Assembly (NCBI RefSeq): GCF_009649845.1
Contig: NZ_WJIE01000014.1
Location: 124,001-188,000, forward strand
DNA: 64,000 bases
Source of the DNA: Polyangium spumosum
GTDB lineage: Bacteria > Myxococcota_A > Polyangia > Polyangiales > Polyangiaceae
Reading direction: 5' to 3'
Part shown: positions 1 to 64,000 of the stretch, piece by piece
Position numbering within the stretch: position 1 is the first letter of the stretch
Layout: every line of letters starts with the position of its first letter
Position numbers and translations under genes: made by a program
Notes under the pieces: generated by a model
What the model saw: only the letters and a program-made list of their open reading frames with translations
Databases searched by the model: none
Told to the model about the DNA's origin: nothing

Positions 1-621
1 CCAGAGCGTCACCGTCTGCTCGCCCGAGCGGCGCGCCTCCACGAACTTGCGGATCATCGCCGGGATCACGTGCGAGTCCTCGAGGTCGAAGTTGTCCCGC
101 GGCCCGTAGAGGTTCACCGGGAAGACGACGACAAACTTCGACCCGAACTCTTTCCGGTACGCCTGCGCCATCACGAGCAGCGCCTTCTTGGCGATGCCGT
201 ACGGCGCGTTCGTCTCCTCCGGATACCCGTTCCACAGGTCCTCCTCCCGGAACGGCACCGGCGCGTATTTCGGATAAGCACAGATGGTCCCTGCCACCAG
301 CACCTTCGGCGTCCCCGCCCGCCGCGCCTCTTCGAGCACGTGCAGCCCCATCTGCATGTTGTCCCGGAAGAACGTGCCCGGGTGCCGCCGGTTCGCGCCG
401 ATCCCGCCCACGCGCGCCGCCAGATGCAAGACCAGGTCGGGCCGGACCGTTTCGAAGAGAGACCGCGCCGCCCGCGCGTCCGTCAGATCGAACGCCGACG
501 AGCGCGGGACCACGACCTCCCGCGCCCCACGCGCCTTCAGCACTTCCACGACGTGCGAGCCAAGGAACCCGGCGCCGCCGGTGACGAGGATCTTGGAGGA
601 AGTCAGAGGAAACATCGGCAT
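1..621 (-). CDS. fcl: GDP-L-fucose synthase (partial, C-terminus outside window)
   Basis: Short-chain dehydrogenase/epimerase that would turn GDP-4-keto-6-deoxymannose into GDP-L-fucose for surface polysaccharide. The visible 207 codons start MPMFPLTSSKILVTGG and show the N-terminal NAD(P)-binding glycine motif GGAGFLG, an RVGGIGANRRHP stretch typical of this family, the catalytic YGIAK (YxxxK) pair and the substrate loop NLYGPRDNF. The reading frame runs off the left edge, so the C-terminal third is missing. Start taken at 621; a second ATG lies at 615. It is divergent from the XRE regulator at 702, with 80 bp between them. Family assignment rests on the YGIAK, GIGANRRHP and NLYGP motifs. 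Confidence 0.85.
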   Translation of the reverse strand, partial: MPMFPLTSSKILVTGGAGFLGSHVVEVLKARGAREVVVPRSSAFDLTDARAARSLFETVRPDLVLHLAARVGGIGANRRHPGTFFRDNMQMGLHVLEEARRAGTPKVLVAGTICAYPKYAPVPFREEDLWNGYPEETNAPYGIAKKALLVMAQAYRKEFGSKFVVVFPVNLYGPRDNFDLEDSHVIPAMIRKFVEARRSGEQTVTLW

Positions 622-701
622 GGGAAGCACGACCCGGACGTAGGCGATACCAAACCCCCCGAGCGAATGCAGCCAGTCGATCGAGAAATAGCGAGAAGCA
701 C

Positions 702-1106
702 ATGCCGCGCAGAGTCCGCCCCAAGAAGCTCTTCCTCTCCATCGGCGAGCGCCTGAAGGCGTTTCGCCTCGCGGCAGGGCTCACCCAGGAGGAGGTCGCC
801 GAAGGCCACGACCCGGACGAGTCGTTCGCCAACAAGGGCCACATCTCCAGCATCGAGCACGGCCTGGCGAACCCGACCGTCGAGACGTTGCAGCGTATCG
901 CCGAGGCCCTCGGCGTGGAGCTCGTCGACCTGGTCGTCTCGCCCGACGAGAGCCCCCGTCACGCGCTCATCGCCCTCTCGCGCACGCTCTCCGACGAGGC
1001 GCTCGCCGAGATCCTGAAGAAACACGGGCCCGTGCCGGAGCTCGTGCCCCGCAAACGGAAACGGATGCATCACCGGGCGAGCGGGGCGCGGTCGAAGGCG
1101 CGGTGA
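702..1106 (+). CDS. XRE-family helix-turn-helix regulator
   Basis: 134-residue DNA-binding protein. Residues about 13-70 form a Cro/C1-type HTH (IGERLKAFRLAAGLTQEEVA ... ISSIEHGLANPTVETLQRIA); the typical helix between is stretched by an insert (EGHDPDESFANKGH). The C-terminus is basic (RKRKRMHHRASGARSKAR). It lies divergently next to a GDP-fucose synthase and converges on an epimerase gene whose stop codon begins at the very next base, so it may regulate the surrounding sugar genes. That target is inference only. Confidence 0.8.
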   Translation: MPRRVRPKKLFLSIGERLKAFRLAAGLTQEEVAEGHDPDESFANKGHISSIEHGLANPTVETLQRIAEALGVELVDLVVSPDESPRHALIALSRTLSDEALAEILKKHGPVPELVPRKRKRMHHRASGARSKAR

Positions 1107-2057
1107 CTACCGGGACATGCCCCGGTACCACGCCACGAACCGCTCGATCCCCTCCCGAATCCCCGTCGTCGGCGTATACCCGAGCGAAGCGCGCGCGCGC
1201 GTGATGTCCGCGATCGTGTGCTCGACGTCGCCGACGACGCTCGGCCCGCGGTGGACGATCGCAGGCTTGCCGAGGGCCTCGGAGAGCAACACGACGACCT
1301 CGTTCAACGTCGTCGGCGCGCCGCCGGCGCCGAGGTTGTACACGCGGTAGCCCTCGCCCACCCGGTCGATCGCGCGGAGCGTGCCGTCGATCACGTCGTC
1401 GACGTAGGTGTAGTCGCGGCTCGCCTCGCCCGTGCCGTAGAGCTCGATCGGCTCGCCTCGATCGATCGCGCGGCAGAAGGCGTGGATGGCCATCTCGGGG
1501 CGCTGGCGCGGGCCGTAGACCGTGAAGTAACGCAAGCTCGTCACGCCGAGGCCGTGCGTGTGCACGAGCGCGCGCAAGACGAGCTCGGCCGCGCGCTTGC
1601 TCGCGGCGTACGGGCTCAACGGCTCGTCGGCGTGGTCGTCCTCCGCGAAGGGAAAGCGCTTGCTCGCGCCGTACACCGAGGAGCTCGACGCGAAGACGAA
1701 GCGGCGCACGCCCCGCGCACGAGCGTGCTCGGCCAGGCGCGTCGTGCCCTCGACGTTCACGCGCTGGTAACGCGAAGGCGAAGAGAGGCTCGGGCGCACG
1801 CCCGCGAGGCCCGCGAGGTGCACGACGACGTCGAAGTCCGTCGCCGAAAAGACCTCGGTCACGGCCGCCTCGTCGAGCAGGCAGGCCTCGACGACGTGGG
1901 CGCGGCCGCGGATCTTCGCGAGGTTCCGCTCCTTGAGCGAGCGCGGGTAGAACGGGTCGAAGCTGTCGAGGCCAACGACGGTGTCGCCCCGATCGAGCAG
2001 GCGCTCGGCGAGGTGAGATCCGATGAACCCGGCGATGCCGGTCACGAGCAGCTTCAT
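1107..2057 (-). CDS. NAD-dependent nucleotide-sugar epimerase/dehydratase
   Basis: Extended short-chain dehydrogenase of 316 residues. It starts MKLLVTGIAGFIGSHLAERL (GxxGxxG nucleotide-binding motif) and has the SSSSVYG segment, the YAASK catalytic YxxxK and the YTYVDDV loop typical of UDP-glucose/UDP-galacturonate 4-epimerases. The start is set at the Met directly before the Rossmann strand; a longer reading to 2099 adds 14 unlike residues. Its stop abuts the stop of the convergent XRE gene with no base between. The likely role is nucleotide-sugar supply for polysaccharide, together with the neighbouring glycosyltransferase and fucose synthase. The exact sugar cannot be read from the sequence. 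Confidence 0.85.
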   Translation of the reverse strand: MKLLVTGIAGFIGSHLAERLLDRGDTVVGLDSFDPFYPRSLKERNLAKIRGRAHVVEACLLDEAAVTEVFSATDFDVVVHLAGLAGVRPSLSSPSRYQRVNVEGTTRLAEHARARGVRRFVFASSSSVYGASKRFPFAEDDHADEPLSPYAASKRAAELVLRALVHTHGLGVTSLRYFTVYGPRQRPEMAIHAFCRAIDRGEPIELYGTGEASRDYTYVDDVIDGTLRAIDRVGEGYRVYNLGAGGAPTTLNEVVVLLSEALGKPAIVHRGPSVVGDVEHTIADITRARASLGYTPTTGIREGIERFVAWYRGMSR

Positions 2058-2144
2058 CGCGGGCGCGAGGGTAGCACCGCGATCTCGTTCTGCCTGCACG
2101 GGAGGCGCTCGTGCGGACGGACCGTTCTGCTATCCTCGGCCGCC

Positions 2145-3167
2145 GTGAGCGCCGTGGACATCACCCAGCCCTCCCCGGGCGAGCCTGCCGCCATCGCCCT
2201 GACCCGGAAGGTGGGCGAGAGCCCGGTGATCCTGCTGCCGCGGGTCTCGCTCGTGGTCCCCGGGCTGAACGAGTCGGCGAGCCTGCCCGAGCTCGCCCGG
2301 CGTATCCACGAGGCCCTCGCGGGCAAGGAGCAATACGAGCTCATCTTCGTCGACGACGGCAGCACGGACGACTCGTGGTCCGTGATCAAGCGCCTCGCCT
2401 CGGAGAACCCGAACATCCGCGGCGTGCGCCTGCGCAAGAACTTCGGCAAGGCCCAGGCCCTCACGGCGGGCTTCCGCCGGGCGCGTGGCTCGATCTACGT
2501 GACGATGGACGCCGACCTGCAGGACGACCCGGCCGACCTGCCGAACTTCTTCACGAAGCTCGAGGAGGGCCACGACGTCGTGGTCGGCTGGAAGGTGCAG
2601 CGCCTCGACCCGACGAACCGCCTCTTGCTGTCGCGGATCTTCAACGGGACCGTGGGCCTTCTGACGGGCGTGAAGCTGCACGACATGAACTGCGGCTTCA
2701 AGGCGTACCGGAGCGAGGTCATCCGCTCGATCCCGATCTACGGCGACCTGTTCCGGTTCATCCCGGCCCTCGCGGCGTCGCAGGGCTTCAGCGTCACCGA
2801 GATCCCGATCAAGCACCACGCGCGCAAGTACGGCCGTTCGCGCTACGGGCTCGAGCGGATCCTGCGCGGCTCGTTCGACCTGATGAGCGTGCTCTTCTTG
2901 ACCCGCTACCAGAAGCGGCCGATGCACCTCTTCGGCTTCGCGGGCCTGCTCCTGGCGGGGATCGGCGTGCTCATCGAGGCCTACCTGACGGTGCTCTGGT
3001 TCCTCGGGCACAAGATCGGCGACCGGCCGCTCTTGATCCTCGGCGTGCTGATGATCGTCACGGGCATCCAGCTCTTCTCGACGGGCTTCATCGGCGAGTT
3101 CCTCACCTACCAGTCCCAGACCCGCCACCTCGAAGACGAGCCGCCCATCCGCGAAGAGACCCTGTGA
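2145..3167 (+). CDS. GT2 glycosyltransferase, DPM1/GtrB type, membrane-anchored
   Basis: 340 residues from a GTG start (in-frame coding upstream is unlike protein; an alternative GTG lies at 2154). The GT-A domain carries the LVVPGLNES strand, DDGSTDDS, the DADLQDDP metal-binding motif and NCGFKAYR, as in dolichol- or undecaprenyl-phosphate sugar transferases. Two hydrophobic helices near the C-terminus (FGFAGLLLAGIGVLIEAYL and LLILGVLMIVTGIQLF) would hold it in the inner membrane. It probably loads a sugar onto a polyprenyl-phosphate carrier. Divergent from the epimerase at 1107-2057, with 87 bp between starts. Confidence 0.88.
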   Translation: MSAVDITQPSPGEPAAIALTRKVGESPVILLPRVSLVVPGLNESASLPELARRIHEALAGKEQYELIFVDDGSTDDSWSVIKRLASENPNIRGVRLRKNFGKAQALTAGFRRARGSIYVTMDADLQDDPADLPNFFTKLEEGHDVVVGWKVQRLDPTNRLLLSRIFNGTVGLLTGVKLHDMNCGFKAYRSEVIRSIPIYGDLFRFIPALAASQGFSVTEIPIKHHARKYGRSRYGLERILRGSFDLMSVLFLTRYQKRPMHLFGFAGLLLAGIGVLIEAYLTVLWFLGHKIGDRPLLILGVLMIVTGIQLFSTGFIGEFLTYQSQTRHLEDEPPIREETL

Positions 3168-3471
3168 TCCCCACCTCGTAGCAGCACGCGGCAGTGCGCT
3201 CCTTTCGCGCACTCGACGCTGCCGCTGCCGCTGTGCGCGATCCACGCTCGTCCCCAGCCCTGGATCCTGGCTCTCACAGCCCCCAAACGTTGACGCGCCG
3301 CGCGGAAGGCGACCCCCGACAAACCTTCCGCCAGACGCCTCGCCTCGGCGCGCGTCTGTGCCCCGGCTGGACGAACCTTCCGGCGGAGACAACCTCTCCA
3401 CGCTCTGGCCGCGAGCTTGCATGGGCGTTCGCGCGCGCGACCCACGTCCACGAACTGCGAGGCGATACCTC
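3168..3471. other. Intergenic, possible terminator hairpin
   Basis: No gene recognised. At 3188-3225 GCGGCAG pairs with CTGCCGC around an inner stem GTGCGC (3194-3199)/GCGCAC (3207-3212) with loop TCCTTTC. It lies about 20 bp after the glycosyltransferase stop and may terminate that transcript, though no T-run follows. Confidence 0.35.
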
Positions 3472-3786
3472 ATGGCGCTCGACCTATCGATCTCCCACGG
3501 ACAACGTACGGCCCTTGGTCCTCAGCCCGACACGGACGGGCAGGACCATGCACAGCCCGCGTCCACGTCCCGCGCGGACGACGTGTCCCCGGTGACGCGA
3601 GCCCTGACGCTCGCGCAAGCGCTGGCCGACGCGCTGGTCGATACCGGACGCTTCGGGCTCAGCGCCGCAGCACAACACGAGCTCTCGCTCGCCCACTCGC
3701 TCGCCTCCCACGTCGTGGACATCCTCGCCAGCCTGCCCCCCGAGTCCGTACGGACGAGGACGCCCGCCTCCGACGCGGAGGAATGA
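3472..3786 (+). CDS. Small hypothetical protein
   Basis: 104 residues starting MALDLSISHGQ. No family recognised. The first half is polar and probably disordered. The second half (about residues 45-85, VTRALTLAQALADALVD ... HELSLAHSLASHVVDIL) would form two amphipathic helices. The start is the internal ATG where codon use becomes coding-like; a longer frame from 3358 adds Arg/Pro-rich residues with no coding look. Convergent with the DUF4388 gene, which ends 12 bp away. Whether it is expressed is uncertain. Confidence 0.5.
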   Translation: MALDLSISHGQRTALGPQPDTDGQDHAQPASTSRADDVSPVTRALTLAQALADALVDTGRFGLSAAAQHELSLAHSLASHVVDILASLPPESVRTRTPASDAEE

Positions 3787-3798
3787 TCTACACGGCCC

Positions 3799-6315
3799 TC
3801 AGGACGGCGGCCCCGCCTCGATCGCCCGCCGGTACCGCTCCCGCCGCGTCCCGTCCTTCAGGATCTCGTACGCCTCGTCGAGCACCTCGATCACCAGGCG
3901 CACGTCGCTCTGGAGGTCGGCCGTCGCCGCCGTGAGCAGGCGCGAAGGCTCGAAGAAGCGCCGGAGCTCCAGGTACGCCCGCCGGATTTCGTAATTCGTC
4001 GCCGTCCGCGTGATGCCGAGCAACGCGAAGTAGTCGCCATCCTCGACGAGCGCGAGCCGCGCCCGCACCCGCATCCGGATCGCCTCCTCGTCGAGCGGAT
4101 CCTCCGCCGGTCGGCGCTCGGACGTGGTCGCGCGCGCCGGCACGAGGGCCACGAGGACCTCCAGGCAAACCAGCGCATACAGAAGCGTCGCGACGTCGGG
4201 CCCGGTGCGTGACGTGTGCTCACCCACGGTGCTGCCGGGCGCCTGTCCCACGAGCGTGGCTTCGTCCGGCAGGAGCGCGCATTCGGAGAGGAGCGACATG
4301 CGCGGGCCGGCGTCGAGCCGCGCGGCCGGGCCGCCGAGGCGCGCGAGGGCGAGCTCGGGCGGGATGACGCGCCGGACGATCTCGACGAAGACCTCGGCCC
4401 CGGTGGCCCCGCCGAAGACGTTGGGCTCGGCGCGAAGGCGCCCCGGCGGCTCGGACTCGAGCTCCAGGGTGCCAGCCTCGACGAGGATCGCCCGGCCGAT
4501 GATCCACTCGGCGTGGGCGCGGAGGACGGGCCAGAGCGCGTCCTGCTGGAGAAAACCGTGCGCGATCAGCGCAGCTCCTGCGTGCCGGCCCGAGGGCGGG
4601 AGCTTGCCCACGAGCCGGTGCGCGACGTCCCGCTCGATGTCGCCGCGGGCCGAGAGGAAGGAGAGGAGCGCCTCGTCGGCGAGGCCCGAGCCCGCCGTGA
4701 CCACGTCGCCGTCCTGCAGGACGATCCGCCGCACCGAGCCGCCGTCGTTCATCGCGAGCGAGCCCGTGGCGCGGCTGGCGATGGCGCGGGCGAGGGCGCG
4801 CGGCGCGTCGCCGGGCCCGAGCACCGTGGGGCGGGCGCTCGTCGGGCCCTGCGCGCCACGCGCGGGCTGCGAGGACGGGAGCGGCGCAGGCGGCGGCGGC
4901 ACGGGCGGGGCGAGGCGCACCGAAGGCGGCGGGGCGTCCGAGTTCCGCGTGAGGATGCTGGGAGCCGTGGGGGGAGATTGGGGGTTCGGGGGCGTAGCTC
5001 CGCTCGCCGGAGCATAACCCCCGAGCGTCGACGCCAGGCGAACGGCGCTCGACCAGCGCGCTGGAAACACCGTCGGCGGCGGGACGTCGATGACAGGCTC
5101 GATCACGGGCGGCGGCGGGCGCGGCGGCGTGGGCGTGGCGACGGGGCGGGAGTCGGCCGGCCGGCCGGGCGTGGTGTCCATCGGCCGGACCGGCGTGCCC
5201 GCGTCGGGATCGGTCCGGCTCGGGCGCGGCTCCCAGGCGGTCGCCGGGGCCTCGGACATGGCGCCGCGTGCCTCGGGCGAGCGCGGGGTCGAGCGCCCGG
5301 GCGCGGTCGTGCCGGCGGCGGTCGACTCGCTCGGCTGCGGGGTCGGCGGCATGTCGAGCGCGAGGTCGCCGATGCTCGGCGGCTCGAGGGAGCCGGTCTG
5401 GGAGAGCGCGGGGTTCGGGGCGAAGGGCGCCGAAGCGTTGCCTTCGGTCGTGGCGAACGCGCCCGTGGTCAGGCTCAAGGCGTTTGGCCCGGTGCCCGGG
5501 TCGATGCCGCCGGTGTGGCCGAGGTCGGACTGGGAGCTGTCGGCCTCGGCGTCGAGGGGCTCTTCGAGGATGGCGAGGTACTCGTCGGCGAGGACGATGT
5601 CGACCTCCTCCTCGGCGATCGCGGGCGGGGGCGCGGACGAGGCCGACGTGGTCTCGGCGAGCACCCGCTGCTCGGCCGAGGCGAGCAGGCTCATGAGCTC
5701 GGGCGAGACCTGCATGGGGTGCGCGGGGAGCAAGGTGGGAGGCGACGGCCCTTCGCCGTCGTCGGGCGGGAAGATCGACGCGCCCATCTCGGCGAGCTCG
5801 GGGGCGCCGGGGAACGCGGACTGGAAGGCCGGGGGGAAGGCGCCGCTGCCGTCGTCGAGCAGGCCGGGCGGGATGGTCTCGCCGGGCCGGATGGCGGCGA
5901 CGCCGCGGTCGTCGACGATCGAGTCGTCGAGGTCGAGCGGGGCCGGCTCGGCGAGCGCGGCGATCTGGGCGACAATCGCGTGGATGTCGAGTGGCCTCGC
6001 GAAGGAGCGGCCGGCGGCGGAGGTCGCGCCGATCTCGGCGGCGCGCAGGTGGCTGCCGAGACAAACGAGCTCGGCGTCTGCGCCGCCGGGCAGCTCGCGC
6101 AGCCGCTCGATCGCGTCCCGCGCGCCGGGTTGATCGATGTCGACGAGCAGGACCCTCGGCGACTCGTCGAGCACGCGCGCCTCGAGCCGCTCGATCGGCG
6201 CGAAGGCCACGGCGAAGCCTTGCGCGCGTAGCGCCGCGGCGATCGTTTGCCCTTCGGCGGAGGCGTCCGCGATCAGGATCACGTCGCGACGCGGCGTGTT
6301 CGGGGCTTCCTCCAT
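3799..6315 (-). CDS. DUF4388 protein with receiver-like N-terminus and J-like C-terminus
   Basis: 838 residues. Residues about 9-115 look like a response-regulator receiver fold (DVILIADASAEGQTIAAAL ... RVLLVDIDQP). A long Pro/Ala/Ser-rich linker (about 130-510) is probably disordered. Residues about 520-640 resemble DUF4388/PATAN (ATGSLAMNDGGSVRRIVLQDG, then helical repeats). The end (about 760-835, DYFALLGITRTATNYEIRRAY ... EAYEILKDGTRRERY) follows the J-domain pattern, but the HPD tripeptide that stimulates Hsp70 is replaced by FEP. Start set at the ATG before the receiver-like strand; the open frame further upstream to 7770 is antisense to other genes. Likely cytoplasmic signalling or scaffold protein; target unknown. 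Confidence 0.8.
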   Translation of the reverse strand: MEEAPNTPRRDVILIADASAEGQTIAAALRAQGFAVAFAPIERLEARVLDESPRVLLVDIDQPGARDAIERLRELPGGADAELVCLGSHLRAAEIGATSAAGRSFARPLDIHAIVAQIAALAEPAPLDLDDSIVDDRGVAAIRPGETIPPGLLDDGSGAFPPAFQSAFPGAPELAEMGASIFPPDDGEGPSPPTLLPAHPMQVSPELMSLLASAEQRVLAETTSASSAPPPAIAEEEVDIVLADEYLAILEEPLDAEADSSQSDLGHTGGIDPGTGPNALSLTTGAFATTEGNASAPFAPNPALSQTGSLEPPSIGDLALDMPPTPQPSESTAAGTTAPGRSTPRSPEARGAMSEAPATAWEPRPSRTDPDAGTPVRPMDTTPGRPADSRPVATPTPPRPPPPVIEPVIDVPPPTVFPARWSSAVRLASTLGGYAPASGATPPNPQSPPTAPSILTRNSDAPPPSVRLAPPVPPPPAPLPSSQPARGAQGPTSARPTVLGPGDAPRALARAIASRATGSLAMNDGGSVRRIVLQDGDVVTAGSGLADEALLSFLSARGDIERDVAHRLVGKLPPSGRHAGAALIAHGFLQQDALWPVLRAHAEWIIGRAILVEAGTLELESEPPGRLRAEPNVFGGATGAEVFVEIVRRVIPPELALARLGGPAARLDAGPRMSLLSECALLPDEATLVGQAPGSTVGEHTSRTGPDVATLLYALVCLEVLVALVPARATTSERRPAEDPLDEEAIRMRVRARLALVEDGDYFALLGITRTATNYEIRRAYLELRRFFEPSRLLTAATADLQSDVRLVIEVLDEAYEILKDGTRRERYRRAIEAGPPS

Positions 6316-6456
6316 CGCGGGCACGGCGTGATCCTTCGACCCGATGCGGCAGGCTGTCAACGCGTGCTCCTCGGGCTCTTCCCTTCCTACGTCCAAGGCG
6401 GGGTTCGTTCCAACATTTGGGCCGATCCTGGCCGCTCTGGTGGTAGCCTTCCGTCG

Positions 6457-6612
6457 ATGTCCGCCTTCGGCACCCCCCACGAGCTCGCCCTCGTCGCCTT
6501 CCTGGTCGGGCTCGTGGTCATCCACTCGGTCGTCCCGCGGATCGGCGAGGCCATCGGAGGGCTGTTCGAGCGAGGAAACAAGGGCAACGGGGCGCCGAAG
6601 GGCGCCGGGTGA
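6457..6612 (+). CDS. Small single-pass membrane protein
   Basis: 51 residues (MSAFGTPHELALVAFLVGLVVIHSV...). One hydrophobic helix spans about residues 10-24, followed by a short Gly/Lys-rich tail. It is divergent from the DUF4388 gene (141 bp between starts) and ends 36 bp before the hydroxylase gene. No family recognised. Coding status is supported by codon use and the clean transmembrane pattern, but the gene is very short. Confidence 0.5.
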   Translation: MSAFGTPHELALVAFLVGLVVIHSVVPRIGEAIGGLFERGNKGNGAPKGAG

Positions 6613-6613
6613 C

Positions 6614-6642
6614 TTGCATTCTACGTTTGCAGAACGTAGCGT
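6614..6642 (+). promoter_or_regulatory. Candidate promoter with dyad operator
   Basis: A perfect 7-bp dyad, CTACGTT (6621-6627) / AACGTAG (6633-6639), sits between a TTGCAT (6614-6619) and a TAGCGT (6637-6642) spaced 17 bp apart, just upstream of the hydroxylase ATG at 6649. The spacing fits a sigma-70-like promoter whose spacer holds a repressor site. The dyad resembles BlaI/MecI-class half-sites (CTACG). Protein identity is inference. Confidence 0.4.
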
Positions 6643-6648
6643 CGATAC

Positions 6649-7380
6649 ATGGCGGAAGCCCCGCGTGATCTCGCTCTGATCCGCGACGAGAAGCGCGCCT
6701 CCATCGTCGCGCAGATCCCCGCGGGTTACAGCCCCACGTTCCACTTCGTGTTCCCCGGCCTGCTCGGGCTCTCCGTGCTCGTGGCGTCGCTCCTCGGGAT
6801 CGAGGCGCTCCGGCCGATCGAGCTCCTCGCGGTGCCGATCACGCTGCTCGCCGGCTTCGGCTTCGAGTGGCGCGCGCACAAGGACATCCTGCACAAGCGG
6901 ATGCCGCTGCTCGGCGTGCTCTACGAGCGGCACGAGCTCAGCCATCACGTGATCTACACCGACCGCGACATGGCCATGAAGGGCCCGCGCGAGATGTGGC
7001 TCATCCTGATGCCGCCCTACGCGATCGTGCTCGTCTTCTTCACGCTCGTCCTGCCGCTCGCGGTGGGCCTGACGTACGCCCTCGGCACGAACGTGGCCAT
7101 GCTCGCGACGGCGACGTCGATGGTGTTTTTCCTGTCGTACGAGTGGCTCCACCTCGCCTACCACCTGCCGGACGAGCACCCGATCGCGCGGATCGGCCTC
7201 GTCGCCCGGCTCCGCGAGCATCACCGCCGCCACCACGAGCCGCGCCTGATGAAGCGCTGGAACTTCAACGTGACCGTGCCGCTCTTCGACTGGCTGCACG
7301 GCACGACGTGGTCGCCCGAGCGGGAGGCGCGGCGGCGCGAGCGGCAGGCCTCGCGGCAAGCGAGCCGCGCCCCCTCCTGA
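6649..7380 (+). CDS. Sterol desaturase / fatty-acid hydroxylase family protein
   Basis: 243-residue di-iron membrane enzyme. Several hydrophobic segments (about residues 29-50, 57-72, 118-165) flank the histidine clusters of this superfamily: HKDILHKR, RHELSHH, HLAYHLPDEH and REHHRRHHE. Such enzymes use O2 to hydroxylate or desaturate a lipid in the inner membrane. The basic C-terminus follows DWLHGTTWSP. Its start is 7 bp after the candidate promoter/dyad, so the message would have almost no leader. Next to an acyl-CoA synthetase two genes on, consistent with lipid modification, but the substrate is unknown. Confidence 0.85.
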   Translation: MAEAPRDLALIRDEKRASIVAQIPAGYSPTFHFVFPGLLGLSVLVASLLGIEALRPIELLAVPITLLAGFGFEWRAHKDILHKRMPLLGVLYERHELSHHVIYTDRDMAMKGPREMWLILMPPYAIVLVFFTLVLPLAVGLTYALGTNVAMLATATSMVFFLSYEWLHLAYHLPDEHPIARIGLVARLREHHRRHHEPRLMKRWNFNVTVPLFDWLHGTTWSPEREARRRERQASRQASRAPS

Positions 7381-7403
7381 AAAACGTGGTAGGGCTTCGG
7401 CCC

Positions 7404-8516
7404 GTGCAGACGCGCACGCGAAACGCCCTGGTCTTCGCGGCCACCGCGGCCGTGGTCGTCGCGGCCGTCGCGTGGTTGTGGCAAAAACGCGAGGTGGCGC
7501 GCCCGCTGCCCGGGACGCTCGACGCGATCCCCGAAGGCGCGTTGCTCGTGGCCACGGCCGACCTCGGCGCCCTCCGGCGCTCGCCGTCCTTCGCGCCCCT
7601 GCTCTCCGAGACCCGCGAGATCCCCGGCCTCGGCAAGGTCCGCGACGTCTGCGGCTTCGATCCGATGGCAGGCCTGAACGAGCTCGGCGTGGCCGTGCCG
7701 GCGGCGGGTGAAGGCGGCGACTTCGGCCTCGTCGCCTCGGGCACGATCGACCCGGACGCCCTGCTCGCATGCGCGAGCAAGGTCATCGAGGCGCGCGGCG
7801 GCCGCTCGGTGGTGAACCCGATCGGCGGGTTTCGCACGGTGCGCGACGCGAGCCTGTCGACGAGCGGCGCGGAGATCGCGGTGCGCGAGGGCGGGCCCGT
7901 GTTGCTCGGCGCGGGCAGCTACCTGCGCTCGATGATCGACGCGGCCGAGGGACGCGTGCCCTCCGCGCGCGCCGACAGCGATCACACGAAGCTCGCCGCG
8001 GAGGCGGGCCCGGGCGCGTTACGCGTGACCGTGGTGCTCACGCCCGAGCAGCGGCGCACGTTGCTCGAGGAGATCGCGCTCTCCGGCGCGCAGGGCTCGC
8101 CGGCGGCGTCGGTCGTGGGCCTGGGCCTCTCGGTCTCGATCGGCGAGCGCGTGGGTTTGTCGGCGGTCGTGGCCTGCGACGCGGCGGCCCCGTGCGCCGA
8201 GCTGGCGACGGTCTTCGAGGGAAGACGCGTGGCGCAGGCGGACGACATGCTCGTGCGCCTGATGGGCCTCGGGCCGATCCTCTCGCGGCTCGAGATCGGC
8301 GCGAAGGGCCCGCGCATCTCGGCGCGCGTGGACATGTCGACGGACGAGGCGACCGAGCTCGTGACGCGCGTGATCGCGTTGCGCGCTGCGGCAGGACGGC
8401 AGCGAGATCCGGTGGACGAACCGCGCGAGCCTCCGCCTCCTCCGCCGACGGCCGCGCCGACCTCGTCTTCCTCTGCGGGCCCGGCGCCGGACAAGGACGT
8501 CTTCGGGCATCGCTGA
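7404..8516 (+). CDS. Membrane-anchored periplasmic hypothetical protein
   Basis: 370 residues from a GTG start (another GTG at 7386 is possible). A single N-terminal helix (ALVFAATAAVVVAAVAWLW, about residues 7-25) would anchor a large extracytoplasmic domain containing repeated alpha/beta-looking segments such as LDAIPEGALLVATADLGALR and a C..C-poor body. The tail is Pro/Ala/Ser-rich and ends PAPDKDVFGHR. Resembles myxobacterial proteins of unknown function; no catalytic motif seen. It follows the hydroxylase by 23 bp and may be co-transcribed with it. Confidence 0.7.
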   Translation: MQTRTRNALVFAATAAVVVAAVAWLWQKREVARPLPGTLDAIPEGALLVATADLGALRRSPSFAPLLSETREIPGLGKVRDVCGFDPMAGLNELGVAVPAAGEGGDFGLVASGTIDPDALLACASKVIEARGGRSVVNPIGGFRTVRDASLSTSGAEIAVREGGPVLLGAGSYLRSMIDAAEGRVPSARADSDHTKLAAEAGPGALRVTVVLTPEQRRTLLEEIALSGAQGSPAASVVGLGLSVSIGERVGLSAVVACDAAAPCAELATVFEGRRVAQADDMLVRLMGLGPILSRLEIGAKGPRISARVDMSTDEATELVTRVIALRAAAGRQRDPVDEPREPPPPPPTAAPTSSSSAGPAPDKDVFGHR

Positions 8517-8583
8517 ATCTTCCGGACCCGTCCGATTTTCGAGTGCAACGAACGGCGCGGGGCTCGTCTAGACTCGGCGTCCC

Positions 8584-10380
8584 ATGTCTACGCCGAACGA
8601 GACCATCCCTGGCCGCCTGTTCAAGCAGGCCGAACGCAGGCCCGACGCGCCTGCCCACCACGTCAAATCGGGCGGCGTGTACCGGCCGAAGAGTTATCGC
8701 GAGCTCGCGGACGAGGTCAAACGCCTGGGCAAGGCGATGATCGCGCTCGGCCAGAAGCCGGGCTTCACCACGTGTATCCTCGGCTTCAACAAGAGCGAGT
8801 GGGTCGCCTTCGACGTCGCGACGATGGCCGTGGGCGGCGCGCCCGCGGGCATCTACACGACGTGTTCGCCCGAGGAGGTCGCGTACATCGTCCACCACGC
8901 CGAGAGCGAGATCGTCCTCCTCGAGGACGGCGGGCAGTGGGCGAAGATCGAGAAGATGCTGGGCGAGCTGCCCCGGCTGAAGCACGTGGTCACGATGCGT
9001 GGCGCGCCGCGTATCGATCATCCGATGGTCGTCTCGTACGAGGCCTTCCTCGACAAGGGCAACGACGTCAGCGACGTGGACTTCTTCGCGCGGATCGACG
9101 CGCTCGAGCCGCAGGGCCTCGCGACGCTCATCTACACCTCCGGCACGACGGGCCCGCCCAAGGGCGTGATGCTCTCGCACGAGAACCTCGCGTGGACCGC
9201 GGACGCGGCGCAGAAGCTCGTCGGCGGCAACGCGCAGGACAGCGTGCTCTCGTACCTGCCGCTCTCGCACATCGCCGAGCAGATGTTCACCATCCACGGC
9301 TGCATCACGATGGGCGCCGCGGCCTACTTCGCCGAGGGCATCGACAAGGTCCCGGACAACCTGAAAGAGGTGCAGCCGACGCTCTTCTTCGGCGTGCCGC
9401 GCATCTGGGAGAAGTTCTACGCGGGCGTCCAGGGCAAGCTCAAGGAGGCGAAGGGCGCGAAGAAGGCGCTCGTCGCGTGGGCGATGGACGTCGCGCGCGA
9501 CGCGACGGCGGAGAGGATGCGCGGGCGCGAGCCACGCGGCGCGCTGGGGCTGCAGTACAAGCTCGCGCAGAGGCTCGTCTTCTCGAAGCTCAAGGCGGCG
9601 ATCGGCCTGTCGCGCGCGCGCACGTGTGTCTCCGGCGCCGCGCCCGTCTCGAAGGAGATCCTCGAGTTCTTCGCGAGCCTCGACATCATCGTCTCCGAGG
9701 TCTATGGCCAGAGCGAGGACACGGGCCCGACGACGTTCAACCGGACGAACAACACCAAGCTCGGCACCGTGGGCACCAAGCTCGACGGCGTCGAGGTGAA
9801 GATCGGCGAGGACGGCGAGATCCTGGTGAAGGGCCCGAACGTGTTCCTCGGCTACTACAAGGAGCAGCAGGCGACGGCCGACACGCTCGTCGACGGCTGG
9901 CTGCACTCGGGCGACCTCGGGCAGTTCGACAAGGACGGCTTCCTGTCGATCACGGGGCGCAAGAAGGAGATCATCATCACGGCAGGCGGGAAAAACATCG
10001 CCCCGAAGAACATCGAGGCGGCCCTGAAGAACCACCCGCCCATCGCCGAGGCCGTCGTGATCGGCGACCGGCGCAAGTTCCTCACGGCGCTCGTGGTGAT
10101 CGATCCCGCAGCCGCCGGCGAGCTCGCAGGGGCACCCGGGGCGGACCTGGCGAAGCTGCGCGAGGATCCCTCGGTGGTGGCCGCGGTCCAGAAGGCCGTC
10201 GACAGTGTGAATTCCACGCTCGCTCGTGTGGAGACCGTGAAGAAATTTCACATCCTGGATCGGGCCTTCACGATCGAGAGTGGTGAGCTCACGCCCACCC
10301 TCAAACTCAAGCGCCGCGTGGTCCACGACCACTACGCCAGCGAAATCGACCGCATGTACGAAGGCGCGAACGACGCCTGA
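8584..10380 (+). CDS. Long-chain acyl-CoA synthetase (AMP-forming)
   Basis: 598 residues, the usual size for FadD15-type long-chain fatty acid-CoA ligases. It activates a fatty acid with ATP and CoA. The P-loop-like AMP motif YTSGTTGPPKGVMLSHENL lies near residue 183, followed by YLPLSHIAEQM, the FFGVPRIWEK segment typical of long-chain enzymes, the YGQSE adenylate motif, GWLHSGDLG and ITGRKKEIIITAGGKNIAP at the hinge to the C-terminal domain. The last part contains TPTLKLKRRVV with the catalytic-type Lys. Neighbouring hydroxylase suggests shared lipid metabolism. Substrate chain length cannot be read. Confidence 0.93.
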   Translation: MSTPNETIPGRLFKQAERRPDAPAHHVKSGGVYRPKSYRELADEVKRLGKAMIALGQKPGFTTCILGFNKSEWVAFDVATMAVGGAPAGIYTTCSPEEVAYIVHHAESEIVLLEDGGQWAKIEKMLGELPRLKHVVTMRGAPRIDHPMVVSYEAFLDKGNDVSDVDFFARIDALEPQGLATLIYTSGTTGPPKGVMLSHENLAWTADAAQKLVGGNAQDSVLSYLPLSHIAEQMFTIHGCITMGAAAYFAEGIDKVPDNLKEVQPTLFFGVPRIWEKFYAGVQGKLKEAKGAKKALVAWAMDVARDATAERMRGREPRGALGLQYKLAQRLVFSKLKAAIGLSRARTCVSGAAPVSKEILEFFASLDIIVSEVYGQSEDTGPTTFNRTNNTKLGTVGTKLDGVEVKIGEDGEILVKGPNVFLGYYKEQQATADTLVDGWLHSGDLGQFDKDGFLSITGRKKEIIITAGGKNIAPKNIEAALKNHPPIAEAVVIGDRRKFLTALVVIDPAAAGELAGAPGADLAKLREDPSVVAAVQKAVDSVNSTLARVETVKKFHILDRAFTIESGELTPTLKLKRRVVHDHYASEIDRMYEGANDA

Positions 10381-10432
10381 AGTCGCCGCAGATCCCCCGG
10401 GCGAGCCCGCTCCGTGCTAACGGACGGTCGCC

Positions 10433-11194
10433 ATGCACGCCGTCACCTTCGACTTCGGACAAACGCTCGTCGCGCTCGACACGGACCTCACGGCCGCGCG
10501 CCTCGCCGAGCGGAGCCTACCGTTTGACCCCCAACGAATCGAGGTCGCCCTCCCCGAGGCATGGCGCGCCTACGATGACGCCATCCACCGCGGGCTCGGA
10601 GGGCACCCCTGGAAGGTCTTCATGCGCGCCCTGCTCGAGCAAGCTGCCCCCTCGCCGCTCGGCGAGGAGGCGCTCGCGGACGCGGTGGATTTCCTCTGGT
10701 CCGAGCAGCCGCGCAAGAACCTCTGGCGACGGCCGATCCCCGGCATGCTCGAGCTCGCCGACGACCTCAACGACGCGGGCGTGCCCGTCGGCATCGTTTC
10801 GAACTCGGAGGGGCGGCTCGCCGAGCTCGTCGCCGAGCTCGGCTGGGACGATCGTTTCCTCGTGATCGCCGACAGCGGCAGGCTCGGCATGGACAAGCCG
10901 GACCCCGCGATCTTCGCCTGGACCGCCGCGCGGCTCGGCAAGTCGCTCGATCGGATCGTGCACATCGGCGACTCGCTCGCGGCCGACGTGGAGGGCGCGC
11001 TCGCCGCAGGCATGCGCGCCGTGTGGTTCGGCGGAGATCCGAAACGCGCGCTCGGAGAGAAGGCGCGCGTCGCGAGGGACGCGAGCGAGCTCAGGAGGGT
11101 GCTCGCCGACCTCGGCGTGCCCGGGGTGGCCGAGCGGGCGCCCGCGCCTACTCGAGCTTCGAACCGGCCTGGATCCAGGCCGCGATCGACTTGA
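10433..11194 (+). CDS. HAD-family hydrolase
   Basis: 253 residues. Motif I is VTFDFGQTLVALD, so the nucleophile Asp is present but the second Asp of DxD is Gly, as in several HAD-IA proteins that may still hydrolyse phosphate slowly or act differently. Motif II is VGIVSNSEG, the Lys motif MDKPDPAIF, and motif IV HIGDSLAADVEGA. The helical cap (about residues 20-110) fits the HAD-IA class. The last about 16 residues are Arg/Pro/Ser-rich and overlap the convergent cytochrome-like gene by 47 bp, so the true C-terminus may be of little function. Cytoplasmic phosphatase; substrate unknown. Confidence 0.85.
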   Translation: MHAVTFDFGQTLVALDTDLTAARLAERSLPFDPQRIEVALPEAWRAYDDAIHRGLGGHPWKVFMRALLEQAAPSPLGEEALADAVDFLWSEQPRKNLWRRPIPGMLELADDLNDAGVPVGIVSNSEGRLAELVAELGWDDRFLVIADSGRLGMDKPDPAIFAWTAARLGKSLDRIVHIGDSLAADVEGALAAGMRAVWFGGDPKRALGEKARVARDASELRRVLADLGVPGVAERAPAPTRASNRPGSRPRST

Positions 11195-12464
11195 TCTCGG
11201 CCTCCGTCAGGGGCTCGCCCGAGAGCGGCATGAGCGCCGTCATGTCCGCGCGCCCCTCGCAGTGCGGATCCACCTTGCAGAGCAGGTAACTCGCCGCCGG
11301 TTGCCCCGGCACCACACGTTGCGCGCCCGTCTGCACGGAGGGCGCGTTGATCACGTTCGCCAGGAACGTCTCCGCGTCGGGCGTGAGATCCAGGTCCCCC
11401 ACCTTGTCCGTGGCGTCGTGGCACTTCGCGGTCGCGCACCGCGAGCCCATGAGCGTACGCACGCTCCCCCACGTGCCCGCCGTGTTCGGATCGGGCGCGT
11501 CGGGGTCGGTGGGGCAGTCTCCGTAGTCGATCGGATCGAGGCTCGAGAGCTCCCCCGCCTCTGCGTCCGGCTTCATGCCCCGGATCCAGCACCACACCGC
11601 CCGCGTCGCGAGCGCGCTCCACGTGCGCTCGATGAGCGGCATGCGCGGGCCGAGCGTGTCCGAGAGCAGCCGCTTGTAGAGGTAACTCCGCCCCGGATCA
11701 CCCGGCGAGACGAGCGACCACGGCGCGGCCGAGGGATGCGCGCTGCCGTTGCCGTTCGCGTCGCCGACGCGCACGCGATCGAGATCGGTCACGCGCACGT
11801 CGAGGAAACCTTTCAGCGCGGCGGGCGCCGCGCCGAGGCCCACGAGCACGCCCGACGGCGTCGGTCCTGGGCTGATCGTCGCGCCGTCGAGGGGCACGCT
11901 GAGCACCTCGACGCCCGCGTCGTCGAGCCTGCGGATACGCGTGCCGGCAGGGCCGGTCGACGGCACCGGCGCGCCGAGGACAAGCTCCACAATCGACGGC
12001 GGGAAGGCCTCGTTCTGGGCGATGTAGACCTGCAAGATCTCCTGTTCCAACCCGCCGAGCACGAGTTTGTCCCCGGGCCGCTCGCACTCGTCGGGCACGA
12101 GGCTCGGCTCGGCCGCGGCGATCTGGCAGGGCGCGTTCACGAGCGCGAGCATGTCCTTCACGGCGCCGAGCTCGGGGTACTGCCGCGACGCGTGGCACAC
12201 GCCCTGGTTGAGCGAGCACGTCTGCGCGACGCCGAGCTGATGCAGCGCCGCGATGTTCGGATAGATCAGCTCCGCCGGATCGTCGCTCCCGCCCGCGCCG
12301 CCGCCGCCTGCGCCGCCGCTGCCGCCTGCGCCGCCGGTCCCGCCCACGCCCGCGCCGCCTTCGCCGCCCGTGAGCATCACGTCCTCGTCGGCCCCGCATC
12401 CGGCCAGAAGCGCGAGGGTGATCGAGACAGCGCCGATCACCCTGGCCGCGCGCGACAATCCCAT
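11148..12464 (-). CDS. Cytochrome c-like lipoprotein
   Basis: 438 residues. A type II signal peptide (SITLALLAGC) is followed by a Gly-rich linker of GGTGGAGGSGG type. Two cysteine-His clusters, CSLNQGVCH near residue 85 and SRCATAKCHD (CX4CH) in the second half, plus a Met-rich stretch (ADMTALMPLSGEPLTEAEIKSIAAWIQAG) typical of cytochrome c ends, suggest haem binding. Third gene of a minus-strand operon after the DUF1501 protein and the 737-residue CxxCH protein; it begins 17 bp after the latter ends. It overlaps the HAD gene by 47 bp at the 3' end. Haem attachment through CX4CH/CX6CH is unusual and unproven. Confidence 0.75.
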   Translation of the reverse strand: MGLSRAARVIGAVSITLALLAGCGADEDVMLTGGEGGAGVGGTGGAGGSGGAGGGGAGGSDDPAELIYPNIAALHQLGVAQTCSLNQGVCHASRQYPELGAVKDMLALVNAPCQIAAAEPSLVPDECERPGDKLVLGGLEQEILQVYIAQNEAFPPSIVELVLGAPVPSTGPAGTRIRRLDDAGVEVLSVPLDGATISPGPTPSGVLVGLGAAPAALKGFLDVRVTDLDRVRVGDANGNGSAHPSAAPWSLVSPGDPGRSYLYKRLLSDTLGPRMPLIERTWSALATRAVWCWIRGMKPDAEAGELSSLDPIDYGDCPTDPDAPDPNTAGTWGSVRTLMGSRCATAKCHDATDKVGDLDLTPDAETFLANVINAPSVQTGAQRVVPGQPAASYLLCKVDPHCEGRADMTALMPLSGEPLTEAEIKSIAAWIQAGSKLE

Positions 12465-12481
12465 CCGAACCGCCCTTTCCG

Positions 12482-14695
12482 TTACAGCTTCTTCGCGCTG
12501 ATCGTACCCGGCCCGCAGGTGATCGTGTACGGCGCGCTGATCTGCCCCGCGACGTACGACACGTAGCCGCACGTACCCTCGTACGAGATCTCCGACGGCG
12601 TCAGCTTCGGCACCTCGGTCGCGTCCTTCGCGGGGATCCCGCCGAGCATGAACTGCGGCGCCGCGACGAGGACGCCGCAGAACGAGCGCAGCTTCGCGTC
12701 GAGGCCCGTGAGGTTCGTGTCCTCGAGCGTCGCCTGCACGAGCGCCTCGATCTGCGGCTTCTCGGTCGTGGGCTCGACCCACGGCTCGCCGAGCAGGCGA
12801 TCCTTCAGCGCGATCACCGCGTCGCCCACGGTCGCGCCCGGCGTCGCCTGGGCTCGCGCCACGATCTTGTGGATGAAGTCGTTCCCGCTGAGCGGCTTGC
12901 ACGCGCCGTACGACGCCTCCCACGAAAGGCGCCCCTGGAAGTCGAGGCCGCGGAAGCCCGGCTCGGCGTCCTTCAAGGCGAAGCCGATCGCGAGCTGGAA
13001 GCCCTGCTCCGTGCCGTCGTTCGGATACTCGCTGTAGTGCGGCCACTCCATGGCGCGGTGCAGGCTCCGGCGCAGCGGGCGCGACGAGATCGCGAAGACG
13101 CCGTCGGCGGGGCTGTTGCCGCGCCGGCCGAGGTCCTTGTCCGCGATCGTCCACGGATCGAAGATCCGCGGCACCTCGTACGGCGCCGCGCCGCAGCCCT
13201 CCTCGGGCGCCTTCAGGTTGAAGGCCGGGTGCGCGAGCATGTCGCTCAAGAGCTCGCGCAACGAGAAGTGCGACGCGACGAACTTCTCCGTGAGCCCCAT
13301 CAAGATGTCGCGCTGCACCTCGGTGCGCGGGAAGTAGTTCGCGATCGTCAGGCGCGTGCCCATCACCTCGGCCCACACGACGTCGACCACGTTCTGCGCG
13401 ACCATGTACGCGAACGCTTCGTCCGGATCGGCGAGCACGCCGCCCGGCAGGCGGCGGAGCCCGTGGGCCGCGAGCTGATCCACGCCGCGCTTGAGCGAGC
13501 GCTCGAGGTCCCACACGCTGGCGCGGCGGCCCTTGTTCGGGGCCTCGGGCGTGGAGCGGATCGAGCCGAAGTACGTGTCGACGCCGAGCGGATCGTCCTC
13601 CGAGGGCACGCGGAAGGTGCCACACGCGTTGCCGTTCCAGCCGTAGGGCGCGCTCCCGCCGCCGTCGCCGACGCCCCAGTAACGCAGCATCGAGATGGCG
13701 CGCATCTCGTCCGTGCCCTTCGTCTCTTGCTCCTCGATCGGGTGCATGCCGGCCGAGTTCCCGTAGAGCGCGACCTCGAAGAGCCCCGGCACCGGCCACG
13801 CGCGGTTCAGCGCCGGATCGTCGCTGTACGTCACGGAGAACTCGCTGTTGTGGCAGGTCAAGCACACGCGATCGCGGTGCAGGTACGCGCGCTCGAAGAT
13901 CGCGCCGAAGTTCTGCCGCCGCGCGCGCTCCATCTCGTACTCGCCCACGTTCGCGCCCGAGTACGGCTGCGACATCATCGCGAAGAGGTTCGCGCGGTAG
14001 ACGGGCGAGAGGTCGTCGAGCTCGATCGCCGACGAGAGCAGGTGGTTCATGGTGAAGGCGAGCGGCGGCGACTTCGCGGTCGCGTCGTTGTCGCGCACGT
14101 ACGCGGCGAGGCCGCCGCTGTCGAAGGCCGCGGCCGTCGGCGCGCCGTAACACTGCTGCAGCGACTTCGTCTCGATGCGGTTGACCCGCAGCGTGTCCAT
14201 GAAGAAGTCGCTCCACCGCTGCCGGAAGGCGTCCTCGCGCATGAGCGCGCGCGCCACGATCTTGCGCGCGTTCACGAGGTCGTCGCCGTACGGAGGCAAC
14301 GCGCCGCCGAGCTCGCCGAACTTGCCGGCGGCCTCGAGGTCCGCCTTGCGGAGCGCGGTGATCGCGTCCGTGTACGCGTTCACCTCGGCCTGGCCCCACG
14401 GCTTGCGGCCGCTCACCGCGACGATCGCGCGGCGCACCCAGGCTTGATCACTCGCCTGGCACTCGGTCCACACGTGCTCGGGCGTGTGCGGCCTCGGCTC
14501 CTCGCCGCCGCCCCCGCCCTCGCCGCCGCCGCCCGTGCCGTGCACGTCCTCGCCGCCGCCCCCGCCGGCGCCCGGCCCGGTCGGAGGGTCGGGCTCGTTC
14601 CCGCCGCCGCTGCACGCGGGCATCACGGCCATCGCGGCCGCGCAGGAGATCACCAGGGTGAGGGCGGGGAGCCCGAAGAGTTGCCTCGTCTTCAT
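12482..14695 (-). CDS. Large cytochrome c-like lipoprotein, DUF1549/DUF1592-like organisation
   Basis: 737 residues. Type II signal peptide ending MAVMPACSG at about residue 29, then a Gly/Glu-rich linker, then a long helical body. A canonical haem motif RVCLTCHNSEF (CxxCH) sits near residue 278; other parts (ERSLKRGVDQLAAHGLRRLPGG, ADKDLGRRGNSPADGVFAISSRPLRRSLH) have no obvious family. The size and pairing with a DUF1501 protein match the planctomycete/myxobacterial pattern of a periplasmic cytochrome-like protein next to a Tat-exported DUF1501 partner. ATG overlaps the DUF1501 stop (ATGA), so translation is probably coupled. Confidence 0.75.
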   Translation of the reverse strand: MKTRQLFGLPALTLVISCAAAMAVMPACSGGGNEPDPPTGPGAGGGGGEDVHGTGGGGEGGGGGEEPRPHTPEHVWTECQASDQAWVRRAIVAVSGRKPWGQAEVNAYTDAITALRKADLEAAGKFGELGGALPPYGDDLVNARKIVARALMREDAFRQRWSDFFMDTLRVNRIETKSLQQCYGAPTAAAFDSGGLAAYVRDNDATAKSPPLAFTMNHLLSSAIELDDLSPVYRANLFAMMSQPYSGANVGEYEMERARRQNFGAIFERAYLHRDRVCLTCHNSEFSVTYSDDPALNRAWPVPGLFEVALYGNSAGMHPIEEQETKGTDEMRAISMLRYWGVGDGGGSAPYGWNGNACGTFRVPSEDDPLGVDTYFGSIRSTPEAPNKGRRASVWDLERSLKRGVDQLAAHGLRRLPGGVLADPDEAFAYMVAQNVVDVVWAEVMGTRLTIANYFPRTEVQRDILMGLTEKFVASHFSLRELLSDMLAHPAFNLKAPEEGCGAAPYEVPRIFDPWTIADKDLGRRGNSPADGVFAISSRPLRRSLHRAMEWPHYSEYPNDGTEQGFQLAIGFALKDAEPGFRGLDFQGRLSWEASYGACKPLSGNDFIHKIVARAQATPGATVGDAVIALKDRLLGEPWVEPTTEKPQIEALVQATLEDTNLTGLDAKLRSFCGVLVAAPQFMLGGIPAKDATEVPKLTPSEISYEGTCGYVSYVAGQISAPYTITCGPGTISAKKL

Positions 14696-16212
14696 GCCAC
14701 CACCCCCAGTTGCCGCTGCTGCACGAGGAGCGCGGCGTCGATCTCCGTCGAAGCGCCCGGCACGTCGGAGACGTTGAAGCTCTCCTGCGCGAAGGGCCAG
14801 ATCCCCAGCGAGAGCAGCGCCGCCATGCGGTTCTCCTGCGGCGTCGAGGCGACCACCGCGCGCCCGTCCTCTCCACACGCGCCGAACACGCCCTTGCCGG
14901 TGGAGCGCACCGGGCCGCCGATGAACACGATCGGGAAGCCGTACGGCCAGTGGTTCCTCCCCTGGCTGCCTTGCTTGAACGGGCTCCGCCCGAACTCCGT
15001 CGTCAGCACGATCAGCGTCTTGTCGAGGTCGATCTTCGCCGGGTTGTTCTCGCCCGGCGCGTTCACCATCGAGAGGAGCTGCCTCAGCGTGTGCGAGAGG
15101 TTCCGCGCCTGCGTGAACGAGTTCTCGCCGTGCGTGTCGTAACCGCCGCCGCCGTCGGCCGAGATGAGCCCCGTGTCGACGATGCACACGTACCTCGCGG
15201 GCACCGTCGGGTGCTTGAGCAGGTGCGCGGCGAGCTTGAGGTTCATGCTCATCGCGTCGGTGTTCGCGGTGTCGCCGCAGTTCGACCCGCCGATCTTCGT
15301 GAAGAACTGCGGCTCGAGCACGCCCGAGATCGCCTGCGCGTTCGCGATCGAGCTCGACGCCGCCTCGAGCTCGCCGAGGCGCGGCGCGCGCAGCGGGTTC
15401 GCTTGCCCCTTCCAGCGCAGCCGCTCGTGGTACCGATCGATGTAGCCCTGCATCAGCGCGTCGTACTGCGCGCGGTTCCCCCCGACGGTGCCGCGGGCGA
15501 GCAGGCTCGTCAGGTCACCGGCCGCGTCGACCTTGATGGCGAGCGGGCGCGCCGCGCCGGGGTGCATGCCGATCGACACGACGCTGCGCACGTTGTCCGT
15601 GGGCAGCCCGTTCGCGCCGTTCGACATCAGCGCGTACGAGTACGGCGCGCGGCCGGCCACGTTCTCGCGCTCGAGGAAGTACCGCTGCACGTGCGCGCCG
15701 AGCCCCGAGAACGCCGGATGCCCGAGCCCGCGACCGCCGAGCATCATGGGGATCGCGCCCTCGTGTGGCTCGAGGTCGTGCGCCGAGACCGAGATACGCG
15801 TCCGCTCCATCACGTCCGGCCGCTCGCGCAGGGGCATGACGAAGGGCCCGAGGTGCACGGCTTGTCCGAGCGAGTCGGCGGCGAAGGGCTCGGTCAGCGG
15901 GCCCTGGAAGGCGCACTCTGCGACGGCGGCCTCGACGTGCCCGGAGTTCAGGTACGCGTGCCACTGCGTCCCGCTCGCCTGTCCGAGCGACGGCACGCAG
16001 TAAAACGACTCGTACTGGCTCACGCCGCCGTAGAGAAAGATCTCGAGGATGTTTTCGGCCTGCAGCTCGGGCGGCAACATCGCGCCCGCGGCCTCCTTCG
16101 GCACCTCTCCGAACGCGCGCGCTTGCCGCATGCCCCAGAGCGATACGCCGAGACCGCTGGCCGCGGTGGCGGCGACGAGACCTGCGCCCTTGAGAAAATC
16201 GCGACGCTTCAC
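14692..16212 (-). CDS. DUF1501 protein, Tat-exported
   Basis: 506 residues. N-terminal twin-arginine signal MKRRDFLKGAGLVAATAASG (RRDFLK) points to export in folded form. The body has the DUF1501 hallmarks YGGVSQYESF, a DKTLIVLTTEFGRSPFKQG block, GRNHWPYGFPIVF and GGPVRSTGKGVFG, similar to the alkaline-phosphatase-like superfamily but with the metal ligands not clearly placed. First gene of the operon; its TGA overlaps the start of the next gene. The role is unknown; co-occurrence with cytochrome-like partners suggests a periplasmic complex. Confidence 0.85.
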   Translation of the reverse strand: MKRRDFLKGAGLVAATAASGLGVSLWGMRQARAFGEVPKEAAGAMLPPELQAENILEIFLYGGVSQYESFYCVPSLGQASGTQWHAYLNSGHVEAAVAECAFQGPLTEPFAADSLGQAVHLGPFVMPLRERPDVMERTRISVSAHDLEPHEGAIPMMLGGRGLGHPAFSGLGAHVQRYFLERENVAGRAPYSYALMSNGANGLPTDNVRSVVSIGMHPGAARPLAIKVDAAGDLTSLLARGTVGGNRAQYDALMQGYIDRYHERLRWKGQANPLRAPRLGELEAASSSIANAQAISGVLEPQFFTKIGGSNCGDTANTDAMSMNLKLAAHLLKHPTVPARYVCIVDTGLISADGGGGYDTHGENSFTQARNLSHTLRQLLSMVNAPGENNPAKIDLDKTLIVLTTEFGRSPFKQGSQGRNHWPYGFPIVFIGGPVRSTGKGVFGACGEDGRAVVASTPQENRMAALLSLGIWPFAQESFNVSDVPGASTEIDAALLVQQRQLGVVA

Positions 16213-16529
16213 GTGAGCCTCCGTGCCTCCGTGCCGAGACGAACCGAGCCGCTCGGCACACGTCTACGTTCTCTCGTGCAGATCGGGTGGTCAATCAAGT
16301 TTTCATCGGTCTTCCATGGGTTCCGATGAGGGCGTGAAATGCCGCGTGTATCGAAGACCGACGGCAAGGACGTCGCCTTGACGCACCCCGGCGCGGCTCT
16401 TGTCCCGAGGGGGACGCCTCGCGTCCCCCTCTCGGCCAGGCGGAGCCCGGCCGATTCACCCCCTTGAGGCGAGCTCGCTTTCGCGATCTCGCGAGCATCG
16501 AACGGTTCGATGCTCTATCATCCGCGCCG
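16213..16529. other. Divergent intergenic region with strong hairpin
   Basis: 317 bp between the DUF1501 operon and the AgmX-type gene. It holds a perfect 11-bp inverted repeat, GAGGGGGACGC (16407-16417) / GCGTCCCCCTC (16421-16431), separated by CTC and followed by no T-run. Outer flanks CCGA/TCGG extend it with a two-base bulge. Since both neighbours point away from it, termination is an unlikely role; it may be a leader or protein-binding structure. No other feature seen. Confidence 0.5.
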
Positions 16530-17477
16530 ATGTCGCGCGTCGTCTGGTCCTCGTCCCTCGCCCTCTTGCTCGTTGGTTGTGCTGGATCGACGCCGCCGCC
16601 CGACGCGCCTCCGAATCCGAATGCGCAGGCGAGCGCCCCGCCGCCCGCGGAGGCCGCGCCGCCCCCCGCGGCGAGCGCCGCGCCCGAGGCGCCGAACAAG
16701 CCAGCGGACGTGGCCCCCGCGCCCGCGCCCGAGGCGCCGAAGGGCAGGCTCCCGCCGGCCGAGATCCAGAAGGTCGTCCGCGGCAACTTCCAGGTGATGC
16801 GGACCTGCTACGAGAAAGGCCTGCAGAAGAACCCGAGCCTCGAAGGCCGCATCGCCGTTCGTTTCGTCATCGGCACGGACGGCAAGGTCCAGAGCGCCGG
16901 CGAGGACGCGCAGGCCTTCCCCGATCCCGCCGTCGCCAGGTGCGTGCTCGACGCCTTCCAGGCCCTTCAGTTCCCGCAGCCCGAGGGCGGTATCGTCACG
17001 GTCGTGTATCCGATCCGGTTCGCGGCGAACGCGGACGATTGCAAGACGACCACGGAGGAGAAGGACGGCATTCGCACCGTCTCGCTCACCTGCGAGAAGC
17101 AATCGATGAAGGTCACGGACATGCCCGTGAAGGCCGTGGACGACAAGCTCGCGGAGGCATTCCTCACCGGATTCGAGCAGCAATCGCCCAAGATGCGCCG
17201 CACCCGCACGAAGCCGACGATCGAAGGCAAGAGCTGCTGGATGACGTCGGTCGACGGCGTGACCTGGTCGTCGATGCTGCTCGTCACGGAGGCCGTCGCC
17301 GGCCGCGCGCTCGTCGTCTCCTGCCTCGACGAGAGCCAGGGAGGCACGTCCGCGAAATGTAATACGATGGTCGCGGACATCATCAAACGTACGGTCGCCC
17401 CGCCCGTGGTGGCCACGCCCGAGGCCACGCCGAAGCGCCCGCTGCCCACGACCACGGTGACCGGCAGCGGATTCTGA
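16530..17477 (+). CDS. AgmX/PglI C-terminal-domain lipoprotein
   Basis: 315 residues. Start at MSRVVWSSSLALLLVGC, a type II lipoprotein signal with acceptor Cys 17. A Pro/Ala-rich linker runs to about residue 73. Residues about 75-162 (IQKVVRGNFQVMRTCYEKGLQ ... FPQPEGGIVTVVYPIRF) match the TonB-like AgmX/PglI C-terminal pattern seen in gliding-motility proteins, including the conserved CYE and GxIxVRF. A second domain (about 170-300) is unrecognised. Likely on the outer or inner membrane periplasmic face. The 18-bp inverted repeat described separately starts at its stop codon. Confidence 0.75.
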   Translation: MSRVVWSSSLALLLVGCAGSTPPPDAPPNPNAQASAPPPAEAAPPPAASAAPEAPNKPADVAPAPAPEAPKGRLPPAEIQKVVRGNFQVMRTCYEKGLQKNPSLEGRIAVRFVIGTDGKVQSAGEDAQAFPDPAVARCVLDAFQALQFPQPEGGIVTVVYPIRFAANADDCKTTTEEKDGIRTVSLTCEKQSMKVTDMPVKAVDDKLAEAFLTGFEQQSPKMRRTRTKPTIEGKSCWMTSVDGVTWSSMLLVTEAVAGRALVVSCLDESQGGTSAKCNTMVADIIKRTVAPPVVATPEATPKRPLPTTTVTGSGF

Positions 17478-17599
17478 GAGGGTGTTCCACAGGCTGCTGC
17501 GCGGCGCGATGCGTCGGTCGGACTCGCTCAGCGTACAGAGTACGCCTCGCTCGCCCTCCCTAGCCTCGCCCCGCTCGCGACGCCTGTGGAACACCCTCT
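17477..17599. repeat. 123-bp element bounded by 18-bp perfect inverted repeats
   Basis: AGAGGGTGTTCCACAGGC (17477-17494) is repeated in exact inverse at 17582-17599, and a small palindrome GCGTACAGAGTACGC (around 17531-17545) lies midway. The left arm overlaps the stop codon of the AgmX-type gene and the right arm ends just before the peroxiredoxin leader. It could be a long terminator, an RNA structure or a MITE-like miniature element. Confidence 0.55.
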
Positions 17600-17652
17600 G
17601 ACGGCTCTCCCGGATCTTGCCGCCTCGTCCGCGGCCCTGTACGTTCGCCCGC

Positions 17653-18216
17653 ATGCCCTCGCCGCTCCCGCGCCGCCTCTTCCTGGTCGGCGCCGCGCTG
17701 CTCGCCCTCGCCGCTGGCTGCAACTTGAAGACGCGGGGCCCTGCGCTCGCCGCCGCGACCCCGGCGCCTTCGTTTTTGCTCCCCGCGCACACGGGCGAGG
17801 CCGTCTCCCTCGCGGACCTCACGCAAAAAGGCCCCGCGGTCGTGGTGTTTTACCGCGGCCACTGGTGACTGTACTGTCGTAACCAGCTCGGGCAGCTGGC
17901 AAGCTTGAACGACAGGTTCCGCAGGCTCGGCGTGGGCCTCGCGGCGATCAGCGTCGACACCGAGGCGGAGTCCCGCGCGCTCGCCGATAAGCTCGGCGTC
18001 CGTTATCCGCTCCTGCGCGACGACGGATTGAAGACCGCGCTCGCGTACGGCGTCGCCATGCAAGGCCAGGACATCGCGGTCCCCGCGGTGTTCGTGATCC
18101 TGCCGGATGGGCGAATCTTCTTCCGGCAGGTCGGCGAGAGCATCAACGACCGGCCGAGCAACGCAGAGCTGCTCGATATCGTCGATCGCGCGCTGGTCGA
18201 ATCACGGCGCGATTGA
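17653..18216 (+). CDS. Putative selenocysteine-containing peroxiredoxin-like lipoprotein
   Basis: AhpC/TSA-type thioredoxin-fold protein read through an in-frame TGA at 17866-17868 (codon 72). The frame is open on both sides: the N-part has a type II signal (LALAAGC, Cys 23) and ends VVVFYRGHW; the C-part resumes LYCRNQLGQLASL and continues to VESRRD with all the family features (AISVDT, YPLLRDD, PAVFVILPDGRIFF). In relatives the TGA position is the first Cys of CxxC, so TGA most simply codes selenocysteine (UxxC). A SECIS-like hairpin follows directly (17874-17915). It would reduce peroxides or disulfides in the periplasm. Alternative: a nonsense mutation. Total 187 residues counting Sec. 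Its end overlaps the convergent MYXO-CTERM gene by 15 bp. Confidence 0.8.
17869..17915 (+). ncRNA. SECIS-like stem-loop downstream of TGA
   Basis: Immediately 3' of the in-frame TGA, CTGTCGT (17874-17880) pairs exactly with ACGACAG (17909-17915), and an inner stem CCAGCT (17883-17888)/AGCTGG (17894-17899) closes the loop CGGGC. The apical loop begins 20 nt after the TGA, within the range reported for bacterial SECIS elements, and contains G residues. Both stems lie inside the coding sequence, so they constrain codon choice there. Confidence 0.65.
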
Positions 18217-18960
18217 GCGGCGCCTCCGCCCCCGAAGCGCCGCGAGCAGGCCGAGGCCCACGACGACCCCCGCCGCGCCTTCTTCGCCCGTCACGGCACA
18301 ACCGCCACATCCGCTCGACGCGCGCGTGGGCGGCGGTGCGTTCGGCGGAGGCTCGCCGGGCGCGCTCGATTCCTGCGGAGCAGCCTCGTCCCGCGCCGGG
18401 GGCCGCGCGACGCCGGGCGGATCGGGCCGTTTTCCGTCGGCTGCATAGTCGAGCGTCACCTTCTGCCCGTCGTCGAGCGAATAAACCACCTGCGCGAGCC
18501 GGGCGACGAAGACCCCGGCGTCGAGCTTCTCGACCCGCACGACGTCGTGCACCCCCTTCACCGGCCAGCGCTCGGGCACGTAATGCACCGGCGAGATCCG
18601 GAGGCCCGACGAGATGAGCGTCTTTTCCTTCTCGAAGAACGCTTCGAGGTCCTCTCCCTGGAGCTTGCGCAGCGAGGACGCCTCGAAATCGGCCTTCTTC
18701 ATCGCGTAAACGACGGGGTTGACATACTTCCCCACGATCATCGGCATCTGGCCGAGCACACAGAGCTCGGGGTTGGGCGCGCCGAAGGACGTCGTGTACG
18801 GGTGCGCCAGGAACACGTGGTCGGGGAAGTTCGAGCCGTTTTCGAGAGAGAACGTGTACTCGACACGTTTCTCCCCGTCGGGGATGAGATCGGCCCGCGC
18901 CTCGCCGGCGACGAGCAGCCCGAGCGCGGCCAGGACGAGGAACGTGCGTCGCGTCTTCAT
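18202..18960 (-). CDS. Secreted protein with MYXO-CTERM-type tail
   Basis: 252 residues. Sec signal peptide (TFLVLAALGLLVAGEARA), then a domain of unknown family with DHVFLAHPY ... ELCVLGQMPMIVGKY. The end follows the MYXO-CTERM pattern: a Cys-containing turn SGCGGCAVTG, a hydrophobic helix GAAGVVVGLGLLAALRG and an Arg-rich tail RRRR, which in myxobacteria directs proteins to a surface-anchoring or sorting pathway. Its start is about 100 bp from the divergent ClpA gene. The tail Cys is the expected processing or lipidation site; the protein's own function is unknown. Confidence 0.75.
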   Translation of the reverse strand: MKTRRTFLVLAALGLLVAGEARADLIPDGEKRVEYTFSLENGSNFPDHVFLAHPYTTSFGAPNPELCVLGQMPMIVGKYVNPVVYAMKKADFEASSLRKLQGEDLEAFFEKEKTLISSGLRISPVHYVPERWPVKGVHDVVRVEKLDAGVFVARLAQVVYSLDDGQKVTLDYAADGKRPDPPGVARPPARDEAAPQESSAPGEPPPNAPPPTRASSGCGGCAVTGEEGAAGVVVGLGLLAALRGRRRRSIAP

Positions 18961-19056
18961 GAAATCATGCCCTCGCGCTCCATCCTACACGCCCCGCCCA
19001 CGTCCCCGGCCAAAAACTTGTCCCACGCCCCGCGTCCGTGAGACCCCCCTCCCACC

Positions 19057-21624
19057 ATGACGATCCCCCGCTCGCAGGCCGAGCTCGTCACGCTGCGCAA
19101 GCTCGCCCAGGACCTGGCCGCTGCGCGCAAGGAGCGCCCGACGAGCGTGCACCTCCTCGCCGCCATCGCCTCCCGGGAAGGTCAGGCCGGCGAGCTGCTC
19201 CGCGAGCGGCGCCTCGAGGCAGACGCGCTCCTCAAGGCAGGTCGATCCTTCGACGAAGACAGCCCCGATCCTCTCGCCCGCGCCGTCGTCGCGGCCCGCG
19301 AGCTCGGCAAGCGCGCTCCCCTCGGCGAGCCGAACGCCCTGCACTTGATCCTCGCCCTGCTCGCCGACCGCAGCTCCGCCGCGCACCGCGCCCTCGTCCA
19401 GGCCGGCGTCGATACGGCGCGCCTGCGCACGGCGGCCATGCAGCGCTCGCTCGGGGTCGTCGCGGCGCGGCGATTGCCGCAAACGGCAGGAGGCAAGACC
19501 ACGGAGGCCGATCGCCGGCCCGCCCTGCAGAAGCCCACGCGGATCGACCTCGACAAACCCACGCCCACGAAAAGGCCCACGGGCACGGGCGTCACGGTCC
19601 CGCTTTTCCCGCCGCCGGGTCGCCTCGGCCAGGAGCAACGACCGCCCGCGAAATCGGCTCCGATTCCCCCGACCAGCGCGACCGCGACGCCGATCCCGCT
19701 CTCCGCGCCTGCGCCCGCGAAGCCCGCCGAGAACCCCCCGAAGCAGGCGGCGCGGCAGGACGCGGCGATCGTCCCTGTGATCCCGGAGGGGCACCCGCTC
19801 GCGCTCGATCGGGCGAAGACGCCGACGCTCGCCGCGCTCGGGAAGAACCTCACGCTCGCGGCTTGCCTCGGCGAAATGGAGCCCGTCATCGGCCGGGACC
19901 TCGAGGTCGACGCGGCGCTCGATATCCTCGCCAAGAAAAACCAGAATAGCTGCCTGCTCGTCGGGCCGGCCGGCGTCGGGAAGACCTCGGTCGCGCGTGG
20001 CATCGCCGAGCGCCTCGCCCGCGAGGCCGACGCGGACCCCTCGTCGGCGCGGCTCTTCGTGGAGCTCGCCGTCTCCGAGCTCGTCGCCGGCACGGGGACA
20101 CGTGGCGCGCTCGCCGAGCGCATGAACGCCATTTTGCGTGAGATTCGCGAGGAGGGGCGCGTGGTCATCCTCTTCGTCGACGAGATCCACGAGCTCTTCT
20201 CGGGTGGCCTCGACGAGGCCACGGCCGAGATCAAGCTCGCCCTCGCCCGCGGCGACCTCCGGATGGTCGGCGCCACGACGCCCGAGGAGCAGAGGCGCTC
20301 GTTCGAGCCCGACCCCGCCCTCGCGCGGCGATTCTCGGTCGTCGAGATCGAGGAGCCGGACGAGGAATCGGCGTTTTTGCTCTGCAAACAGGTCTGCGCC
20401 GGGCTCGGCGCGCATCACGGCCTCTCGTATGCGGACGAGTCGATCGCGTCCGCGGTCTCGTGGTCGGTGCGATACCTGCCGGGCCGCGCCTTGCCTGACA
20501 AGGCGATCGGGATCCTCGACCTCGCCGGGGCCCGCGTGAAGCGGCGCGCGGGGCCTGGAAAACTCCCGCCCGTGGGTCCGCCCGAGGTGGCCGAGGTCCT
20601 CGCGAGCCTCGCCGACATCCCCGAGGAGCGATTGCTCGAGACCGACCGCGAGCGAATGCTCAACCTGGAGAAGCTGCTCGCCGATCGGGTCGTCGGCCAT
20701 TCTGCGCCGCTCGGGCGTATCGCGCGGGTCTTGCGCCGCAATGCCGCTGGCATCCGGGCGGATCGGCCGCTCGGCACGTTCCTCTTGCTCGGCCCGACGG
20801 GCGTCGGCAAGACGGAGACCGCGAAGGCCATCGCCGAGGCGCTCTTCCATTCGGTCGACGCCATGACGCGGCTCGACCTCTCCGAATACAGCGAGGCGCA
20901 CGCGACGGCGCGTCTCATCGGCGCGCCGCCCGGGTATGTCGGGCACGAGGCCGGCGGTCAGCTCACCGAGGCCGTGCGCCGCCGCGCCTACCAGGTGATC
21001 TTGCTCGACGAGATTGAAAAGGCGCACCGCGACGTGCTCGAGGCCTTCCTGCAGGTCTTCGACGAGGGCCGCATGACGGACGGCCGCGGCCGGCGCGTCG
21101 ATTTCACGAACACGGTCATCGTCTTGACCTCGAACCTCGGCGCGGCCGAGGCGGGCGCCCTGAAGAGCGAGCGCTCCGTGGGTTTTTCGCGGGGCGCGAC
21201 GCAGGTCTCCCCGGACAAGCTCGAATCCACGATGCTCGCCGCCGCGCGCGGGGCGCTTCCGCCGGAGCTCTACAATCGCATCGACGAGGTCTTGGTCTTC
21301 GGTCCCCTCGGCAAGGTCGAGGTGAAGGAGGTCGCGCGCAGGCTGCTCGCGGCGCTCGGCCGGGGGCTCGAGGAGAAGGGGATCCGGCTCGACGTGGAGC
21401 CGGCGGTGCTCGACGTGTTGCTCGCGGAGGGCGGCTTCGACGAGGGGCTCGGCGCGCGCCCGATGAAGCGCGCGATCATGCGGCACGTCGAGGCGCCGAT
21501 CGCGGAGATGATCCTGCGCGGGGAGTTGCCGTCGGGATCGGTGGCGCTGCTGTCGGTGGATCGAGGGCAGATCGTGGTCGATGCGGTGGATGAGGCGGGG
21601 GGGGAGTTGGCGACGGGGGCGTGA
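19057..21624 (+). CDS. ClpA/ClpC-type AAA+ unfoldase
   Basis: 855 residues. N-terminal Clp_N-like helical domain (1-about 140), an unusually long Pro/Ala/Lys-rich linker (about 145-260), then two AAA+ modules. D1 has Walker A GPAGVGKTS near 303 and Walker B VILFVDEIHELF. D2 has Walker A GPTGVGKTE near 579 and VILLDEIEKAH. A SVGF stretch near 707 sits where ClpA/ClpC carry the ClpP-binding [IVL]-G-[FL] loop, which ClpB lacks, so it may feed ClpP. It is likely a cytoplasmic proteolysis factor; the ClpP partner is not in this window. The D2 arginine-finger and sensor region RPMKRAIMR is present. Neighbours give no operon partner. Confidence 0.9.
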   Translation: MTIPRSQAELVTLRKLAQDLAAARKERPTSVHLLAAIASREGQAGELLRERRLEADALLKAGRSFDEDSPDPLARAVVAARELGKRAPLGEPNALHLILALLADRSSAAHRALVQAGVDTARLRTAAMQRSLGVVAARRLPQTAGGKTTEADRRPALQKPTRIDLDKPTPTKRPTGTGVTVPLFPPPGRLGQEQRPPAKSAPIPPTSATATPIPLSAPAPAKPAENPPKQAARQDAAIVPVIPEGHPLALDRAKTPTLAALGKNLTLAACLGEMEPVIGRDLEVDAALDILAKKNQNSCLLVGPAGVGKTSVARGIAERLAREADADPSSARLFVELAVSELVAGTGTRGALAERMNAILREIREEGRVVILFVDEIHELFSGGLDEATAEIKLALARGDLRMVGATTPEEQRRSFEPDPALARRFSVVEIEEPDEESAFLLCKQVCAGLGAHHGLSYADESIASAVSWSVRYLPGRALPDKAIGILDLAGARVKRRAGPGKLPPVGPPEVAEVLASLADIPEERLLETDRERMLNLEKLLADRVVGHSAPLGRIARVLRRNAAGIRADRPLGTFLLLGPTGVGKTETAKAIAEALFHSVDAMTRLDLSEYSEAHATARLIGAPPGYVGHEAGGQLTEAVRRRAYQVILLDEIEKAHRDVLEAFLQVFDEGRMTDGRGRRVDFTNTVIVLTSNLGAAEAGALKSERSVGFSRGATQVSPDKLESTMLAAARGALPPELYNRIDEVLVFGPLGKVEVKEVARRLLAALGRGLEEKGIRLDVEPAVLDVLLAEGGFDEGLGARPMKRAIMRHVEAPIAEMILRGELPSGSVALLSVDRGQIVVDAVDEAGGELATGA

Positions 21625-21654
21625 GGCGCTCTGGCCCCGGCGCCGCGGCTCCCG

Positions 21655-22176
21655 CTACTCGTTTGCCGTGAGGACCTGGTAATAGACGGAGAGCTTCTCC
21701 TCGCCGCCATACCCGAAATTGCAGTTTTCCCCCACGATCTTTCCGGGCTGCCAACCGCGATATTGTGCTCGGCAGATGTACAGGTTGGGACGTCCGGGCT
21801 CGTAGCCGCCGGAGACGGCGCCTTCGGGGACGACCCCGTGGCTCGCGTCGATCCACTGGACACGCCATTGGTCCCCTACGAGCACCTCGTAGGCATTGAG
21901 GAGGACCTCTCGCCCGCCCCAGCCGATGTTGCAGTTCGCTCCCACGATCTTTCCAGGGTGCAGCCCTCCCTGATACCACCCGTGACAGATGTACAGAATG
22001 CGCCCCGGCTCCGAGCCACCAGGGATCGCCCCCGGGGGCACGTAGCCGTTCGTCCCGAAGACCCACGAAAAGCCCTCCGGCAGCGCGATCGCCGAACGAA
22101 GCGCGAGCCCCGAAGCGACCATCCCCGAAAGAAGAGCAAAGCCCACCGCCAGCTTGCGTTGCACCCTCTTCAGCAT
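21655..22176 (-). CDS. Secreted two-repeat DM9 (DUF3421) protein
   Basis: 173 residues. Signal peptide-like start (KLAVGFALLSGMVASGLALRSAIA). Then two tandem DM9 units, about residues 37-99 and 107-169, each with GxVPxGAxxGGxEPGRxLYIC, a GWQPGKIVG turn and GGEE/GGRE with a final YEVL or YQVL. DM9 units in animals bind mannose, and DM9 proteins also occur in bacteria. Each repeat has the odd LYIC and NCN cysteines, so a disulfide is likely. Strong ribosome site GGGAGGTGAAG before ATG. It may be an extracellular lectin or surface protein; no direct proof. It converges on the ClpA gene. Confidence 0.8.
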   Translation of the reverse strand: MLKRVQRKLAVGFALLSGMVASGLALRSAIALPEGFSWVFGTNGYVPPGAIPGGSEPGRILYICHGWYQGGLHPGKIVGANCNIGWGGREVLLNAYEVLVGDQWRVQWIDASHGVVPEGAVSGGYEPGRPNLYICRAQYRGWQPGKIVGENCNFGYGGEEKLSVYYQVLTANE

Positions 22177-23143
22177 TCTTCACCTCCCGCGCGGAATCGG
22201 TGCAACGATCGAGCCACGTGTGCGAGCGCAACACGCGCAAGGGGTCCGGGGCCCCTCGGCGAGGCGGCCGGCCCTCGGCGGAAATCTTCCCCGGAGTCGA
22301 GGCGCCCGGACCGCCCCGTTCCCCTCGCCACCTCCCCTCCCTCGCGCACGCAAGGCGCTCTCCTCCTTGTGCCCCAACCTCCAAAACAGGGACAAGCACC
22401 CGACAGGAGCGGCGCGGACCTTCTGCACGACGGGAAACGGGCTCTCCACGCCCGCGACACCCCACCCGCGCGCCGGGAAATCGCCTCGCCCGATCCGTGG
22501 AAAGGCACTTGCTCGCCGCGCAAACGCCTCTCCACGACCTCGGCGGTGCGTTACCTCACGCGCAAGCGCCCTTCCGGGGACGTGGAAAGGCATTTGCTCG
22601 CGACGCAAACGGCCTTCCGGCCTCGTGGAAGCGTGTTCGCCCGCCGCGCGGGCGCGATTCCTGGATGTGGAGAGCTTGATTCTCGAAAGGAGGAGGCGCC
22701 CCTCGCGTCCTCTCCTCCCGATTACGCTTCGGCGCCGTCCTTCGGGGCCGCTTCTTCGTCCGTATCCGCCGCGCCGGGCGCGGTCGCGCTGGGCCGGAAG
22801 AACGAATCCGCCGCCTTCGTGTCACCACTTCATTACTTATTGCGGATCGTGGCCAAGATCCTCGGCACGTACGACGAGCCGACGGGGGACCACGCGGAGA
22901 AGCGGGCCGCGTTGCTCGCGCCGGTGGTGAAGCAAAACGAGGCCATCCGGCAGCACCTCCGCGCGCGGAGGAGCGCGCCGGATGTGGATCCGAAGACGGG
23001 GGAGGAGCTGCTTTCGGAGGAGGCGGCGCCGGGGGACGGGGGCTGAGCGGAACACGCTCTCGGCCTCGCGTGTCGATCAAGACCCCCTCGCGTTTCCGTG
23101 CGTCGCGGGGTAACATGGCCCCGCTCGCCACGGAGATCTCCCC
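22177..23143. other. Intergenic region with diverged repeats and a possible gene fragment
   Basis: About 970 bp with no recognisable intact gene. Related segments start near 22511, 22554 and 22596 (period about 42 bp); 22496-22528 and 22581-22614 are the closest pair, 85 bp apart. Each carries a CTTCC/GGAAG-type dyad. An open frame (22633-23046, +, GTG start) reads LHYLLRIVAKILGTYDEPTGDHAEKR near its end and could be a degraded or unknown gene; its start and function are not supported. No RNA or promoter identified. Confidence 0.35.
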
Positions 23144-23632
23144 ATGAAGCGCCCCCGTCCTCTCGTTGCCGTCGCGCTCGCTACGCTTTGTCTCCTTGGT
23201 GTGGGCCTGGGGGCGTACCAAGGCGAGTCGGGGCGCTCGACGGGGTCGAGCGTCGAAGTCTGCAGCGACGTCGAGGCGCTGTTCGAGGGCTACTGCAAGC
23301 CCGGGCTCGAGGGGAGCCGGTGCGCGACCGTCACGGATGCGTACGCGGACGCGTGCCAGGCTGGCTGCGTGATGGGGGTGTGCCCACAGCAGGTACCATG
23401 CACGGGCCACGACCCGATCTGGTGCACTTCCTGCGACGACATGTTGGGCGCACGATTCTGGGATGACATCAATGCATCGTCATCTCGCTGCGGGGAAAAG
23501 CTTCAAATCGAACGTCGGAAGGTGAGCAACGACGAGTTTGCCACTTGTTTCAAGGCAGACATGGAGCAGCATTGTCGTGCGCTCACCGGCACGAATTGGC
23601 ATGCGAAGCTCCAGGCTGCCCTGAGGCAGTGA
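23144..23632 (+). CDS. Small secreted cysteine-rich protein
   Basis: 162 residues. Sec signal peptide (LVAVALATLCLLGVGLGA), then a soluble domain with about ten cysteines (VCSDVEALFEGYC, CATVTDAYADACQAGCVMGVCPQQVPC, WCTSC, RCGEK, CFKADMEQHC). The even spacing of cysteine pairs suggests disulfides after export. No family recognised. It has an upstream GGAGATCTCCCC stretch that could serve as ribosome site. It is followed by the convergent 171-residue lipoprotein gene, 54 bp away. Confidence 0.7.
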   Translation: MKRPRPLVAVALATLCLLGVGLGAYQGESGRSTGSSVEVCSDVEALFEGYCKPGLEGSRCATVTDAYADACQAGCVMGVCPQQVPCTGHDPIWCTSCDDMLGARFWDDINASSSRCGEKLQIERRKVSNDEFATCFKADMEQHCRALTGTNWHAKLQAALRQ

Positions 23633-23686
23633 GCGACGCGAGCAAGCACCACAGGGGGCAACCGCCGCGCGCAAAGCCCGCTGACG

Positions 23687-24202
23687 TCACTCGGAGCCCC
23701 CGACCCCTCCCTCACCGGGCGCTTCGCTGACCCCTCCCTCGCCGCCGATGCCGTCGGCCCCATCGTCGTCGAACCAGTAATCACCGCTCCCGGCCCCCAC
23801 GCCGACCGTGACCAAGGTGCCTCCCGAGGGGCTGGGTCCCCCAGGTCCGCCCGATCCCCCGTCCGCATCGAGGCAGATGATCGCAGGAGACACCTCGATC
23901 TTGCAATCAGGACTGAAACCCTTGCGCCTGACGGCTTCGATGCAGCGATTCCTGTTCCACGACTCTCTCTGGCGATCGACGATGGTCGGGTCGTCTCCTC
24001 CTTGGAGCGCAAATCTATCATCGGGGCGCCCGCCATAGCGGGGGCAAGTAAGGACCACGTTGCATTTCATCTGAGGTCCTTCGATTTGTTGGTTGTTCTC
24101 TGTGTCGGTTCCCCTCGCCGGATTCTTGCACTCATCGTCGGTGCACCCCGTCGCGAACGCGACACTCCATACCGCGAACAACCCGATGACGATCGTATTC
24201 AT
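23687..24202 (-). CDS. Lipoprotein with Cys-rich and Gly-rich tail
   Basis: 171 residues. Type II signal peptide (IGLFAVWSVAFATGC, Cys 20). The mid-part has CNVVLTCPRYGGRPDDRF, a NRNRCIEAVRRKGF block and IICLDADGG. The end is very acidic and Gly-rich. The start at 24202 is preceded by GGGTGGGGA. No family recognised; likely outer-membrane lipoprotein. Convergent with the secreted protein above. Confidence 0.7.
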   Translation of the reverse strand: MNTIVIGLFAVWSVAFATGCTDDECKNPARGTDTENNQQIEGPQMKCNVVLTCPRYGGRPDDRFALQGGDDPTIVDRQRESWNRNRCIEAVRRKGFSPDCKIEVSPAIICLDADGGSGGPGGPSPSGGTLVTVGVGAGSGDYWFDDDGADGIGGEGGVSEAPGEGGVGGSE

Positions 24203-24723
24203 ACATTCCCCACCCGGCAGCCCCCGCTCCTGCGGTCTGCGCGAATCACCCGCTCGGGCCATGCGTCGATGCGCGGCGCACGCGTGCGATTCGAAGTGTG
24301 GCTTCCGATTGCCACGCCGCGCACGAGGAGGCCAAATTTCCGTAACGCTCACAACCCGGCTCTGCCGGTTTGCGCTCGATCGCAGGCGCAGAGTAGGCGG
24401 CTTCGTTATGCTCCGACGTCTCGCGCCTGCGTGCCCGACCCGAATCTCGTCGTGCCCCCTGCGCAGTGCGAGCCGTGCACCTGCCCGCCTCCGAGGCCAC
24501 GTGTGTCGGGCTTCCCTCCGCCATCGAGGTCCGCGCTGGTACGGGCGGGGAGGATGGAGCCCCCTCGCTCCCGCGAGTCGTGCCCAGCGACGAGCGCGCA
24601 GCCCGCGGTCACGAAGCCGAAGGCCGCATGCACGTTACTGTTCGTCGAGCAACCTCTTTGGTCGCTCGTCGACTTGGTCAGGTCTCGCGACCCACGAGCC
24701 TGCCGCTTCTCTCGATACCCGTC
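24203..24723. other. Intergenic region, possible minor ORF
   Basis: 520 bp without a clear gene. A GTG-initiated minus-strand frame (24406-24633, 75 residues, FGFVTAGCALVAGHDSRERG...) has GC-rich third positions over its first half and could be a remnant, but it lacks a signal peptide, ribosome site or family. Nothing else seen. Confidence 0.3.
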
Positions 24724-25566
24724 TTAAAGCCCCACGTCCTCGGACGAAGCCATCGACGACGGCGCCGTCGACACGCCGTTCGACGACTCCGGGCGCGGGG
24801 GCCGCTGGCGGCGCTCGCCGCGGCTCACCGCGCGATCTTGCCCCTCGTCCTTCGGGGCTTCCGCCTTCTTGCCCTTGTCGCCGCCCTCGCCGGGCTTCTT
24901 GCGCAGGCTGATCCGGTCGGCCTCGCGCATCGTGAGGCAGGCGCGCAGGCCGTCCTTCAGCGTGCGCAGCGTCATCAGGCCGCCGAGGTGCACGCCGATC
25001 TCCACGAGCGTACGCGCCACGTCGGGGCGAACGCCCGTGAGGATACACTTCGCGCCGAGAAGCTTCGCCGCGTGCGTCAGCCGCACGAGGTGCGCGGCCG
25101 TCATCGTGTCGACCACGTCGACGCCCGTCAGATCGATGATCACGTACTCCGCGCCGCGATCGGCGATCCGCTGCAGGAGCTTCTCCGTCATCTCCGCGGC
25201 GCGCGCGCTGTCGATCGCGCCGACGAGCGGGAGCGTGAGCACGTCGTCCCACACGTCGATGATCGGCACGCTGAGCTCGCGGATCGCGATGCGTTGCCGC
25301 TCCACCGTGGCGAGCTGCTCCTCGAGGTCGCGCCGCGACGCCTCGAGATCACTCATCGCCTTGTCGTGCTCTTCGCGCGTCTGCTTGAGCTCGCGCAGGA
25401 GCACCAGCAGGCTCTCCTCGAGCGCACCGAACCGATCCTCGGTCAGCGCGCCGGAGAGCCCGATGGCCTCGTCGAAGGCCCCGACCGAAGCGAGCGAGAG
25501 CGCCTCCAAGACGCGCTCGATCCGCTTCCCCTCCACCACCACCGACTCGTCGGTCGCGTCCGTCAT
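24724..25566 (-). CDS. RsbR-type STAS-domain regulator
   Basis: 280 residues. The N-terminal half (about 12-95) is an all-helical segment with a predicted coiled coil (about 45-95), as in RsbR-family stressosome proteins. Residues about 97-212 form a STAS domain: VPIIDVWDDVLTLPLVG and IIDLTGVDVVDTMTAAHLVRLT, where Thr 154 falls at the phosphorylation position of RsbR/RsbS. The tail (about 220-280) is Lys/Glu/Ser-rich and probably disordered. It likely helps sense stress and control a sigma-factor or partner-switch cascade, but no kinase or sigma factor gene is adjacent. Confidence 0.85.
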   Translation of the reverse strand: MTDATDESVVVEGKRIERVLEALSLASVGAFDEAIGLSGALTEDRFGALEESLLVLLRELKQTREEHDKAMSDLEASRRDLEEQLATVERQRIAIRELSVPIIDVWDDVLTLPLVGAIDSARAAEMTEKLLQRIADRGAEYVIIDLTGVDVVDTMTAAHLVRLTHAAKLLGAKCILTGVRPDVARTLVEIGVHLGGLMTLRTLKDGLRACLTMREADRISLRKKPGEGGDKGKKAEAPKDEGQDRAVSRGERRQRPPRPESSNGVSTAPSSMASSEDVGL

Positions 25567-25712
25567 CCCCGATGATCTCCCGATGCGTCCCTCCTACATA
25601 CGAGAAAAGACCCACGAGCATCAAGGTCCACCTGACGCGGAGGCGCGGGAAACCGTGCTCCCCCCCGAGACGTCGCGCGGCGCGGGTCCGGGGAGAGCGG
25701 AAATCCGGCCGC

Positions 25713-26120
25713 TCAGGGGGGCGGGAGGACCTTGACGGCGATCTCGGCGTCGGTGTCGGTCGTCGTGAGGGTGACGATGGCGTCGCCGGGCTCGCCGCCC
25801 ACGAAGATGAAGACGGCGCGTGGCTCGTCCGCGGCGGGCCGCTGATACGCGTCGCCCGGCGCGAGCAGGTCCACGAAGCCGGGCAAGACGCGCACGATCG
25901 CGGGGTCGCTCGAGCTCGCGGTCGCGTTCTCGCAGGGGTCGCCCACGTAGGTGCACTCGATCGCGAGCGCGATGCCCTGCGAGAGGCGCACGTCCTTGGC
26001 GGCGTTGTCAACCTCGGCGACGGCCGTGGGCGGCGCGACGGTGAGGGCGACGAGGGTAGGCTCGCAACCCGCGGAGAACACGGCGGCGGCGAGCAGCCAA
26101 AGGGAGGCGCGGGGGCTCAC
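25713..26120 (-). CDS. Ig-like lipoprotein, second gene of coupled pair
   Basis: 135 residues from a GTG overlapping the upstream stop (GTGA). Type II signal (WLLAAAVFSAGC). The body reads like one bacterial Ig-like fold of alternating beta segments (LTVAPPTAVAEVDNAAKDVRL ... FIFVGGEPGDAIVTLTTTDTDAEIAVKVLPPP). The overlap implies translational coupling with the 220-residue partner. Role unknown; probably an envelope lipoprotein. It ends before a stretch that includes the upstream start of the STAS gene. Confidence 0.7.
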   Translation of the reverse strand: MSPRASLWLLAAAVFSAGCEPTLVALTVAPPTAVAEVDNAAKDVRLSQGIALAIECTYVGDPCENATASSSDPAIVRVLPGFVDLLAPGDAYQRPAADEPRAVFIFVGGEPGDAIVTLTTTDTDAEIAVKVLPPP

Positions 26121-26779
26121 GGGTTCACCTCCAGCACGGAGAGCGCGACCGCGACCTCGATCCCGACGGCCTTGACGGTGACGTTCGTCTCGCCCGCCTT
26201 CGTGGCGACGATCCGCCGGCTGCCGGGCACGCCCTCGTCGAGCATCATGACCACCTGCGGATCGGCCTCGAAGGCCGCGTCGAGCTCGCCGAGCAGGCGC
26301 TGCGGGCCGCGGTGCGGCGCAGCGACGAGGGTGAGCTCGTCGCCGACGAGCATCTCCATCGCGGCCGGCAGGGGCGAGGTCTGAAGGCCCCCGCGCGTCA
26401 CGCGGTGGAGCCTGAGCGCGTCGGCCTCCGCGACCCAGACGTGGAGGAAATCCACGACGATATCGCCTTCCATGGTGATGAGCATCGACGCGAGCCCCGG
26501 CTCCTTCGCGTGGATGCGGGCGTCGTGGATGGTGAAGACGTCCGGGTTCGCCGAAGCGAACGAGAGCGGCGGGGTCGCGCTGCCCTCGGAGGTGACGGAG
26601 ACGTCGATGGGCAAGGCGGCGCCCTTGGCGATGGGGGCGTCGATGCCGGAGACGGCGCAGACGAGCTCGCTCGGAGGACAAGCCGCGGTCGTATCCGTCT
26701 GGCCGAGCGCGCCGGCCGAGCCCTGGGCGCATCCCGTCACGAAAACGAGGAAAGGAAGCAAGAGGCGAAGGATTGGCAT
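26117..26779 (-). CDS. Ig-like lipoprotein, first gene of coupled pair
   Basis: 220 residues. Type II signal peptide (LLLPFLVFVTGC). Residues about 35-220 read as two beta-sandwich, BIG2-like segments (PLSFASANPDVFTIHDARIHAK... and VVMMLDEGVPGSRRIVATKAGETNVTVKAVGIEV). Its last codon/stop overlaps the next gene (GTGA), so the two lipoproteins are probably made as a pair. No ligand motif seen. Confidence 0.7.
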   Translation of the reverse strand: MPILRLLLPFLVFVTGCAQGSAGALGQTDTTAACPPSELVCAVSGIDAPIAKGAALPIDVSVTSEGSATPPLSFASANPDVFTIHDARIHAKEPGLASMLITMEGDIVVDFLHVWVAEADALRLHRVTRGGLQTSPLPAAMEMLVGDELTLVAAPHRGPQRLLGELDAAFEADPQVVMMLDEGVPGSRRIVATKAGETNVTVKAVGIEVAVALSVLEVNP

Positions 26780-26876
26780 GGCCTCCCGACTTTACCATCA
26801 TCACCGGCGCGGCGATTGCACGATGAGAGGTGTTCGGGGGAGGAGCCCCCGATGAGGCACGAAAGGGGAAACGGGG

Positions 26877-27758
26877 ATGGCGACGTCGCTCCTTACGACA
26901 GTCGAGAATCGCTCGAGCGTCGATGCATGGGCGGAGGCCGTGCACCGGCCGGTCCAGTCGGTCCTGCAGAAGCGGCCGGAGCTCCGGACCACGCTCGACG
27001 GGACGTGGCTCGGTCACCCGCTGCACGCGGCGCTCACCGATTTCCCGGTCGGCGCGTGGGCGACGGGGGTCGTCCTGGACATCGCCGGGCTCGGACGGCC
27101 GCGGAAGAAGGGCCTGCACGACGCGGCGTTCACGGCGCACGCCTTCGGCCTGGCGGCCGCGGGCGTGGCGGCGCTCGCCGGGCTCGCGGACTGGAGTTAC
27201 CTCGACGGCAAGCCGCGGCGCGTGGGCTTCGTGCACGCGGCGCTGAACACGGTCGCGGCCGGCCTCTTCGGCATTTCGTTGCTCCTGCGGAAAAACGGGC
27301 GGCGCGGCGCGGGCATCGCGGCGTCGACGACGGGGTTCGCCGTGGTGATGGGCAGCGCGTGGCTCGGCGGGGTCATGTCGTACCATTACGGGATCGGCGT
27401 GAGTCACCGCGCCTTCGAGCAGGGAGGCCCCTCGGGCTTCATGCCGGTGCTGCGGAATGACGAGCTCGCCGAAGGGCAGCTCCGCCGCGTGGTGGCCGAG
27501 GGCGCGCCGATCCTGCTCGCCCGCGCGAACGGGCGCGTGCACGCGATCGGCGATACCTGCACGCACCTCGGCTGCTCGCTGAGCCGGGGCCGCCTCGACG
27601 GCGAGCGCGTGGTCTGCGCCTGCCACGGCTCGCAGTTCCGGCTGCGCGACGGGCGGGTGATGGTCGGGCCCGCGACGGACTCGGAGCCACATTACGAGAC
27701 GCGCGTGCGCGACGGCCAGATCGAGGTCCGGCGCTCCGGGCTCGACGGCGCTTCGTAG
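26877..27758 (+). CDS. DUF2231 membrane protein fused to Rieske [2Fe-2S] domain
   Basis: 293 residues. The N-terminal half (about 40-170) matches DUF2231, a four-helix membrane domain (LHAALTDFPVGAWATGVVLD ...). The C-terminal half (about 185-285) is a Rieske ferredoxin domain: CxH at C228-H230 and CxxH at C247-H250, with C233 and C249 placed for the stabilising disulfide (CTHLGC ... CACHGSQF). The cluster would sit on one face of the membrane and transfer electrons. It is followed by small genes, including an SPW protein, often found together in stress-related clusters. Fusion partners make it a candidate redox membrane protein; the electron partner is unknown. Confidence 0.85.
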   Translation: MATSLLTTVENRSSVDAWAEAVHRPVQSVLQKRPELRTTLDGTWLGHPLHAALTDFPVGAWATGVVLDIAGLGRPRKKGLHDAAFTAHAFGLAAAGVAALAGLADWSYLDGKPRRVGFVHAALNTVAAGLFGISLLLRKNGRRGAGIAASTTGFAVVMGSAWLGGVMSYHYGIGVSHRAFEQGGPSGFMPVLRNDELAEGQLRRVVAEGAPILLARANGRVHAIGDTCTHLGCSLSRGRLDGERVVCACHGSQFRLRDGRVMVGPATDSEPHYETRVRDGQIEVRRSGLDGAS

Positions 27759-27847
27759 CCGGGTCCGCCCGCCGCTCCTTGGGCCCTCGTTTGCATCGGG
27801 ACGTCGTGGACGCCGCCTCGCGGCAGGAATCGCCCACGGAGCAAGGA

Positions 27848-28051
27848 ATGGTCCGTACCGAGAGCGTGGCCGATCATCATCGAAAAGCCGCCGAGCATTT
27901 CGAGAACGCAGCCGTGCACCATCGGATGGCCGCGGAGCAGCACGAGCGAGGAAATGAAGCCGAGGCCCTCCGGCACGCGATCGAAGCCCGGCGGTATCAC
28001 GAGCAGGGAATGCGGCACGAGCAGGAGGCCGAGAAGCGGCACGCCGCGTGA
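27848..28051 (+). CDS. Small His-rich helical protein
   Basis: 67 residues (MVRTESVADHHRKAAEHFENAAVHHRMAAEQHERGN...). Almost entirely helical, with repeats of the pattern (E/D)HHRxAAEH giving many histidines and glutamates. An upstream CGGAG fits a ribosome site with the ATG at 27848; the longer frame from 27779 lacks one. Possibly binds metal or acts as a small stress protein. It lies between the Rieske fusion and the SPW protein gene. Confidence 0.6.
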   Translation: MVRTESVADHHRKAAEHFENAAVHHRMAAEQHERGNEAEALRHAIEARRYHEQGMRHEQEAEKRHAA

Positions 28052-28075
28052 AACCAGTCGTCCGAGGAGGAAACC

Positions 28076-28420
28076 ATGACATGGCCCCGATGGATGAATG
28101 TCGCCCTAGGTATCTGGCTGCTGATCGCCCCGGGGGTGCTCGGGTACGTCGACGCACGCGCGGTGAACAATGACCGCCTGCTCGGCATCCTGGTCGCGGC
28201 CTCGGCGATCGTCGCGCTCTGGGCGCCGAAGGCGCGGTTCGTGAACGTCGTGCTCGGCGCGTGGCTGATCATCGCGCCGTTCGTCCTCGGGTACTTCGGC
28301 GGCAGGGCCGTGGCGAACGACATCGTGGTCGGCATCGCCGTCGCGGTCTTCGCCTTCATCCCGAGCCGCTCCGTCACGCGCACCACGACGACCCCGGGCA
28401 ACACGAGCGGCCTGAGCTGA
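28076..28420 (+). CDS. SPW-repeat membrane protein
   Basis: 114 residues with two SPW-type units: PRWMNVALGIWLLIAPGVLGY and ARFVNVVLGAWLIIAPFVLGYFGG, each a helix pair with the N-x-x-LG-x-WL-x-x-AP signature, and a third hydrophobic segment. GAGGAAACC precedes the ATG. SPW proteins are small inner-membrane proteins, often near stress genes; function unknown. Follows the His-rich gene by 24 bp. Confidence 0.8.
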   Translation: MTWPRWMNVALGIWLLIAPGVLGYVDARAVNNDRLLGILVAASAIVALWAPKARFVNVVLGAWLIIAPFVLGYFGGRAVANDIVVGIAVAVFAFIPSRSVTRTTTTPGNTSGLS

Positions 28421-28469
28421 GCCTGATCGAAATTTGGCCCGGGACCTCTCTGCATGGGAGGTCTCGGCC

Positions 28470-30329
28470 ATGTCCATCCGCGTCGCCCGGCCCTGGCTCG
28501 TGGCCTCCGGCCTCGCGCTCGGCCTCGTCACGCTCCTGCCCCTGCCCGCGCGAGCCTGGGTCGACGTGCACGTCGCGGGCGACGACGTCCGCGTCGACGT
28601 GAACAAGGACGGCTCGGCCCGCGTCGAGCACAAGATCACCCTGCGTGTCTCCGGCGGGCCGCTCAAGTCGATCGACCTCAAAGGCATCGACGCCGACGCC
28701 GTGCCCGAGCCCGACGGCTACGTGGTCCCGGCCCGCGACGCCGCCACGAACTCGCTCGCGTCGGCCTCGCCCGTGAGCACGGAGATGCTGCCGCCGCCGA
28801 GCCGCCCGCGCGAAGACGGCGCGCCAAACCCCTCGGCCATGCGCATCCGCTTCGACGCCGACAAGGGTCTGTCGCGGGGCGTGTTCGTGGTGTTCGTCCG
28901 TTACCGGACCGAGCTCTTCCGCCGCGGCCTCGTCCGGCGCGATGGCTCCATGGCCCGCCTCCGCTGGAGCGGGCTCGTCTGGGAAGACGGCTTCGACTCG
29001 GCCCGCGCCACCTTCGTCCTGCCCGCCGGCCCGACCGAGCCGCGCCCCGACGAGGCCGCCGCCGCCGAGGATCCCTCGAGCGAGTCGGCCGCGCCGCCCT
29101 CGGTCCTGTCCACGATCCGCCGCGGCGCGGGCAAGGACGAGCTCGAGCTCCTGCGGCCCTACGCGCCCAAAGGCGAGCCCGTCAGCTGGCTCGTCCGCTT
29201 CGACGCCCGCGCCCTCGACGTCACGGCCCCCCGCGCCGAGCCCGCCCCCGCGTCGGCCCCCGGGCCCGCCGCGCTCGCCCCCGACAGGCGCCTCTTCGTG
29301 CTGATCGGCGGCGGCGTCGCGTTTGTCCTGTATGCCCTGCTCGTCGCCCTCAAGTCGCGCGAGGTCGAGCGCGCCGCGCGCGCCGCCGGCGCCGAGCCTC
29401 GCCCCTTGATCCCGGCCCCGCTCTTCGTGCGCGCCACGGGCGCGGGCCTCGCGCTCGTCGCGGGCCTCGCCTTGCAGCTCGCCTTGCCCACGGGCACGGC
29501 GGGCGCGCTGCTCGTCGCCCTCGCCGCGGCGCTCGCGGCGTTCCGCGCCCCGCGCTGGATCCGCGCCTCCTCGTTGCGGGGCCCGGGCACGTGGCTCCCG
29601 GTCACCGAAGAAGAGGCCTTTTCCCGCGCCGCGCGGCCCCGCGGCGCCCTGCTCGACGTCTCCACGCGCGCCGGAAAGGCCCTCTTCGCGCTCGGCCTCG
29701 GGCTGCTCGGCGTCGGCGTGTGGTTCGTCTCGCGCACCTCGATGTACCACGCCGAGCTCTTCGCCTACGACGTGGTGGCCCTGCTCGCGCTCTTCTGCAC
29801 GGGCCGCCTCGCCGAGCTGCCGCCGGATCCGGTCGCCTCCGCGGCGCCGCTCCTTCGCGACGTGGCCAAGCGCGTCCGAAAAGCGACCAAAAAGGCGGGC
29901 GAGGAGGTGCGCATCGTCCCGCGTTTCCGGGTGCCCGAGGGCAGCGCCAAGGCCGACGAGCTCCGTCTCGCGGTCGTGCCGCGCTCGCCGCTGCCGGGTT
30001 TCGCGGGGCTCGAGGTCGGCGTGGTGCTCACGCCGGCCGCGGGCTCGACGTTGCGCTCGCCGGAGGTGCTGCTGCGCGTGACGTCGGGGACGGCGTGCGA
30101 GGAGGCGACTTCGGCGATCACGCGGCAGGGCCGTTCGCAACGAGGAAAGCGCCCGACGGAGCGCGCCATCACCCTGGTCCCGCGCTTGCCGACAGCGTGG
30201 ATGACCGCGGATCTCGTCACGCGCCTCGTCGGCCTGCTGCGTGAAGGTCGCAAGGCCGCGGAGGAGCGCTCGGGGATCCGCCGCTCCGCCCAGGTCGTCG
30301 CCGCCTCCGAGGACGGCCGAGCGGCTTGA
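28470..30329 (+). CDS. Large membrane protein with extracytoplasmic N-terminal domain
   Basis: 619 residues. Signal peptide (LVASGLALGLVTLLPLPARA) and an N-terminal domain with VDVHVAGDDVRVDVNKDGSA. Hydrophobic helices near residues 275-295, about 320-360 and about 405-450 then embed it in the inner membrane. The C-terminal part is basic and may be cytoplasmic. No family recognised with confidence; DUF2207-like organisation (signal, exposed domain, then membrane helices) is possible. A hairpin GACCTC/GAGGTC lies just before the ATG. Confidence 0.7.
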   Translation: MSIRVARPWLVASGLALGLVTLLPLPARAWVDVHVAGDDVRVDVNKDGSARVEHKITLRVSGGPLKSIDLKGIDADAVPEPDGYVVPARDAATNSLASASPVSTEMLPPPSRPREDGAPNPSAMRIRFDADKGLSRGVFVVFVRYRTELFRRGLVRRDGSMARLRWSGLVWEDGFDSARATFVLPAGPTEPRPDEAAAAEDPSSESAAPPSVLSTIRRGAGKDELELLRPYAPKGEPVSWLVRFDARALDVTAPRAEPAPASAPGPAALAPDRRLFVLIGGGVAFVLYALLVALKSREVERAARAAGAEPRPLIPAPLFVRATGAGLALVAGLALQLALPTGTAGALLVALAAALAAFRAPRWIRASSLRGPGTWLPVTEEEAFSRAARPRGALLDVSTRAGKALFALGLGLLGVGVWFVSRTSMYHAELFAYDVVALLALFCTGRLAELPPDPVASAAPLLRDVAKRVRKATKKAGEEVRIVPRFRVPEGSAKADELRLAVVPRSPLPGFAGLEVGVVLTPAAGSTLRSPEVLLRVTSGTACEEATSAITRQGRSQRGKRPTERAITLVPRLPTAWMTADLVTRLVGLLREGRKAAEERSGIRRSAQVVAASEDGRAA

Positions 30330-30366
30330 CGCCGGGCAGGTTTTCCCGCTTGTTTCGAGGGCGCCC

Positions 30367-30882
30367 GTGACCGCCCCTCCCGACAAACCCCCGCGCCTGT
30401 TCGCCCGGATCGCCGCTGTCGTGTTGCTGCTCGGCGTCTTCGGCTTCCTGGTCGCCGCGCAGAGCGACCCCTCCGCGCCCGCGCCTTCGGCCTCGCCGGC
30501 GGGCGGAGAGCCGCCCCCGCCCGCCGAGCCCTTCGGCCCGAGCCCCACGCCGCCCGATCCAGCGCTCGTCGTGTTGCTGGACGGCATGACGGTGGGGCAC
30601 GAGGTGAATGGGTGGAAGGTGGTGAACTTCTACCCGACGAACGAAAAGGTCGCGTGGGTGGAGCTGCAAAGAGGCGAGTTGTTCTTCTCGGTGGGGATCG
30701 GGCCCAAGGGGACGGGCAAACCACCGCCGCCGATCCAGACGGACGTGTACGAGGTGGGCTACGGAATGCAAAGGCCGCGGGACGCGGGGATCTCGCAGCA
30801 GGAGATGACGGCGGCAGCGGAGTATGTGGCGACGCGGATCCGGAAGCGGGAGAAAGAGGTCCCGCGGCCGAGGGGGTTGTAG
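30367..30882 (+). CDS. Single-pass membrane protein upstream of Septu-like pair
   Basis: 171 residues from a GTG start preceded by GAGGG. One membrane helix (about residues 15-36, IAAVVLLLGVFGFLVAAQ), a Pro-rich spacer, then a small domain with VGHEVNGWKVVNFYPTNEK. The later half is less GC-rich than the neighbours. Its stop is only 4 bp before the ATPase ATG, so it may be co-transcribed with the next two genes; whether it takes part in them is unknown. Confidence 0.65.
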   Translation: MTAPPDKPPRLFARIAAVVLLLGVFGFLVAAQSDPSAPAPSASPAGGEPPPPAEPFGPSPTPPDPALVVLLDGMTVGHEVNGWKVVNFYPTNEKVAWVELQRGELFFSVGIGPKGTGKPPPPIQTDVYEVGYGMQRPRDAGISQQEMTAAAEYVATRIRKREKEVPRPRGL

Positions 30883-30886
30883 AAGG

Positions 30887-32239
30887 ATGCTCTCTGCGCT
30901 GCACATCAAGGACGTGGGCCCCGCGGACCGGATGGATCTCGAGTTCGGCGAGCGGCTGAACGTCCTGACGGGCGATAACGGACTCGGGAAGAGTTTTGTC
31001 CTGGAGGTCGCCTGGTGGGCGCTCACGGGGACGTGGGTGGAGCGGCCGGTGTTGCCGCAGCGGGGGAAGGAGGAGAGTGCGGAGATCGTGCCGGCAGTGG
31101 CGTGGCGTGGAAAGAATCCCACGAAGCCGCACAAGCTTCATGGCCTGCCGCAGTTCAACCGCGTGGTTCAGCAATGGGAGCTCCCTTTCCAGTATCACTC
31201 AAGGGGCTACCAACCGCACAACAACATTTACACGCCCGTCTGGCTCCTCGACACGTTTCCAACGCTCTACGTGCGCACCAACGGAGCATTTGCCTTGTGG
31301 GATCCGGCACGGAATCATCAGATCGGCACGGTCGATCTCTCCGGTCCCACCACAGCAGTCGTCGCGGTTCCACCCTTCGTCTTCAATGAAGCTGCCGTCT
31401 GGGATGGTCTCGAACACAAGGGCAAACCTCTCTGCAACGGCCTGATCGAAGACTGGGTTACCTGGCAACTCGAGGCGCAGAACGAGACGGATCACCCGTT
31501 CCACCTCCTCACGCGCATCCTCACCCGGCTCTCCCATCCGGACGAACCCATGAAACCGGGCAAGCCCGTTCGTCCTTACCTCGACGATGTACGAAGGTTC
31601 CCCGCCATCGAGCTGCCTTACGAAACGATCCCCATCACGCACGCCTCCGCAGGCATGAAGCGCATCATCGCGCTCACCTACGTGCTCACGTGGATGTGGT
31701 CCGAGCACGTACGGGCTTGCTCGATGCTCGGCTGGAAGCCCGCGGAGCGCGTCGTCGTGCTCTTCGAGGAGCCCGAGACGCACCTGCATCCGAAATGGCA
31801 ACGCCACATCGTGCCCGCGCTGCTCGACGTGCTCGGCTCGTTGTCTTCAGAGATGCATCCACAGGTCCTGCTCACGACCCACGCGCCGCTCGTGCTCGCC
31901 TCACTCGAACCGATCTTCGATGAGGAGCGGGACAAACTCATTCACTTCGGGCTCGAACGCAACCAGGTCAGCGTGGAGGAAATCCCCTGGACCAAACAGG
32001 GAGACACCGTCAACTGGTTGGTCTCCGAGAGCTTCGGCCTGAAGCAAGCCCGCTCCGCCGCAGCGGAAATCGCAATTGAAGCAGCAGAAGCCTTCATGCG
32101 TGGGGACCTCGGTGCGCTCCCGGAGGGACTGCGCACCAGCGAGGACATTCACCAGGAACTGCTCCGCGTGTTGCCCGGGCACGATCCCTTCTGGCCACGA
32201 TGGATCGTGCACAATGAGAAGCGAACGGAGGCTCCGTGA
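30887..32239 (+). CDS. AAA/SMC-like ATPase, PtuA-type
   Basis: 450 residues. Walker A TGDNGLGKS at about 28-36 near the N-terminus. An ABC/SMC-like Walker B with the glutamate switch, VVVLFEEPETHLHPKWQ near 290-300, and a D-loop/His switch TTHAPLVLASLEP near 330. This is the OLD/PtuA-like ATPase form: a RecF-like head without a long coiled coil. The ATG is 4 bp after the upstream gene, preceded by AGAAGG. Its TGA overlaps the GTG of the HNH gene (GTGA). In Septu systems the ATPase and HNH nuclease together halt phage infection. Third positions have more A and T than neighbours, suggesting transfer. Confidence 0.8.
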   Translation: MLSALHIKDVGPADRMDLEFGERLNVLTGDNGLGKSFVLEVAWWALTGTWVERPVLPQRGKEESAEIVPAVAWRGKNPTKPHKLHGLPQFNRVVQQWELPFQYHSRGYQPHNNIYTPVWLLDTFPTLYVRTNGAFALWDPARNHQIGTVDLSGPTTAVVAVPPFVFNEAAVWDGLEHKGKPLCNGLIEDWVTWQLEAQNETDHPFHLLTRILTRLSHPDEPMKPGKPVRPYLDDVRRFPAIELPYETIPITHASAGMKRIIALTYVLTWMWSEHVRACSMLGWKPAERVVVLFEEPETHLHPKWQRHIVPALLDVLGSLSSEMHPQVLLTTHAPLVLASLEPIFDEERDKLIHFGLERNQVSVEEIPWTKQGDTVNWLVSESFGLKQARSAAAEIAIEAAEAFMRGDLGALPEGLRTSEDIHQELLRVLPGHDPFWPRWIVHNEKRTEAP

Positions 32240-32826
32240 TCCCTGTCAAGCGCGTCCCGGAGCCTCCCGATTTCGACGCTCGTGCTCGCAAACCCGGTCA
32301 GGAATGGCTGGCGAAGAATCCTGGCGCACGACGTCCCAAAGACTACTGGTCGCCCTTCAAGAGCATCCTCGACGACGGCTTCGGACATCGATGCGGGTAC
32401 ACGGCCATGTACGAACCCGTAGGATCGATCGATCACTTCGTGAGCTGCAAGAACGAGCCACGCCTCGCCTACGAGTGGAGCAACTACCGCTTCGCGCAGG
32501 AGTGGATCAACAAGAGCAAACAAACGCTCGATGAAGCCGTCCTCGATCCTCACGAGGTCGAAGACGGTTGGTTCGAGATCCTGCTTCCGTCTTTGCAGCT
32601 CCGGGTGACGGACAAGGTTCCTCCGTCCCATCGATTCCGGGCGGAGTTCACCCTGACTCGTCTTCGCCTGCGGGACGACGAACGGACGCTACGACAGCGC
32701 CGAGAATGGTACCGCATGTATCAGGAGGGCGAGATCAGCCTCGAAGGTCTGCGCGCAAAGGCTCCGCTCATCGCCGCTGCGGTCGAAAAACAGAGCGCCG
32801 CGTCAGGCCAGGCCCCCTCCCGCTGA
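32236..32826 (+). CDS. HNH nuclease, PtuB-like
   Basis: 196 residues from a GTG overlapping the ATPase stop. Central HNH-type core: HRCGYT (C53), IDHFVSC (D66-H67) and YEWSNYRF (N83), resembling TIGR02646/PtuB proteins whose HNH nuclease cleaves DNA on ATPase triggering. Residue spacing (Cys, then DH, then N) fits the HNH pattern, though the second Cys pair usual in zinc-binding HNH proteins is not obvious. The C-terminus is helical and basic. Its stop is 1 bp from the convergent RluA gene. Confidence 0.7.
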   Translation: MIPVKRVPEPPDFDARARKPGQEWLAKNPGARRPKDYWSPFKSILDDGFGHRCGYTAMYEPVGSIDHFVSCKNEPRLAYEWSNYRFAQEWINKSKQTLDEAVLDPHEVEDGWFEILLPSLQLRVTDKVPPSHRFRAEFTLTRLRLRDDERTLRQRREWYRMYQEGEISLEGLRAKAPLIAAAVEKQSAASGQAPSR

Positions 32827-32827
32827 A

Positions 32828-33775
32828 TCACCCGCCCTCTTCCCCCACGATCGCCCCGATATCCCCCGGAAGCGCCGAGCTCGCCGTGAACGCCGGCACC
32901 TTCGCGTCCCCGCCCCACGTGATCCGCGACGCGTGTAATGCATGCCGCTCGAGCCCCGGCACGCTCGCACCGCCATAAAGCGTGTCCCCCGCCAGCGGAT
33001 GCCCGATCGCCGCGAAATGCGCGCGAATCTGGTGCCGCGACGCCTTCCCCGCACGCGCCTCCACCAGCGCCCATTCGCCCCGCTCCGACACCTTTCGGTA
33101 CGTCGTATGCGCCGGCCGCGGCGAATACCGCTCCACGTCGCGCGGGTGCACGCACGGGTATACCCGACGCCGATCCTTCGGGTGTGGCGCCAGCGGGATC
33201 TCGATCGTCCCCGTCTCCGGCAAATCCTTCGCCGCGCAGACCAGCAAATATCGTTTGTCGAGGCGCTCTTCCTTGATCGCCCCCGTCAGCACCTCGAACG
33301 CCTCCCGCGTCCGCGCCGCCAGCACGAGCCCGCTCGTCTCCGTGTCCAGCCGATGGCAGAGCCCAGGCTCCCGCGTCGAAAAGCCGATCCCCGCGCACTC
33401 CGGGTAACGCGAGACCAGCGCGTTCGCCAGCGTGCCTCGCTCCCCAGGCTCGAGCGGCGCCGTCGGTTGCCCGGCCGGCTTGTCGAGGACGACCACCTGG
33501 TCCGTCTCGAGCACCACCACGAGCGGCGCCTCCGCGTCCGGCAGCGCCCCGCCCGACAAGGACGCCGGATCGAGCTCGACCGAGACCACGTCCCCCGCCC
33601 GCGCCACGTCCCCCTTCGACACCCGCCGCCCGCGCTCGCCGCCGCCCTCGTGCAGGCGGACCTTGCCCGCCTCGAACAGCCGCTTCGCCCCCGCTCGACC
33701 GAGCGTCGGCATCACCTCGAGCAGGAGCTTGTCCAACCGAACCCCCGCCTGCACCTCGTTCACCGTGATCTTCAT
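32828..33775 (-). CDS. RluA-type pseudouridine synthase
   Basis: 315 residues. N-terminal S4-like RNA-binding domain (MKITVNEVQAGVRLDKLLLE..., to about 70), then the synthase core with KPAGQPTAP and the catalytic HRLDTETSGL (Asp 144), followed by RHQIRAHFAAIGHPLAGDTLYGG. It would isomerise uridine in rRNA or tRNA. The start is the ATG at 33775; upstream frame is not like the family. Its 3' end lies 1 bp from the HNH gene, and its start is 32 bp from the end of the upstream minus-strand gene. Confidence 0.93.
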   Translation of the reverse strand: MKITVNEVQAGVRLDKLLLEVMPTLGRAGAKRLFEAGKVRLHEGGGERGRRVSKGDVARAGDVVSVELDPASLSGGALPDAEAPLVVVLETDQVVVLDKPAGQPTAPLEPGERGTLANALVSRYPECAGIGFSTREPGLCHRLDTETSGLVLAARTREAFEVLTGAIKEERLDKRYLLVCAAKDLPETGTIEIPLAPHPKDRRRVYPCVHPRDVERYSPRPAHTTYRKVSERGEWALVEARAGKASRHQIRAHFAAIGHPLAGDTLYGGASVPGLERHALHASRITWGGDAKVPAFTASSALPGDIGAIVGEEGG

Positions 33776-33807
33776 CTTCTTGCCGTCTCGTTCGAGCGGA
33801 CGAACCT

Positions 33808-35280
33808 CTACCGCAACGCCCCGCTCCACGATAGCCCCACGACGGGCGCGCGCCGCTCTCCCACGATGCTCTGCCCGATCACCCCGAAGACCGGCATCGC
33901 GCCCTCCACCAGATCGTGCGCTTGCTTCCGCGGCTTCTTCGCCGGCTCCGCCTTCGGCTTCGTCATCAACCACCCGATCGCCGCCCCTGCGAGCGTCATG
34001 CCGCCCGTCAGCCCCACCCACGCCCGCTGCTGCGTCTCCGTCGGCCCGTCGAGCAAGAGCGGGCTGCCGAGCGCCGCTCCGCCGAGCCCGCCGAGCAGCG
34101 CCCCGAGATCCATCGCCACCACCCGATGCGCCGCAGGCCGCCAGTGCACCGCGAGCGCCGCCGCCCCGAGCCAGCCGAGCCCCGCGCCGTAGCCCATCCC
34201 CGCGATCGGGAACGCGTCCACGTTGCCCCGCACGAGCGCCTCCGTCATGCCCCCGAACACGAGCCCGAGCCCGCCGCCCGAATGCGCGAGCAACGCGCCG
34301 CCCTCCGACATCCCCCGCAGCGCGAGCCCCAGCGTCGAGAGCGTGAGCCCCGTCGTGCCCGCCACGAGCCCCGCCGTCCACTGCTCGCCCTCGCCCCCCG
34401 AGCCGCCGAACCGACCCGCGTAGATCAGGTGCCCCGCGAGCGTCGGCCACCACGCGCCCGACGCGAGGAACCACGCCGATCCCACCCCGACGTCCCACTC
34501 CTCCGCGGCCAGGATCGACATGACCAGCCCGCCCCCCGCGCCGACCGCGAGCAGCGGATACAAAAGCCGCGGATCCTCCGACCCGCTCGCCCGCTGGATC
34601 GAGTACCCGAGCAGCCCGCCGAAAAGCGTCGCGTTCACCCCGAGCGCCGTGCGGCCCGCGCTCTTCGCGGGGTACGTGAGCGTCCCCGCGGGCGCGCGCG
34701 TCGGCTCTTCCTTGCGCACAGGCGACGCGCGCAGGGCCGTGACGAGGTCCCGCAACATCACCACCGCGCGCACCGGCAGATCGACCCGGCTCGTCCGCTC
34801 GATCCGCACGCGCAGCTCGGGCGAGGCGGCCTCCACGAGCACGATCCGCAGCTCGATCTCGTCGTCCCGCGCGCGCACGCTCGGCACGATCAACGTGCCG
34901 CCGAGCGAGCCCGCGAGCGCCGGGAGCTCCGCCTCCTCGGGCGCCTGGCCGCGCTCGTCGAGGTCCAGCACGAGCCCGAGATCCTGCGCCGCGTCCGCGA
35001 GCAACGCGTCGAGCTGCCCCGCGATCGGCGCGAGCTCCGCGCCCTCGCCGTCCGCGCCCACGCCCGCGGGCTTGCGCGTGATCTTCGTGGGAAACAGGAC
35101 CGCCGAGCGGCCCGTCACCGCTTGGGGCTTCGGATCGCCTTGCGGCGTCCTGCGCCCCAAACCCCCAGCCGGCTCTGCCGTCGCCGGGCCGCTCGTCCGC
35201 GGCGCCTCGGCCGAGGCAGGACCCGCGGAGCCGAGCGCCGCGAGGACCACCAGGAGCCGAGCCGCGCGGCCGCCTCTCAG
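33808..35280 (-). CDS. Outer-membrane/periplasmic protein with rare CTG start
   Basis: 490 residues if translated from CTG at 35280, which overlaps the upstream TGA (CTGA). From there the N-terminus RGGRAARLLVVLAALGSAGPASAEA is a good Sec signal peptide; starts inside it (GTG further down) remove the positive N-region. The mid-part (about 70-170) is alpha/beta; from about 210 it has repeated hydrophobic, Gly-rich strands (GLLGYSIQR, AAALAVHWRP, GLTGGMTLAGAAIGW) that could be a beta barrel or membrane domain. No family recognised. Coupled to the 519-residue outer-membrane gene. The CTG start is inference. Confidence 0.65.
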   Translation of the reverse strand: MRGGRAARLLVVLAALGSAGPASAEAPRTSGPATAEPAGGLGRRTPQGDPKPQAVTGRSAVLFPTKITRKPAGVGADGEGAELAPIAGQLDALLADAAQDLGLVLDLDERGQAPEEAELPALAGSLGGTLIVPSVRARDDEIELRIVLVEAASPELRVRIERTSRVDLPVRAVVMLRDLVTALRASPVRKEEPTRAPAGTLTYPAKSAGRTALGVNATLFGGLLGYSIQRASGSEDPRLLYPLLAVGAGGGLVMSILAAEEWDVGVGSAWFLASGAWWPTLAGHLIYAGRFGGSGGEGEQWTAGLVAGTTGLTLSTLGLALRGMSEGGALLAHSGGGLGLVFGGMTEALVRGNVDAFPIAGMGYGAGLGWLGAAALAVHWRPAAHRVVAMDLGALLGGLGGAALGSPLLLDGPTETQQRAWVGLTGGMTLAGAAIGWLMTKPKAEPAKKPRKQAHDLVEGAMPVFGVIGQSIVGERRAPVVGLSWSGALR

Positions 35281-36836
35281 AACATCACCACGCCGCTCGC
35301 GAAGACGTCGAAGGTGTTGCTGTCGCTCACCCAGAAGCGCCTCCCGACCGCGTTGATCGTGGGACGATAGTTCGGGTTCGGAATACCCGTGGCCGAGACG
35401 AACTCGCCGACGTTGAGCTCGTTGCCGCTCTTGCACGGGCCCGACTGACCGATGTCGTCCTTGAACGTCGGGTTGCACGGCTGATCCCCGCTGATCCCGT
35501 GCTTCTGATCGTGCGTGAACCCGATGCCCAGCGTGAACTTGACGAACTCGCTCGCCTGCCACGTGACCGAGCCCTGCCCGCGGATCGACGCGTACTGCTG
35601 CACGTCGGTCAGGCCCGTGACGTACGTCTTCTGCGAGTTCTGGTCGATGATCGAGATCGGCTCCCGCATGCCCGCCGGCGCGTTCTCGTTGAAGTTCGGG
35701 TTGCGCTGGTACTTCGCCCACTGCGGCTGGCGCATCGAGCCCGCGCTGCTCGACCCGATCGCGTCGAAGATCTCCGAGTAGTCGCGGCCCTCCGACGTGT
35801 ACGTGCCCTGCACGCGCATGTCGAAGGTCAGCCGGCCGAACTTCTCGCGGTTCTCCCACGGGATGATCATGAGGCCGAGCGTCATCGTGCCCCGGATCGG
35901 CGGGCGGTTCACGAGCGAGCCCTCGAGGTCCGTGATGCCGTAGTCCGAGTCCTCCTGCTGGAACTCGAAGAGCGCCGAGAAGCCGCCGTACGGCTCGAGG
36001 TACTTGATGCGCTTCGAGACGAGCGTGTGCACCTCGAGCCCGATCGTCCCGCGCGTCACGCCCGGATCACGCTCGCCGACGTCGAAGCCCTCGAGGTCAC
36101 CGTCGCGCACGCCGTCGCGGTCGATGTCCGACGGATGCGCGCACTGGAGCTGGCCCGTGGCGGGCTGCGTGTTGCACGCGTGCATGGGCGTGCCGAGCGC
36201 GAAGCGACCCTCGACGCCGAAGAGCAGCGTGGGCTTCGTGCGATCCCGCGCCTGGTTCATGAAGGCGCTCGTGTCGATACCGACCGCGAGGTACTCGAGG
36301 CCGCTGCGATCGGGCGAGGTGAACGGCAGGCCGAAGAGCTGCTCGCCCGGCGCGCCCGCGAGCACGATGTTCTGCACGTTCGAGCTGCCGTCGAGGTCCG
36401 TGAGCTCGCGCGAGTTGTTGAGGATGATCGGCGCGCGGAAGTAGACCGCGAGGTCCTTGTAGACGCCGATGTCGACGCGCGGGATCAGGCGTGACGTCTG
36501 CTCGCTGTACGAGGCCACGTTGAGCAGGTTCGACGTGAACCCGCCCGACGTGAGGCCCGGCCCGAAGATGTTCGTCTCGCGCTGGATCTTCGCGCTCTTC
36601 GTCGAGTACTGGAAGCCCAGGCTGATCGCGATGTCGAACGGATCGCCGTCGTCGAAGGCGTCGATCACGTTCACCACCTCGCCGGGCTCCTGCATCACGC
36701 GCGGCTCGGTGGCGCTGCGCGGCTCATCGGCGAGCGCCGAGCCCGTCACGAGCGTCACGAGCGACGACGCGAGCCCGACGGCGAGACCGAGGCGAAAGCC
36801 ATTGCCCTTGCGATCGCAGAACTTTACGCCTTCCAT
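35277..36836 (-). CDS. Outer-membrane beta-barrel-like protein
   Basis: 519 residues. Long signal sequence (RLGLAVGLASSLVTLVTGSALADE). The mature part consists of alternating aromatic and polar residues (FDIAISLGFQYSTKSAK, RVDIGVYKDLAVYFRAPI, RGTMTLGLMIIPWENR, FVKFTLGIGFTHDQ) and ends with a terminal Phe (SGVVMF), typical of BAM-assembled barrels. The strand at 200-260 has a DIDRDGVRDGDLEGFDVGERD segment reminiscent of a calcium-binding loop. No family recognised. Translated in overlap with the downstream gene. Confidence 0.7.
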   Translation of the reverse strand: MEGVKFCDRKGNGFRLGLAVGLASSLVTLVTGSALADEPRSATEPRVMQEPGEVVNVIDAFDDGDPFDIAISLGFQYSTKSAKIQRETNIFGPGLTSGGFTSNLLNVASYSEQTSRLIPRVDIGVYKDLAVYFRAPIILNNSRELTDLDGSSNVQNIVLAGAPGEQLFGLPFTSPDRSGLEYLAVGIDTSAFMNQARDRTKPTLLFGVEGRFALGTPMHACNTQPATGQLQCAHPSDIDRDGVRDGDLEGFDVGERDPGVTRGTIGLEVHTLVSKRIKYLEPYGGFSALFEFQQEDSDYGITDLEGSLVNRPPIRGTMTLGLMIIPWENREKFGRLTFDMRVQGTYTSEGRDYSEIFDAIGSSSAGSMRQPQWAKYQRNPNFNENAPAGMREPISIIDQNSQKTYVTGLTDVQQYASIRGQGSVTWQASEFVKFTLGIGFTHDQKHGISGDQPCNPTFKDDIGQSGPCKSGNELNVGEFVSATGIPNPNYRPTINAVGRRFWVSDSNTFDVFASGVVMF

Positions 36837-36901
36837 GGCAGACCTTTCCGTTGGACGGACGCTACCGGCGCCGGGCGGAACGTGTCAATCAGAAGTGCAT
36901 T

Positions 36902-38293
36902 TCAGGGCCCCGACGGGGGCGATTGTTCCGAGGGGGGCTCGGGGAGGTAGCTGTCGCGCGGCCGCGGCTCGGTCACGGGCGCGTCGTCCGGCCCCGGCTC
37001 GATCTCGTCCGGGAAGATCGCGTCCGTGATGTCCTCGGCGTTGAGCTCCTCGCGCGCCGAGCTGAGATCCCGCGAGGTCTGATCGAGCCTGTCGGCGAGC
37101 ACGCCGAGGAACTGCCAGAGCAGCTTCACCGCGAGCTCGTGCTCCTTGCGCAGGATCTCGAAGAAGTCGTTGCGGTGCAAAACGATGAGCTCACTCGGCT
37201 CGATCGCCGTCACCGTGGCCGAGCGCGGCATCGCGCGGATCAGCGCCATCTCGCCGAAGTGCTCGCCGGGGCCGAACTCGTTCAGCAGCGTCTCGCCGCG
37301 GCTGATGCGCACCTGGCCCGAGAGCACGATGAAGAGCTCGTCGCCGCGATCACCCTCCGCGACGACGACCTGATCGACGTCGTACGAGAGCACGTCCGCG
37401 ACCTGCATGATCCGGAGCATCTCGCGCTCGGCCAGGCGCGAGAAGAGCGGCATCTTCGCGAGCACCTCGCGCTTGAGGTGCAGGCGCCGCGCGCGGTTGT
37501 CGTCCTGTTTGTCGCCGGCGCCGAGGCGGACCAGGATCGCGGTGATGTTGTCCTTGCCGCCCTTGCGGTTGGCGAGGTCGATGAGCTCACGCGTCGCCGT
37601 CTCGCCGTCGGCCTCCTCGAAGTACGGCTCGAGCTCCGCCGTGTGCGCGATGTACCCGTGCAGGCCGTCCGAGGCGAGCAGGAACTGGTCGCCGGGCAGG
37701 ACCTCGATCGTCAGCGTGTCGACCTCGACCCGCTCGTAGACGCCGACGGCGCGCGTGATCGCGTTCTTCTGCGCGACCTTCTCGATCTGATCGCGCGTGA
37801 GCTTCCCGCGCTTGATGAGCTCGTTGTAGACCGTGTGATCCTCGGTGATTTGCTGCACCTTCCCGCCGCGCAGGAGGTAGATGCGGCTGTCGCCGACGTG
37901 CGCGATGAAGCCGTGCGAGGCCACGATCAGGAGCGCCGACAGCGTCGTGCCCATGCCGCGTTTGTTCGCGTCCTGCTTGGCCTCGTCGTGGATCTTCGCG
38001 CAGGCTCGTTGCACCGCGAGCTCCATGATCGCGAGGATCTCCTTGGCGCCTGCCCGGCTGCTCACGCCCTCGCGCGCGTACTTCTCGACGACGTCCTTGT
38101 GCTTCTTGACCTCCTCGTGGATGATCCGCACCGCGAGCGCGCTCGCCACCTCGCCGGCCGCATGCCCGCCCATGCCATCCGCGACGATGGACAGCGCGAG
38201 CTTCTTGTCGACGAGGAAGTTGTCCTCGTTGTGATCACGTACGCGGCCAACGTCCGTCGCGGCGTAGAACTGGATATTTTCGGACAGCGCCAT
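36902..38293 (-). CDS. PP2C phosphatase fused to cyclic-nucleotide-binding domain
   Basis: 463 residues. Residues about 1-255 are PP2C: DVGRVRDHNEDNF, VADGMGGHAAGEVASA, HVGDSRIYLL, LLASDGLHGY and GGKDNITAILV, with the acidic metal ligands in place. Residues about 275-395 are a cNMP-binding domain (LFIVLSGQVRIS ... GEHFGEMALIRAMPRSATVTAIE), and the end is acidic/Pro-rich. A cyclic nucleotide would control dephosphorylation of Ser/Thr. Cytoplasmic; no transmembrane segment. The target is unknown, but myxobacteria carry many Ser/Thr kinases. Confidence 0.9.
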   Translation of the reverse strand: MALSENIQFYAATDVGRVRDHNEDNFLVDKKLALSIVADGMGGHAAGEVASALAVRIIHEEVKKHKDVVEKYAREGVSSRAGAKEILAIMELAVQRACAKIHDEAKQDANKRGMGTTLSALLIVASHGFIAHVGDSRIYLLRGGKVQQITEDHTVYNELIKRGKLTRDQIEKVAQKNAITRAVGVYERVEVDTLTIEVLPGDQFLLASDGLHGYIAHTAELEPYFEEADGETATRELIDLANRKGGKDNITAILVRLGAGDKQDDNRARRLHLKREVLAKMPLFSRLAEREMLRIMQVADVLSYDVDQVVVAEGDRGDELFIVLSGQVRISRGETLLNEFGPGEHFGEMALIRAMPRSATVTAIEPSELIVLHRNDFFEILRKEHELAVKLLWQFLGVLADRLDQTSRDLSSAREELNAEDITDAIFPDEIEPGPDDAPVTEPRPRDSYLPEPPSEQSPPSGP

Positions 38294-38730
38294 CGAGCCG
38301 CGAGGCTACCACGGGGAGTCTCGCGGCTACTACCCCCTGCCCCGGAGGCCCCTCCGGCCGTGGGAAACGCCTTCGCGCGCTCCGCAGAGCCGAGTTCCAG
38401 ATGGAACTCGTGATCGCGGCGACAACAAAGGCGTCCGTCAAACGACGGACGAGTTCGCGCTTACAACGAAGGCGTCCGTCAAACGACGGACGGCTTCGCG
38501 GTCGCCCCGAAGGCGTCCGTCGAACCACGGACGGGTTCGCGGTCGCCCCGAAGGCGTCCGTCGAACCACGGACGGGTTCGCGGTCGCCCCGAAGGCGTCC
38601 GTCGCCAAAAAGTCGGCTTCGCGCCCGCCGCGAGGTTGCCATCGGGCGCCCGTGACCCAGGTTCGCATCGTGGTGACGAGGCCGGTCGCCCGACGCGCCG
38701 CCGTGCTGCGCGAGAAGACGGAGAAACCGG
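38294..38730. other. Intergenic region holding tandem repeat array
   Basis: 437 bp between the divergent PP2C and kinase genes. It contains the 41-bp array listed next and otherwise no recognised gene. Hence any promoters of both genes must flank the array. Confidence 0.5.
38428..38632. repeat. 41-bp tandem repeat array of dyads
   Basis: Units start at 38428, 38469, 38510, 38551 and 38592 with a constant 41-bp step. Units 3 and 4 are identical and the last diverges. Each begins AAGGCGTCCGTC and contains an inverted repeat CGTCCGT/ACGGACG spanning about 20 bp (8-bp stem with AAAC loop in units 1-2). The step is not divisible by three, so it is not coding in one frame. Probable protein-binding or RNA-structure array. 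Confidence 0.7.
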
Positions 38731-39669
38731 ATGGACGCCCCGCACGCCGTGCTGGAAGTGCTCGCAGCCCGTGGTCTGGACGTGCGGAAATGCCGCGTCC
38801 GCGTGATGAGGTCCTATCGATATCGCCCCATTTTCCATTACTCGCTCACCTGCTTCGACGAGGCCACGGGCGCCCTCGTCCGGAAGGTCGTCATCGGCAA
38901 GCGTTACGCCGGCGAGGGCGGGGCCGCGATGTTCGAGGTCCTGCGTGAGCTCTGGCAGAATGGATTCGGCGGCGACCCCCGCCTCACCATTCCAGAGCCG
39001 ATCGCCTACGTACCCGCGCTCGGGCTTCTTCTCCAGGACCTCGCCCGAGGAAAGGATCTCCACCACCACATCGATCATCCAGCGCGCTCGCTCCGACACG
39101 TACGCCGGGCGGCGCGGTGGCTCGCGAAGCTCCACGGCATGCCCGCTTCGCGCGCCCCGCTCTTGCGCCTCTCGGACGAAGCCGAGAGCGCCGCCCGGCA
39201 CGGCCGCGCGCTGGGCGAGCTCTTCCCCGCGTTCGCCCGCCGCGTCGAGGCGATCGCCGGGCGCGTGGTCGCCTCGATGACGACGCTCGGCGCGCGCCCC
39301 TCCGTGCCCACCCACGGGGATTTCCAGCCGAAGAACATCCACGTCTCGGGCGACCGGATCACCGTCTTCGACTTCGATCGTTTCGCCCTCGGGCACCCCG
39401 CGCGAGACCTGGGTCAATTCATCGCGCAATGCCTGACCATGTCCTACACGCGCGCCGGGACGTTCCGCGAGGTCGAGCCATGGAACGCGGCCTTCCTGGA
39501 GGAGTACCGGCGTCACGCCCCGCCGGAGGCGACGTCGGCGCTCTCGACCTTCGTGCCGCGCTCGTTCCTGGAGATCCTGCATCACAAGCTCTTCGTGTTT
39601 CCCGTGGCCGATCCTTCCTTCCTGCCGGCTTGGCTCGACGCGTGCGAGCAGTGGGAGGACCTCGGCTGA
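38731..39669 (+). CDS. APH/choline-kinase-fold phosphotransferase
   Basis: 312 residues. Protein-kinase-like small-molecule kinase with the catalytic loop HGDFQPKN and the DFD metal motif ITVFDFDRFALG, both complete, and a helical C-lobe. Phosphorylates a small molecule; the substrate is unknown. Starts MDAPHAVLEV. Stops 17 bp before the GH57-kinase fusion, so the two are probably an operon. Confidence 0.85.
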   Translation: MDAPHAVLEVLAARGLDVRKCRVRVMRSYRYRPIFHYSLTCFDEATGALVRKVVIGKRYAGEGGAAMFEVLRELWQNGFGGDPRLTIPEPIAYVPALGLLLQDLARGKDLHHHIDHPARSLRHVRRAARWLAKLHGMPASRAPLLRLSDEAESAARHGRALGELFPAFARRVEAIAGRVVASMTTLGARPSVPTHGDFQPKNIHVSGDRITVFDFDRFALGHPARDLGQFIAQCLTMSYTRAGTFREVEPWNAAFLEEYRRHAPPEATSALSTFVPRSFLEILHHKLFVFPVADPSFLPAWLDACEQWEDLG

Positions 39670-39686
39670 CATGGAGCGAAAATGCC

Positions 39687-42600
39687 ATGCAGGGATCGAA
39701 GAAGCAGCCGGCGCTGGCCATCGTGCAGCATGGACACCAGTACCTGATCACCGACGGGTACGACAATCGCGAGGGCCTCTCGGAGGTGCTCGAGGGCTTC
39801 GCGACGGTCTTCGCGTTGCACCTGAAATACGAGGTCCCGCTCAACCTCCACCTGAGCGGGACGCTGATCGAGGCGATCGCCTGGCACGCGCCGTCGTTCT
39901 TCGGCTGGATCCACGCGCTCCGTCGCGCCGGCCTGCTCGAGCTCCTCGGCAGCACCTACGCGCAGAACATCATGCCGTTGTTCTCCGACGAGCACAACCT
40001 CCGCCAGATCGACGAGGCGCTCTCGCTCTATCGACGCCACCTCGGCGTGGAGCCCGAGGCGATCAAGGGTTTCTGGGTCCCGGAGCGGGTCTGGCATACC
40101 GAGAAGCTCGCGCGCGTGCTCCGCAGCGACTCGCTCCTCAATGGGGGCTACGCGTACGTGCTGCTCGACGATCGGCTGGCGTATCCGCTCGACGGCCCCT
40201 ACGCCTTCAGCGCGCGTCAGCGCTTCGACGCGCGCACGCCCCCCACCGGACGCGCGCACGAGGCGCCCCCGGGGGGCGACCTCCCCTCGCTCCTGCCTTA
40301 CCGCCTCGAGAATGGCGAGGGGCTCTGCGTCGTGCCGATCTCGGCCGTCCTGCGTTATGCCGTCCCGCCGCGACATGCTCGGCAATGGGAGGACGCGCGG
40401 GAGGTTTTGCGTCGCGTCGCCGCGGCCCCCGCGGGGGCGATCGCGGTCTACGGCGACGACCTGGAGAAGGCGGCCGCGGTGGGGCCGTGGACGAACGGTC
40501 GCTGGACACGCGCCAAGGTCGATCCTTATGAGAAATGGCTCGCCTGGATCGGGGCAGGGGCCGAGGTGAGGCCGGTCCTCCTCGCGTCGTTTTTGCGTGA
40601 GCACCCTGCGAGCCCTCCGCGTCGTGTCGACCCGGGCACGTATTTCGAACTCGCCCACGGGATGCGCGCGGGGGAAGATTATGCCGGCTTCTGGCTGGGC
40701 TCGTCGTGGCGGCCTCACCGCGAGCTCCTGCTCGAGGCCGAGGCCTTGCTCCGGCGCGCCCGCGCCCCCCGCTCGGGCCTCTGGGAGCTCGCGTGGAAGC
40801 AGCTCATGGCCTCGAGCTGCGAGACCGCCTGGCACGACGTCGGGCAGGACGGCGAATGCCGCCCGGCGCCGTGGGCGCGGGCGATCTGCGCGCATGCAAA
40901 GAGCGTCTTCGTGATCGCCGCCGCCGCCGAATGGCAACGGCAGCGCGACGGACGCGCCCACGTCGAGCGCCTGGACGTCGATCACGACGGCGCGGACGAG
41001 GTGATCCTCAAGAACGATCACCTCTATGCCGTGCTCGCGCCGGATCACGGAGGCCGCCTCGTTTATCTGTTCGACCTGACGGCGGAGGGCGGGCGGCTCG
41101 TCGTCGGCAACCCGGCGGACGACTGGAACTGGCAGGAGGAGCAGAACCGCTACATGGAAATACCCTCGAACCACCCGGGCGCCTTCGCCGACGCCGGGCA
41201 CGAAAAGGACCCTTACCGGGTGCTCGCGGCGTTCACGCGGGAGGGCGGCGTCGAGGTTCAGCTCGTCCATCACGAGCCCGAGAGCCCGCTCGCCGGGGCG
41301 CTCAAGGTCTTTCGTTTGGCCGCGGACGCGCGGCGGATCGACGTCTCGTACGTGCTCCCGCGCGCGCCCGAGCGTTTCGGCGTCGGTGTCGCTCTTTCAC
41401 CCGATTATCTGTCGCTGCTACACGAAGGAGGACGGGCGCTTCGGCCCATGAAGCGGAACGCGACGCGAGGGTGGCGCAACCGGACGGCCTCGGTATGGGT
41501 CCACATCCCGCCGGGCGAGCCGGTGATGTGGGATCGACCCGAGCGCCCGGCGTGTGGACACGGCATGCTCCTGCGAGCGACGGCCTACGGCCGCTCCTTC
41601 GGCCTGTCGCTCGGCGTGGGCGCGATGCCTTCGCGGCGCGACGCCGCGCGGGCACGGCGAGAGCCGCGGCGTATCGAGGCGATCGGCGAGGCGCTCATGG
41701 CCTACGACCTGGGCCTCTGGGAATCGGTGCGGCCCCTGCCAGGGGCCAAGAACGACCATTACGAGATCACCACGAACCGCGGGCGGTACGTCCTCCGGCG
41801 GTCCCGGCCCACGAAGACGCTCGAGGCCCTGCGCTTCGAGCACGAGCTGATGTCCTTTTTGCGCTCCCGCGGTCTGCCGGTCCCGGCGATCGTGCCCCCC
41901 GCGGCCGGAGGTACATGGGTGGTCGTGGAGGATCACCTGTATCGCGTCACGGCCTTCGTGCACGGCGCCCCCTACCGGTCCGGCGAGCTCCGAAAGCTCC
42001 AGGCGGTCGCGCGCGCGCTCGGCGCCTACCATCAACACGCGGCGGCGTTCCGGCCGTCCGCGCCCTGCCCCGGAGAGCCCTCGCTCGAGGAGGGCTTGCG
42101 CGAGCGTATCGCCAGAGGCCCCGCGCGTAGGGCCGACGCTCCCGCGCGCCTCTCCGCGCTGCATTCTCGCGCGCTCGCGCAGGCGGAGGCGACCCTCGTG
42201 TCCCTCGCGCCCCTGTATTCGACGCTTCCGCGGCAGCTCATCCACGGGGGATGCCGCCGCGACAGCTTCGTGTTCTCCGGCGACGACCCGTGCGGCCTGC
42301 TCGACTTCGACAGCGCGCGTTTCGAGGCGCGCGCGCTCGATCTGGCCGTGGCGATTCACGACTTCGCGAGGATGGAATGCGCGGCGGCGCTGGATCTGGC
42401 CGTCGTGGCCGCGTTCGTGGAGGCCTACCAGGCAGTGGAGCCGCTCTCCCCGGTCGAGCTCCACGCGCTACCGCTTTTGCTGAAAGCGAGGCGGCTGAAG
42501 CGGCTCCTCGGCCGGTGCGCGCGGCTCTCGGGCTGTGACGCGCCGACGCAGAAGGACATGGCCGAAGCCGAGCAGGAGGCCGCTCGCATTCAATGGCTCG

Positions 42601-42698
42601 AGAGCCACGAAGCGGAGGTATACGCAGCGCTGGCGAGCCTCAAAGCGGATCGCCGCGGAGCATCGAGAGCAGCACGCGCTTCTCGGTGGCGTCGGTGA
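39687..42698 (+). CDS. GH57-family domain fused to a kinase-like domain
   Basis: 1003 residues. The first part (about 1-430) is a GH57-type (beta/alpha)7 domain: IVQHGHQYL near 14, GFWVPERVWHTEK near 127 (WxPE nucleophile region) and VYGDDLEKAAAVGPWTNG near 255 (DxE acid region). Residues about 430-650 have beta-rich GH57 C-terminal/DUF1926-like sequence (EVILKNDHLYAVLAPDHGG). Residues about 680-960 are kinase-like (KNDHYEITTNRGRYVLRRSR ... LLDFDSARFEARALD), but the catalytic loop is HGGCRRDS, lacking the usual Asp and Asn of HGDxxxxN, so this half may be a pseudo-kinase. It likely acts on alpha-glucans. Overlaps the convergent giant gene by 59 bp. Confidence 0.8.
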   Translation: MQGSKKQPALAIVQHGHQYLITDGYDNREGLSEVLEGFATVFALHLKYEVPLNLHLSGTLIEAIAWHAPSFFGWIHALRRAGLLELLGSTYAQNIMPLFSDEHNLRQIDEALSLYRRHLGVEPEAIKGFWVPERVWHTEKLARVLRSDSLLNGGYAYVLLDDRLAYPLDGPYAFSARQRFDARTPPTGRAHEAPPGGDLPSLLPYRLENGEGLCVVPISAVLRYAVPPRHARQWEDAREVLRRVAAAPAGAIAVYGDDLEKAAAVGPWTNGRWTRAKVDPYEKWLAWIGAGAEVRPVLLASFLREHPASPPRRVDPGTYFELAHGMRAGEDYAGFWLGSSWRPHRELLLEAEALLRRARAPRSGLWELAWKQLMASSCETAWHDVGQDGECRPAPWARAICAHAKSVFVIAAAAEWQRQRDGRAHVERLDVDHDGADEVILKNDHLYAVLAPDHGGRLVYLFDLTAEGGRLVVGNPADDWNWQEEQNRYMEIPSNHPGAFADAGHEKDPYRVLAAFTREGGVEVQLVHHEPESPLAGALKVFRLAADARRIDVSYVLPRAPERFGVGVALSPDYLSLLHEGGRALRPMKRNATRGWRNRTASVWVHIPPGEPVMWDRPERPACGHGMLLRATAYGRSFGLSLGVGAMPSRRDAARARREPRRIEAIGEALMAYDLGLWESVRPLPGAKNDHYEITTNRGRYVLRRSRPTKTLEALRFEHELMSFLRSRGLPVPAIVPPAAGGTWVVVEDHLYRVTAFVHGAPYRSGELRKLQAVARALGAYHQHAAAFRPSAPCPGEPSLEEGLRERIARGPARRADAPARLSALHSRALAQAEATLVSLAPLYSTLPRQLIHGGCRRDSFVFSGDDPCGLLDFDSARFEARALDLAVAIHDFARMECAAALDLAVVAAFVEAYQAVEPLSPVELHALPLLLKARRLKRLLGRCARLSGCDAPTQKDMAEAEQEAARIQWLESHEAEVYAALASLKADRRGASRAARASRWRR

Positions 42699-45600
42699 CG
42701 ACCTCGAGGACGCGGTTGATCTCGCGCACGGCGGCCGCGACGAGCAGGGCGCGGGCCCGCGGATCGTCCTTCGCTTTCGCGGCGAGGGCGCGCACGGCCG
42801 GATGTGAGCGGTTGAGGACGAGCCGGCCCGATTTTGCGTCGAACCGAAGAGGCCGCCCGGTCCGCGCATAACGCACGCCGGTCACGACCTTCGTCGGCGC
42901 GAGGCCGAGTTTGTCGATCGCCGCGAGCAACGAGGGGCCGAGCTCACGCGTGGCCGGCGACGCAGGCTCGGGCGGGTCGAAGAGGTGCACCACCCGCGAG
43001 ACGAGCCCGAAAAACCACGTCGAGGCCGGCTCCTCCTCGAAGACGTCGGGCGGCGCCGGGCGGCTCGGCTCGGCGACGTCCGGCGCGACGAACGGCGTGA
43101 CCTCCAGGATCGACGGCGCGGGCGCGGGCGCAATCGAGGCCGTTTCAGGTACGGAGGGCTCGGCGGGCGCGCCGCGCGGCGGGACTTGCCATTTCGTGAG
43201 GAACTCTTCCGCCTGCGCGACCACCCGCGCCCGCAGGCGCTCGCGCGGCGCGTGCCCCTTGATCCCGTCGAAGCCCTTGTTTGCCGGGAGGTGATCGTCG
43301 TTCACCACGGCGAGCAGCGGCCAGCCGTCGCCCTCGAGCATCCGGCAGAGCGGCCGCCGCGTCGTGTACACGTGAATGCCACGCGCGGCGGCGTGTTCGG
43401 GCGCGAGGATGCCGATCTCGCCCGAGACGCCCTCGCCGCGGAAGGGCAGGACCTCCAGGCATTTCGCCCGCTGCTGCGCGTCGAGGCCGACGAAATCGAG
43501 CGGCGGGGCATTCCTGCGCTTCTCCGCCGCAAGCTCGCGCCGGAGCGCCTGCGAGACGTCCTCGAACACGGCGCGCGAGCGGATCGCCGCGATCTCCTCG
43601 GCCGTGAGGGCGAGCGGCGGGCACGGGCGCGGCGCGGTGGGATAGGGCGGCGGGAAGTCGACGTAGGGATAGGGGCGCACGCCGGAGGCCTCGATCTCGG
43701 CGAGCGAATGGTACGCGCCGAGGATGTCCGGAAAGACGCGCATCGCGGCGCGGCGCTTGGAGAGGGTCCGATCCTTGCGCGAATGGGCGACGACGACGCG
43801 GCGGAGCGAGGTCCGCACGAACGCGGGCAGCTCGTCGAGCTTGCCGTCGAGGCCTTCGAGGTGCTTCTTCGCCGATTTCGTGAGATCCACGGCGAGCTGA
43901 TGCTTGTCCTTCTCGTCGAGCTCGACGTCCCAGGCCCGCACCTTCGCGCGGAAGGGGAACATGCCCTCGACGTCGAGCGCCACGTTCTCGCCGCGCAAGG
44001 TCTCGACCTGCACGTCGGCGCGCCCGCTCTCCGTGAGCTCGATTTCTCCCTCGTAATGCGAGTTCAAGGCGGCGAGATCGACGCGGAGCAAAGGATGCGC
44101 CGGCGACCCCGAGAGCCTCGGCCGCCCCTGCCCCGCCTCCCCCGTGCGCCGCGCCTGCAGCGCCGCGAGGGCGTCGCTCACGTCGACGAGCTCGTAGCCC
44201 ATGAAGCCGAGGATCTCCCGCACGAGGTCCCCCTCCCGCGCGGGCGGCAGGTACACGATCGGCGCGTCGAGCTCGCTCGATCCACGCGCCGCCGGTTGCC
44301 AGGCCGAATACCGCGCCCGCCCGAAATAGAGCCTGGACGCGCCCGGGACGAGCTCGGGGAACGCGCGCTCGTCGCCTTGCACCGTGGGCCAGCGGAAATC
44401 GACGGCGCGGAGCGCGAAATCCGCCTGGAGGATCTCGGAGCGCGTGGCATCGGCGGCCGAGACCCTGTAAAGCGCGGCGACGAGGCGGAGGGCCCGCAGA
44501 TCGCCAAAAAACGCCGCCTGCTCTCGCCCCTTCGCGCGCTCGACGAGCCCGGCCGCGAGCGAGCAGGCCGCCGCATACACACGCGCCTCCGCGGTCGCCA
44601 CGCCCGCGGGCGTCACGTCCGAGAAGGGCACGACGAACACCTCCGAGGCGAGGTGGATCCGCGCCACGACGGGGACGGGCATTCCCGTGAGCGCGCGCGT
44701 GCAGAGCAGCCGTTTGTCGAGGAGGAACTCGACCTCGGCCGCGTGCATTTCGAGCCCGCGCCGCGGGAGGGCCGCCGCGACCGACATCGAGGTTTGGGTG
44801 GGCTCCTCCTCGTACCAGAGCGCGGTGAGCCCCTCGGGCTCGGCGAGTGGCCCGCAGACGAAGGGATCGAGCGCGGGTTTGGCGTGGAACGAGCGCCGCT
44901 CCCATTCGGTCTGCGCGCCCTTCCTGCGCGCCTCGAGCTCGTCCCGCGCGTCTCGGGCGCGCCCGCCCGCCCACCGCTCGAACGCATACGCCTCGCGGTC
45001 GTCGACGCAAAAAACCGGGCGCCAGGAGAGGGTGGGAAAATCCGGCTTCGCGCGGAGCAGCGGGATCGGGGCCGGGGGCGGATGCCATTGTTGGATGGAT
45101 GCGAGCGAGGCGAGCCTGGGCGCCCCCTGCTCGTCGAGGACCGGGACGAGCGGGAGCGCCTCGATCCGCGCCGCGAGCTCGCCATTTCGGTGCCGGGTGA
45201 CCGCCTCGACGAGATAAGCCCGGAGGAGCGGGCCCGGCTCGCCCGTCGGGGCGCCCCGCAATGACGTCCGCGCCTCCGGATCCCCTTCGAGGGCCGCGAC
45301 GATGCGCCGCAAGAGCTCGTTGCGCACGGGCACGAGGAAAGCGGCGTCACGCGTCCACGCGATTCGATCCCACGAGGGCGCGGGGACGATGCCGTCGTAT
45401 TCGACGACGATCGTGGCCGGCTCGATGTATTTGCTGGTGGCGACCGTCTGGAGCAAGACCCCCGCGTGGAGCCAGAGGATCTCGTCCTTGCGCGCCGCCG
45501 CGATGACCCCACGCCCGTGCGGGACCTCGAAAGGCATGGAGGGCAGGACCTCGGCGGACGGCCCGGCTTCGCGCCGCGACGCGCAGAGGTCGTGGAACAT

Positions 45601-47727
45601 GGCGAGCCGCGGCGGCGCGGGCTCGCGGGGTGGGCGCAAGGCGCGGGCATAAGGGACCAGCGTCACGCCCCGAAAAACCTTTTCGAGCCAGCCGAGCTCG
45701 AGGTCCGTGACGGCCACGACGGGCCGCTTGTCCGGAGCAACCCCCGTAGTCCCCGGGGGCACGTGGCAAAGGGCGTTCGTGCGGTCGACGTAGGTGCGGA
45801 GCTCGGCGAGGCTCAAAGGGAGCCTGTCCGGATCGGCCGACGGCCAGAAGCTCCGGGTCCAGAGGGGGGTATACGCGGAGAGCAAGGGCTCGGCCGGAGG
45901 ATGTTCGACGCCGAGCGCCTCGGCCGCGAGCACGAACGCCCCGACCGCCGAGCGCGCGAGCGCGCGGAGTTTGTCGAGGTCCATGGCCCCTCTTCCCTGG
46001 GCGATCCGCTCGACGTGCGAGCCGAGCGCGAGGAGCGAGAGGCGCGTGAGCTGAAAAATGGCGAGGCGCAAAGCTTCGCTGTCGTGCACGCCCTCGTAGG
46101 AGAACTTCGGCAGGATCTGCCCGTCCCAGGCGAGGGCCGCGTCGATCGCCAGCGGGAGTTTGTCGCGGTCGATGGTGATCGTGTCGAGGTGCCGCCCCTC
46201 GACGTAGACCCGGACCGACGAAGGCCGCTGCCCCGAGCCGATCCCCTCCGCGCCGAGCGCGAGCTGCCCGCGCAGCCCGCGAAAAGGGCCGTCCTTGATG
46301 TGGAACGACTCCTTGACGATGTGATCGGGCTCCGGCGGCACGGCGGGTTCGCTGCTCGGCCGCGCGTGGAGGCGGCGCCTGCGCTCGTGCGCCACCTGCG
46401 CGGCCGAAAGGCGCGCGTCCGCGGACTGGCGCTCGAAATCGACGAGGATACGCTCGACGAGCCGCCCCCGGAGCCAGACGACGTCTTCGAGCCAGGGCGC
46501 GAGCTCCGCGGGCGCCGGCTCGTCCCCCTCGTACACGAAGACGGGCGCATTGCCCCGCGAGAGCAAGACCATGGGCGTGAGCGGCCCACCCACCGCATTG
46601 CGGAGCAGCGGCAATTCGAGGATCACCCGCGCCTGGTCCCCCACGTCCGTCCCGCGCTGCAAGGCCCCCGCCGCGACACAAACGAACGCGCCGAGCGCGT
46701 CTTCGAGGCGGGCTTTGTCGTGGTCGAGGACCTCGACGTCCGGCAAGGGTTTTCCCTCCCCCGTGACGAGCGCGACGAGGGTGCGCAGCGCATCGACGAG
46801 CCCGCTGCGCGCCGCCTGCTCCGCGCGCGACGCGAGCCCCGAATCCTCGCGTAATGCCGAGCGAGACGCATTCGTGGGCAGCTCGTCCGCGTCGACGAGG
46901 ACGCGGACCGGGAGCTCGACCTGCGCGTGCGCCGCGCTCGGGAACATGGGCTCGGCCGCGAAGGGCCGCCGCAAGAGGAGGACGCCGAGCTCGAGATACT
47001 CGACGACCGGCGGCCCCGCCTGCGCCGCGAGGATCTCCACGGCCCCGCGCTTGATGTCCCGCTCGCGAAACCACACGCGCAAGAGGGCCGGCGGCCGAGG
47101 CGAAACGGAGAGCTTCTCCGCGCCCCGCCGGAGCGCGAGCGGCGCGTCCCGCAAGGCGTCGACGAGCAGCGTGATCTCGCGCGGCAGCTCCCGCTTCGCC
47201 GCGCGCTTCAGCGTCTCGAGCCCGAGGCGCCTCCGCACCTGCACGCGGACGCCACGCGCGGGCATTCCCTTCGGCGAGACGACCCGCTCGATTTCGGGCA
47301 GCGGCGCGTCCTCCCCGGCGAGGACGGACGGGACGAACCTCACGCGCGTGGCCTTCGCCTCTCCCGCGGCGCGGCTATGAATGTCGACGAACGAAGGCCC
47401 GAGCCCGAGCGCCGCATTGACGCCGAGCGCGAGCCCGCGGAGCGCGCGCCCCGTGCCCCCCGGATCGCCGAGCACGTGATCGAGCAGCCGCGGCAGCTCG
47501 CCCTCCGGGACGGGCTCGCCGTCGAACACGAGGACGACGTCGTCCGTGTCGTGTTGCACGTCGAGGAACGTGGCCCCCGAGGCCGCCGCGGCCCGCGCGA
47601 TCTCGGCGGCATACAGGTGCAAGTCGACGAGCAGGTGCTCGCGCAGCTTGGCGAGCGCGCGCCGCGCGTCGACACGAATACGCCCCCGGGCGAGGATCTC
47701 GCGCCCCTCCTCCGCCGTTCGACTCAT
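42640..47727 (-). CDS. 1695-residue protein with decayed HSP90-like N-terminal module
   Basis: Giant protein coupled to an HSP90-like ATPase gene (ATGA overlap at 47724-47727). Residues about 20-125 follow the GHKL layout (YAAEIARAAAASGATFLDV, VVLVFDGEPVPEGELPRLLDH, LGVNAALGLGPSFVDIHS) but the N-box Asn and Asp and the DxGxG motif are lost, so ATP use is doubtful. Residues about 283-302 (VDADELPTNASRSALRED) match the HSP90 middle-domain SRxxLRxD segment, at nearly the same distance from the N-terminus as in its partner. The remainder (about 350-1695) is unrecognised, mostly helical and rich in Arg/Glu/Ala/Leu, with a C-terminal helix. No signal peptide; cytoplasmic. Its 3' end overlaps the GH57 fusion. 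Confidence 0.8.
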   Translation of the reverse strand: MSRTAEEGREILARGRIRVDARRALAKLREHLLVDLHLYAAEIARAAAASGATFLDVQHDTDDVVLVFDGEPVPEGELPRLLDHVLGDPGGTGRALRGLALGVNAALGLGPSFVDIHSRAAGEAKATRVRFVPSVLAGEDAPLPEIERVVSPKGMPARGVRVQVRRRLGLETLKRAAKRELPREITLLVDALRDAPLALRRGAEKLSVSPRPPALLRVWFRERDIKRGAVEILAAQAGPPVVEYLELGVLLLRRPFAAEPMFPSAAHAQVELPVRVLVDADELPTNASRSALREDSGLASRAEQAARSGLVDALRTLVALVTGEGKPLPDVEVLDHDKARLEDALGAFVCVAAGALQRGTDVGDQARVILELPLLRNAVGGPLTPMVLLSRGNAPVFVYEGDEPAPAELAPWLEDVVWLRGRLVERILVDFERQSADARLSAAQVAHERRRRLHARPSSEPAVPPEPDHIVKESFHIKDGPFRGLRGQLALGAEGIGSGQRPSSVRVYVEGRHLDTITIDRDKLPLAIDAALAWDGQILPKFSYEGVHDSEALRLAIFQLTRLSLLALGSHVERIAQGRGAMDLDKLRALARSAVGAFVLAAEALGVEHPPAEPLLSAYTPLWTRSFWPSADPDRLPLSLAELRTYVDRTNALCHVPPGTTGVAPDKRPVVAVTDLELGWLEKVFRGVTLVPYARALRPPREPAPPRLAMFHDLCASRREAGPSAEVLPSMPFEVPHGRGVIAAARKDEILWLHAGVLLQTVATSKYIEPATIVVEYDGIVPAPSWDRIAWTRDAAFLVPVRNELLRRIVAALEGDPEARTSLRGAPTGEPGPLLRAYLVEAVTRHRNGELAARIEALPLVPVLDEQGAPRLASLASIQQWHPPPAPIPLLRAKPDFPTLSWRPVFCVDDREAYAFERWAGGRARDARDELEARRKGAQTEWERRSFHAKPALDPFVCGPLAEPEGLTALWYEEEPTQTSMSVAAALPRRGLEMHAAEVEFLLDKRLLCTRALTGMPVPVVARIHLASEVFVVPFSDVTPAGVATAEARVYAAACSLAAGLVERAKGREQAAFFGDLRALRLVAALYRVSAADATRSEILQADFALRAVDFRWPTVQGDERAFPELVPGASRLYFGRARYSAWQPAARGSSELDAPIVYLPPAREGDLVREILGFMGYELVDVSDALAALQARRTGEAGQGRPRLSGSPAHPLLRVDLAALNSHYEGEIELTESGRADVQVETLRGENVALDVEGMFPFRAKVRAWDVELDEKDKHQLAVDLTKSAKKHLEGLDGKLDELPAFVRTSLRRVVVAHSRKDRTLSKRRAAMRVFPDILGAYHSLAEIEASGVRPYPYVDFPPPYPTAPRPCPPLALTAEEIAAIRSRAVFEDVSQALRRELAAEKRRNAPPLDFVGLDAQQRAKCLEVLPFRGEGVSGEIGILAPEHAAARGIHVYTTRRPLCRMLEGDGWPLLAVVNDDHLPANKGFDGIKGHAPRERLRARVVAQAEEFLTKWQVPPRGAPAEPSVPETASIAPAPAPSILEVTPFVAPDVAEPSRPAPPDVFEEEPASTWFFGLVSRVVHLFDPPEPASPATRELGPSLLAAIDKLGLAPTKVVTGVRYARTGRPLRFDAKSGRLVLNRSHPAVRALAAKAKDDPRARALLVAAAVREINRVLEVVTDATEKRVLLSMLRGDPL

Positions 47728-49445
47728 GCAATCACCTTCGCCGAAGCCTCGATGAGCGAATCGGAGATTTTACCGGCTGGGTCCTGGCGCGAGAGCAGGA
47801 GGACCCGCGCGAGCAAATGCGCCGCGACGAACGTATCGTCCCGGGCCCGCTCGCGCGCGGCGATGACGACCTCGTCGTGCACGTGGAGGAGGAGCCCGCC
47901 CCGGACCTTCTCCTCGGCCCACCCCCGCTCGGCAAAAGCAATACGACACAACCAGGCCCCGACCCCGACGCAGCGCACGTCGCCCTGGACGAGGACACAA
48001 GGCGCGGAGACATAGGTATTCGGTCGCGCGAATGCCACCCGATCGACGCGCATCCCCGCGCCGCGCAGGGCCTTCTGCAAGCCGAGGCAAAGCTCGTGAT
48101 CGGACGCCGTGACGTCGTCCGCCGAAACCTCGCGCCAGAGCACCCAATGTTTTTCGACGGCGAGCGGCCCCGGCAAAGGCCCGCGTGAAGAGAGCGAGGC
48201 GACGATGGCCGGATGCGGCGCGAGCACGACGGGCTCGCCGATCTGCGCGAGCGAAAGGCCGAGCTCATCGACGACCGGCGCGACGAACATCTCCTTGCGC
48301 CGAAAGAGCTGCTCCTCGGAGGCGACCGGCTTCCCCTCCCAGGGCGCGACGAGCGGCAAGACGATCTCGTCTTTGCGCAAAACCAGCGGCGCCGCGCAAG
48401 CGGCCTCGAGCAAGGCGACATAAGAAAGGACGATCTCCTCGTCATGAGGCGGCTTCGCCCGCGCGAGATCCCGCGCCGCACGCGCGAGCCGCGAGACGAG
48501 CTCCCGCCGGAGCGACCCCGAGACGAGCTCCCGCACGCGCGCGACGGCTTTGTGGAATGCCTTGTCCCGGAGCACGTTGTCGCGGCTCAACGTATGCCGC
48601 AAATGGGGGCTATCGACCCGGAATCGCACCTGCTCGAGCCCGGGCAGGAGGGGCTCGGTGGTCTCGAACAGGGTGAGCCCGCGATTGTAAAACCCCGCGA
48701 ACGTGGCCTTGCCCCACGCCGGATCCTCGGGCGCGGGCGGCGTCGCGCAGAACCGATCGGTCCCGGTCGAGGGCCCGACGACGATATGCTCGCCGGCCCG
48801 ATGCGTCTCGACGAAGATGGGCGCCGGCACCCCGAGGGGCCCGTCGATCCGCCGCGCGCCGCTGCCCTCGTGGTGATCCGGATCGACGACCTGGAGCTCG
48901 ATGGAGACGGCCGCGTACCTGCACCACCGCAAGAGCGCCCCCTCGATCCGCGCCCGATGCTCCTCGAACCGCGCCGCGTCCATGGTCTGATGCAGCGAGA
49001 CGCGTGTCCCGCTCCCCTCGCGCGGCGCGAGCCTCTCGAGCTCGTACCGATGGTCGCGAAAGAGCCGCACCCGATGGGACACGCCCGCGCGCCAGGTGTC
49101 GATCTCGACGACCTCGGGATCAACGGCGAACACGCTGACGAACCCGACGCCATACTTGCCGATCTTCGACGAATCCCCCTCCTTGGAGGAATTGAACAGG
49201 GTGAGCAGGGGCCCCTCGATGACGGCCCGATCCATGCCCGCGCCGTCGTCCTCGACGACGGTCGTGACGCTCGCCCCCGCGCGCTCGATCCGCACGACGA
49301 TCGCCGTGGCCCCCGCGTCGATGCTGTTCTGCACGAGCTCACGGACGAACGCATGAGGATCGGCGAACTGCCGGACCATCTCGGCCACGGGCCCAGCCTC
49401 GGGCCTCTCGGCCACGTCGCGCTTGCGCTCGGAACGATACGGCAC
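47724..49445 (-). CDS. HSP90-family (GHKL) ATPase of two-gene system
   Basis: 573 residues. N-terminal ATPase intact: N box ELVQNSIDAGA (E36, N40), DxGxG as DDGAGM (D66-G70) and the glycine lid GKYGVGFVSVF (97-105). The middle domain includes RGLTLFETTEPLLPGLEQVRFRVDS and HTLSRDNVLRDKAF (about 270-295), the HSP90/HtpG hallmark SRxxLR. The end (about 330-573) is unlike HtpG's dimerisation domain. It lacks a signal peptide. Directly upstream of and coupled to the 1695-residue gene. Likely a client-specific chaperone or a defence ATPase; the function of the pair is unknown. Confidence 0.88.
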   Translation of the reverse strand: MPYRSERKRDVAERPEAGPVAEMVRQFADPHAFVRELVQNSIDAGATAIVVRIERAGASVTTVVEDDGAGMDRAVIEGPLLTLFNSSKEGDSSKIGKYGVGFVSVFAVDPEVVEIDTWRAGVSHRVRLFRDHRYELERLAPREGSGTRVSLHQTMDAARFEEHRARIEGALLRWCRYAAVSIELQVVDPDHHEGSGARRIDGPLGVPAPIFVETHRAGEHIVVGPSTGTDRFCATPPAPEDPAWGKATFAGFYNRGLTLFETTEPLLPGLEQVRFRVDSPHLRHTLSRDNVLRDKAFHKAVARVRELVSGSLRRELVSRLARAARDLARAKPPHDEEIVLSYVALLEAACAAPLVLRKDEIVLPLVAPWEGKPVASEEQLFRRKEMFVAPVVDELGLSLAQIGEPVVLAPHPAIVASLSSRGPLPGPLAVEKHWVLWREVSADDVTASDHELCLGLQKALRGAGMRVDRVAFARPNTYVSAPCVLVQGDVRCVGVGAWLCRIAFAERGWAEEKVRGGLLLHVHDEVVIAARERARDDTFVAAHLLARVLLLSRQDPAGKISDSLIEASAKVIA

Positions 49446-49501
49446 GCCGCGAGGTTACCACAACCCCGCGGCGCCGCGGATTGACAAGCTTCGTGCGGAC
49501 G

Positions 49502-51742
49502 TTACTCGAACGTCGCCTGGAGGCTGAACGGCCCCCCCTTGGCAGGCGGGATCGTATCGACGACGACGGTCACCTCTTTGCCCGCGACGAGCGGCAAGGC
49601 GAGGTCCTCGACGCTGTTCGGGGGCCAGCCCGTGTTCGAACACGAAAGCAGCGTGGCCTCGGTCGCGGCCCCGCAGCCGTCGAGCACGTAGAGGGCGAAA
49701 TTCTCGCTCGACTCGTCGACGTGCAGCTTCAGCGTCCCGTCCTTCGGCGCGACATAACGATACATCACCTCGCCGCCGGTGCTGAAGGTGCAGTACCCGT
49801 CGGTGTTGTTCAGGTCCGGCGCGCTCAGGGTGTCGCCGACATTGGGCGCCGACGTGGAGAGCGCCGCGAGGCCATTGCAGACCGCGGGCCAGTCGGGGCT
49901 CAGGCAATCGGCCGAGCAGAAGCCCTCGTCCTGCATCGTATTGCCGTCGTCACAGGCCTCGGGTCCGACGGCGACCCCATCGCCGCAGACCGCCGGCGTG
50001 AAGGCCGCGCGCAGCGTGAAGGGACCCACGTCCGGGATCGCGTGGCCACGCACGACGATCATCACGGGGCCGCTCGGCGCGGTCGCGAAGTCGAGCTCGA
50101 GCTCCTCGGTCGAAAGGGCCGTGCTCTTGCAGGCGAGCTCGCTGCCGCTCGGATCGGCGCAATCGCCGAGCACGAGCAGATCGAGGTCCACGTCCGACGT
50201 GAGGCGCAGCGAGAGCCGGCCCGGCCCCGGCACGTCGAAGGAGAACGTCTTCGAGGGCACCACGATATAGAGCTCGCAGCTCCCGCCATACCCCGTGGAC
50301 CCGCCTTCCGTCGTGCTCTGGAGGTCGACGTCGAGCGGGAGCGGCTCGGCGGACTGGCAAAGCACGTCGAACTCGGCCGTGTCGCAGTCGCCCGCGCATC
50401 CGTCGCCCGAGGCGGCGTTGCCGTCGTCGCAGATTTCGTTGAGCGGGTCGAGCACGCCGTCGCCGCAGGTCGGGGTCTTCCAGCAGATGCCGATGTTGGT
50501 ATTCGAGAAGATGCCCGCGCAGTATTCACCCGCGGGGCAATCGTCGTCGCCCATCCGGCACATGCGCTCGCAATGCTCGACCGTCTCTTCGGGGTAGAGG
50601 CTCAAGCAGAGGCCGCGGAACGCCTCGCCGTCGGCGCCGCAGCCTCGATACGGCACCCAGCCCGGCTGGCAAGCGCCGCCGATCGGCGCCGGATCTCCGC
50701 TCTCGGGCGCGAGGCACACGTTCGACAGGCCGCACACGCGTCCTTCGGGGCATCCGGGGTCTTGCGTGAGGAAACCACAGGTCTTTTCGCACGCGGCGGG
50801 CACGCCCGCGCAAATGCTCCCGACCTCGCAGCCCGTCGAGACGTCGGGCTCGTCGCACGCCTCGCCGGGCGCGCCTTCGCCCGTCGGACGGCAGACGCCG
50901 AGGTTCTGCACGGGGTCGATGGCGATACATTCTTCGCCCGCGGAGCAGCCGCCCGAGGCGAACGGGGTGCACGCCTTGTAACAAGCGCCGATCGAGTTCT
51001 CGCTGGGCACCTGCGCGACACATTGCTCGCCGTCGGGGCAAAGGAGGTCGAACGTGAAGAGGCACTCGTACGGCGCGCATGTCTTCGTCTTCGGCGAGCA
51101 GACCTGGAGCTTCGTGTTGCCGCAGTCCTCGGCCTTTTCGCAGGGAATGCCGTCCACCGGCGTCGTGTCGAACGACCACGAGGGGATCACGAAGCAGCCG
51201 CCCCCGGGCACGGCTTCCCACGTCCCATCCTCCTTCCGCGCGACCTCGGAGAGCGTGACGTTCTCGACCTTGCCGGCCGCGATGCTCGAGTCGTTCGGAT
51301 CGAGCTTCGTGAGCTCGATCGTGCCGCCCGTCTGGAAAAACGTGCGCGTCGGGATCTCGCTCGAATCCGGCGTGATCACCGTGACGCAATGCTGGCAGGT
51401 CCCGTAAGCGTCGTTCGGCGCCGCCCCGAGATCGAAGGTGCCGGACGCGAGCGGAGGCAAATGCGGGGACGTCCACTCGTTGTAGAGCTCGATCACGGCG
51501 AGCGTCTGGTATGCATCCTGGGCCCCGGGCGATACCTTCGCCTGCACGGAGAAATAGGCGTCCGTAAAGCGATACACCTGCGTGAGCGAGACGTCGAGCG
51601 TGGGGCATCCGCCCTCCCCGCCCTGTCCGCCGGCGCCGCCCGAGCCGCCCGTGTTGTCCGGCGGCCTCGGGACGTCGTCCGAGCAACCCGCGAGGAGCGC
51701 CAGCGCGCACCCTGCCGTGGCAAACATAAGCTTACGAATCAT
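49502..51742 (-). CDS. Cysteine-rich lipoprotein with DUF4215-type repeats
   Basis: 746 residues. Start at the ATG at 51742, which has GAGG at a better distance than the ATG at 51748. Type II signal (CALALLAGC) then a GGSGGAGGQGG linker. The body carries many paired cysteines (EDCGNTKLQVCSPKTKTCAPYEC, CPDGEQCVAQ, CSAGEECIAI) and two myxobacterial CGDGVxxxxExCDDGNxxxGDGC-type repeats (about 450 and 645), the second in a shorter form, plus beta-rich domains (LYIVVPSKTFSFDVPGPGRLSLRLT, FALYVLDGCG) similar to pre-peptidase C-terminal domains. Surface or secreted; function unknown. Confidence 0.8.
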   Translation of the reverse strand: MIRKLMFATAGCALALLAGCSDDVPRPPDNTGGSGGAGGQGGEGGCPTLDVSLTQVYRFTDAYFSVQAKVSPGAQDAYQTLAVIELYNEWTSPHLPPLASGTFDLGAAPNDAYGTCQHCVTVITPDSSEIPTRTFFQTGGTIELTKLDPNDSSIAAGKVENVTLSEVARKEDGTWEAVPGGGCFVIPSWSFDTTPVDGIPCEKAEDCGNTKLQVCSPKTKTCAPYECLFTFDLLCPDGEQCVAQVPSENSIGACYKACTPFASGGCSAGEECIAIDPVQNLGVCRPTGEGAPGEACDEPDVSTGCEVGSICAGVPAACEKTCGFLTQDPGCPEGRVCGLSNVCLAPESGDPAPIGGACQPGWVPYRGCGADGEAFRGLCLSLYPEETVEHCERMCRMGDDDCPAGEYCAGIFSNTNIGICWKTPTCGDGVLDPLNEICDDGNAASGDGCAGDCDTAEFDVLCQSAEPLPLDVDLQSTTEGGSTGYGGSCELYIVVPSKTFSFDVPGPGRLSLRLTSDVDLDLLVLGDCADPSGSELACKSTALSTEELELDFATAPSGPVMIVVRGHAIPDVGPFTLRAAFTPAVCGDGVAVGPEACDDGNTMQDEGFCSADCLSPDWPAVCNGLAALSTSAPNVGDTLSAPDLNNTDGYCTFSTGGEVMYRYVAPKDGTLKLHVDESSENFALYVLDGCGAATEATLLSCSNTGWPPNSVEDLALPLVAGKEVTVVVDTIPPAKGGPFSLQATFE

Positions 51743-51874
51743 GATCATGACCTCGTCGTTAAGACTGGGCCGGAACCATGGCGGACGGAGCGCGGCGCGT
51801 CTCGTTGAAGTTTTGCTTCAAGGCAGGAAAAAAGACGCCCCGACCCACCGCGTGGAGGAGTTTGTCCGGCGGGC

Positions 51875-51903
51875 AACGGGGGCACATGACGGACGCCCCC
51901 GTT
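51875..51903. terminator. Candidate bidirectional hairpin terminator
   Basis: AACGGGGGC (51875-51883) pairs with GCCCCCGTT (51895-51903) across an 11-base loop, just past the stop of the 143-residue gene on the minus strand and upstream of the cysteine-rich lipoprotein. A short TTT follows on the plus strand, but the minus strand lacks a clear T-run, so efficiency is uncertain. Confidence 0.45.
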
Positions 51904-51910
51904 TTACGCG

Positions 51911-52342
51911 TCAATCGAACGAGAGCTCCGAGAGCAGGTAGGCGAGCGCCTCGGCCTCGTCGGCGAATACGGGCGCCCTGCCTTTGTCGCGGGTCATACG
52001 CGCGGCCTGGAGCTTGCCCGTGGCGCCCTCGACGAGGACGGCCGAACGCGCGAACCCCGAGAGGAGCCGCGCGCCGGCCTCGCTCATGCGCCGCTCCAGG
52101 TCGAGATCCGTGGCCATCGGCGCCTCCCGCGAGTCGAGGAGCAGGACGAACTGGCCACGCATGAGCGGCGGGAAGAACCGGTCGAAGAACACGAGCAGGT
52201 CCGTCAAGGCCGGATCGTCGAGCGGGACGTCGGTCCGGCGGACACGCAAGAGCCGCCCGGAGGCCTCTCGCGACAGCACGAACTGGCTGGACCGAAAGAC
52301 CTCGCCTTCCGTGAGCCTCGCCCTGCTCATGCTGCTCGCCAT
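51911..52342 (-). CDS. SpoIIAA/STAS-like hypothetical protein
   Basis: 143 residues (MASSMSRARLTEGEVFRSSQFVL...). It has alternating strands and helices in a STAS/SpoIIAA-like order (VLSREASGRLLRVRRTDVPLDD, FDRFFPPLMRGQFVLLLDSREAP, RRMSEAGARLLSGFARSAVLVEG, ADEAEALAYLLSELSFD), as in the STAS-like proteins common in myxobacteria. Start may be at M1 or M5 (52330). No transmembrane segment; soluble regulator candidate. Confidence 0.65.
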   Translation of the reverse strand: MASSMSRARLTEGEVFRSSQFVLSREASGRLLRVRRTDVPLDDPALTDLLVFFDRFFPPLMRGQFVLLLDSREAPMATDLDLERRMSEAGARLLSGFARSAVLVEGATGKLQAARMTRDKGRAPVFADEAEALAYLLSELSFD

Positions 52343-52411
52343 GACGAACCCCAGTCTATCGCATTACGACGGACGGTGTCAGCAGGTGCGGGCGTACGGG
52401 GCACGATTTCA

Positions 52412-54067
52412 TCACTTGCAGACCAGCTTGCCATTCTGGCAGGCGCCCGAACAGCACTCCGCGTCGTCCGCGCAGCTCTCGCCGACCGCCTTGCAGAGAG
52501 CGGCGCTGTCGTCGACGTCCGCCACGCTGCCGCCGAGGAGGTAGCCGAGCGCGTCCTTGACCTGCAGGAGGCCATGACCAAACGAAGCGTCGCGGCCGGC
52601 CGCGCCGAGGTCCATCGCCTTCGCGTTGAGCGCATTGCGGATCTGGGTGTTCGTCGCCGTCGACCTCTGGCTCCAGAGGAGCGCGGCGGCGCCCGCGACG
52701 TGCGGCGTCGCCATCGACGTGCCATTCCACCACTCGTATCCCGAGCCCGGCTTGTCCCGGGTCGTACTCAGCTCGGCGGTCGCGCCGAGCCACTTCGCGA
52801 GGAGGTCCTTGCCGTCGTCCCCTCGCAGGGTGATCGCCGGGATCGTGCTCGTCACGCCCGCGCCGAGCGAGTCCCAGAACCAGCCGGAGACGGTGTTGTA
52901 GACGATCACGCCCCTGCCGCCGGCGCTCTGCACCTTCGCGACCTTGGTCGCGGCGGTGACCGTGCCACGCTTGCAAAGCACGATCTTGTTCGCCCACGCG
53001 GCGTTCATGGAATCGCACAGGCCGCCGTCGACGAGCGCGCCGGTGGCCTTCGTGATCGCCGCACCCGTGATGAGCCCGCCGTCATCCACGTTCGAGCCCA
53101 CGCTGATGCGCGGCGTCGCCCAGGGGACGGTCGAGAGCACCCCGACGCCCGGCGCGGCGATCTCGACGTCGGCATTACGCTGCGAGAAGCTGGCGAGCGC
53201 CTTGTTCGCGTCGACGGCCGCCACCGACACGACCGACGAATATCCGGCCGGATACAACGTCGACGTGTTGCCGGCGTTGCCCGCGGCCGCGATCGAGAGG
53301 ACGCCGGCGTTGTAGGCGCTCTGGAAAGCGAAGCTCTCGAAGAAGCTCGATCCCGAGCCGCCGAGGCTCATGTTGACGACCTTCGCGCCCGCACTCCTGC
53401 ACCTGTCGAGCGCGTTCACGAGGGACGAAGCGTATGCCCAGGAGCAATTGTCGCCGAAGACGCGCACGATATATAGGGATACGTTTCTCGGGGCGACGCC
53501 GACGACGCCCCGCGTGTTGGCCGCCGCGGCGATGGTGCCGGCGACGTGCGTGCCGTGGCCGCAGCCGTCCACGTTCCAGGGTAGGTTGCCATTGTACCCG
53601 CTGACGGGGATGCCCTGGAGATCGGCGTGCCCGGTGTAGAGGCCCGAATCGATGATGCAGACCTTCGTGCTAGCGGCGCTCAGCTCCGTGGGGTCCACGT
53701 CCGACGCCTGCACCAGATCGATGCCGTACGGCGGCCATTGCGTGGAGAGCTCGCGTCGCGGGTCGACCTCGATGTACTCGACGTTCGGGTTCTTGGCGAT
53801 GGCTTGAACGGCCGGCTCGGGCAGCGTGACGGCGAGGGCGTCGTGGTCGGGCAGCTCGAGCTCGACCTGGCCGCCTCCGGCCGCCGCGAGCACCTCGCTT
53901 CGCTTGGAATAATTTTTGAACTTTACGATGTACCGGCCATCCGGGGAGAGGGCGGCCGGGGCGGTCCCCACGTCCTCCTCCGCGCCCTCGTCCGCGCCTT
54001 CTCCGCAAGCCAAGAGGCCAAACGAAAAGAGCACGCCAATGATTACACGTCCAAGCCTGTGTCTCAT
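52412..54067 (-). CDS. Subtilisin-family (S8) protease lipoprotein
   Basis: 551 residues. Start at 54067, with GGAAGGAA placed 7 bases before; an upstream in-frame ATG (54151) lacks a ribosome site. Type II signal (GVLFSFGLLAC, Cys 21). Inhibitor I9-type prodomain about 45-105, then the triad Asp 140 (VCIIDSG), His 171 (GCGHGTHVAGT) and Ser 451 (WNGTSMATPHVAG). A PA insert (about 325-435) lies between His and Ser. C-terminal small cysteine-rich tail (CKAVGESCADDAECCSGACQNGKLVC). A 13-bp hairpin with one bulge sits just upstream of the start. Secreted or surface protease for extracellular proteins. Confidence 0.9.
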   Translation of the reverse strand: MRHRLGRVIIGVLFSFGLLACGEGADEGAEEDVGTAPAALSPDGRYIVKFKNYSKRSEVLAAAGGGQVELELPDHDALAVTLPEPAVQAIAKNPNVEYIEVDPRRELSTQWPPYGIDLVQASDVDPTELSAASTKVCIIDSGLYTGHADLQGIPVSGYNGNLPWNVDGCGHGTHVAGTIAAAANTRGVVGVAPRNVSLYIVRVFGDNCSWAYASSLVNALDRCRSAGAKVVNMSLGGSGSSFFESFAFQSAYNAGVLSIAAAGNAGNTSTLYPAGYSSVVSVAAVDANKALASFSQRNADVEIAAPGVGVLSTVPWATPRISVGSNVDDGGLITGAAITKATGALVDGGLCDSMNAAWANKIVLCKRGTVTAATKVAKVQSAGGRGVIVYNTVSGWFWDSLGAGVTSTIPAITLRGDDGKDLLAKWLGATAELSTTRDKPGSGYEWWNGTSMATPHVAGAAALLWSQRSTATNTQIRNALNAKAMDLGAAGRDASFGHGLLQVKDALGYLLGGSVADVDDSAALCKAVGESCADDAECCSGACQNGKLVCK

Positions 54068-54405
54068 GTCGGTTCCTTCCGGGATGGACGAATGCACGAC
54101 GTCCGATCGATTCACGATCGACGTCGTGGTCGCCACGTCGAAGTCGACCACCAGGGCAAGGGACTCTGCCCCGCAAATGCGATGTTAGCAACAATCCATG
54201 GCTCGACGAGGGAACCGCCCAGCGCGGTTCACCGCCGGAGCAAAAGCCCACGACGCAACCATCCGGCCGCCCAGGGCCGTAGGTGCCCCGGCGTAAACGC
54301 GGAATTCTGGAGGGAATGCGGAAGTGCGATCAGGAAGCGCCGGGAGCGTGGCCCGCCTGCACGCGGGCGGGCCACGGATCCCCTGTCATTGTCGCCGAGC
54401 CGCCT
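54068..54405. other. Intergenic region upstream of subtilase
   Basis: 338 bp with the hairpin listed next; otherwise no gene or promoter recognised. Transcription of the subtilase must start here or just upstream. Confidence 0.45.
54096..54127. promoter_or_regulatory. Bulged 13-bp inverted repeat before subtilase
   Basis: ACGACGTC (54096-54103), a single bulged C (54104), GATCG (54105-54109), loop ATTCA (54110-54114), then CGATCGACGTCGT (54115-54127) form a near-perfect dyad 29 bp upstream of the subtilase start. It could be an operator or an RNA leader hairpin. No T-run, so termination is unlikely. Confidence 0.5.
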
Positions 54406-55506
54406 TCATTGGCAGGCCATCCCCACCTCGTTCGCCGGACCGACATCGCCGAGCTGCGCCTCGACCATATCGAACCCGAGGCCCATGGAGATGCCGTCGC
54501 ACGTCTTCGTCGGGTCCTGGCTGCCGTCGGTCAGGATGTCCGACGCCTGCCGGACCTGATTCACGAGGTTATCGAACAGCGGATTGCCGCACAGGCTGAG
54601 CAGGGCGCCGATCTTGTTGACCTCGGCCACGAACTCCTCGGTGTTGAGCACGCCGCCGATCATGCCGCTCGTCGCGCTCTTGCGATCGTCGGAGAGGTTC
54701 ATGGTCATGCGCGCCGAGTACAAGGTCAGCTTGATCGACGTGCTGTCGTTCGCCGTCCGCACCGGGACCGAGAGGATGACCTGCACGTTTTTCCCCGAAT
54801 CGTAGAGCGTGCCCGTCACCGAGCTCTTCGGGAAGGTGATCGTCGTCGAGAGCGGATCCATCGGATCGCTGAGGAGCGCGGGCTCGACCGGCCACGTGTC
54901 CGTCCCGTCGAACTTGGGCATCGCGCCGAGCGCCGTACCGCCGAAGAGCAAGGTGTTGAGCGCCGGGGCGTCGCCCGACGCCGGCAGGCACTCCACCTTC
55001 GTCAGCGCGGTGAAATTGCCGTTCTGGATTCCATTGTTGACGTCCTGGACCCACGTCGGATACAGCGAGAGGATCGTGGGCAGGAGGTTCTTGCCGAACG
55101 AATTGTCGATGCCGTCATCACCGTCCGGGTGCGCGTTCTGCGCCGAGCCGCCCGAGTTCGGCATGCATACGTCGCTCGAGAGCCCGGTCGACACCTGGCC
55201 GTCGACGTTGAAGCCGAATTTCTTCCACTCCCCGCTGTTCCCCTCGCCGAAGAAGAGCTCACGGACGGCGAACACCGTGCCCTCCTTCGTCGGGCAGCTC
55301 GCCACGGCGCCGCCGCCGCCGCCGTCGCCGCCCTCGCCGCCGCTGCCCGAGGAACTCGAGGAGGAGGTGCTCCCGCCCGCCCCGCCGCTGCCGCCCCTGC
55401 CGCCGGTGTTGTCGCTGTCCACGCCGCCGCCGCAGCCCACGGCCGCGGCGGTGATCACGGTGGTCACGAACGCGAGGGCCCAATGCATTCGATCCATTTT
55501 AAGCAT
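54406..55506 (-). CDS. Gly/Ser-rich lipoprotein
   Basis: 366 residues. Type II signal (AFVTTVITAAAVGC, Cys about 25), a long GGRGGSGGAGG and Ser-rich linker, then a domain with SCPTKEGTVFAVRELFFGEGNSGEWKKFGFNVDG and a C-terminal Cys-containing part (LLSLCGNPLFDN ... CDGISMGLGF). AGGACGAC precedes the start ATG. No family recognised, but the domain is typical of myxobacterial secreted lipoproteins; the downstream two genes share the same style. Confidence 0.75.
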   Translation of the reverse strand: MLKMDRMHWALAFVTTVITAAAVGCGGGVDSDNTGGRGGSGGAGGSTSSSSSSGSGGEGGDGGGGGAVASCPTKEGTVFAVRELFFGEGNSGEWKKFGFNVDGQVSTGLSSDVCMPNSGGSAQNAHPDGDDGIDNSFGKNLLPTILSLYPTWVQDVNNGIQNGNFTALTKVECLPASGDAPALNTLLFGGTALGAMPKFDGTDTWPVEPALLSDPMDPLSTTITFPKSSVTGTLYDSGKNVQVILSVPVRTANDSTSIKLTLYSARMTMNLSDDRKSATSGMIGGVLNTEEFVAEVNKIGALLSLCGNPLFDNLVNQVRQASDILTDGSQDPTKTCDGISMGLGFDMVEAQLGDVGPANEVGMACQ

Positions 55507-55548
55507 GTCGTCCTACGTTTTCTTGGTTAAGGGTCGAGGGTCAAGCCA

Positions 55549-56664
55549 TCAATTGAGGACCGAGTTGCAGCCGAAGAGCACGTCGACCTTCGCGTTGAGG
55601 TCACCCTGCACCGTGGTGCAAGACGTGGGGCAGAGGATGATCTTCGTCGGATCCACGTTGTTGTCGTAGTACCAGCCAGGCAGATCGCTGCAGTCGCCGA
55701 GATCGTCGGCGCGGGGGATGATCTTCGGCGTGCCCACGCCCTTCGGCATGTACGTGAAGTTCACCTCGTTCGGCTCGATCTCCATGCCGTTCGGCGCCTC
55801 CGGGATCTCGAAATCACAACCGAGCGCCTCCTGGCGGATCTCGGCCATCTTCGCGGCGAACTCGCTGATGTCCTGCGTGATGTCGTAGGCCTTGTTCGTC
55901 CCGCCGCCCACCGCGATCTTGTTGAGGGTCGCGATCTGCGAGCCGGCCACGCCGATGACATAGGTGCGCACGCCGTTGTAGTTGCGCGCGCTCTCGGCGA
56001 TCGCCGCGATGTCGTCCACCGTCTTCGGCTCGCAGCCGAGGGGCTCGCCGTCGGTGGCGAGGACGACGACGACCTTGTGCGTCGGGTTCGCCTCCTGGTG
56101 AGCGGTCGCCGCCGAGAGCACCCCCTTCAGCGCGCCCCAGGTCGGCGTGCCGATGCCCGTGGCGTCGAAGGGCATGGAGTTCGTCAAGGAAAACGCATTC
56201 TGCGGCAGCAGGCCGATGGGCACGTCGAGGAGCGCGTAATGCGTGGGGTTGCAGTCGTACGGCTCCTGGGTCGGGAAATAGACCATGCCGGCGCCGATGC
56301 CAATCGAAGCCGGATCGTTGAAGAACGTGTTCAGGGCCGATTTGGTCCCGTTCCACTTCCCGCCCGACATGCTGCCCGACTGGTCGATGAGGAAGATGAT
56401 GTCGAGCGGGATGCGGCGGGCCTCCGCGTTCGTCGTGGCGCAGGCGCCGCCGTCCCCGCCGCCGCCGACACCCCCGTCGATGTCGAATCCCCCGGCGCCA
56501 CCCGCGCCGCTCCCGCCGGCGCCGCCCTCGCCGGAGGAGCTACTGCTGGGGTTGCCCGTCGTCTCCCCGTTGTTCCCCGTGGCGCACCCTCCCCACGCGG
56601 CGGCGACGCAGGTCAGGGTGAGCGACGCAAAGATAAGCCTATGAAGCTTCGTACTGCAACGCAT
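55549..56664 (-). CDS. VWA-domain lipoprotein
   Basis: 371 residues. Type II signal (FASLTLTCVAAAWGGC, Cys 27), Ser/Gly linker, then a von Willebrand factor A fold from about 85: DIIFLIDQSGSMSGG (MIDAS, Asp 94), VVVVLATDGEPLGC and VRTYVIGVAGSQ. Metal-dependent adhesion sites bind proteins or matrix. The tail has cysteine pairs (DLGDCSDLPGWYYDNN, LCPTSCTTVQG). Starts 10 bp after the jelly-roll gene stop with GAGGGGCAG ribosome site, so probably one operon. Outer-membrane or surface lipoprotein; role in adhesion is inferred from the domain. Confidence 0.88.
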   Translation of the reverse strand: MRCSTKLHRLIFASLTLTCVAAAWGGCATGNNGETTGNPSSSSSGEGGAGGSGAGGAGGFDIDGGVGGGGDGGACATTNAEARRIPLDIIFLIDQSGSMSGGKWNGTKSALNTFFNDPASIGIGAGMVYFPTQEPYDCNPTHYALLDVPIGLLPQNAFSLTNSMPFDATGIGTPTWGALKGVLSAATAHQEANPTHKVVVVLATDGEPLGCEPKTVDDIAAIAESARNYNGVRTYVIGVAGSQIATLNKIAVGGGTNKAYDITQDISEFAAKMAEIRQEALGCDFEIPEAPNGMEIEPNEVNFTYMPKGVGTPKIIPRADDLGDCSDLPGWYYDNNVDPTKIILCPTSCTTVQGDLNAKVDVLFGCNSVLN

Positions 56665-56674
56665 GGACTGCCCC

Positions 56675-58954
56675 TCACTCGATGAAGATATCGTCGATGT
56701 AGACACCGGGGTGGGTCCCGGAAGAATCGCTCTGGAAGCCGAAGCGCAGGCGGACGACCTGACCCGCATAAGCCGAGAGATCGGCCTGGAAGAGCTGCCA
56801 GCCGAGCGCGGACTGGTTCCCACCCCACGCGGGCTGGGTGGCGATGGTCAGCGGGTACGGCGGCAAGACGCTGTTCAGGACCGAATAGGTCATCCCGCCG
56901 TCGGTGCTGATCTTCAGGTTGACGCCGTCGTACGTCGAGCCCTCGGTATGGAGCCACATCCGGAACGTCAGCTTCGGGTTCGCCGAGGCCGTGAGGTCGA
57001 TGTCGGGTGACGTCGCGGTCGTCCCCGCCCACGTCTGAAGGACGTTGTAATTGCTGGCGAGCTGCGTGGCGAGGCACTGCGTCCCGACGTATGCGGTCGC
57101 GGGGCCGACGCTCGAGGGGACGCCGCACTGCCAATCGCCGGTCAACGTCCAGCCGTCCGGGCACGCGCCCTCGAAGCTCGTGTAGTACGCATTCGACTTG
57201 ACGTTGAAGGTGAACGTCTTCTCCGCGTAGTTCGAGGGCAACATCGGCTCCTCCGCGACGCGCACGGTGACCGTCACCGGCCCGGCCTCCGCCGCCGAGG
57301 GCGTGCCCCCGAGCAAACCGGTCGCCGGATCGATGGTCATCCAGGCCGTGTTCTGGCCGCCGGGCTTGATGCTCCAGAGCGCGTTCGCCGTGCCGCCCAC
57401 CTTGGCGATCTGCGCCGAATAGGCCATCCCCGCATACACGTCCGGCAGCGGCGACGTCGTGGTGATATAGGTCGGGATCTGCAGCGGCTCGGCGACGACG
57501 ACCTCGTCGACGTAGACGCCCGGGAAGACCGTGGCGCCGTCGCTGCGGAACGCGAAGCGCAGGATGACCGTCTGTCCGGCATAGGCGCTCAGATCCGCCA
57601 TATAAGGCTGCCAGCCCACCCCCGACTGATCACCGCCCCACGCGGGCTGGCTGAGGATGTTCAGGCTGTAGGCCGGCGTCACGGCCGTGACCGTCGAGAA
57701 GCTCTGCCCGCCGTTCGTGCTGACCTTCAGGTTCCAGCCGTCGAACGAGCCGCCCTCCGTGTGGACCCAGGCCCAGAAGGAGACCATCGGGCTCGTCGCC
57801 CCGGTCAGGTCGATGGGCGGCGAGCTCGCGACGGCGGACGTGAAGAGCTGATTGACGTGGTACAGGCCGGCGACCTGCGTGGCGAGGACGCCGCTGCCGA
57901 TGTGCGCCGAGGCCGGCCCCACGTTATCGGGCGTGCCGCACTCCCAGTCGCCGCCGAAGGTCCAGTCGCTCGGGCAGACCTCGAAGCCCTCGTGGAGGTA
58001 CGTCGAGCAGGTCGTGACCGGGCCGCCGCCCTCGCAAGCGCCGGCCACGCATTGCTCGCCGCTGGTGCAAGCGTTGTAGTCGTTGCACGGGCTGCCATTG
58101 GCCGCGAGCGAGGCGAGGCACTCGCCTTTCACGTCGCACGAGCCCACCTGGCACTCGGCGATGCCGTCGGTGCAGGTGGTGCCGACCGGCGCGGGCGCCG
58201 GGGAGCAGAGGCCGTTCGCGGGGTCGCACTCGCCTCGCTGGCAGCCGACGTTGAGCGCCGAGCAATCCTTGGGCGCGCCGCCCACGCATTGCCCGGACGA
58301 GCACCGCCGGTTGACGGTGCAAAGGTCGCCCGTGAGCACGCACGGGACGTTGTCCTTGGTGGGGTCGGGTTTACCGACGCACTTGCCCGTGGCCGGATCG
58401 CAGGACACCTGGTTGCACTCGCTCAGCGGCGAGAACGTGCAGTCCTTGGGCTCGCCCACGCACTGACCGATCTTGCATACGCCGTTGATCTGGCAGAGGT
58501 CCTTCGGGCTGCACGGCGTCCCGTCGTTCACCGGCAGGGTGTCGCAGGACTTCAATTCTTCGTAGCAAATGATCGACGAGCACTCCGGGTTCGTGATCCC
58601 GCAGGTGTTCTGGGTGCCGCCGACGCACGTGCCGTTGTCGCAGGTGTCGTTCGTGGTGCAGAACTTCCCGTCGTCGCAGCCGGTGCCCTTCGGCGCGGGG
58701 ACCACGACGCAGGTGTTCAGCGGACCGGCCACCTGCCCGGTGTTGCACACCGCGACCATGCACTGCGGCGTCTCGAACTTCGAGCAGTCCACGCCGCAAG
58801 GCCCGAGATCCGGCCCCGCGTCTTCTTCGACGGGGCCAGCATCTTCGCTGATGGGTACCTCGCCCACGGTGCAGCTCGCGAGCATCCAGGTCACCGGGAG
58901 CAAGAGCAAAGGAAGAAAGTTTCTGATGCGACCGTGCATAACCTCGTCATCCAT
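56675..58954 (-). CDS. Large secreted cysteine-rich, jelly-roll lipoprotein
   Basis: 759 residues from the ATG at 58954 (AAGGTG upstream); an ATG at 58939 gives a more basic N-terminus. Type II signal near LPVTWMLASC. Residues about 53-316 hold EGF-like/Dickkopf-like cysteine repeats (GTCVGGTQNTC, GQCVGEPKDC, GQCVGGAPKDC). Two jelly-roll adhesion modules with about 170 residues each (318-488, 589-759) share CPSDWTFGGDWECG/CPDGWTLTGDWQCG and end with GVYVDEV/GVYIDDI. An He_PIG-type Ig-like domain (about 493-570) separates them. First gene of the VWA operon. Likely a surface protein binding a carbohydrate or partner. Confidence 0.85.
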   Translation of the reverse strand: MDDEVMHGRIRNFLPLLLLPVTWMLASCTVGEVPISEDAGPVEEDAGPDLGPCGVDCSKFETPQCMVAVCNTGQVAGPLNTCVVVPAPKGTGCDDGKFCTTNDTCDNGTCVGGTQNTCGITNPECSSIICYEELKSCDTLPVNDGTPCSPKDLCQINGVCKIGQCVGEPKDCTFSPLSECNQVSCDPATGKCVGKPDPTKDNVPCVLTGDLCTVNRRCSSGQCVGGAPKDCSALNVGCQRGECDPANGLCSPAPAPVGTTCTDGIAECQVGSCDVKGECLASLAANGSPCNDYNACTSGEQCVAGACEGGGPVTTCSTYLHEGFEVCPSDWTFGGDWECGTPDNVGPASAHIGSGVLATQVAGLYHVNQLFTSAVASSPPIDLTGATSPMVSFWAWVHTEGGSFDGWNLKVSTNGGQSFSTVTAVTPAYSLNILSQPAWGGDQSGVGWQPYMADLSAYAGQTVILRFAFRSDGATVFPGVYVDEVVVAEPLQIPTYITTTSPLPDVYAGMAYSAQIAKVGGTANALWSIKPGGQNTAWMTIDPATGLLGGTPSAAEAGPVTVTVRVAEEPMLPSNYAEKTFTFNVKSNAYYTSFEGACPDGWTLTGDWQCGVPSSVGPATAYVGTQCLATQLASNYNVLQTWAGTTATSPDIDLTASANPKLTFRMWLHTEGSTYDGVNLKISTDGGMTYSVLNSVLPPYPLTIATQPAWGGNQSALGWQLFQADLSAYAGQVVRLRFGFQSDSSGTHPGVYIDDIFIE

Positions 58955-59273
58955 GTACCACACCTTGAAGCCGCGCGGGTACAGGGAGCAGGCCATTTCT
59001 TGCTGTACCCCCCGCCTCCGGGCCCCGAGCACGGATCTGTTCTTGATTTTTCCCCCGACTTGTGCTCGCCGCCGGCCAGCCGAGCGCCGACGACGCGCGA
59101 TCGCGGGGGGCACGCGCGCGGCGAGCCCCCCACCGGCGCCCCGGATTTCCGTTTGGCCGGCAAGTCTCCGATTGGGCCGTCGAAATGGCTCTCACCAGCG
59201 CGCCGGCGAAGCCGAGACCGGCGGGGGCGAGGCCTTGACAGGGCCGGCTCCGGACACAGGATGTGCAGCCCGA

Positions 59274-59525
59274 ATGAGCACCCAGGCCTCCCTTCACCTC
59301 GCCCGAGCCAGCAAAGCCGCGAAGCTGATGAAGGAGGCTACCTCGCAGGAAGAAGCTGCGCTCTTGCTGGAGGCGGGCCTCTACGAGCTGAACGCGGCCC
59401 TCGCCGCGGCGCCGAAGGCGATCGCCGAGCGCGTTCAGCGTGTGGTGAACGACATCGCCCGGCAGATGATGAGCGTCGTCCACGAGGATGTGCTCACCGA
59501 GGCGGTCGAGGCGGCGCAGGCCTGA
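59274..59525 (+). CDS. Small helical hypothetical protein
   Basis: 83 residues, almost wholly helical (ASLHLARASKAAKLMKEATSQEEAALLLEAGLYEL ...), no transmembrane segment. A TTGACA at 59235-59240 lies upstream, but a good -10 is not found. It follows the jelly-roll gene divergently across 319 bp. Function unknown; could be a cytoplasmic scaffold or chaperone-like protein. It is 62 bp before the MFS gene. Confidence 0.6.
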   Translation: MSTQASLHLARASKAAKLMKEATSQEEAALLLEAGLYELNAALAAAPKAIAERVQRVVNDIARQMMSVVHEDVLTEAVEAAQA

Positions 59526-59587
59526 CGGGCGCGGCGGTCCTGGAGGGCGCCGTCGATAGGGGCCCGTCCACCGAAGAAGCGTCACCC

Positions 59588-60823
59588 ATGTCATCCATTC
59601 ATGCCACGCATGTCGCCGACGCTCCGACCGGGGCCGAGCTCTCGCGTTCGCTCGTGCTCCTCCTGGCCGCCGGCGCCGGGCTGAGCGTCGCGTCGCTCTA
59701 TTACAGTCAGCCGATGCTCGGGGTGCTCGGCGCGGAGCTCCACGCCGACGACCGGCTCGTGGGCCTCTTGCCGATGGCGACGCAGCTCGGTTATGCCCTG
59801 GGGATCTTGCTGCTCGCCCCCTTGGGCGACCGCTACGACCGGCGCCTCATCATCCTGGCGAAGGCCGCGTTGCTCTCCTTGGCGCTCCTCGTGGGCGGCT
59901 TCGCCCCGGGGGTCGGCTCGCTGCTCGGGGCGAGCCTGGCCGTCGGGCTGACGGCGACGCTCGCGCAGGACATCGTGCCGGCCGCCGCGACCCTGGCGCC
60001 GGAATCGCAACGCGGCAAGGTCGTGGGCACGGTCATGACCGGCCTGCTCCTCGGCATCCTGCTCTCGCGCGTGGTCAGCGGCCTCGTGGCCGAACATCTC
60101 GGCTGGCGCGCCGTGTACATCGCCGCCTCGGCGGGCATTGCGATGATCGGCGTCGTCACGTGGCGGGGCCTGCCGCGTTTCGCGCCCACGACCCAGCTCG
60201 GTTATCGCGCCTTGATGGGCTCGCTGGTCGCGTTATGGCGCCGTTACCCGGCGCTGCGCCAGGCGACGCTCTCGCAGGCATTGCTGTCTCTCGGCTTCAG
60301 CGCCTTCTGGTCGACGCTCGCGGTCATGCTGCGCGAGAGCTTCCACCTGGGCAGCGCCGCCGCCGGCGCGTTCGGGCTGGCCGGCGCGGCGGGCGCCCTC
60401 GCCGCGCCGCTGGCCGGGCGTCTCTCCGACCGACGCGGACCGGAGCTCGTCACGCGCCTCGGCGCAGGGTTGACCGCGGTGTCGTTCGCGAGCATGGGGC
60501 TCTCCCCCCTCTTGCCGACCCCGGCGCAGCTCGGCCTGCTCCTCGTCGCCGCGATCGGCTTCGACTTCGGCATCCAGGCCTCGCTGATCGCGCACCAGAC
60601 CCTGGTGTATGGCATCGAGCCCGGCGCGCGGAGCCGCCTGAACGCGCTCCTCGTGACCGGTATGTTCATCGGCATGGCCGCAGGCGCGGCGCTCGGCAGC
60701 GTGGCGCTCTCGCAATGGGGCTGGATGGGCGTCGTCGCGCTCTCGACGGCGGCCTCCATCGCCGCGCTGGCAGCGCGGATGTCAGGTCGAACGGGCACGG
60801 AGCGCGGCGCGGCGCGCACGTGA
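59588..60823 (+). CDS. MFS transporter
   Basis: 411 residues with twelve hydrophobic segments. It carries the loop motif GDRYDRR after helix 2-3 and SLYYSQPMLGVLG at the N-terminus, typical of drug/sugar exporters of the MFS (DHA1/YnfM-like). Starts MSSIHATHV. No substrate determinant recognised. The polypeptide ends with a short basic tail. It sits just before a secreted lipase-like gene; no shared operon is clear. Confidence 0.9.
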   Translation: MSSIHATHVADAPTGAELSRSLVLLLAAGAGLSVASLYYSQPMLGVLGAELHADDRLVGLLPMATQLGYALGILLLAPLGDRYDRRLIILAKAALLSLALLVGGFAPGVGSLLGASLAVGLTATLAQDIVPAAATLAPESQRGKVVGTVMTGLLLGILLSRVVSGLVAEHLGWRAVYIAASAGIAMIGVVTWRGLPRFAPTTQLGYRALMGSLVALWRRYPALRQATLSQALLSLGFSAFWSTLAVMLRESFHLGSAAAGAFGLAGAAGALAAPLAGRLSDRRGPELVTRLGAGLTAVSFASMGLSPLLPTPAQLGLLLVAAIGFDFGIQASLIAHQTLVYGIEPGARSRLNALLVTGMFIGMAAGAALGSVALSQWGWMGVVALSTAASIAALAARMSGRTGTERGAART

Positions 60824-60907
60824 CCGCGGCGCCGCGGCTCACCTCGGCGAGCTCGTTCGCGGACCGGCGTTGTCGTCCTGCGGCGGCGCGCGTAAGGTGC
60901 GCGGCCC

Positions 60908-62341
60908 ATGAACCTTTTGGATCGCCGCGCGCGCGGCCTTCTCCTTTGCAGCACCCTCGCCCTCGCCGCCTGCGGCGGTGACGAAAATCCCCCTCCCCCT
61001 CCCGCGGGCCCGGGTACGCCGGAGCTGCCGGCCCCCCTGGTCGCGGGGACGCCCGAGACCGACGCCCTCGCCGACGCCCCGGCCCGCTGCGGGCAGGCCG
61101 ACCACGCCTGGCAGAGGGATCTCTCGCTCGGCGAGGTCACCACGCATCGGGCGACGGCCACCTATCCCAAGGGCCTGCTCGACGCAATCGCGGCCGAGGC
61201 GCTCGGCGACCTGCCCGTCTCGCTGAAGTACGACGTCGTGACCCACGCCTTCACGTACGTGACGCAGGATCGCGGCGAGACGGTGGAGGCGACGGCGCTG
61301 CTCGCGTGGCCGACGACCGTCCCCGAGGACGCCGAGGCGCTGCCGACGCTGATGGTCCTGCACGGCACGAGCGGATTCACGGATGGATGTGGCCCGAGCT
61401 CGGCGACGGAGACCGCGGCGCTCGCGGCCGCGCTCGCGTCGACCGGCTACATCGTCGTGGCGCCCGATTACATCGGCCTCAAGAACGAGGCGCCGCCCAC
61501 GGGCTTCTTGCATCCGTATCTGGTCGGTCAGGCGACGGCCATCGCCTCGCTCGACGCGGCCCGCGCGGTGCTGCGCCTGCCCGAGGAGATCCGCGAGGGC
61601 GGCGCGCGGCCCTCGGCGCGCCTCGTGGTGGTGGGCGGATCGCAGGGCGGGCACGCGGCGCTCTGGGTCGATCGTCTCGCGCCTTATTATGCGCGCGAGC
61701 TCGACATCATGGGCATCGCGGCCACGGTCCCGCCCGCGGACCTGCTCGGCGAGGGCACGCTCGCGCTCACCACGAAGCGAGACTCCACCGCCAACATCAT
61801 CGCCTTTTACGGCGCGAGCGCAGGGTGGTACGGCGCGGATGACAAGCTCGCGGAGGTGCTGCTCCCGCCGCTCGATCAGGACGTGCCCGCGGCCCTGGGA
61901 TCGGGCTGTGATCCCGGGGATGTCCTCTCGGGCAGCGAGATGCTCTCGTCGATGTTCCAGCCCGCGCTGCTCGACGCCGTCGCGTCGGGCAAGCTCGGCG
62001 AGCTCGCGCCGTGGGGCTGTATGGCCACCGAGAATGGCTTGCCCACCACGAGCGTGTCGCGCATCCAGAAGGACGCGGCGAGTTATGGCATCCTCTTCGT
62101 CACGGGCGAGTCGGACACGCTCGTCGACACGCCGACCGAACGTGCTGCATTCGAGGCGCTGTGCGAGGCGGGGATGCCCATGCGTTACCTCGAGTGCGCC
62201 GGCGCCTCGCACACGAAGGCCACGACGTGGGCGCTGCCGGAGATCCTGACCTTCCTCGAGGAGCGCGTCGCGGGCAAACCCTTCGAGAAGGCCTGCGCCG
62301 CGGGCGCCCCCGTCACCTGCGCGGGGACCCCGGCGCCCTGA
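60908..62341 (+). CDS. Secretory-lipase-like alpha/beta hydrolase lipoprotein
   Basis: 477 residues. Type II signal (LCSTLALAACGG). Residues about 85-450 form an alpha/beta hydrolase of the secretory lipase family: LMVLHGTSGFTDGC (oxyanion region), the nucleophile elbow VVGGSQGGHAAL near 245, an Asp-containing FVTGESDTLVD and a His-containing GASHTKAT, which together provide a Ser-Asp-His triad. It likely cleaves an ester outside the inner membrane. Leader cysteines and Pro-rich linker precede the domain. Confidence 0.88.
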   Translation: MNLLDRRARGLLLCSTLALAACGGDENPPPPPAGPGTPELPAPLVAGTPETDALADAPARCGQADHAWQRDLSLGEVTTHRATATYPKGLLDAIAAEALGDLPVSLKYDVVTHAFTYVTQDRGETVEATALLAWPTTVPEDAEALPTLMVLHGTSGFTDGCGPSSATETAALAAALASTGYIVVAPDYIGLKNEAPPTGFLHPYLVGQATAIASLDAARAVLRLPEEIREGGARPSARLVVVGGSQGGHAALWVDRLAPYYARELDIMGIAATVPPADLLGEGTLALTTKRDSTANIIAFYGASAGWYGADDKLAEVLLPPLDQDVPAALGSGCDPGDVLSGSEMLSSMFQPALLDAVASGKLGELAPWGCMATENGLPTTSVSRIQKDAASYGILFVTGESDTLVDTPTERAAFEALCEAGMPMRYLECAGASHTKATTWALPEILTFLEERVAGKPFEKACAAGAPVTCAGTPAP

Positions 62342-62362
62342 GGGCGTCCGCGATCCCACGCC

Positions 62363-63340
62363 TCACGCGCCGAGCTCGAAGAGCTGCATCGCCACCAGCG
62401 CGACACAATCGGGCTCGCGCGAGTCCGATACGATCTGCCGAAGCTCGTGGAAATATCGCACGTGCAAGGCGCGCAGCCGCTCGAGGTCGGCGCGCGCGAC
62501 GCTGACCAGGTTGTAGGAATACAGGCCCGGATCGCCGCGAAGCTGCCGGCGCGCGGCGACGTCGAGCCAGTGCGCCTTCAATCGTTGTCGCGGCTCGGCC
62601 GCGCCGCGGGTCATGTCGACCGTCTCGGCCGTGGCGGCGTACCGCCCCTCCTGCCATCGGACCAGGCCCGCCCGCAACAGGGCTTCGAGGCAAGCGCGCA
62701 CCTCGTCCTCGGGCAAACCGAGGCGCGCGGCGACCCAGGCGTCGTCATGGCAAGAGAGGGCGGCGTAACTCGCGAGCTCGAGGACACGCAGGACGGCGTG
62801 CGACCAGGGCAGCTCGGTGGCGATCCGTCGGCGCTCCTCCAGCACGCGAAGGTCACGCGCGACCGAGGGCAACCCGCTCGGGGGGACGAAAAGGGCGAGG
62901 AAATCGAGGAGCCGGTCGGTGGTCGCGTCGACGATGGCCAGCACGTCGGGGAGCCGCGGCTGGGACGTGCCGGCCATGAAGCGCGACACCTGCGACGCGC
63001 TGCGCCCGATACGCGCGCCGATCTCGGCGTTGCTCAGGCCTCCTTTGAGGGCCTGAAAGAGGATCGCCGTGAGGGCCGGGTCGGAGACGGCGACGTCCGC
63101 GCCGAGGGCCGACTCCTGACGCACGAAATCCGAGAGCGCGCGATGAACGTCGATGCCGTTGTACGCCGCGACGCGCAGCAGGGTGGGCAGCGTGGGAAAA
63201 CGCCGCCCGGACTCCCAGCCGAAGGCGACGTTCGTCCCGTACCCGAGCCGCCGGCTGAGCTGCCGTTGCGAGCGCCGGCCGCGGAGCGCTCGGCAGAAAT
63301 CCTTCGCGATCTCGGCAAAGTACGCCAGCTTGTATCGCAT
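62363..63340 (-). CDS. TIGR02147/DUF4423-type regulator
   Basis: 325 residues. An N-terminal region (MRYKLAYFAEIAKDFCRAL ... LSRRLGYGTNVAFGWESGRRFPTL) contains an XRE-like HTH, with a second HTH (ALKGGLSNAEIGARIGRSASQVSRFMAG) beyond it. The C-terminal half (LRVLELASYAALSCHDDAWVAARLGL ... LYSYNLVSVARADLERLRALHVRYFHEL) matches DUF4423, seen in TIGR02147 proteins. Cytoplasmic. Divergent from the truncated lipoprotein, with an inverted repeat in the gap, so it may control that operon. Confidence 0.82.
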   Translation of the reverse strand: MRYKLAYFAEIAKDFCRALRGRRSQRQLSRRLGYGTNVAFGWESGRRFPTLPTLLRVAAYNGIDVHRALSDFVRQESALGADVAVSDPALTAILFQALKGGLSNAEIGARIGRSASQVSRFMAGTSQPRLPDVLAIVDATTDRLLDFLALFVPPSGLPSVARDLRVLEERRRIATELPWSHAVLRVLELASYAALSCHDDAWVAARLGLPEDEVRACLEALLRAGLVRWQEGRYAATAETVDMTRGAAEPRQRLKAHWLDVAARRQLRGDPGLYSYNLVSVARADLERLRALHVRYFHELRQIVSDSREPDCVALVAMQLFELGA

Positions 63341-63343
63341 ATA

Positions 63344-63389
63344 TGCACATAGTATAGCAGATCGGCGCGATGGAGAATGCGTATGTGCA
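63344..63389. promoter_or_regulatory. Inverted repeat in divergent promoter region
   Basis: TGCACATA (63344-63351) and TATGTGCA (63382-63389) form an exact 8-bp inverted repeat with 30 bp between, in a short AT-rich patch (including ATATATGCACATAGTATAG) before the DUF4423 regulator and the next lipoprotein. Suits a binding site for the adjacent regulator; untested. Confidence 0.45.
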
Positions 63390-63448
63390 CTACGCGGCGC
63401 TTGCGCTCACGGCGCTGCTGCGGCAAGACAGGGCGCAGGAGGCTTTTG

Positions 63449-64000
63449 ATGAACGCACGACTTGCGCTTGGGCTTTTGATGGGGCTGCTCGTGGGGTGCT
63501 CGCAGACCGGGGGGCAGACGGGGGAGATCGCCGCGGATCCCTGCGACTTCCAGCCCGGAAGGACGGGAGGAGGCTGGCCGCGCGTGGACCATGGCCTCAC
63601 CGACCCGACGCCGGTGGGCGTGAGCGGCCAGGAGGCGATCGACGCGACGGGCGGGTCCGGGAGCTTCGAGGTGGCGTGGGCCAATGGAAAGAAGAGCGCC
63701 GTGAGCTGGTCGCTCGCCGCCGATATCGAGAGCTCGCCGGTGGTGCAATCCATCGACCGCAAAGGCGACTGCGGCGACGAGCTCTTGCAGGTCCTCGTGC
63801 TCGGGGACTTCTCGAGCGCCGATGGCACCCTCGATCACGAGCAGCGAGGGGAGCTTTATCGGGGCGAGGACGGGGCCTCGGACCTTCGTCTGGCCTTTTT
63901 CTTCAACGAGAACCCGTTCCCGGACGTCCACGCAGGCGGCGGGGCGGGCGATAGCTGCGCAGATTGCAGCGGCAACTTCGAGCTCTCGTTCGAATTGCGC
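63449..64000 (+). CDS. Lipoprotein, C-terminus outside window
   Basis: 184 codons visible, running off the right edge in frame. Starts MNARLALGLLMGLLVGC, a type II lipoprotein signal (Cys 17) with AGGAGG 6 bp before. The mature part has a beta-rich domain (FEVAWANGKKSAVSWSLAADIESSPVVQ, ELLQVLVLGDFSSADG, LAFFFNENPF) with paired cysteines including SCADCSG. No family recognised. Divergent from the DUF4423 regulator. Confidence 0.7.
   Translation, partial: MNARLALGLLMGLLVGCSQTGGQTGEIAADPCDFQPGRTGGGWPRVDHGLTDPTPVGVSGQEAIDATGGSGSFEVAWANGKKSAVSWSLAADIESSPVVQSIDRKGDCGDELLQVLVLGDFSSADGTLDHEQRGELYRGEDGASDLRLAFFFNENPFPDVHAGGGAGDSCADCSGNFELSFELR

Follow-up and report, generated by a model that had tools for sequence, protein, structure and literature searches.

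The window considered here, a 64,000-nucleotide stretch of a Polyangium genome (10.8 Mb, 99.7% complete; phylum Myxococcota, order Polyangiales), carries on its forward strand, at positions 17653-18216, a gene for a predicted peroxiredoxin (Prx)-like selenoprotein of 187 residues, recognized by translation and through its homologues. The gene is read in one frame, in which the sole internal TGA is codon 72 (17866-17868), and its terminal stop is likewise a TGA (18214-18216); a preliminary description of this DNA had given the frame, its coordinates and the one in-frame TGA, and re-translation showed all of them to be exact. Codon 72, for which homologue codons and the selenocysteine (Sec) machinery of the genome indicate reading as Sec, lies in the motif FYRGHW-U-LYC, where it opens a CxxC-like UxxC site (U-L-Y-C), and the invariant partner in this site, Cys75 (17875-17877), falls in alignments on the Cys that is peroxidatic in peroxiredoxins. 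Further features on the same strand are an N-terminal signal region assigned by pattern (17653-17721), with RRLFL (Arg7-Arg8) and a lipobox-like LAAGC containing Cys23; a bacterial SECIS-type hairpin (17883-17899) assigned from conservation and folding, in which the stem CCAGCT/AGCTGG encloses the loop CGGGC (17889-17893); and Pro144 (18082-18084), which takes the position held by Arg116 in AhpE and by a Pro in ResA.

The end of the selenoprotein gene is overlapped by 15 bases by a convergent gene (18202-18960, reverse strand), which we take to be DUF2330-like. The product of the latter has a C-terminal tail, GCGGC...GLGLLAALRGRRRR, presumably resembling a sorting signal, and a similar tail adjoins the selenoprotein gene in loci L032-L036. 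Just upstream of the selenoprotein gene, an imperfect palindrome of about 128 bp (17474-17601; AGAGGGTGTTCCACAGGC ... GCCTGTGGAACACCCTCT) is present in the same genome in seven near-full copies of at least 95% identity, itself included, along with fragments, which suggests a repeat of the miniature mobile or REP type. In six relatives, a search next to the gene gave just short, chance-like matches and no copy.

Codon 72, its homologues and the selenocysteine machinery

Homologues were found in 28 of the 183 genomes searched in the order (limit, E ≤ 1e-15), and the codon aligned with codon 72 is TGA in 21 of them and a Cys codon (TGC or TGT) in seven, proportions that depend, as does any Cys-to-Sec ratio given here, on the use of a Sec member as query and on the E-value limits. 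TGA is found in the 20 best-scoring members, including all six of the genus, while the remaining TGA member (G076) scores below two Cys members (G180 and G172); four named Polyangium loci, which include that of P. fumosum DSM 14668 and lie on the same contigs as four of the 21, have TGA at the codon as well. The preliminary description had placed the TGA at the first Cys of a CxxC, which agrees with the seven Cys homologues, and the comparison of TGA with TGC/TGT that it had proposed as a check shows that this copy is not alone in carrying TGA. Five distant thioredoxin-like matches without TGA in the same genome (L022-L026) are outside these counts; a sixth match from that search, L027, is described below.

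A wider sample of the phylum (377 genomes, family profile, E ≤ 1e-25) gave matches in 91 genomes and 120 rows, 93 with and 27 without a TGA inside the match by manual count. The codon itself was read in 30 of these loci, and found to be TGA in 25 and TGC in three, the other two being without the motif; nine of the TGA loci and one TGC locus overlap with the order search, so that 16 were new and brought the 21 Sec sequences to 37. In several myxococcal genomes (G484, G482, G365, G476 and others), two to four homologues contain a TGA within the matched region, which suggests an expansion of the Sec form; G484 has four with an in-frame TGA, one of them also with a TAA, and the codon itself was read in one of the four.

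In 21 pairs formed from seven sequences, the mean dN/dS is 0.25 for the 45 codons that precede the TGA and 0.32 for the 112 that follow it, and the purifying selection found before and after codon 72 bears out the initial proposal that both sides are conserved in one frame. Among the residues invariant in the 21 Sec members are F66, Y67, R68, G69, W71, residue 72, C75, Q78, L79, L82 and P144, and the family motif can be written as FYRG-x-W-U-x-[YF]-C, with Asp in place of Tyr/Phe in two of the 21.

The machinery for Sec insertion is present. A search of the same genome for selA, selB, selC and selD, which had also been proposed as a check, found all four above their curated cut-offs: tRNA-Sec (selC) with 69.7 bits against 47 and the anticodon TCA; selB (L017, 7086-9035), which adjoins tRNA-Sec, with 315.2 bits when taken with the neighbouring stretch, against 242.25; and, away from the tRNA-Sec/selB locus, selD with 390 bits and selA with 490 bits. 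Across the order, selA is found in 54 of 183 genomes, and it is distributed unevenly, in 20 of the 21 TGA genomes as compared with 34 of the 162 others (Fisher p 2e-11, relatedness ignored) and in one of the seven Cys-only genomes (G010). A tRNA-Sec match over the cut-off is found in 19 of the 21 TGA genomes and in two of the seven Cys genomes, namely G010 (70.9 bits) and G180, where the 50.4 bits are in the range of the second, lesser matches of other genomes. The search for selA gave no match in the TGA genome G143, where tRNA-Sec scores 69.4 bits, and that for tRNA-Sec gave none in the TGA genomes G082 and G116 (86% and 77% complete), both of which have selA; each of the 21 TGA genomes has one or the other.

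These results bear on whether the TGA simply ends translation, the remainder of the frame being debris of a pseudogene, a sequencing error or the tail of an ordinary stop. TGA does serve as an ordinary stop in these organisms, as it ends 15 of the 21 Sec genes, a count that also led us to discard a genome-wide reassignment of UGA, and the Sec reading is itself computational. The presence of TGA at this codon in 21 of the 28 homologues, the purifying selection downstream of it, the conserved RNA hairpin described below and the full Sec machinery already contradict such a reading, which can be given practically no weight.

The hairpin following the UGA codon

For bacterial SECIS (bSECIS) elements, the limits given in a 2026 review (PMC13188914) are a stem of 4-16 bp, a loop of 3-9 nt whose first two positions contain a G, a spacing of 16-37 nt and an energy of at most −7.5 kcal/mol. 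With a 6-bp stem, a 5-nt CGGGC loop and a spacing of 20 nt, the hairpin of the window is within this geometry; its energy is −7.4 kcal/mol for the isolated stem, 0.1 short of the limit, and −8.5 kcal/mol when 31 nt are folded with RNAfold. When geometry and energy were tested together, 32 of the 37 distinct Sec sequences passed, one of them (L077) through a different hairpin, and the window was among the five that failed. By an own version of the published limits, 127 of the 1052 TGAs of the window (12%) precede some passing hairpin. The stability of the single sequence was discarded as evidence, the window hairpin being unremarkable with respect to shuffles (z −0.12 and −0.64), and because this hairpin taken alone is ordinary the weight of the case rests on conservation. 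No Rfam family exceeded its threshold in the window, a result that says little about bacterial SECIS elements.

From the aligned sequences, the hairpin is conserved with compensatory changes. In the 37 distinct Sec sequences, whose relatedness inflates these and the other hairpin counts to some degree, pair 18:34 is CG in 20, GC in ten, UA in three, AU in one and unpaired in three, and pair 21:31 is GC in 32, GU in three and AU in two. The covariation score, the percentage of paired cells and the number of two-sided cells of the 21-sequence alignment were reached by none of 500 shuffles, while the other two of the five measures, pairs changed on both sides (75 of 500) and further pair types (194 of 500), are within chance. 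When the partner strand was slid, the percentage paired fell from 86.9 to values between 12.5 and 56.5, and a slide of −1 gave as many two-sided changes as the true register. The two-stem hairpin of the preliminary description is in this respect retained in half: its upper stem is the conserved one, whereas the lower stem, TGTCGT/ACGACA, can be read in the sequence and is not conserved. The lower stem was therefore not kept as part of the element, its 57.9% of paired cells being matched by 47 of 500 shuffles and its covariation by 93 of 500.

Codon usage points in the same direction as pairing. The Gly80 codon is GGG or GGT, and never GGC, in all 19 Sec genes of the order that have Gly there (two have Val), as compared with GGC at 183 of the 283 Gly codons elsewhere in these genes, and the Leu82 codon is CTG or TTG in 21 of 21. 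Across all 37 sequences, the triplet in the loop is GGG in 14, GGT in 13, GGC in three, GGA in three and another triplet in four, and the Gly80 bias is therefore not absolute. When the local hairpin energy is compared with that of synonymous recodings, the mean z is −1.91 for the 21 Sec genes and +0.07 for the seven Cys genes; taken singly, the value is 5% or less for ten of the 21 and 10.6% for the window. A wider stretch, from +9 to +45, gives a weak signal, with a mean z of −0.70 for Sec and +0.12 for Cys genes.

A reading of the UGA by an ordinary tRNA, for Trp or Cys, or its action as a regulated partial stop that yields an additional short product, has also to be weighed. Partial termination is common at Sec UGA codons, which speaks for such a short product. 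However, the site aligns with Cys in seven homologues, the hairpin signal found in the 21 TGA members is absent from the seven Cys members, and Trp is unsuited to the CxxC position, so that this alternative appears very improbable. By comparison of sequences, UGA at codon 72 almost certainly directs insertion of Sec. We infer that SelB itself, with Sec-tRNA (anticodon UCA), would read UGA 72 as Sec, as proposed because the G-loop hairpin follows at 20 nt, and the UGA at the end of the gene would terminate translation.

Fold, active site and relatives of the protein

The protein of the window matches PF00578 (AhpC-TSA) with 93.8 bits against a cut-off of 26, a family that all 21 Sec members match as well, and its AlphaFold model (pLDDT 87.5) has a peroxiredoxin fold. 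The best fold match is AhpE of Mycobacterium tuberculosis (1xvw_A; Z 23.5, 1.8 Å over 155 residues), and ResA is also among the top Foldseek matches. Among solved structures, ResA is the best match when the window protein alone is used as query (E 2e-10), and peroxiredoxins are best, with ResA close behind, when the family profile is used. In the alignment with AhpE, the profile segment FYRGhWCpyC is placed opposite FFPLAFTGIC, and the 'iavP' Pro opposite the Arg that is Ala in the R116A entry 4xih. Thus Arg68, Sec72 and Pro144 are at the positions of the Pro, Thr and Arg of AhpE, the last of which we take to be catalytic, and Cys75 is at that of the peroxidatic Cys; in the alignment with ResA, Pro144 falls on a Pro that is presumably the thioredoxin cis-Pro.

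The protein is accordingly similar to the AhpE/BCP (PrxQ) peroxiredoxins in its fold and in the position of the peroxidatic Cys, and differs from them at the site, where Pro, Thr and Arg are replaced. The initial designation as a peroxiredoxin holds for the fold, as modelled and matched to structures, and is not supported in the catalytic sense: a catalytic peroxiredoxin was rejected, as the PxxxTxxC(U) arrangement with its Arg was not found in the AhpE alignment. With the ResA/TlpA thiol-disulfide oxidoreductases, which are membrane-anchored and extracytoplasmic, the protein shares a CxxC-type site and the Pro at the Pro144 position; it differs from them in having Sec for the first Cys, and peroxiredoxins outrank ResA in fold and profile matches. 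In NCBIfam, the window protein scores below the cut-off of every model. The best match there is NF040769 (SelL-related redox protein), which all 21 Sec members match at E ≤ 0.001; membership fails with 52.3 bits for the window protein, as compared with a cut-off of 120.

Prx-like selenoproteins in which the TxxU motif is shifted to a thioredoxin-like UxxC were noted by Zhang and colleagues (PMC1088965), and Prx-like thiol:disulfide oxidoreductases with PF00578 and UxxC/UxxU appear in Table 1 of the 2026 review (PMC13188914). The protein described here resembles the Prx-like UxxC selenoproteins, as presented in these sources, in its PF00578 domain, in having UxxC where Sec peroxiredoxins have TxxU, in the existence of Cys homologues and in the bSECIS-type hairpin, and is unlike those listed in its Myxococcota host, in its FYRG-x-W-U-x-[YF]-C motif and in its putative lipoprotein anchor. 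By domain and motif it would join this known kind, for which the listed reference is WP_010940744.1. In titles and abstract openings, with subscription journals mostly outside the search, nothing was found on this protein or on myxobacterial selenoproteins, and the word start 'myxo' is absent from the main text of PMC13188914 and PMC12013277.

The replacement of Pro, Thr and Arg by Arg68, Sec72 and Pro144, together with the published shift from TxxU to UxxC, makes disulfide exchange likelier than peroxidase activity, and thiol-disulfide exchange is the main activity that we would favour, with some reserve, from the sequence comparisons. By analogy with ResA/thioredoxin-type oxidoreductases we infer catalysis based on Sec72, whose selenolate would attack disulfides (or oxidised thiols or peroxides), with Cys75 resolving the Sec72 intermediate as in those enzymes. 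The main rival is a functional Sec peroxidase, in which Sec72 or Cys75 of the peroxiredoxin fold would reduce hydroperoxides at the membrane. The strength of the PF00578 match, the predominance of peroxiredoxins among the top structure matches and the top profile matches to solved structures, and the retention of Cys75 in the peroxidatic position all speak for it, and because the fold search puts peroxiredoxins, AhpE in particular, first, it keeps a minor share of the probability. It is nevertheless unlikely, as the AhpE residues are replaced, with no variation at Arg68 and Pro144 among the 21 Sec members, and as PxxxTxxU is found in a different TGA gene of the same genome.

The latter gene (L027, 1546-2004, forward strand, on contig C5 of the same genome) is a candidate second selenoprotein of PrxQ/BCP-like type. 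It has FFPKAFTSG-U-TVEA, that is PxxxTxxU as in Sec peroxiredoxins, RR ahead of a TFVID strand, and a hairpin that follows the TGA.

Putative export, and significance

Of the 21 Sec homologues, 17 have a lipobox-like pattern in their upstream open frame, as do three of the seven Cys members, the starts not being fixed, and 16 of the 21 have RR-x-[FLVM] there, with a spacing that does not always fit. An exported lipoprotein is plausible from the lipobox-like pattern at Cys23 and the RR motif, with export possibly by the Tat route. The protein would then be anchored to the membrane and face the periplasm, with a peroxiredoxin-like thioredoxin fold bearing the UxxC site. Taken as a whole, the observations are best explained by a UxxC selenoprotein, read by means of SelB, probably anchored in the envelope and perhaps of thiol-disulfide type, and we regard this explanation, which draws on comparative evidence, as very probable.

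A gene that stop-codon-naive annotation would split in two becomes a well-supported selenoprotein, in a lineage, the myxobacteria, that is nearly absent from the selenoprotein literature searched (titles and abstract openings). The known principles of Sec decoding are unchanged by the finding; what it adds is that compensatory changes define the SECIS core of one family, that the Sec machinery is common in this Myxococcota order, and that the likely function of the protein moves from peroxidase towards thiol-disulfide exchange. More tentatively, the homologues may make up a subfamily of Sec oxidoreductases in myxobacteria, exported and anchored to the membrane, which has its own conserved short hairpin and in which the Sec form predominates over the Cys form, a possibility to which we give somewhat less than even weight. 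If true, these soil bacteria, mostly aerobic and often predatory, would have a selenium-based disulfide or redox-repair system in their envelope.
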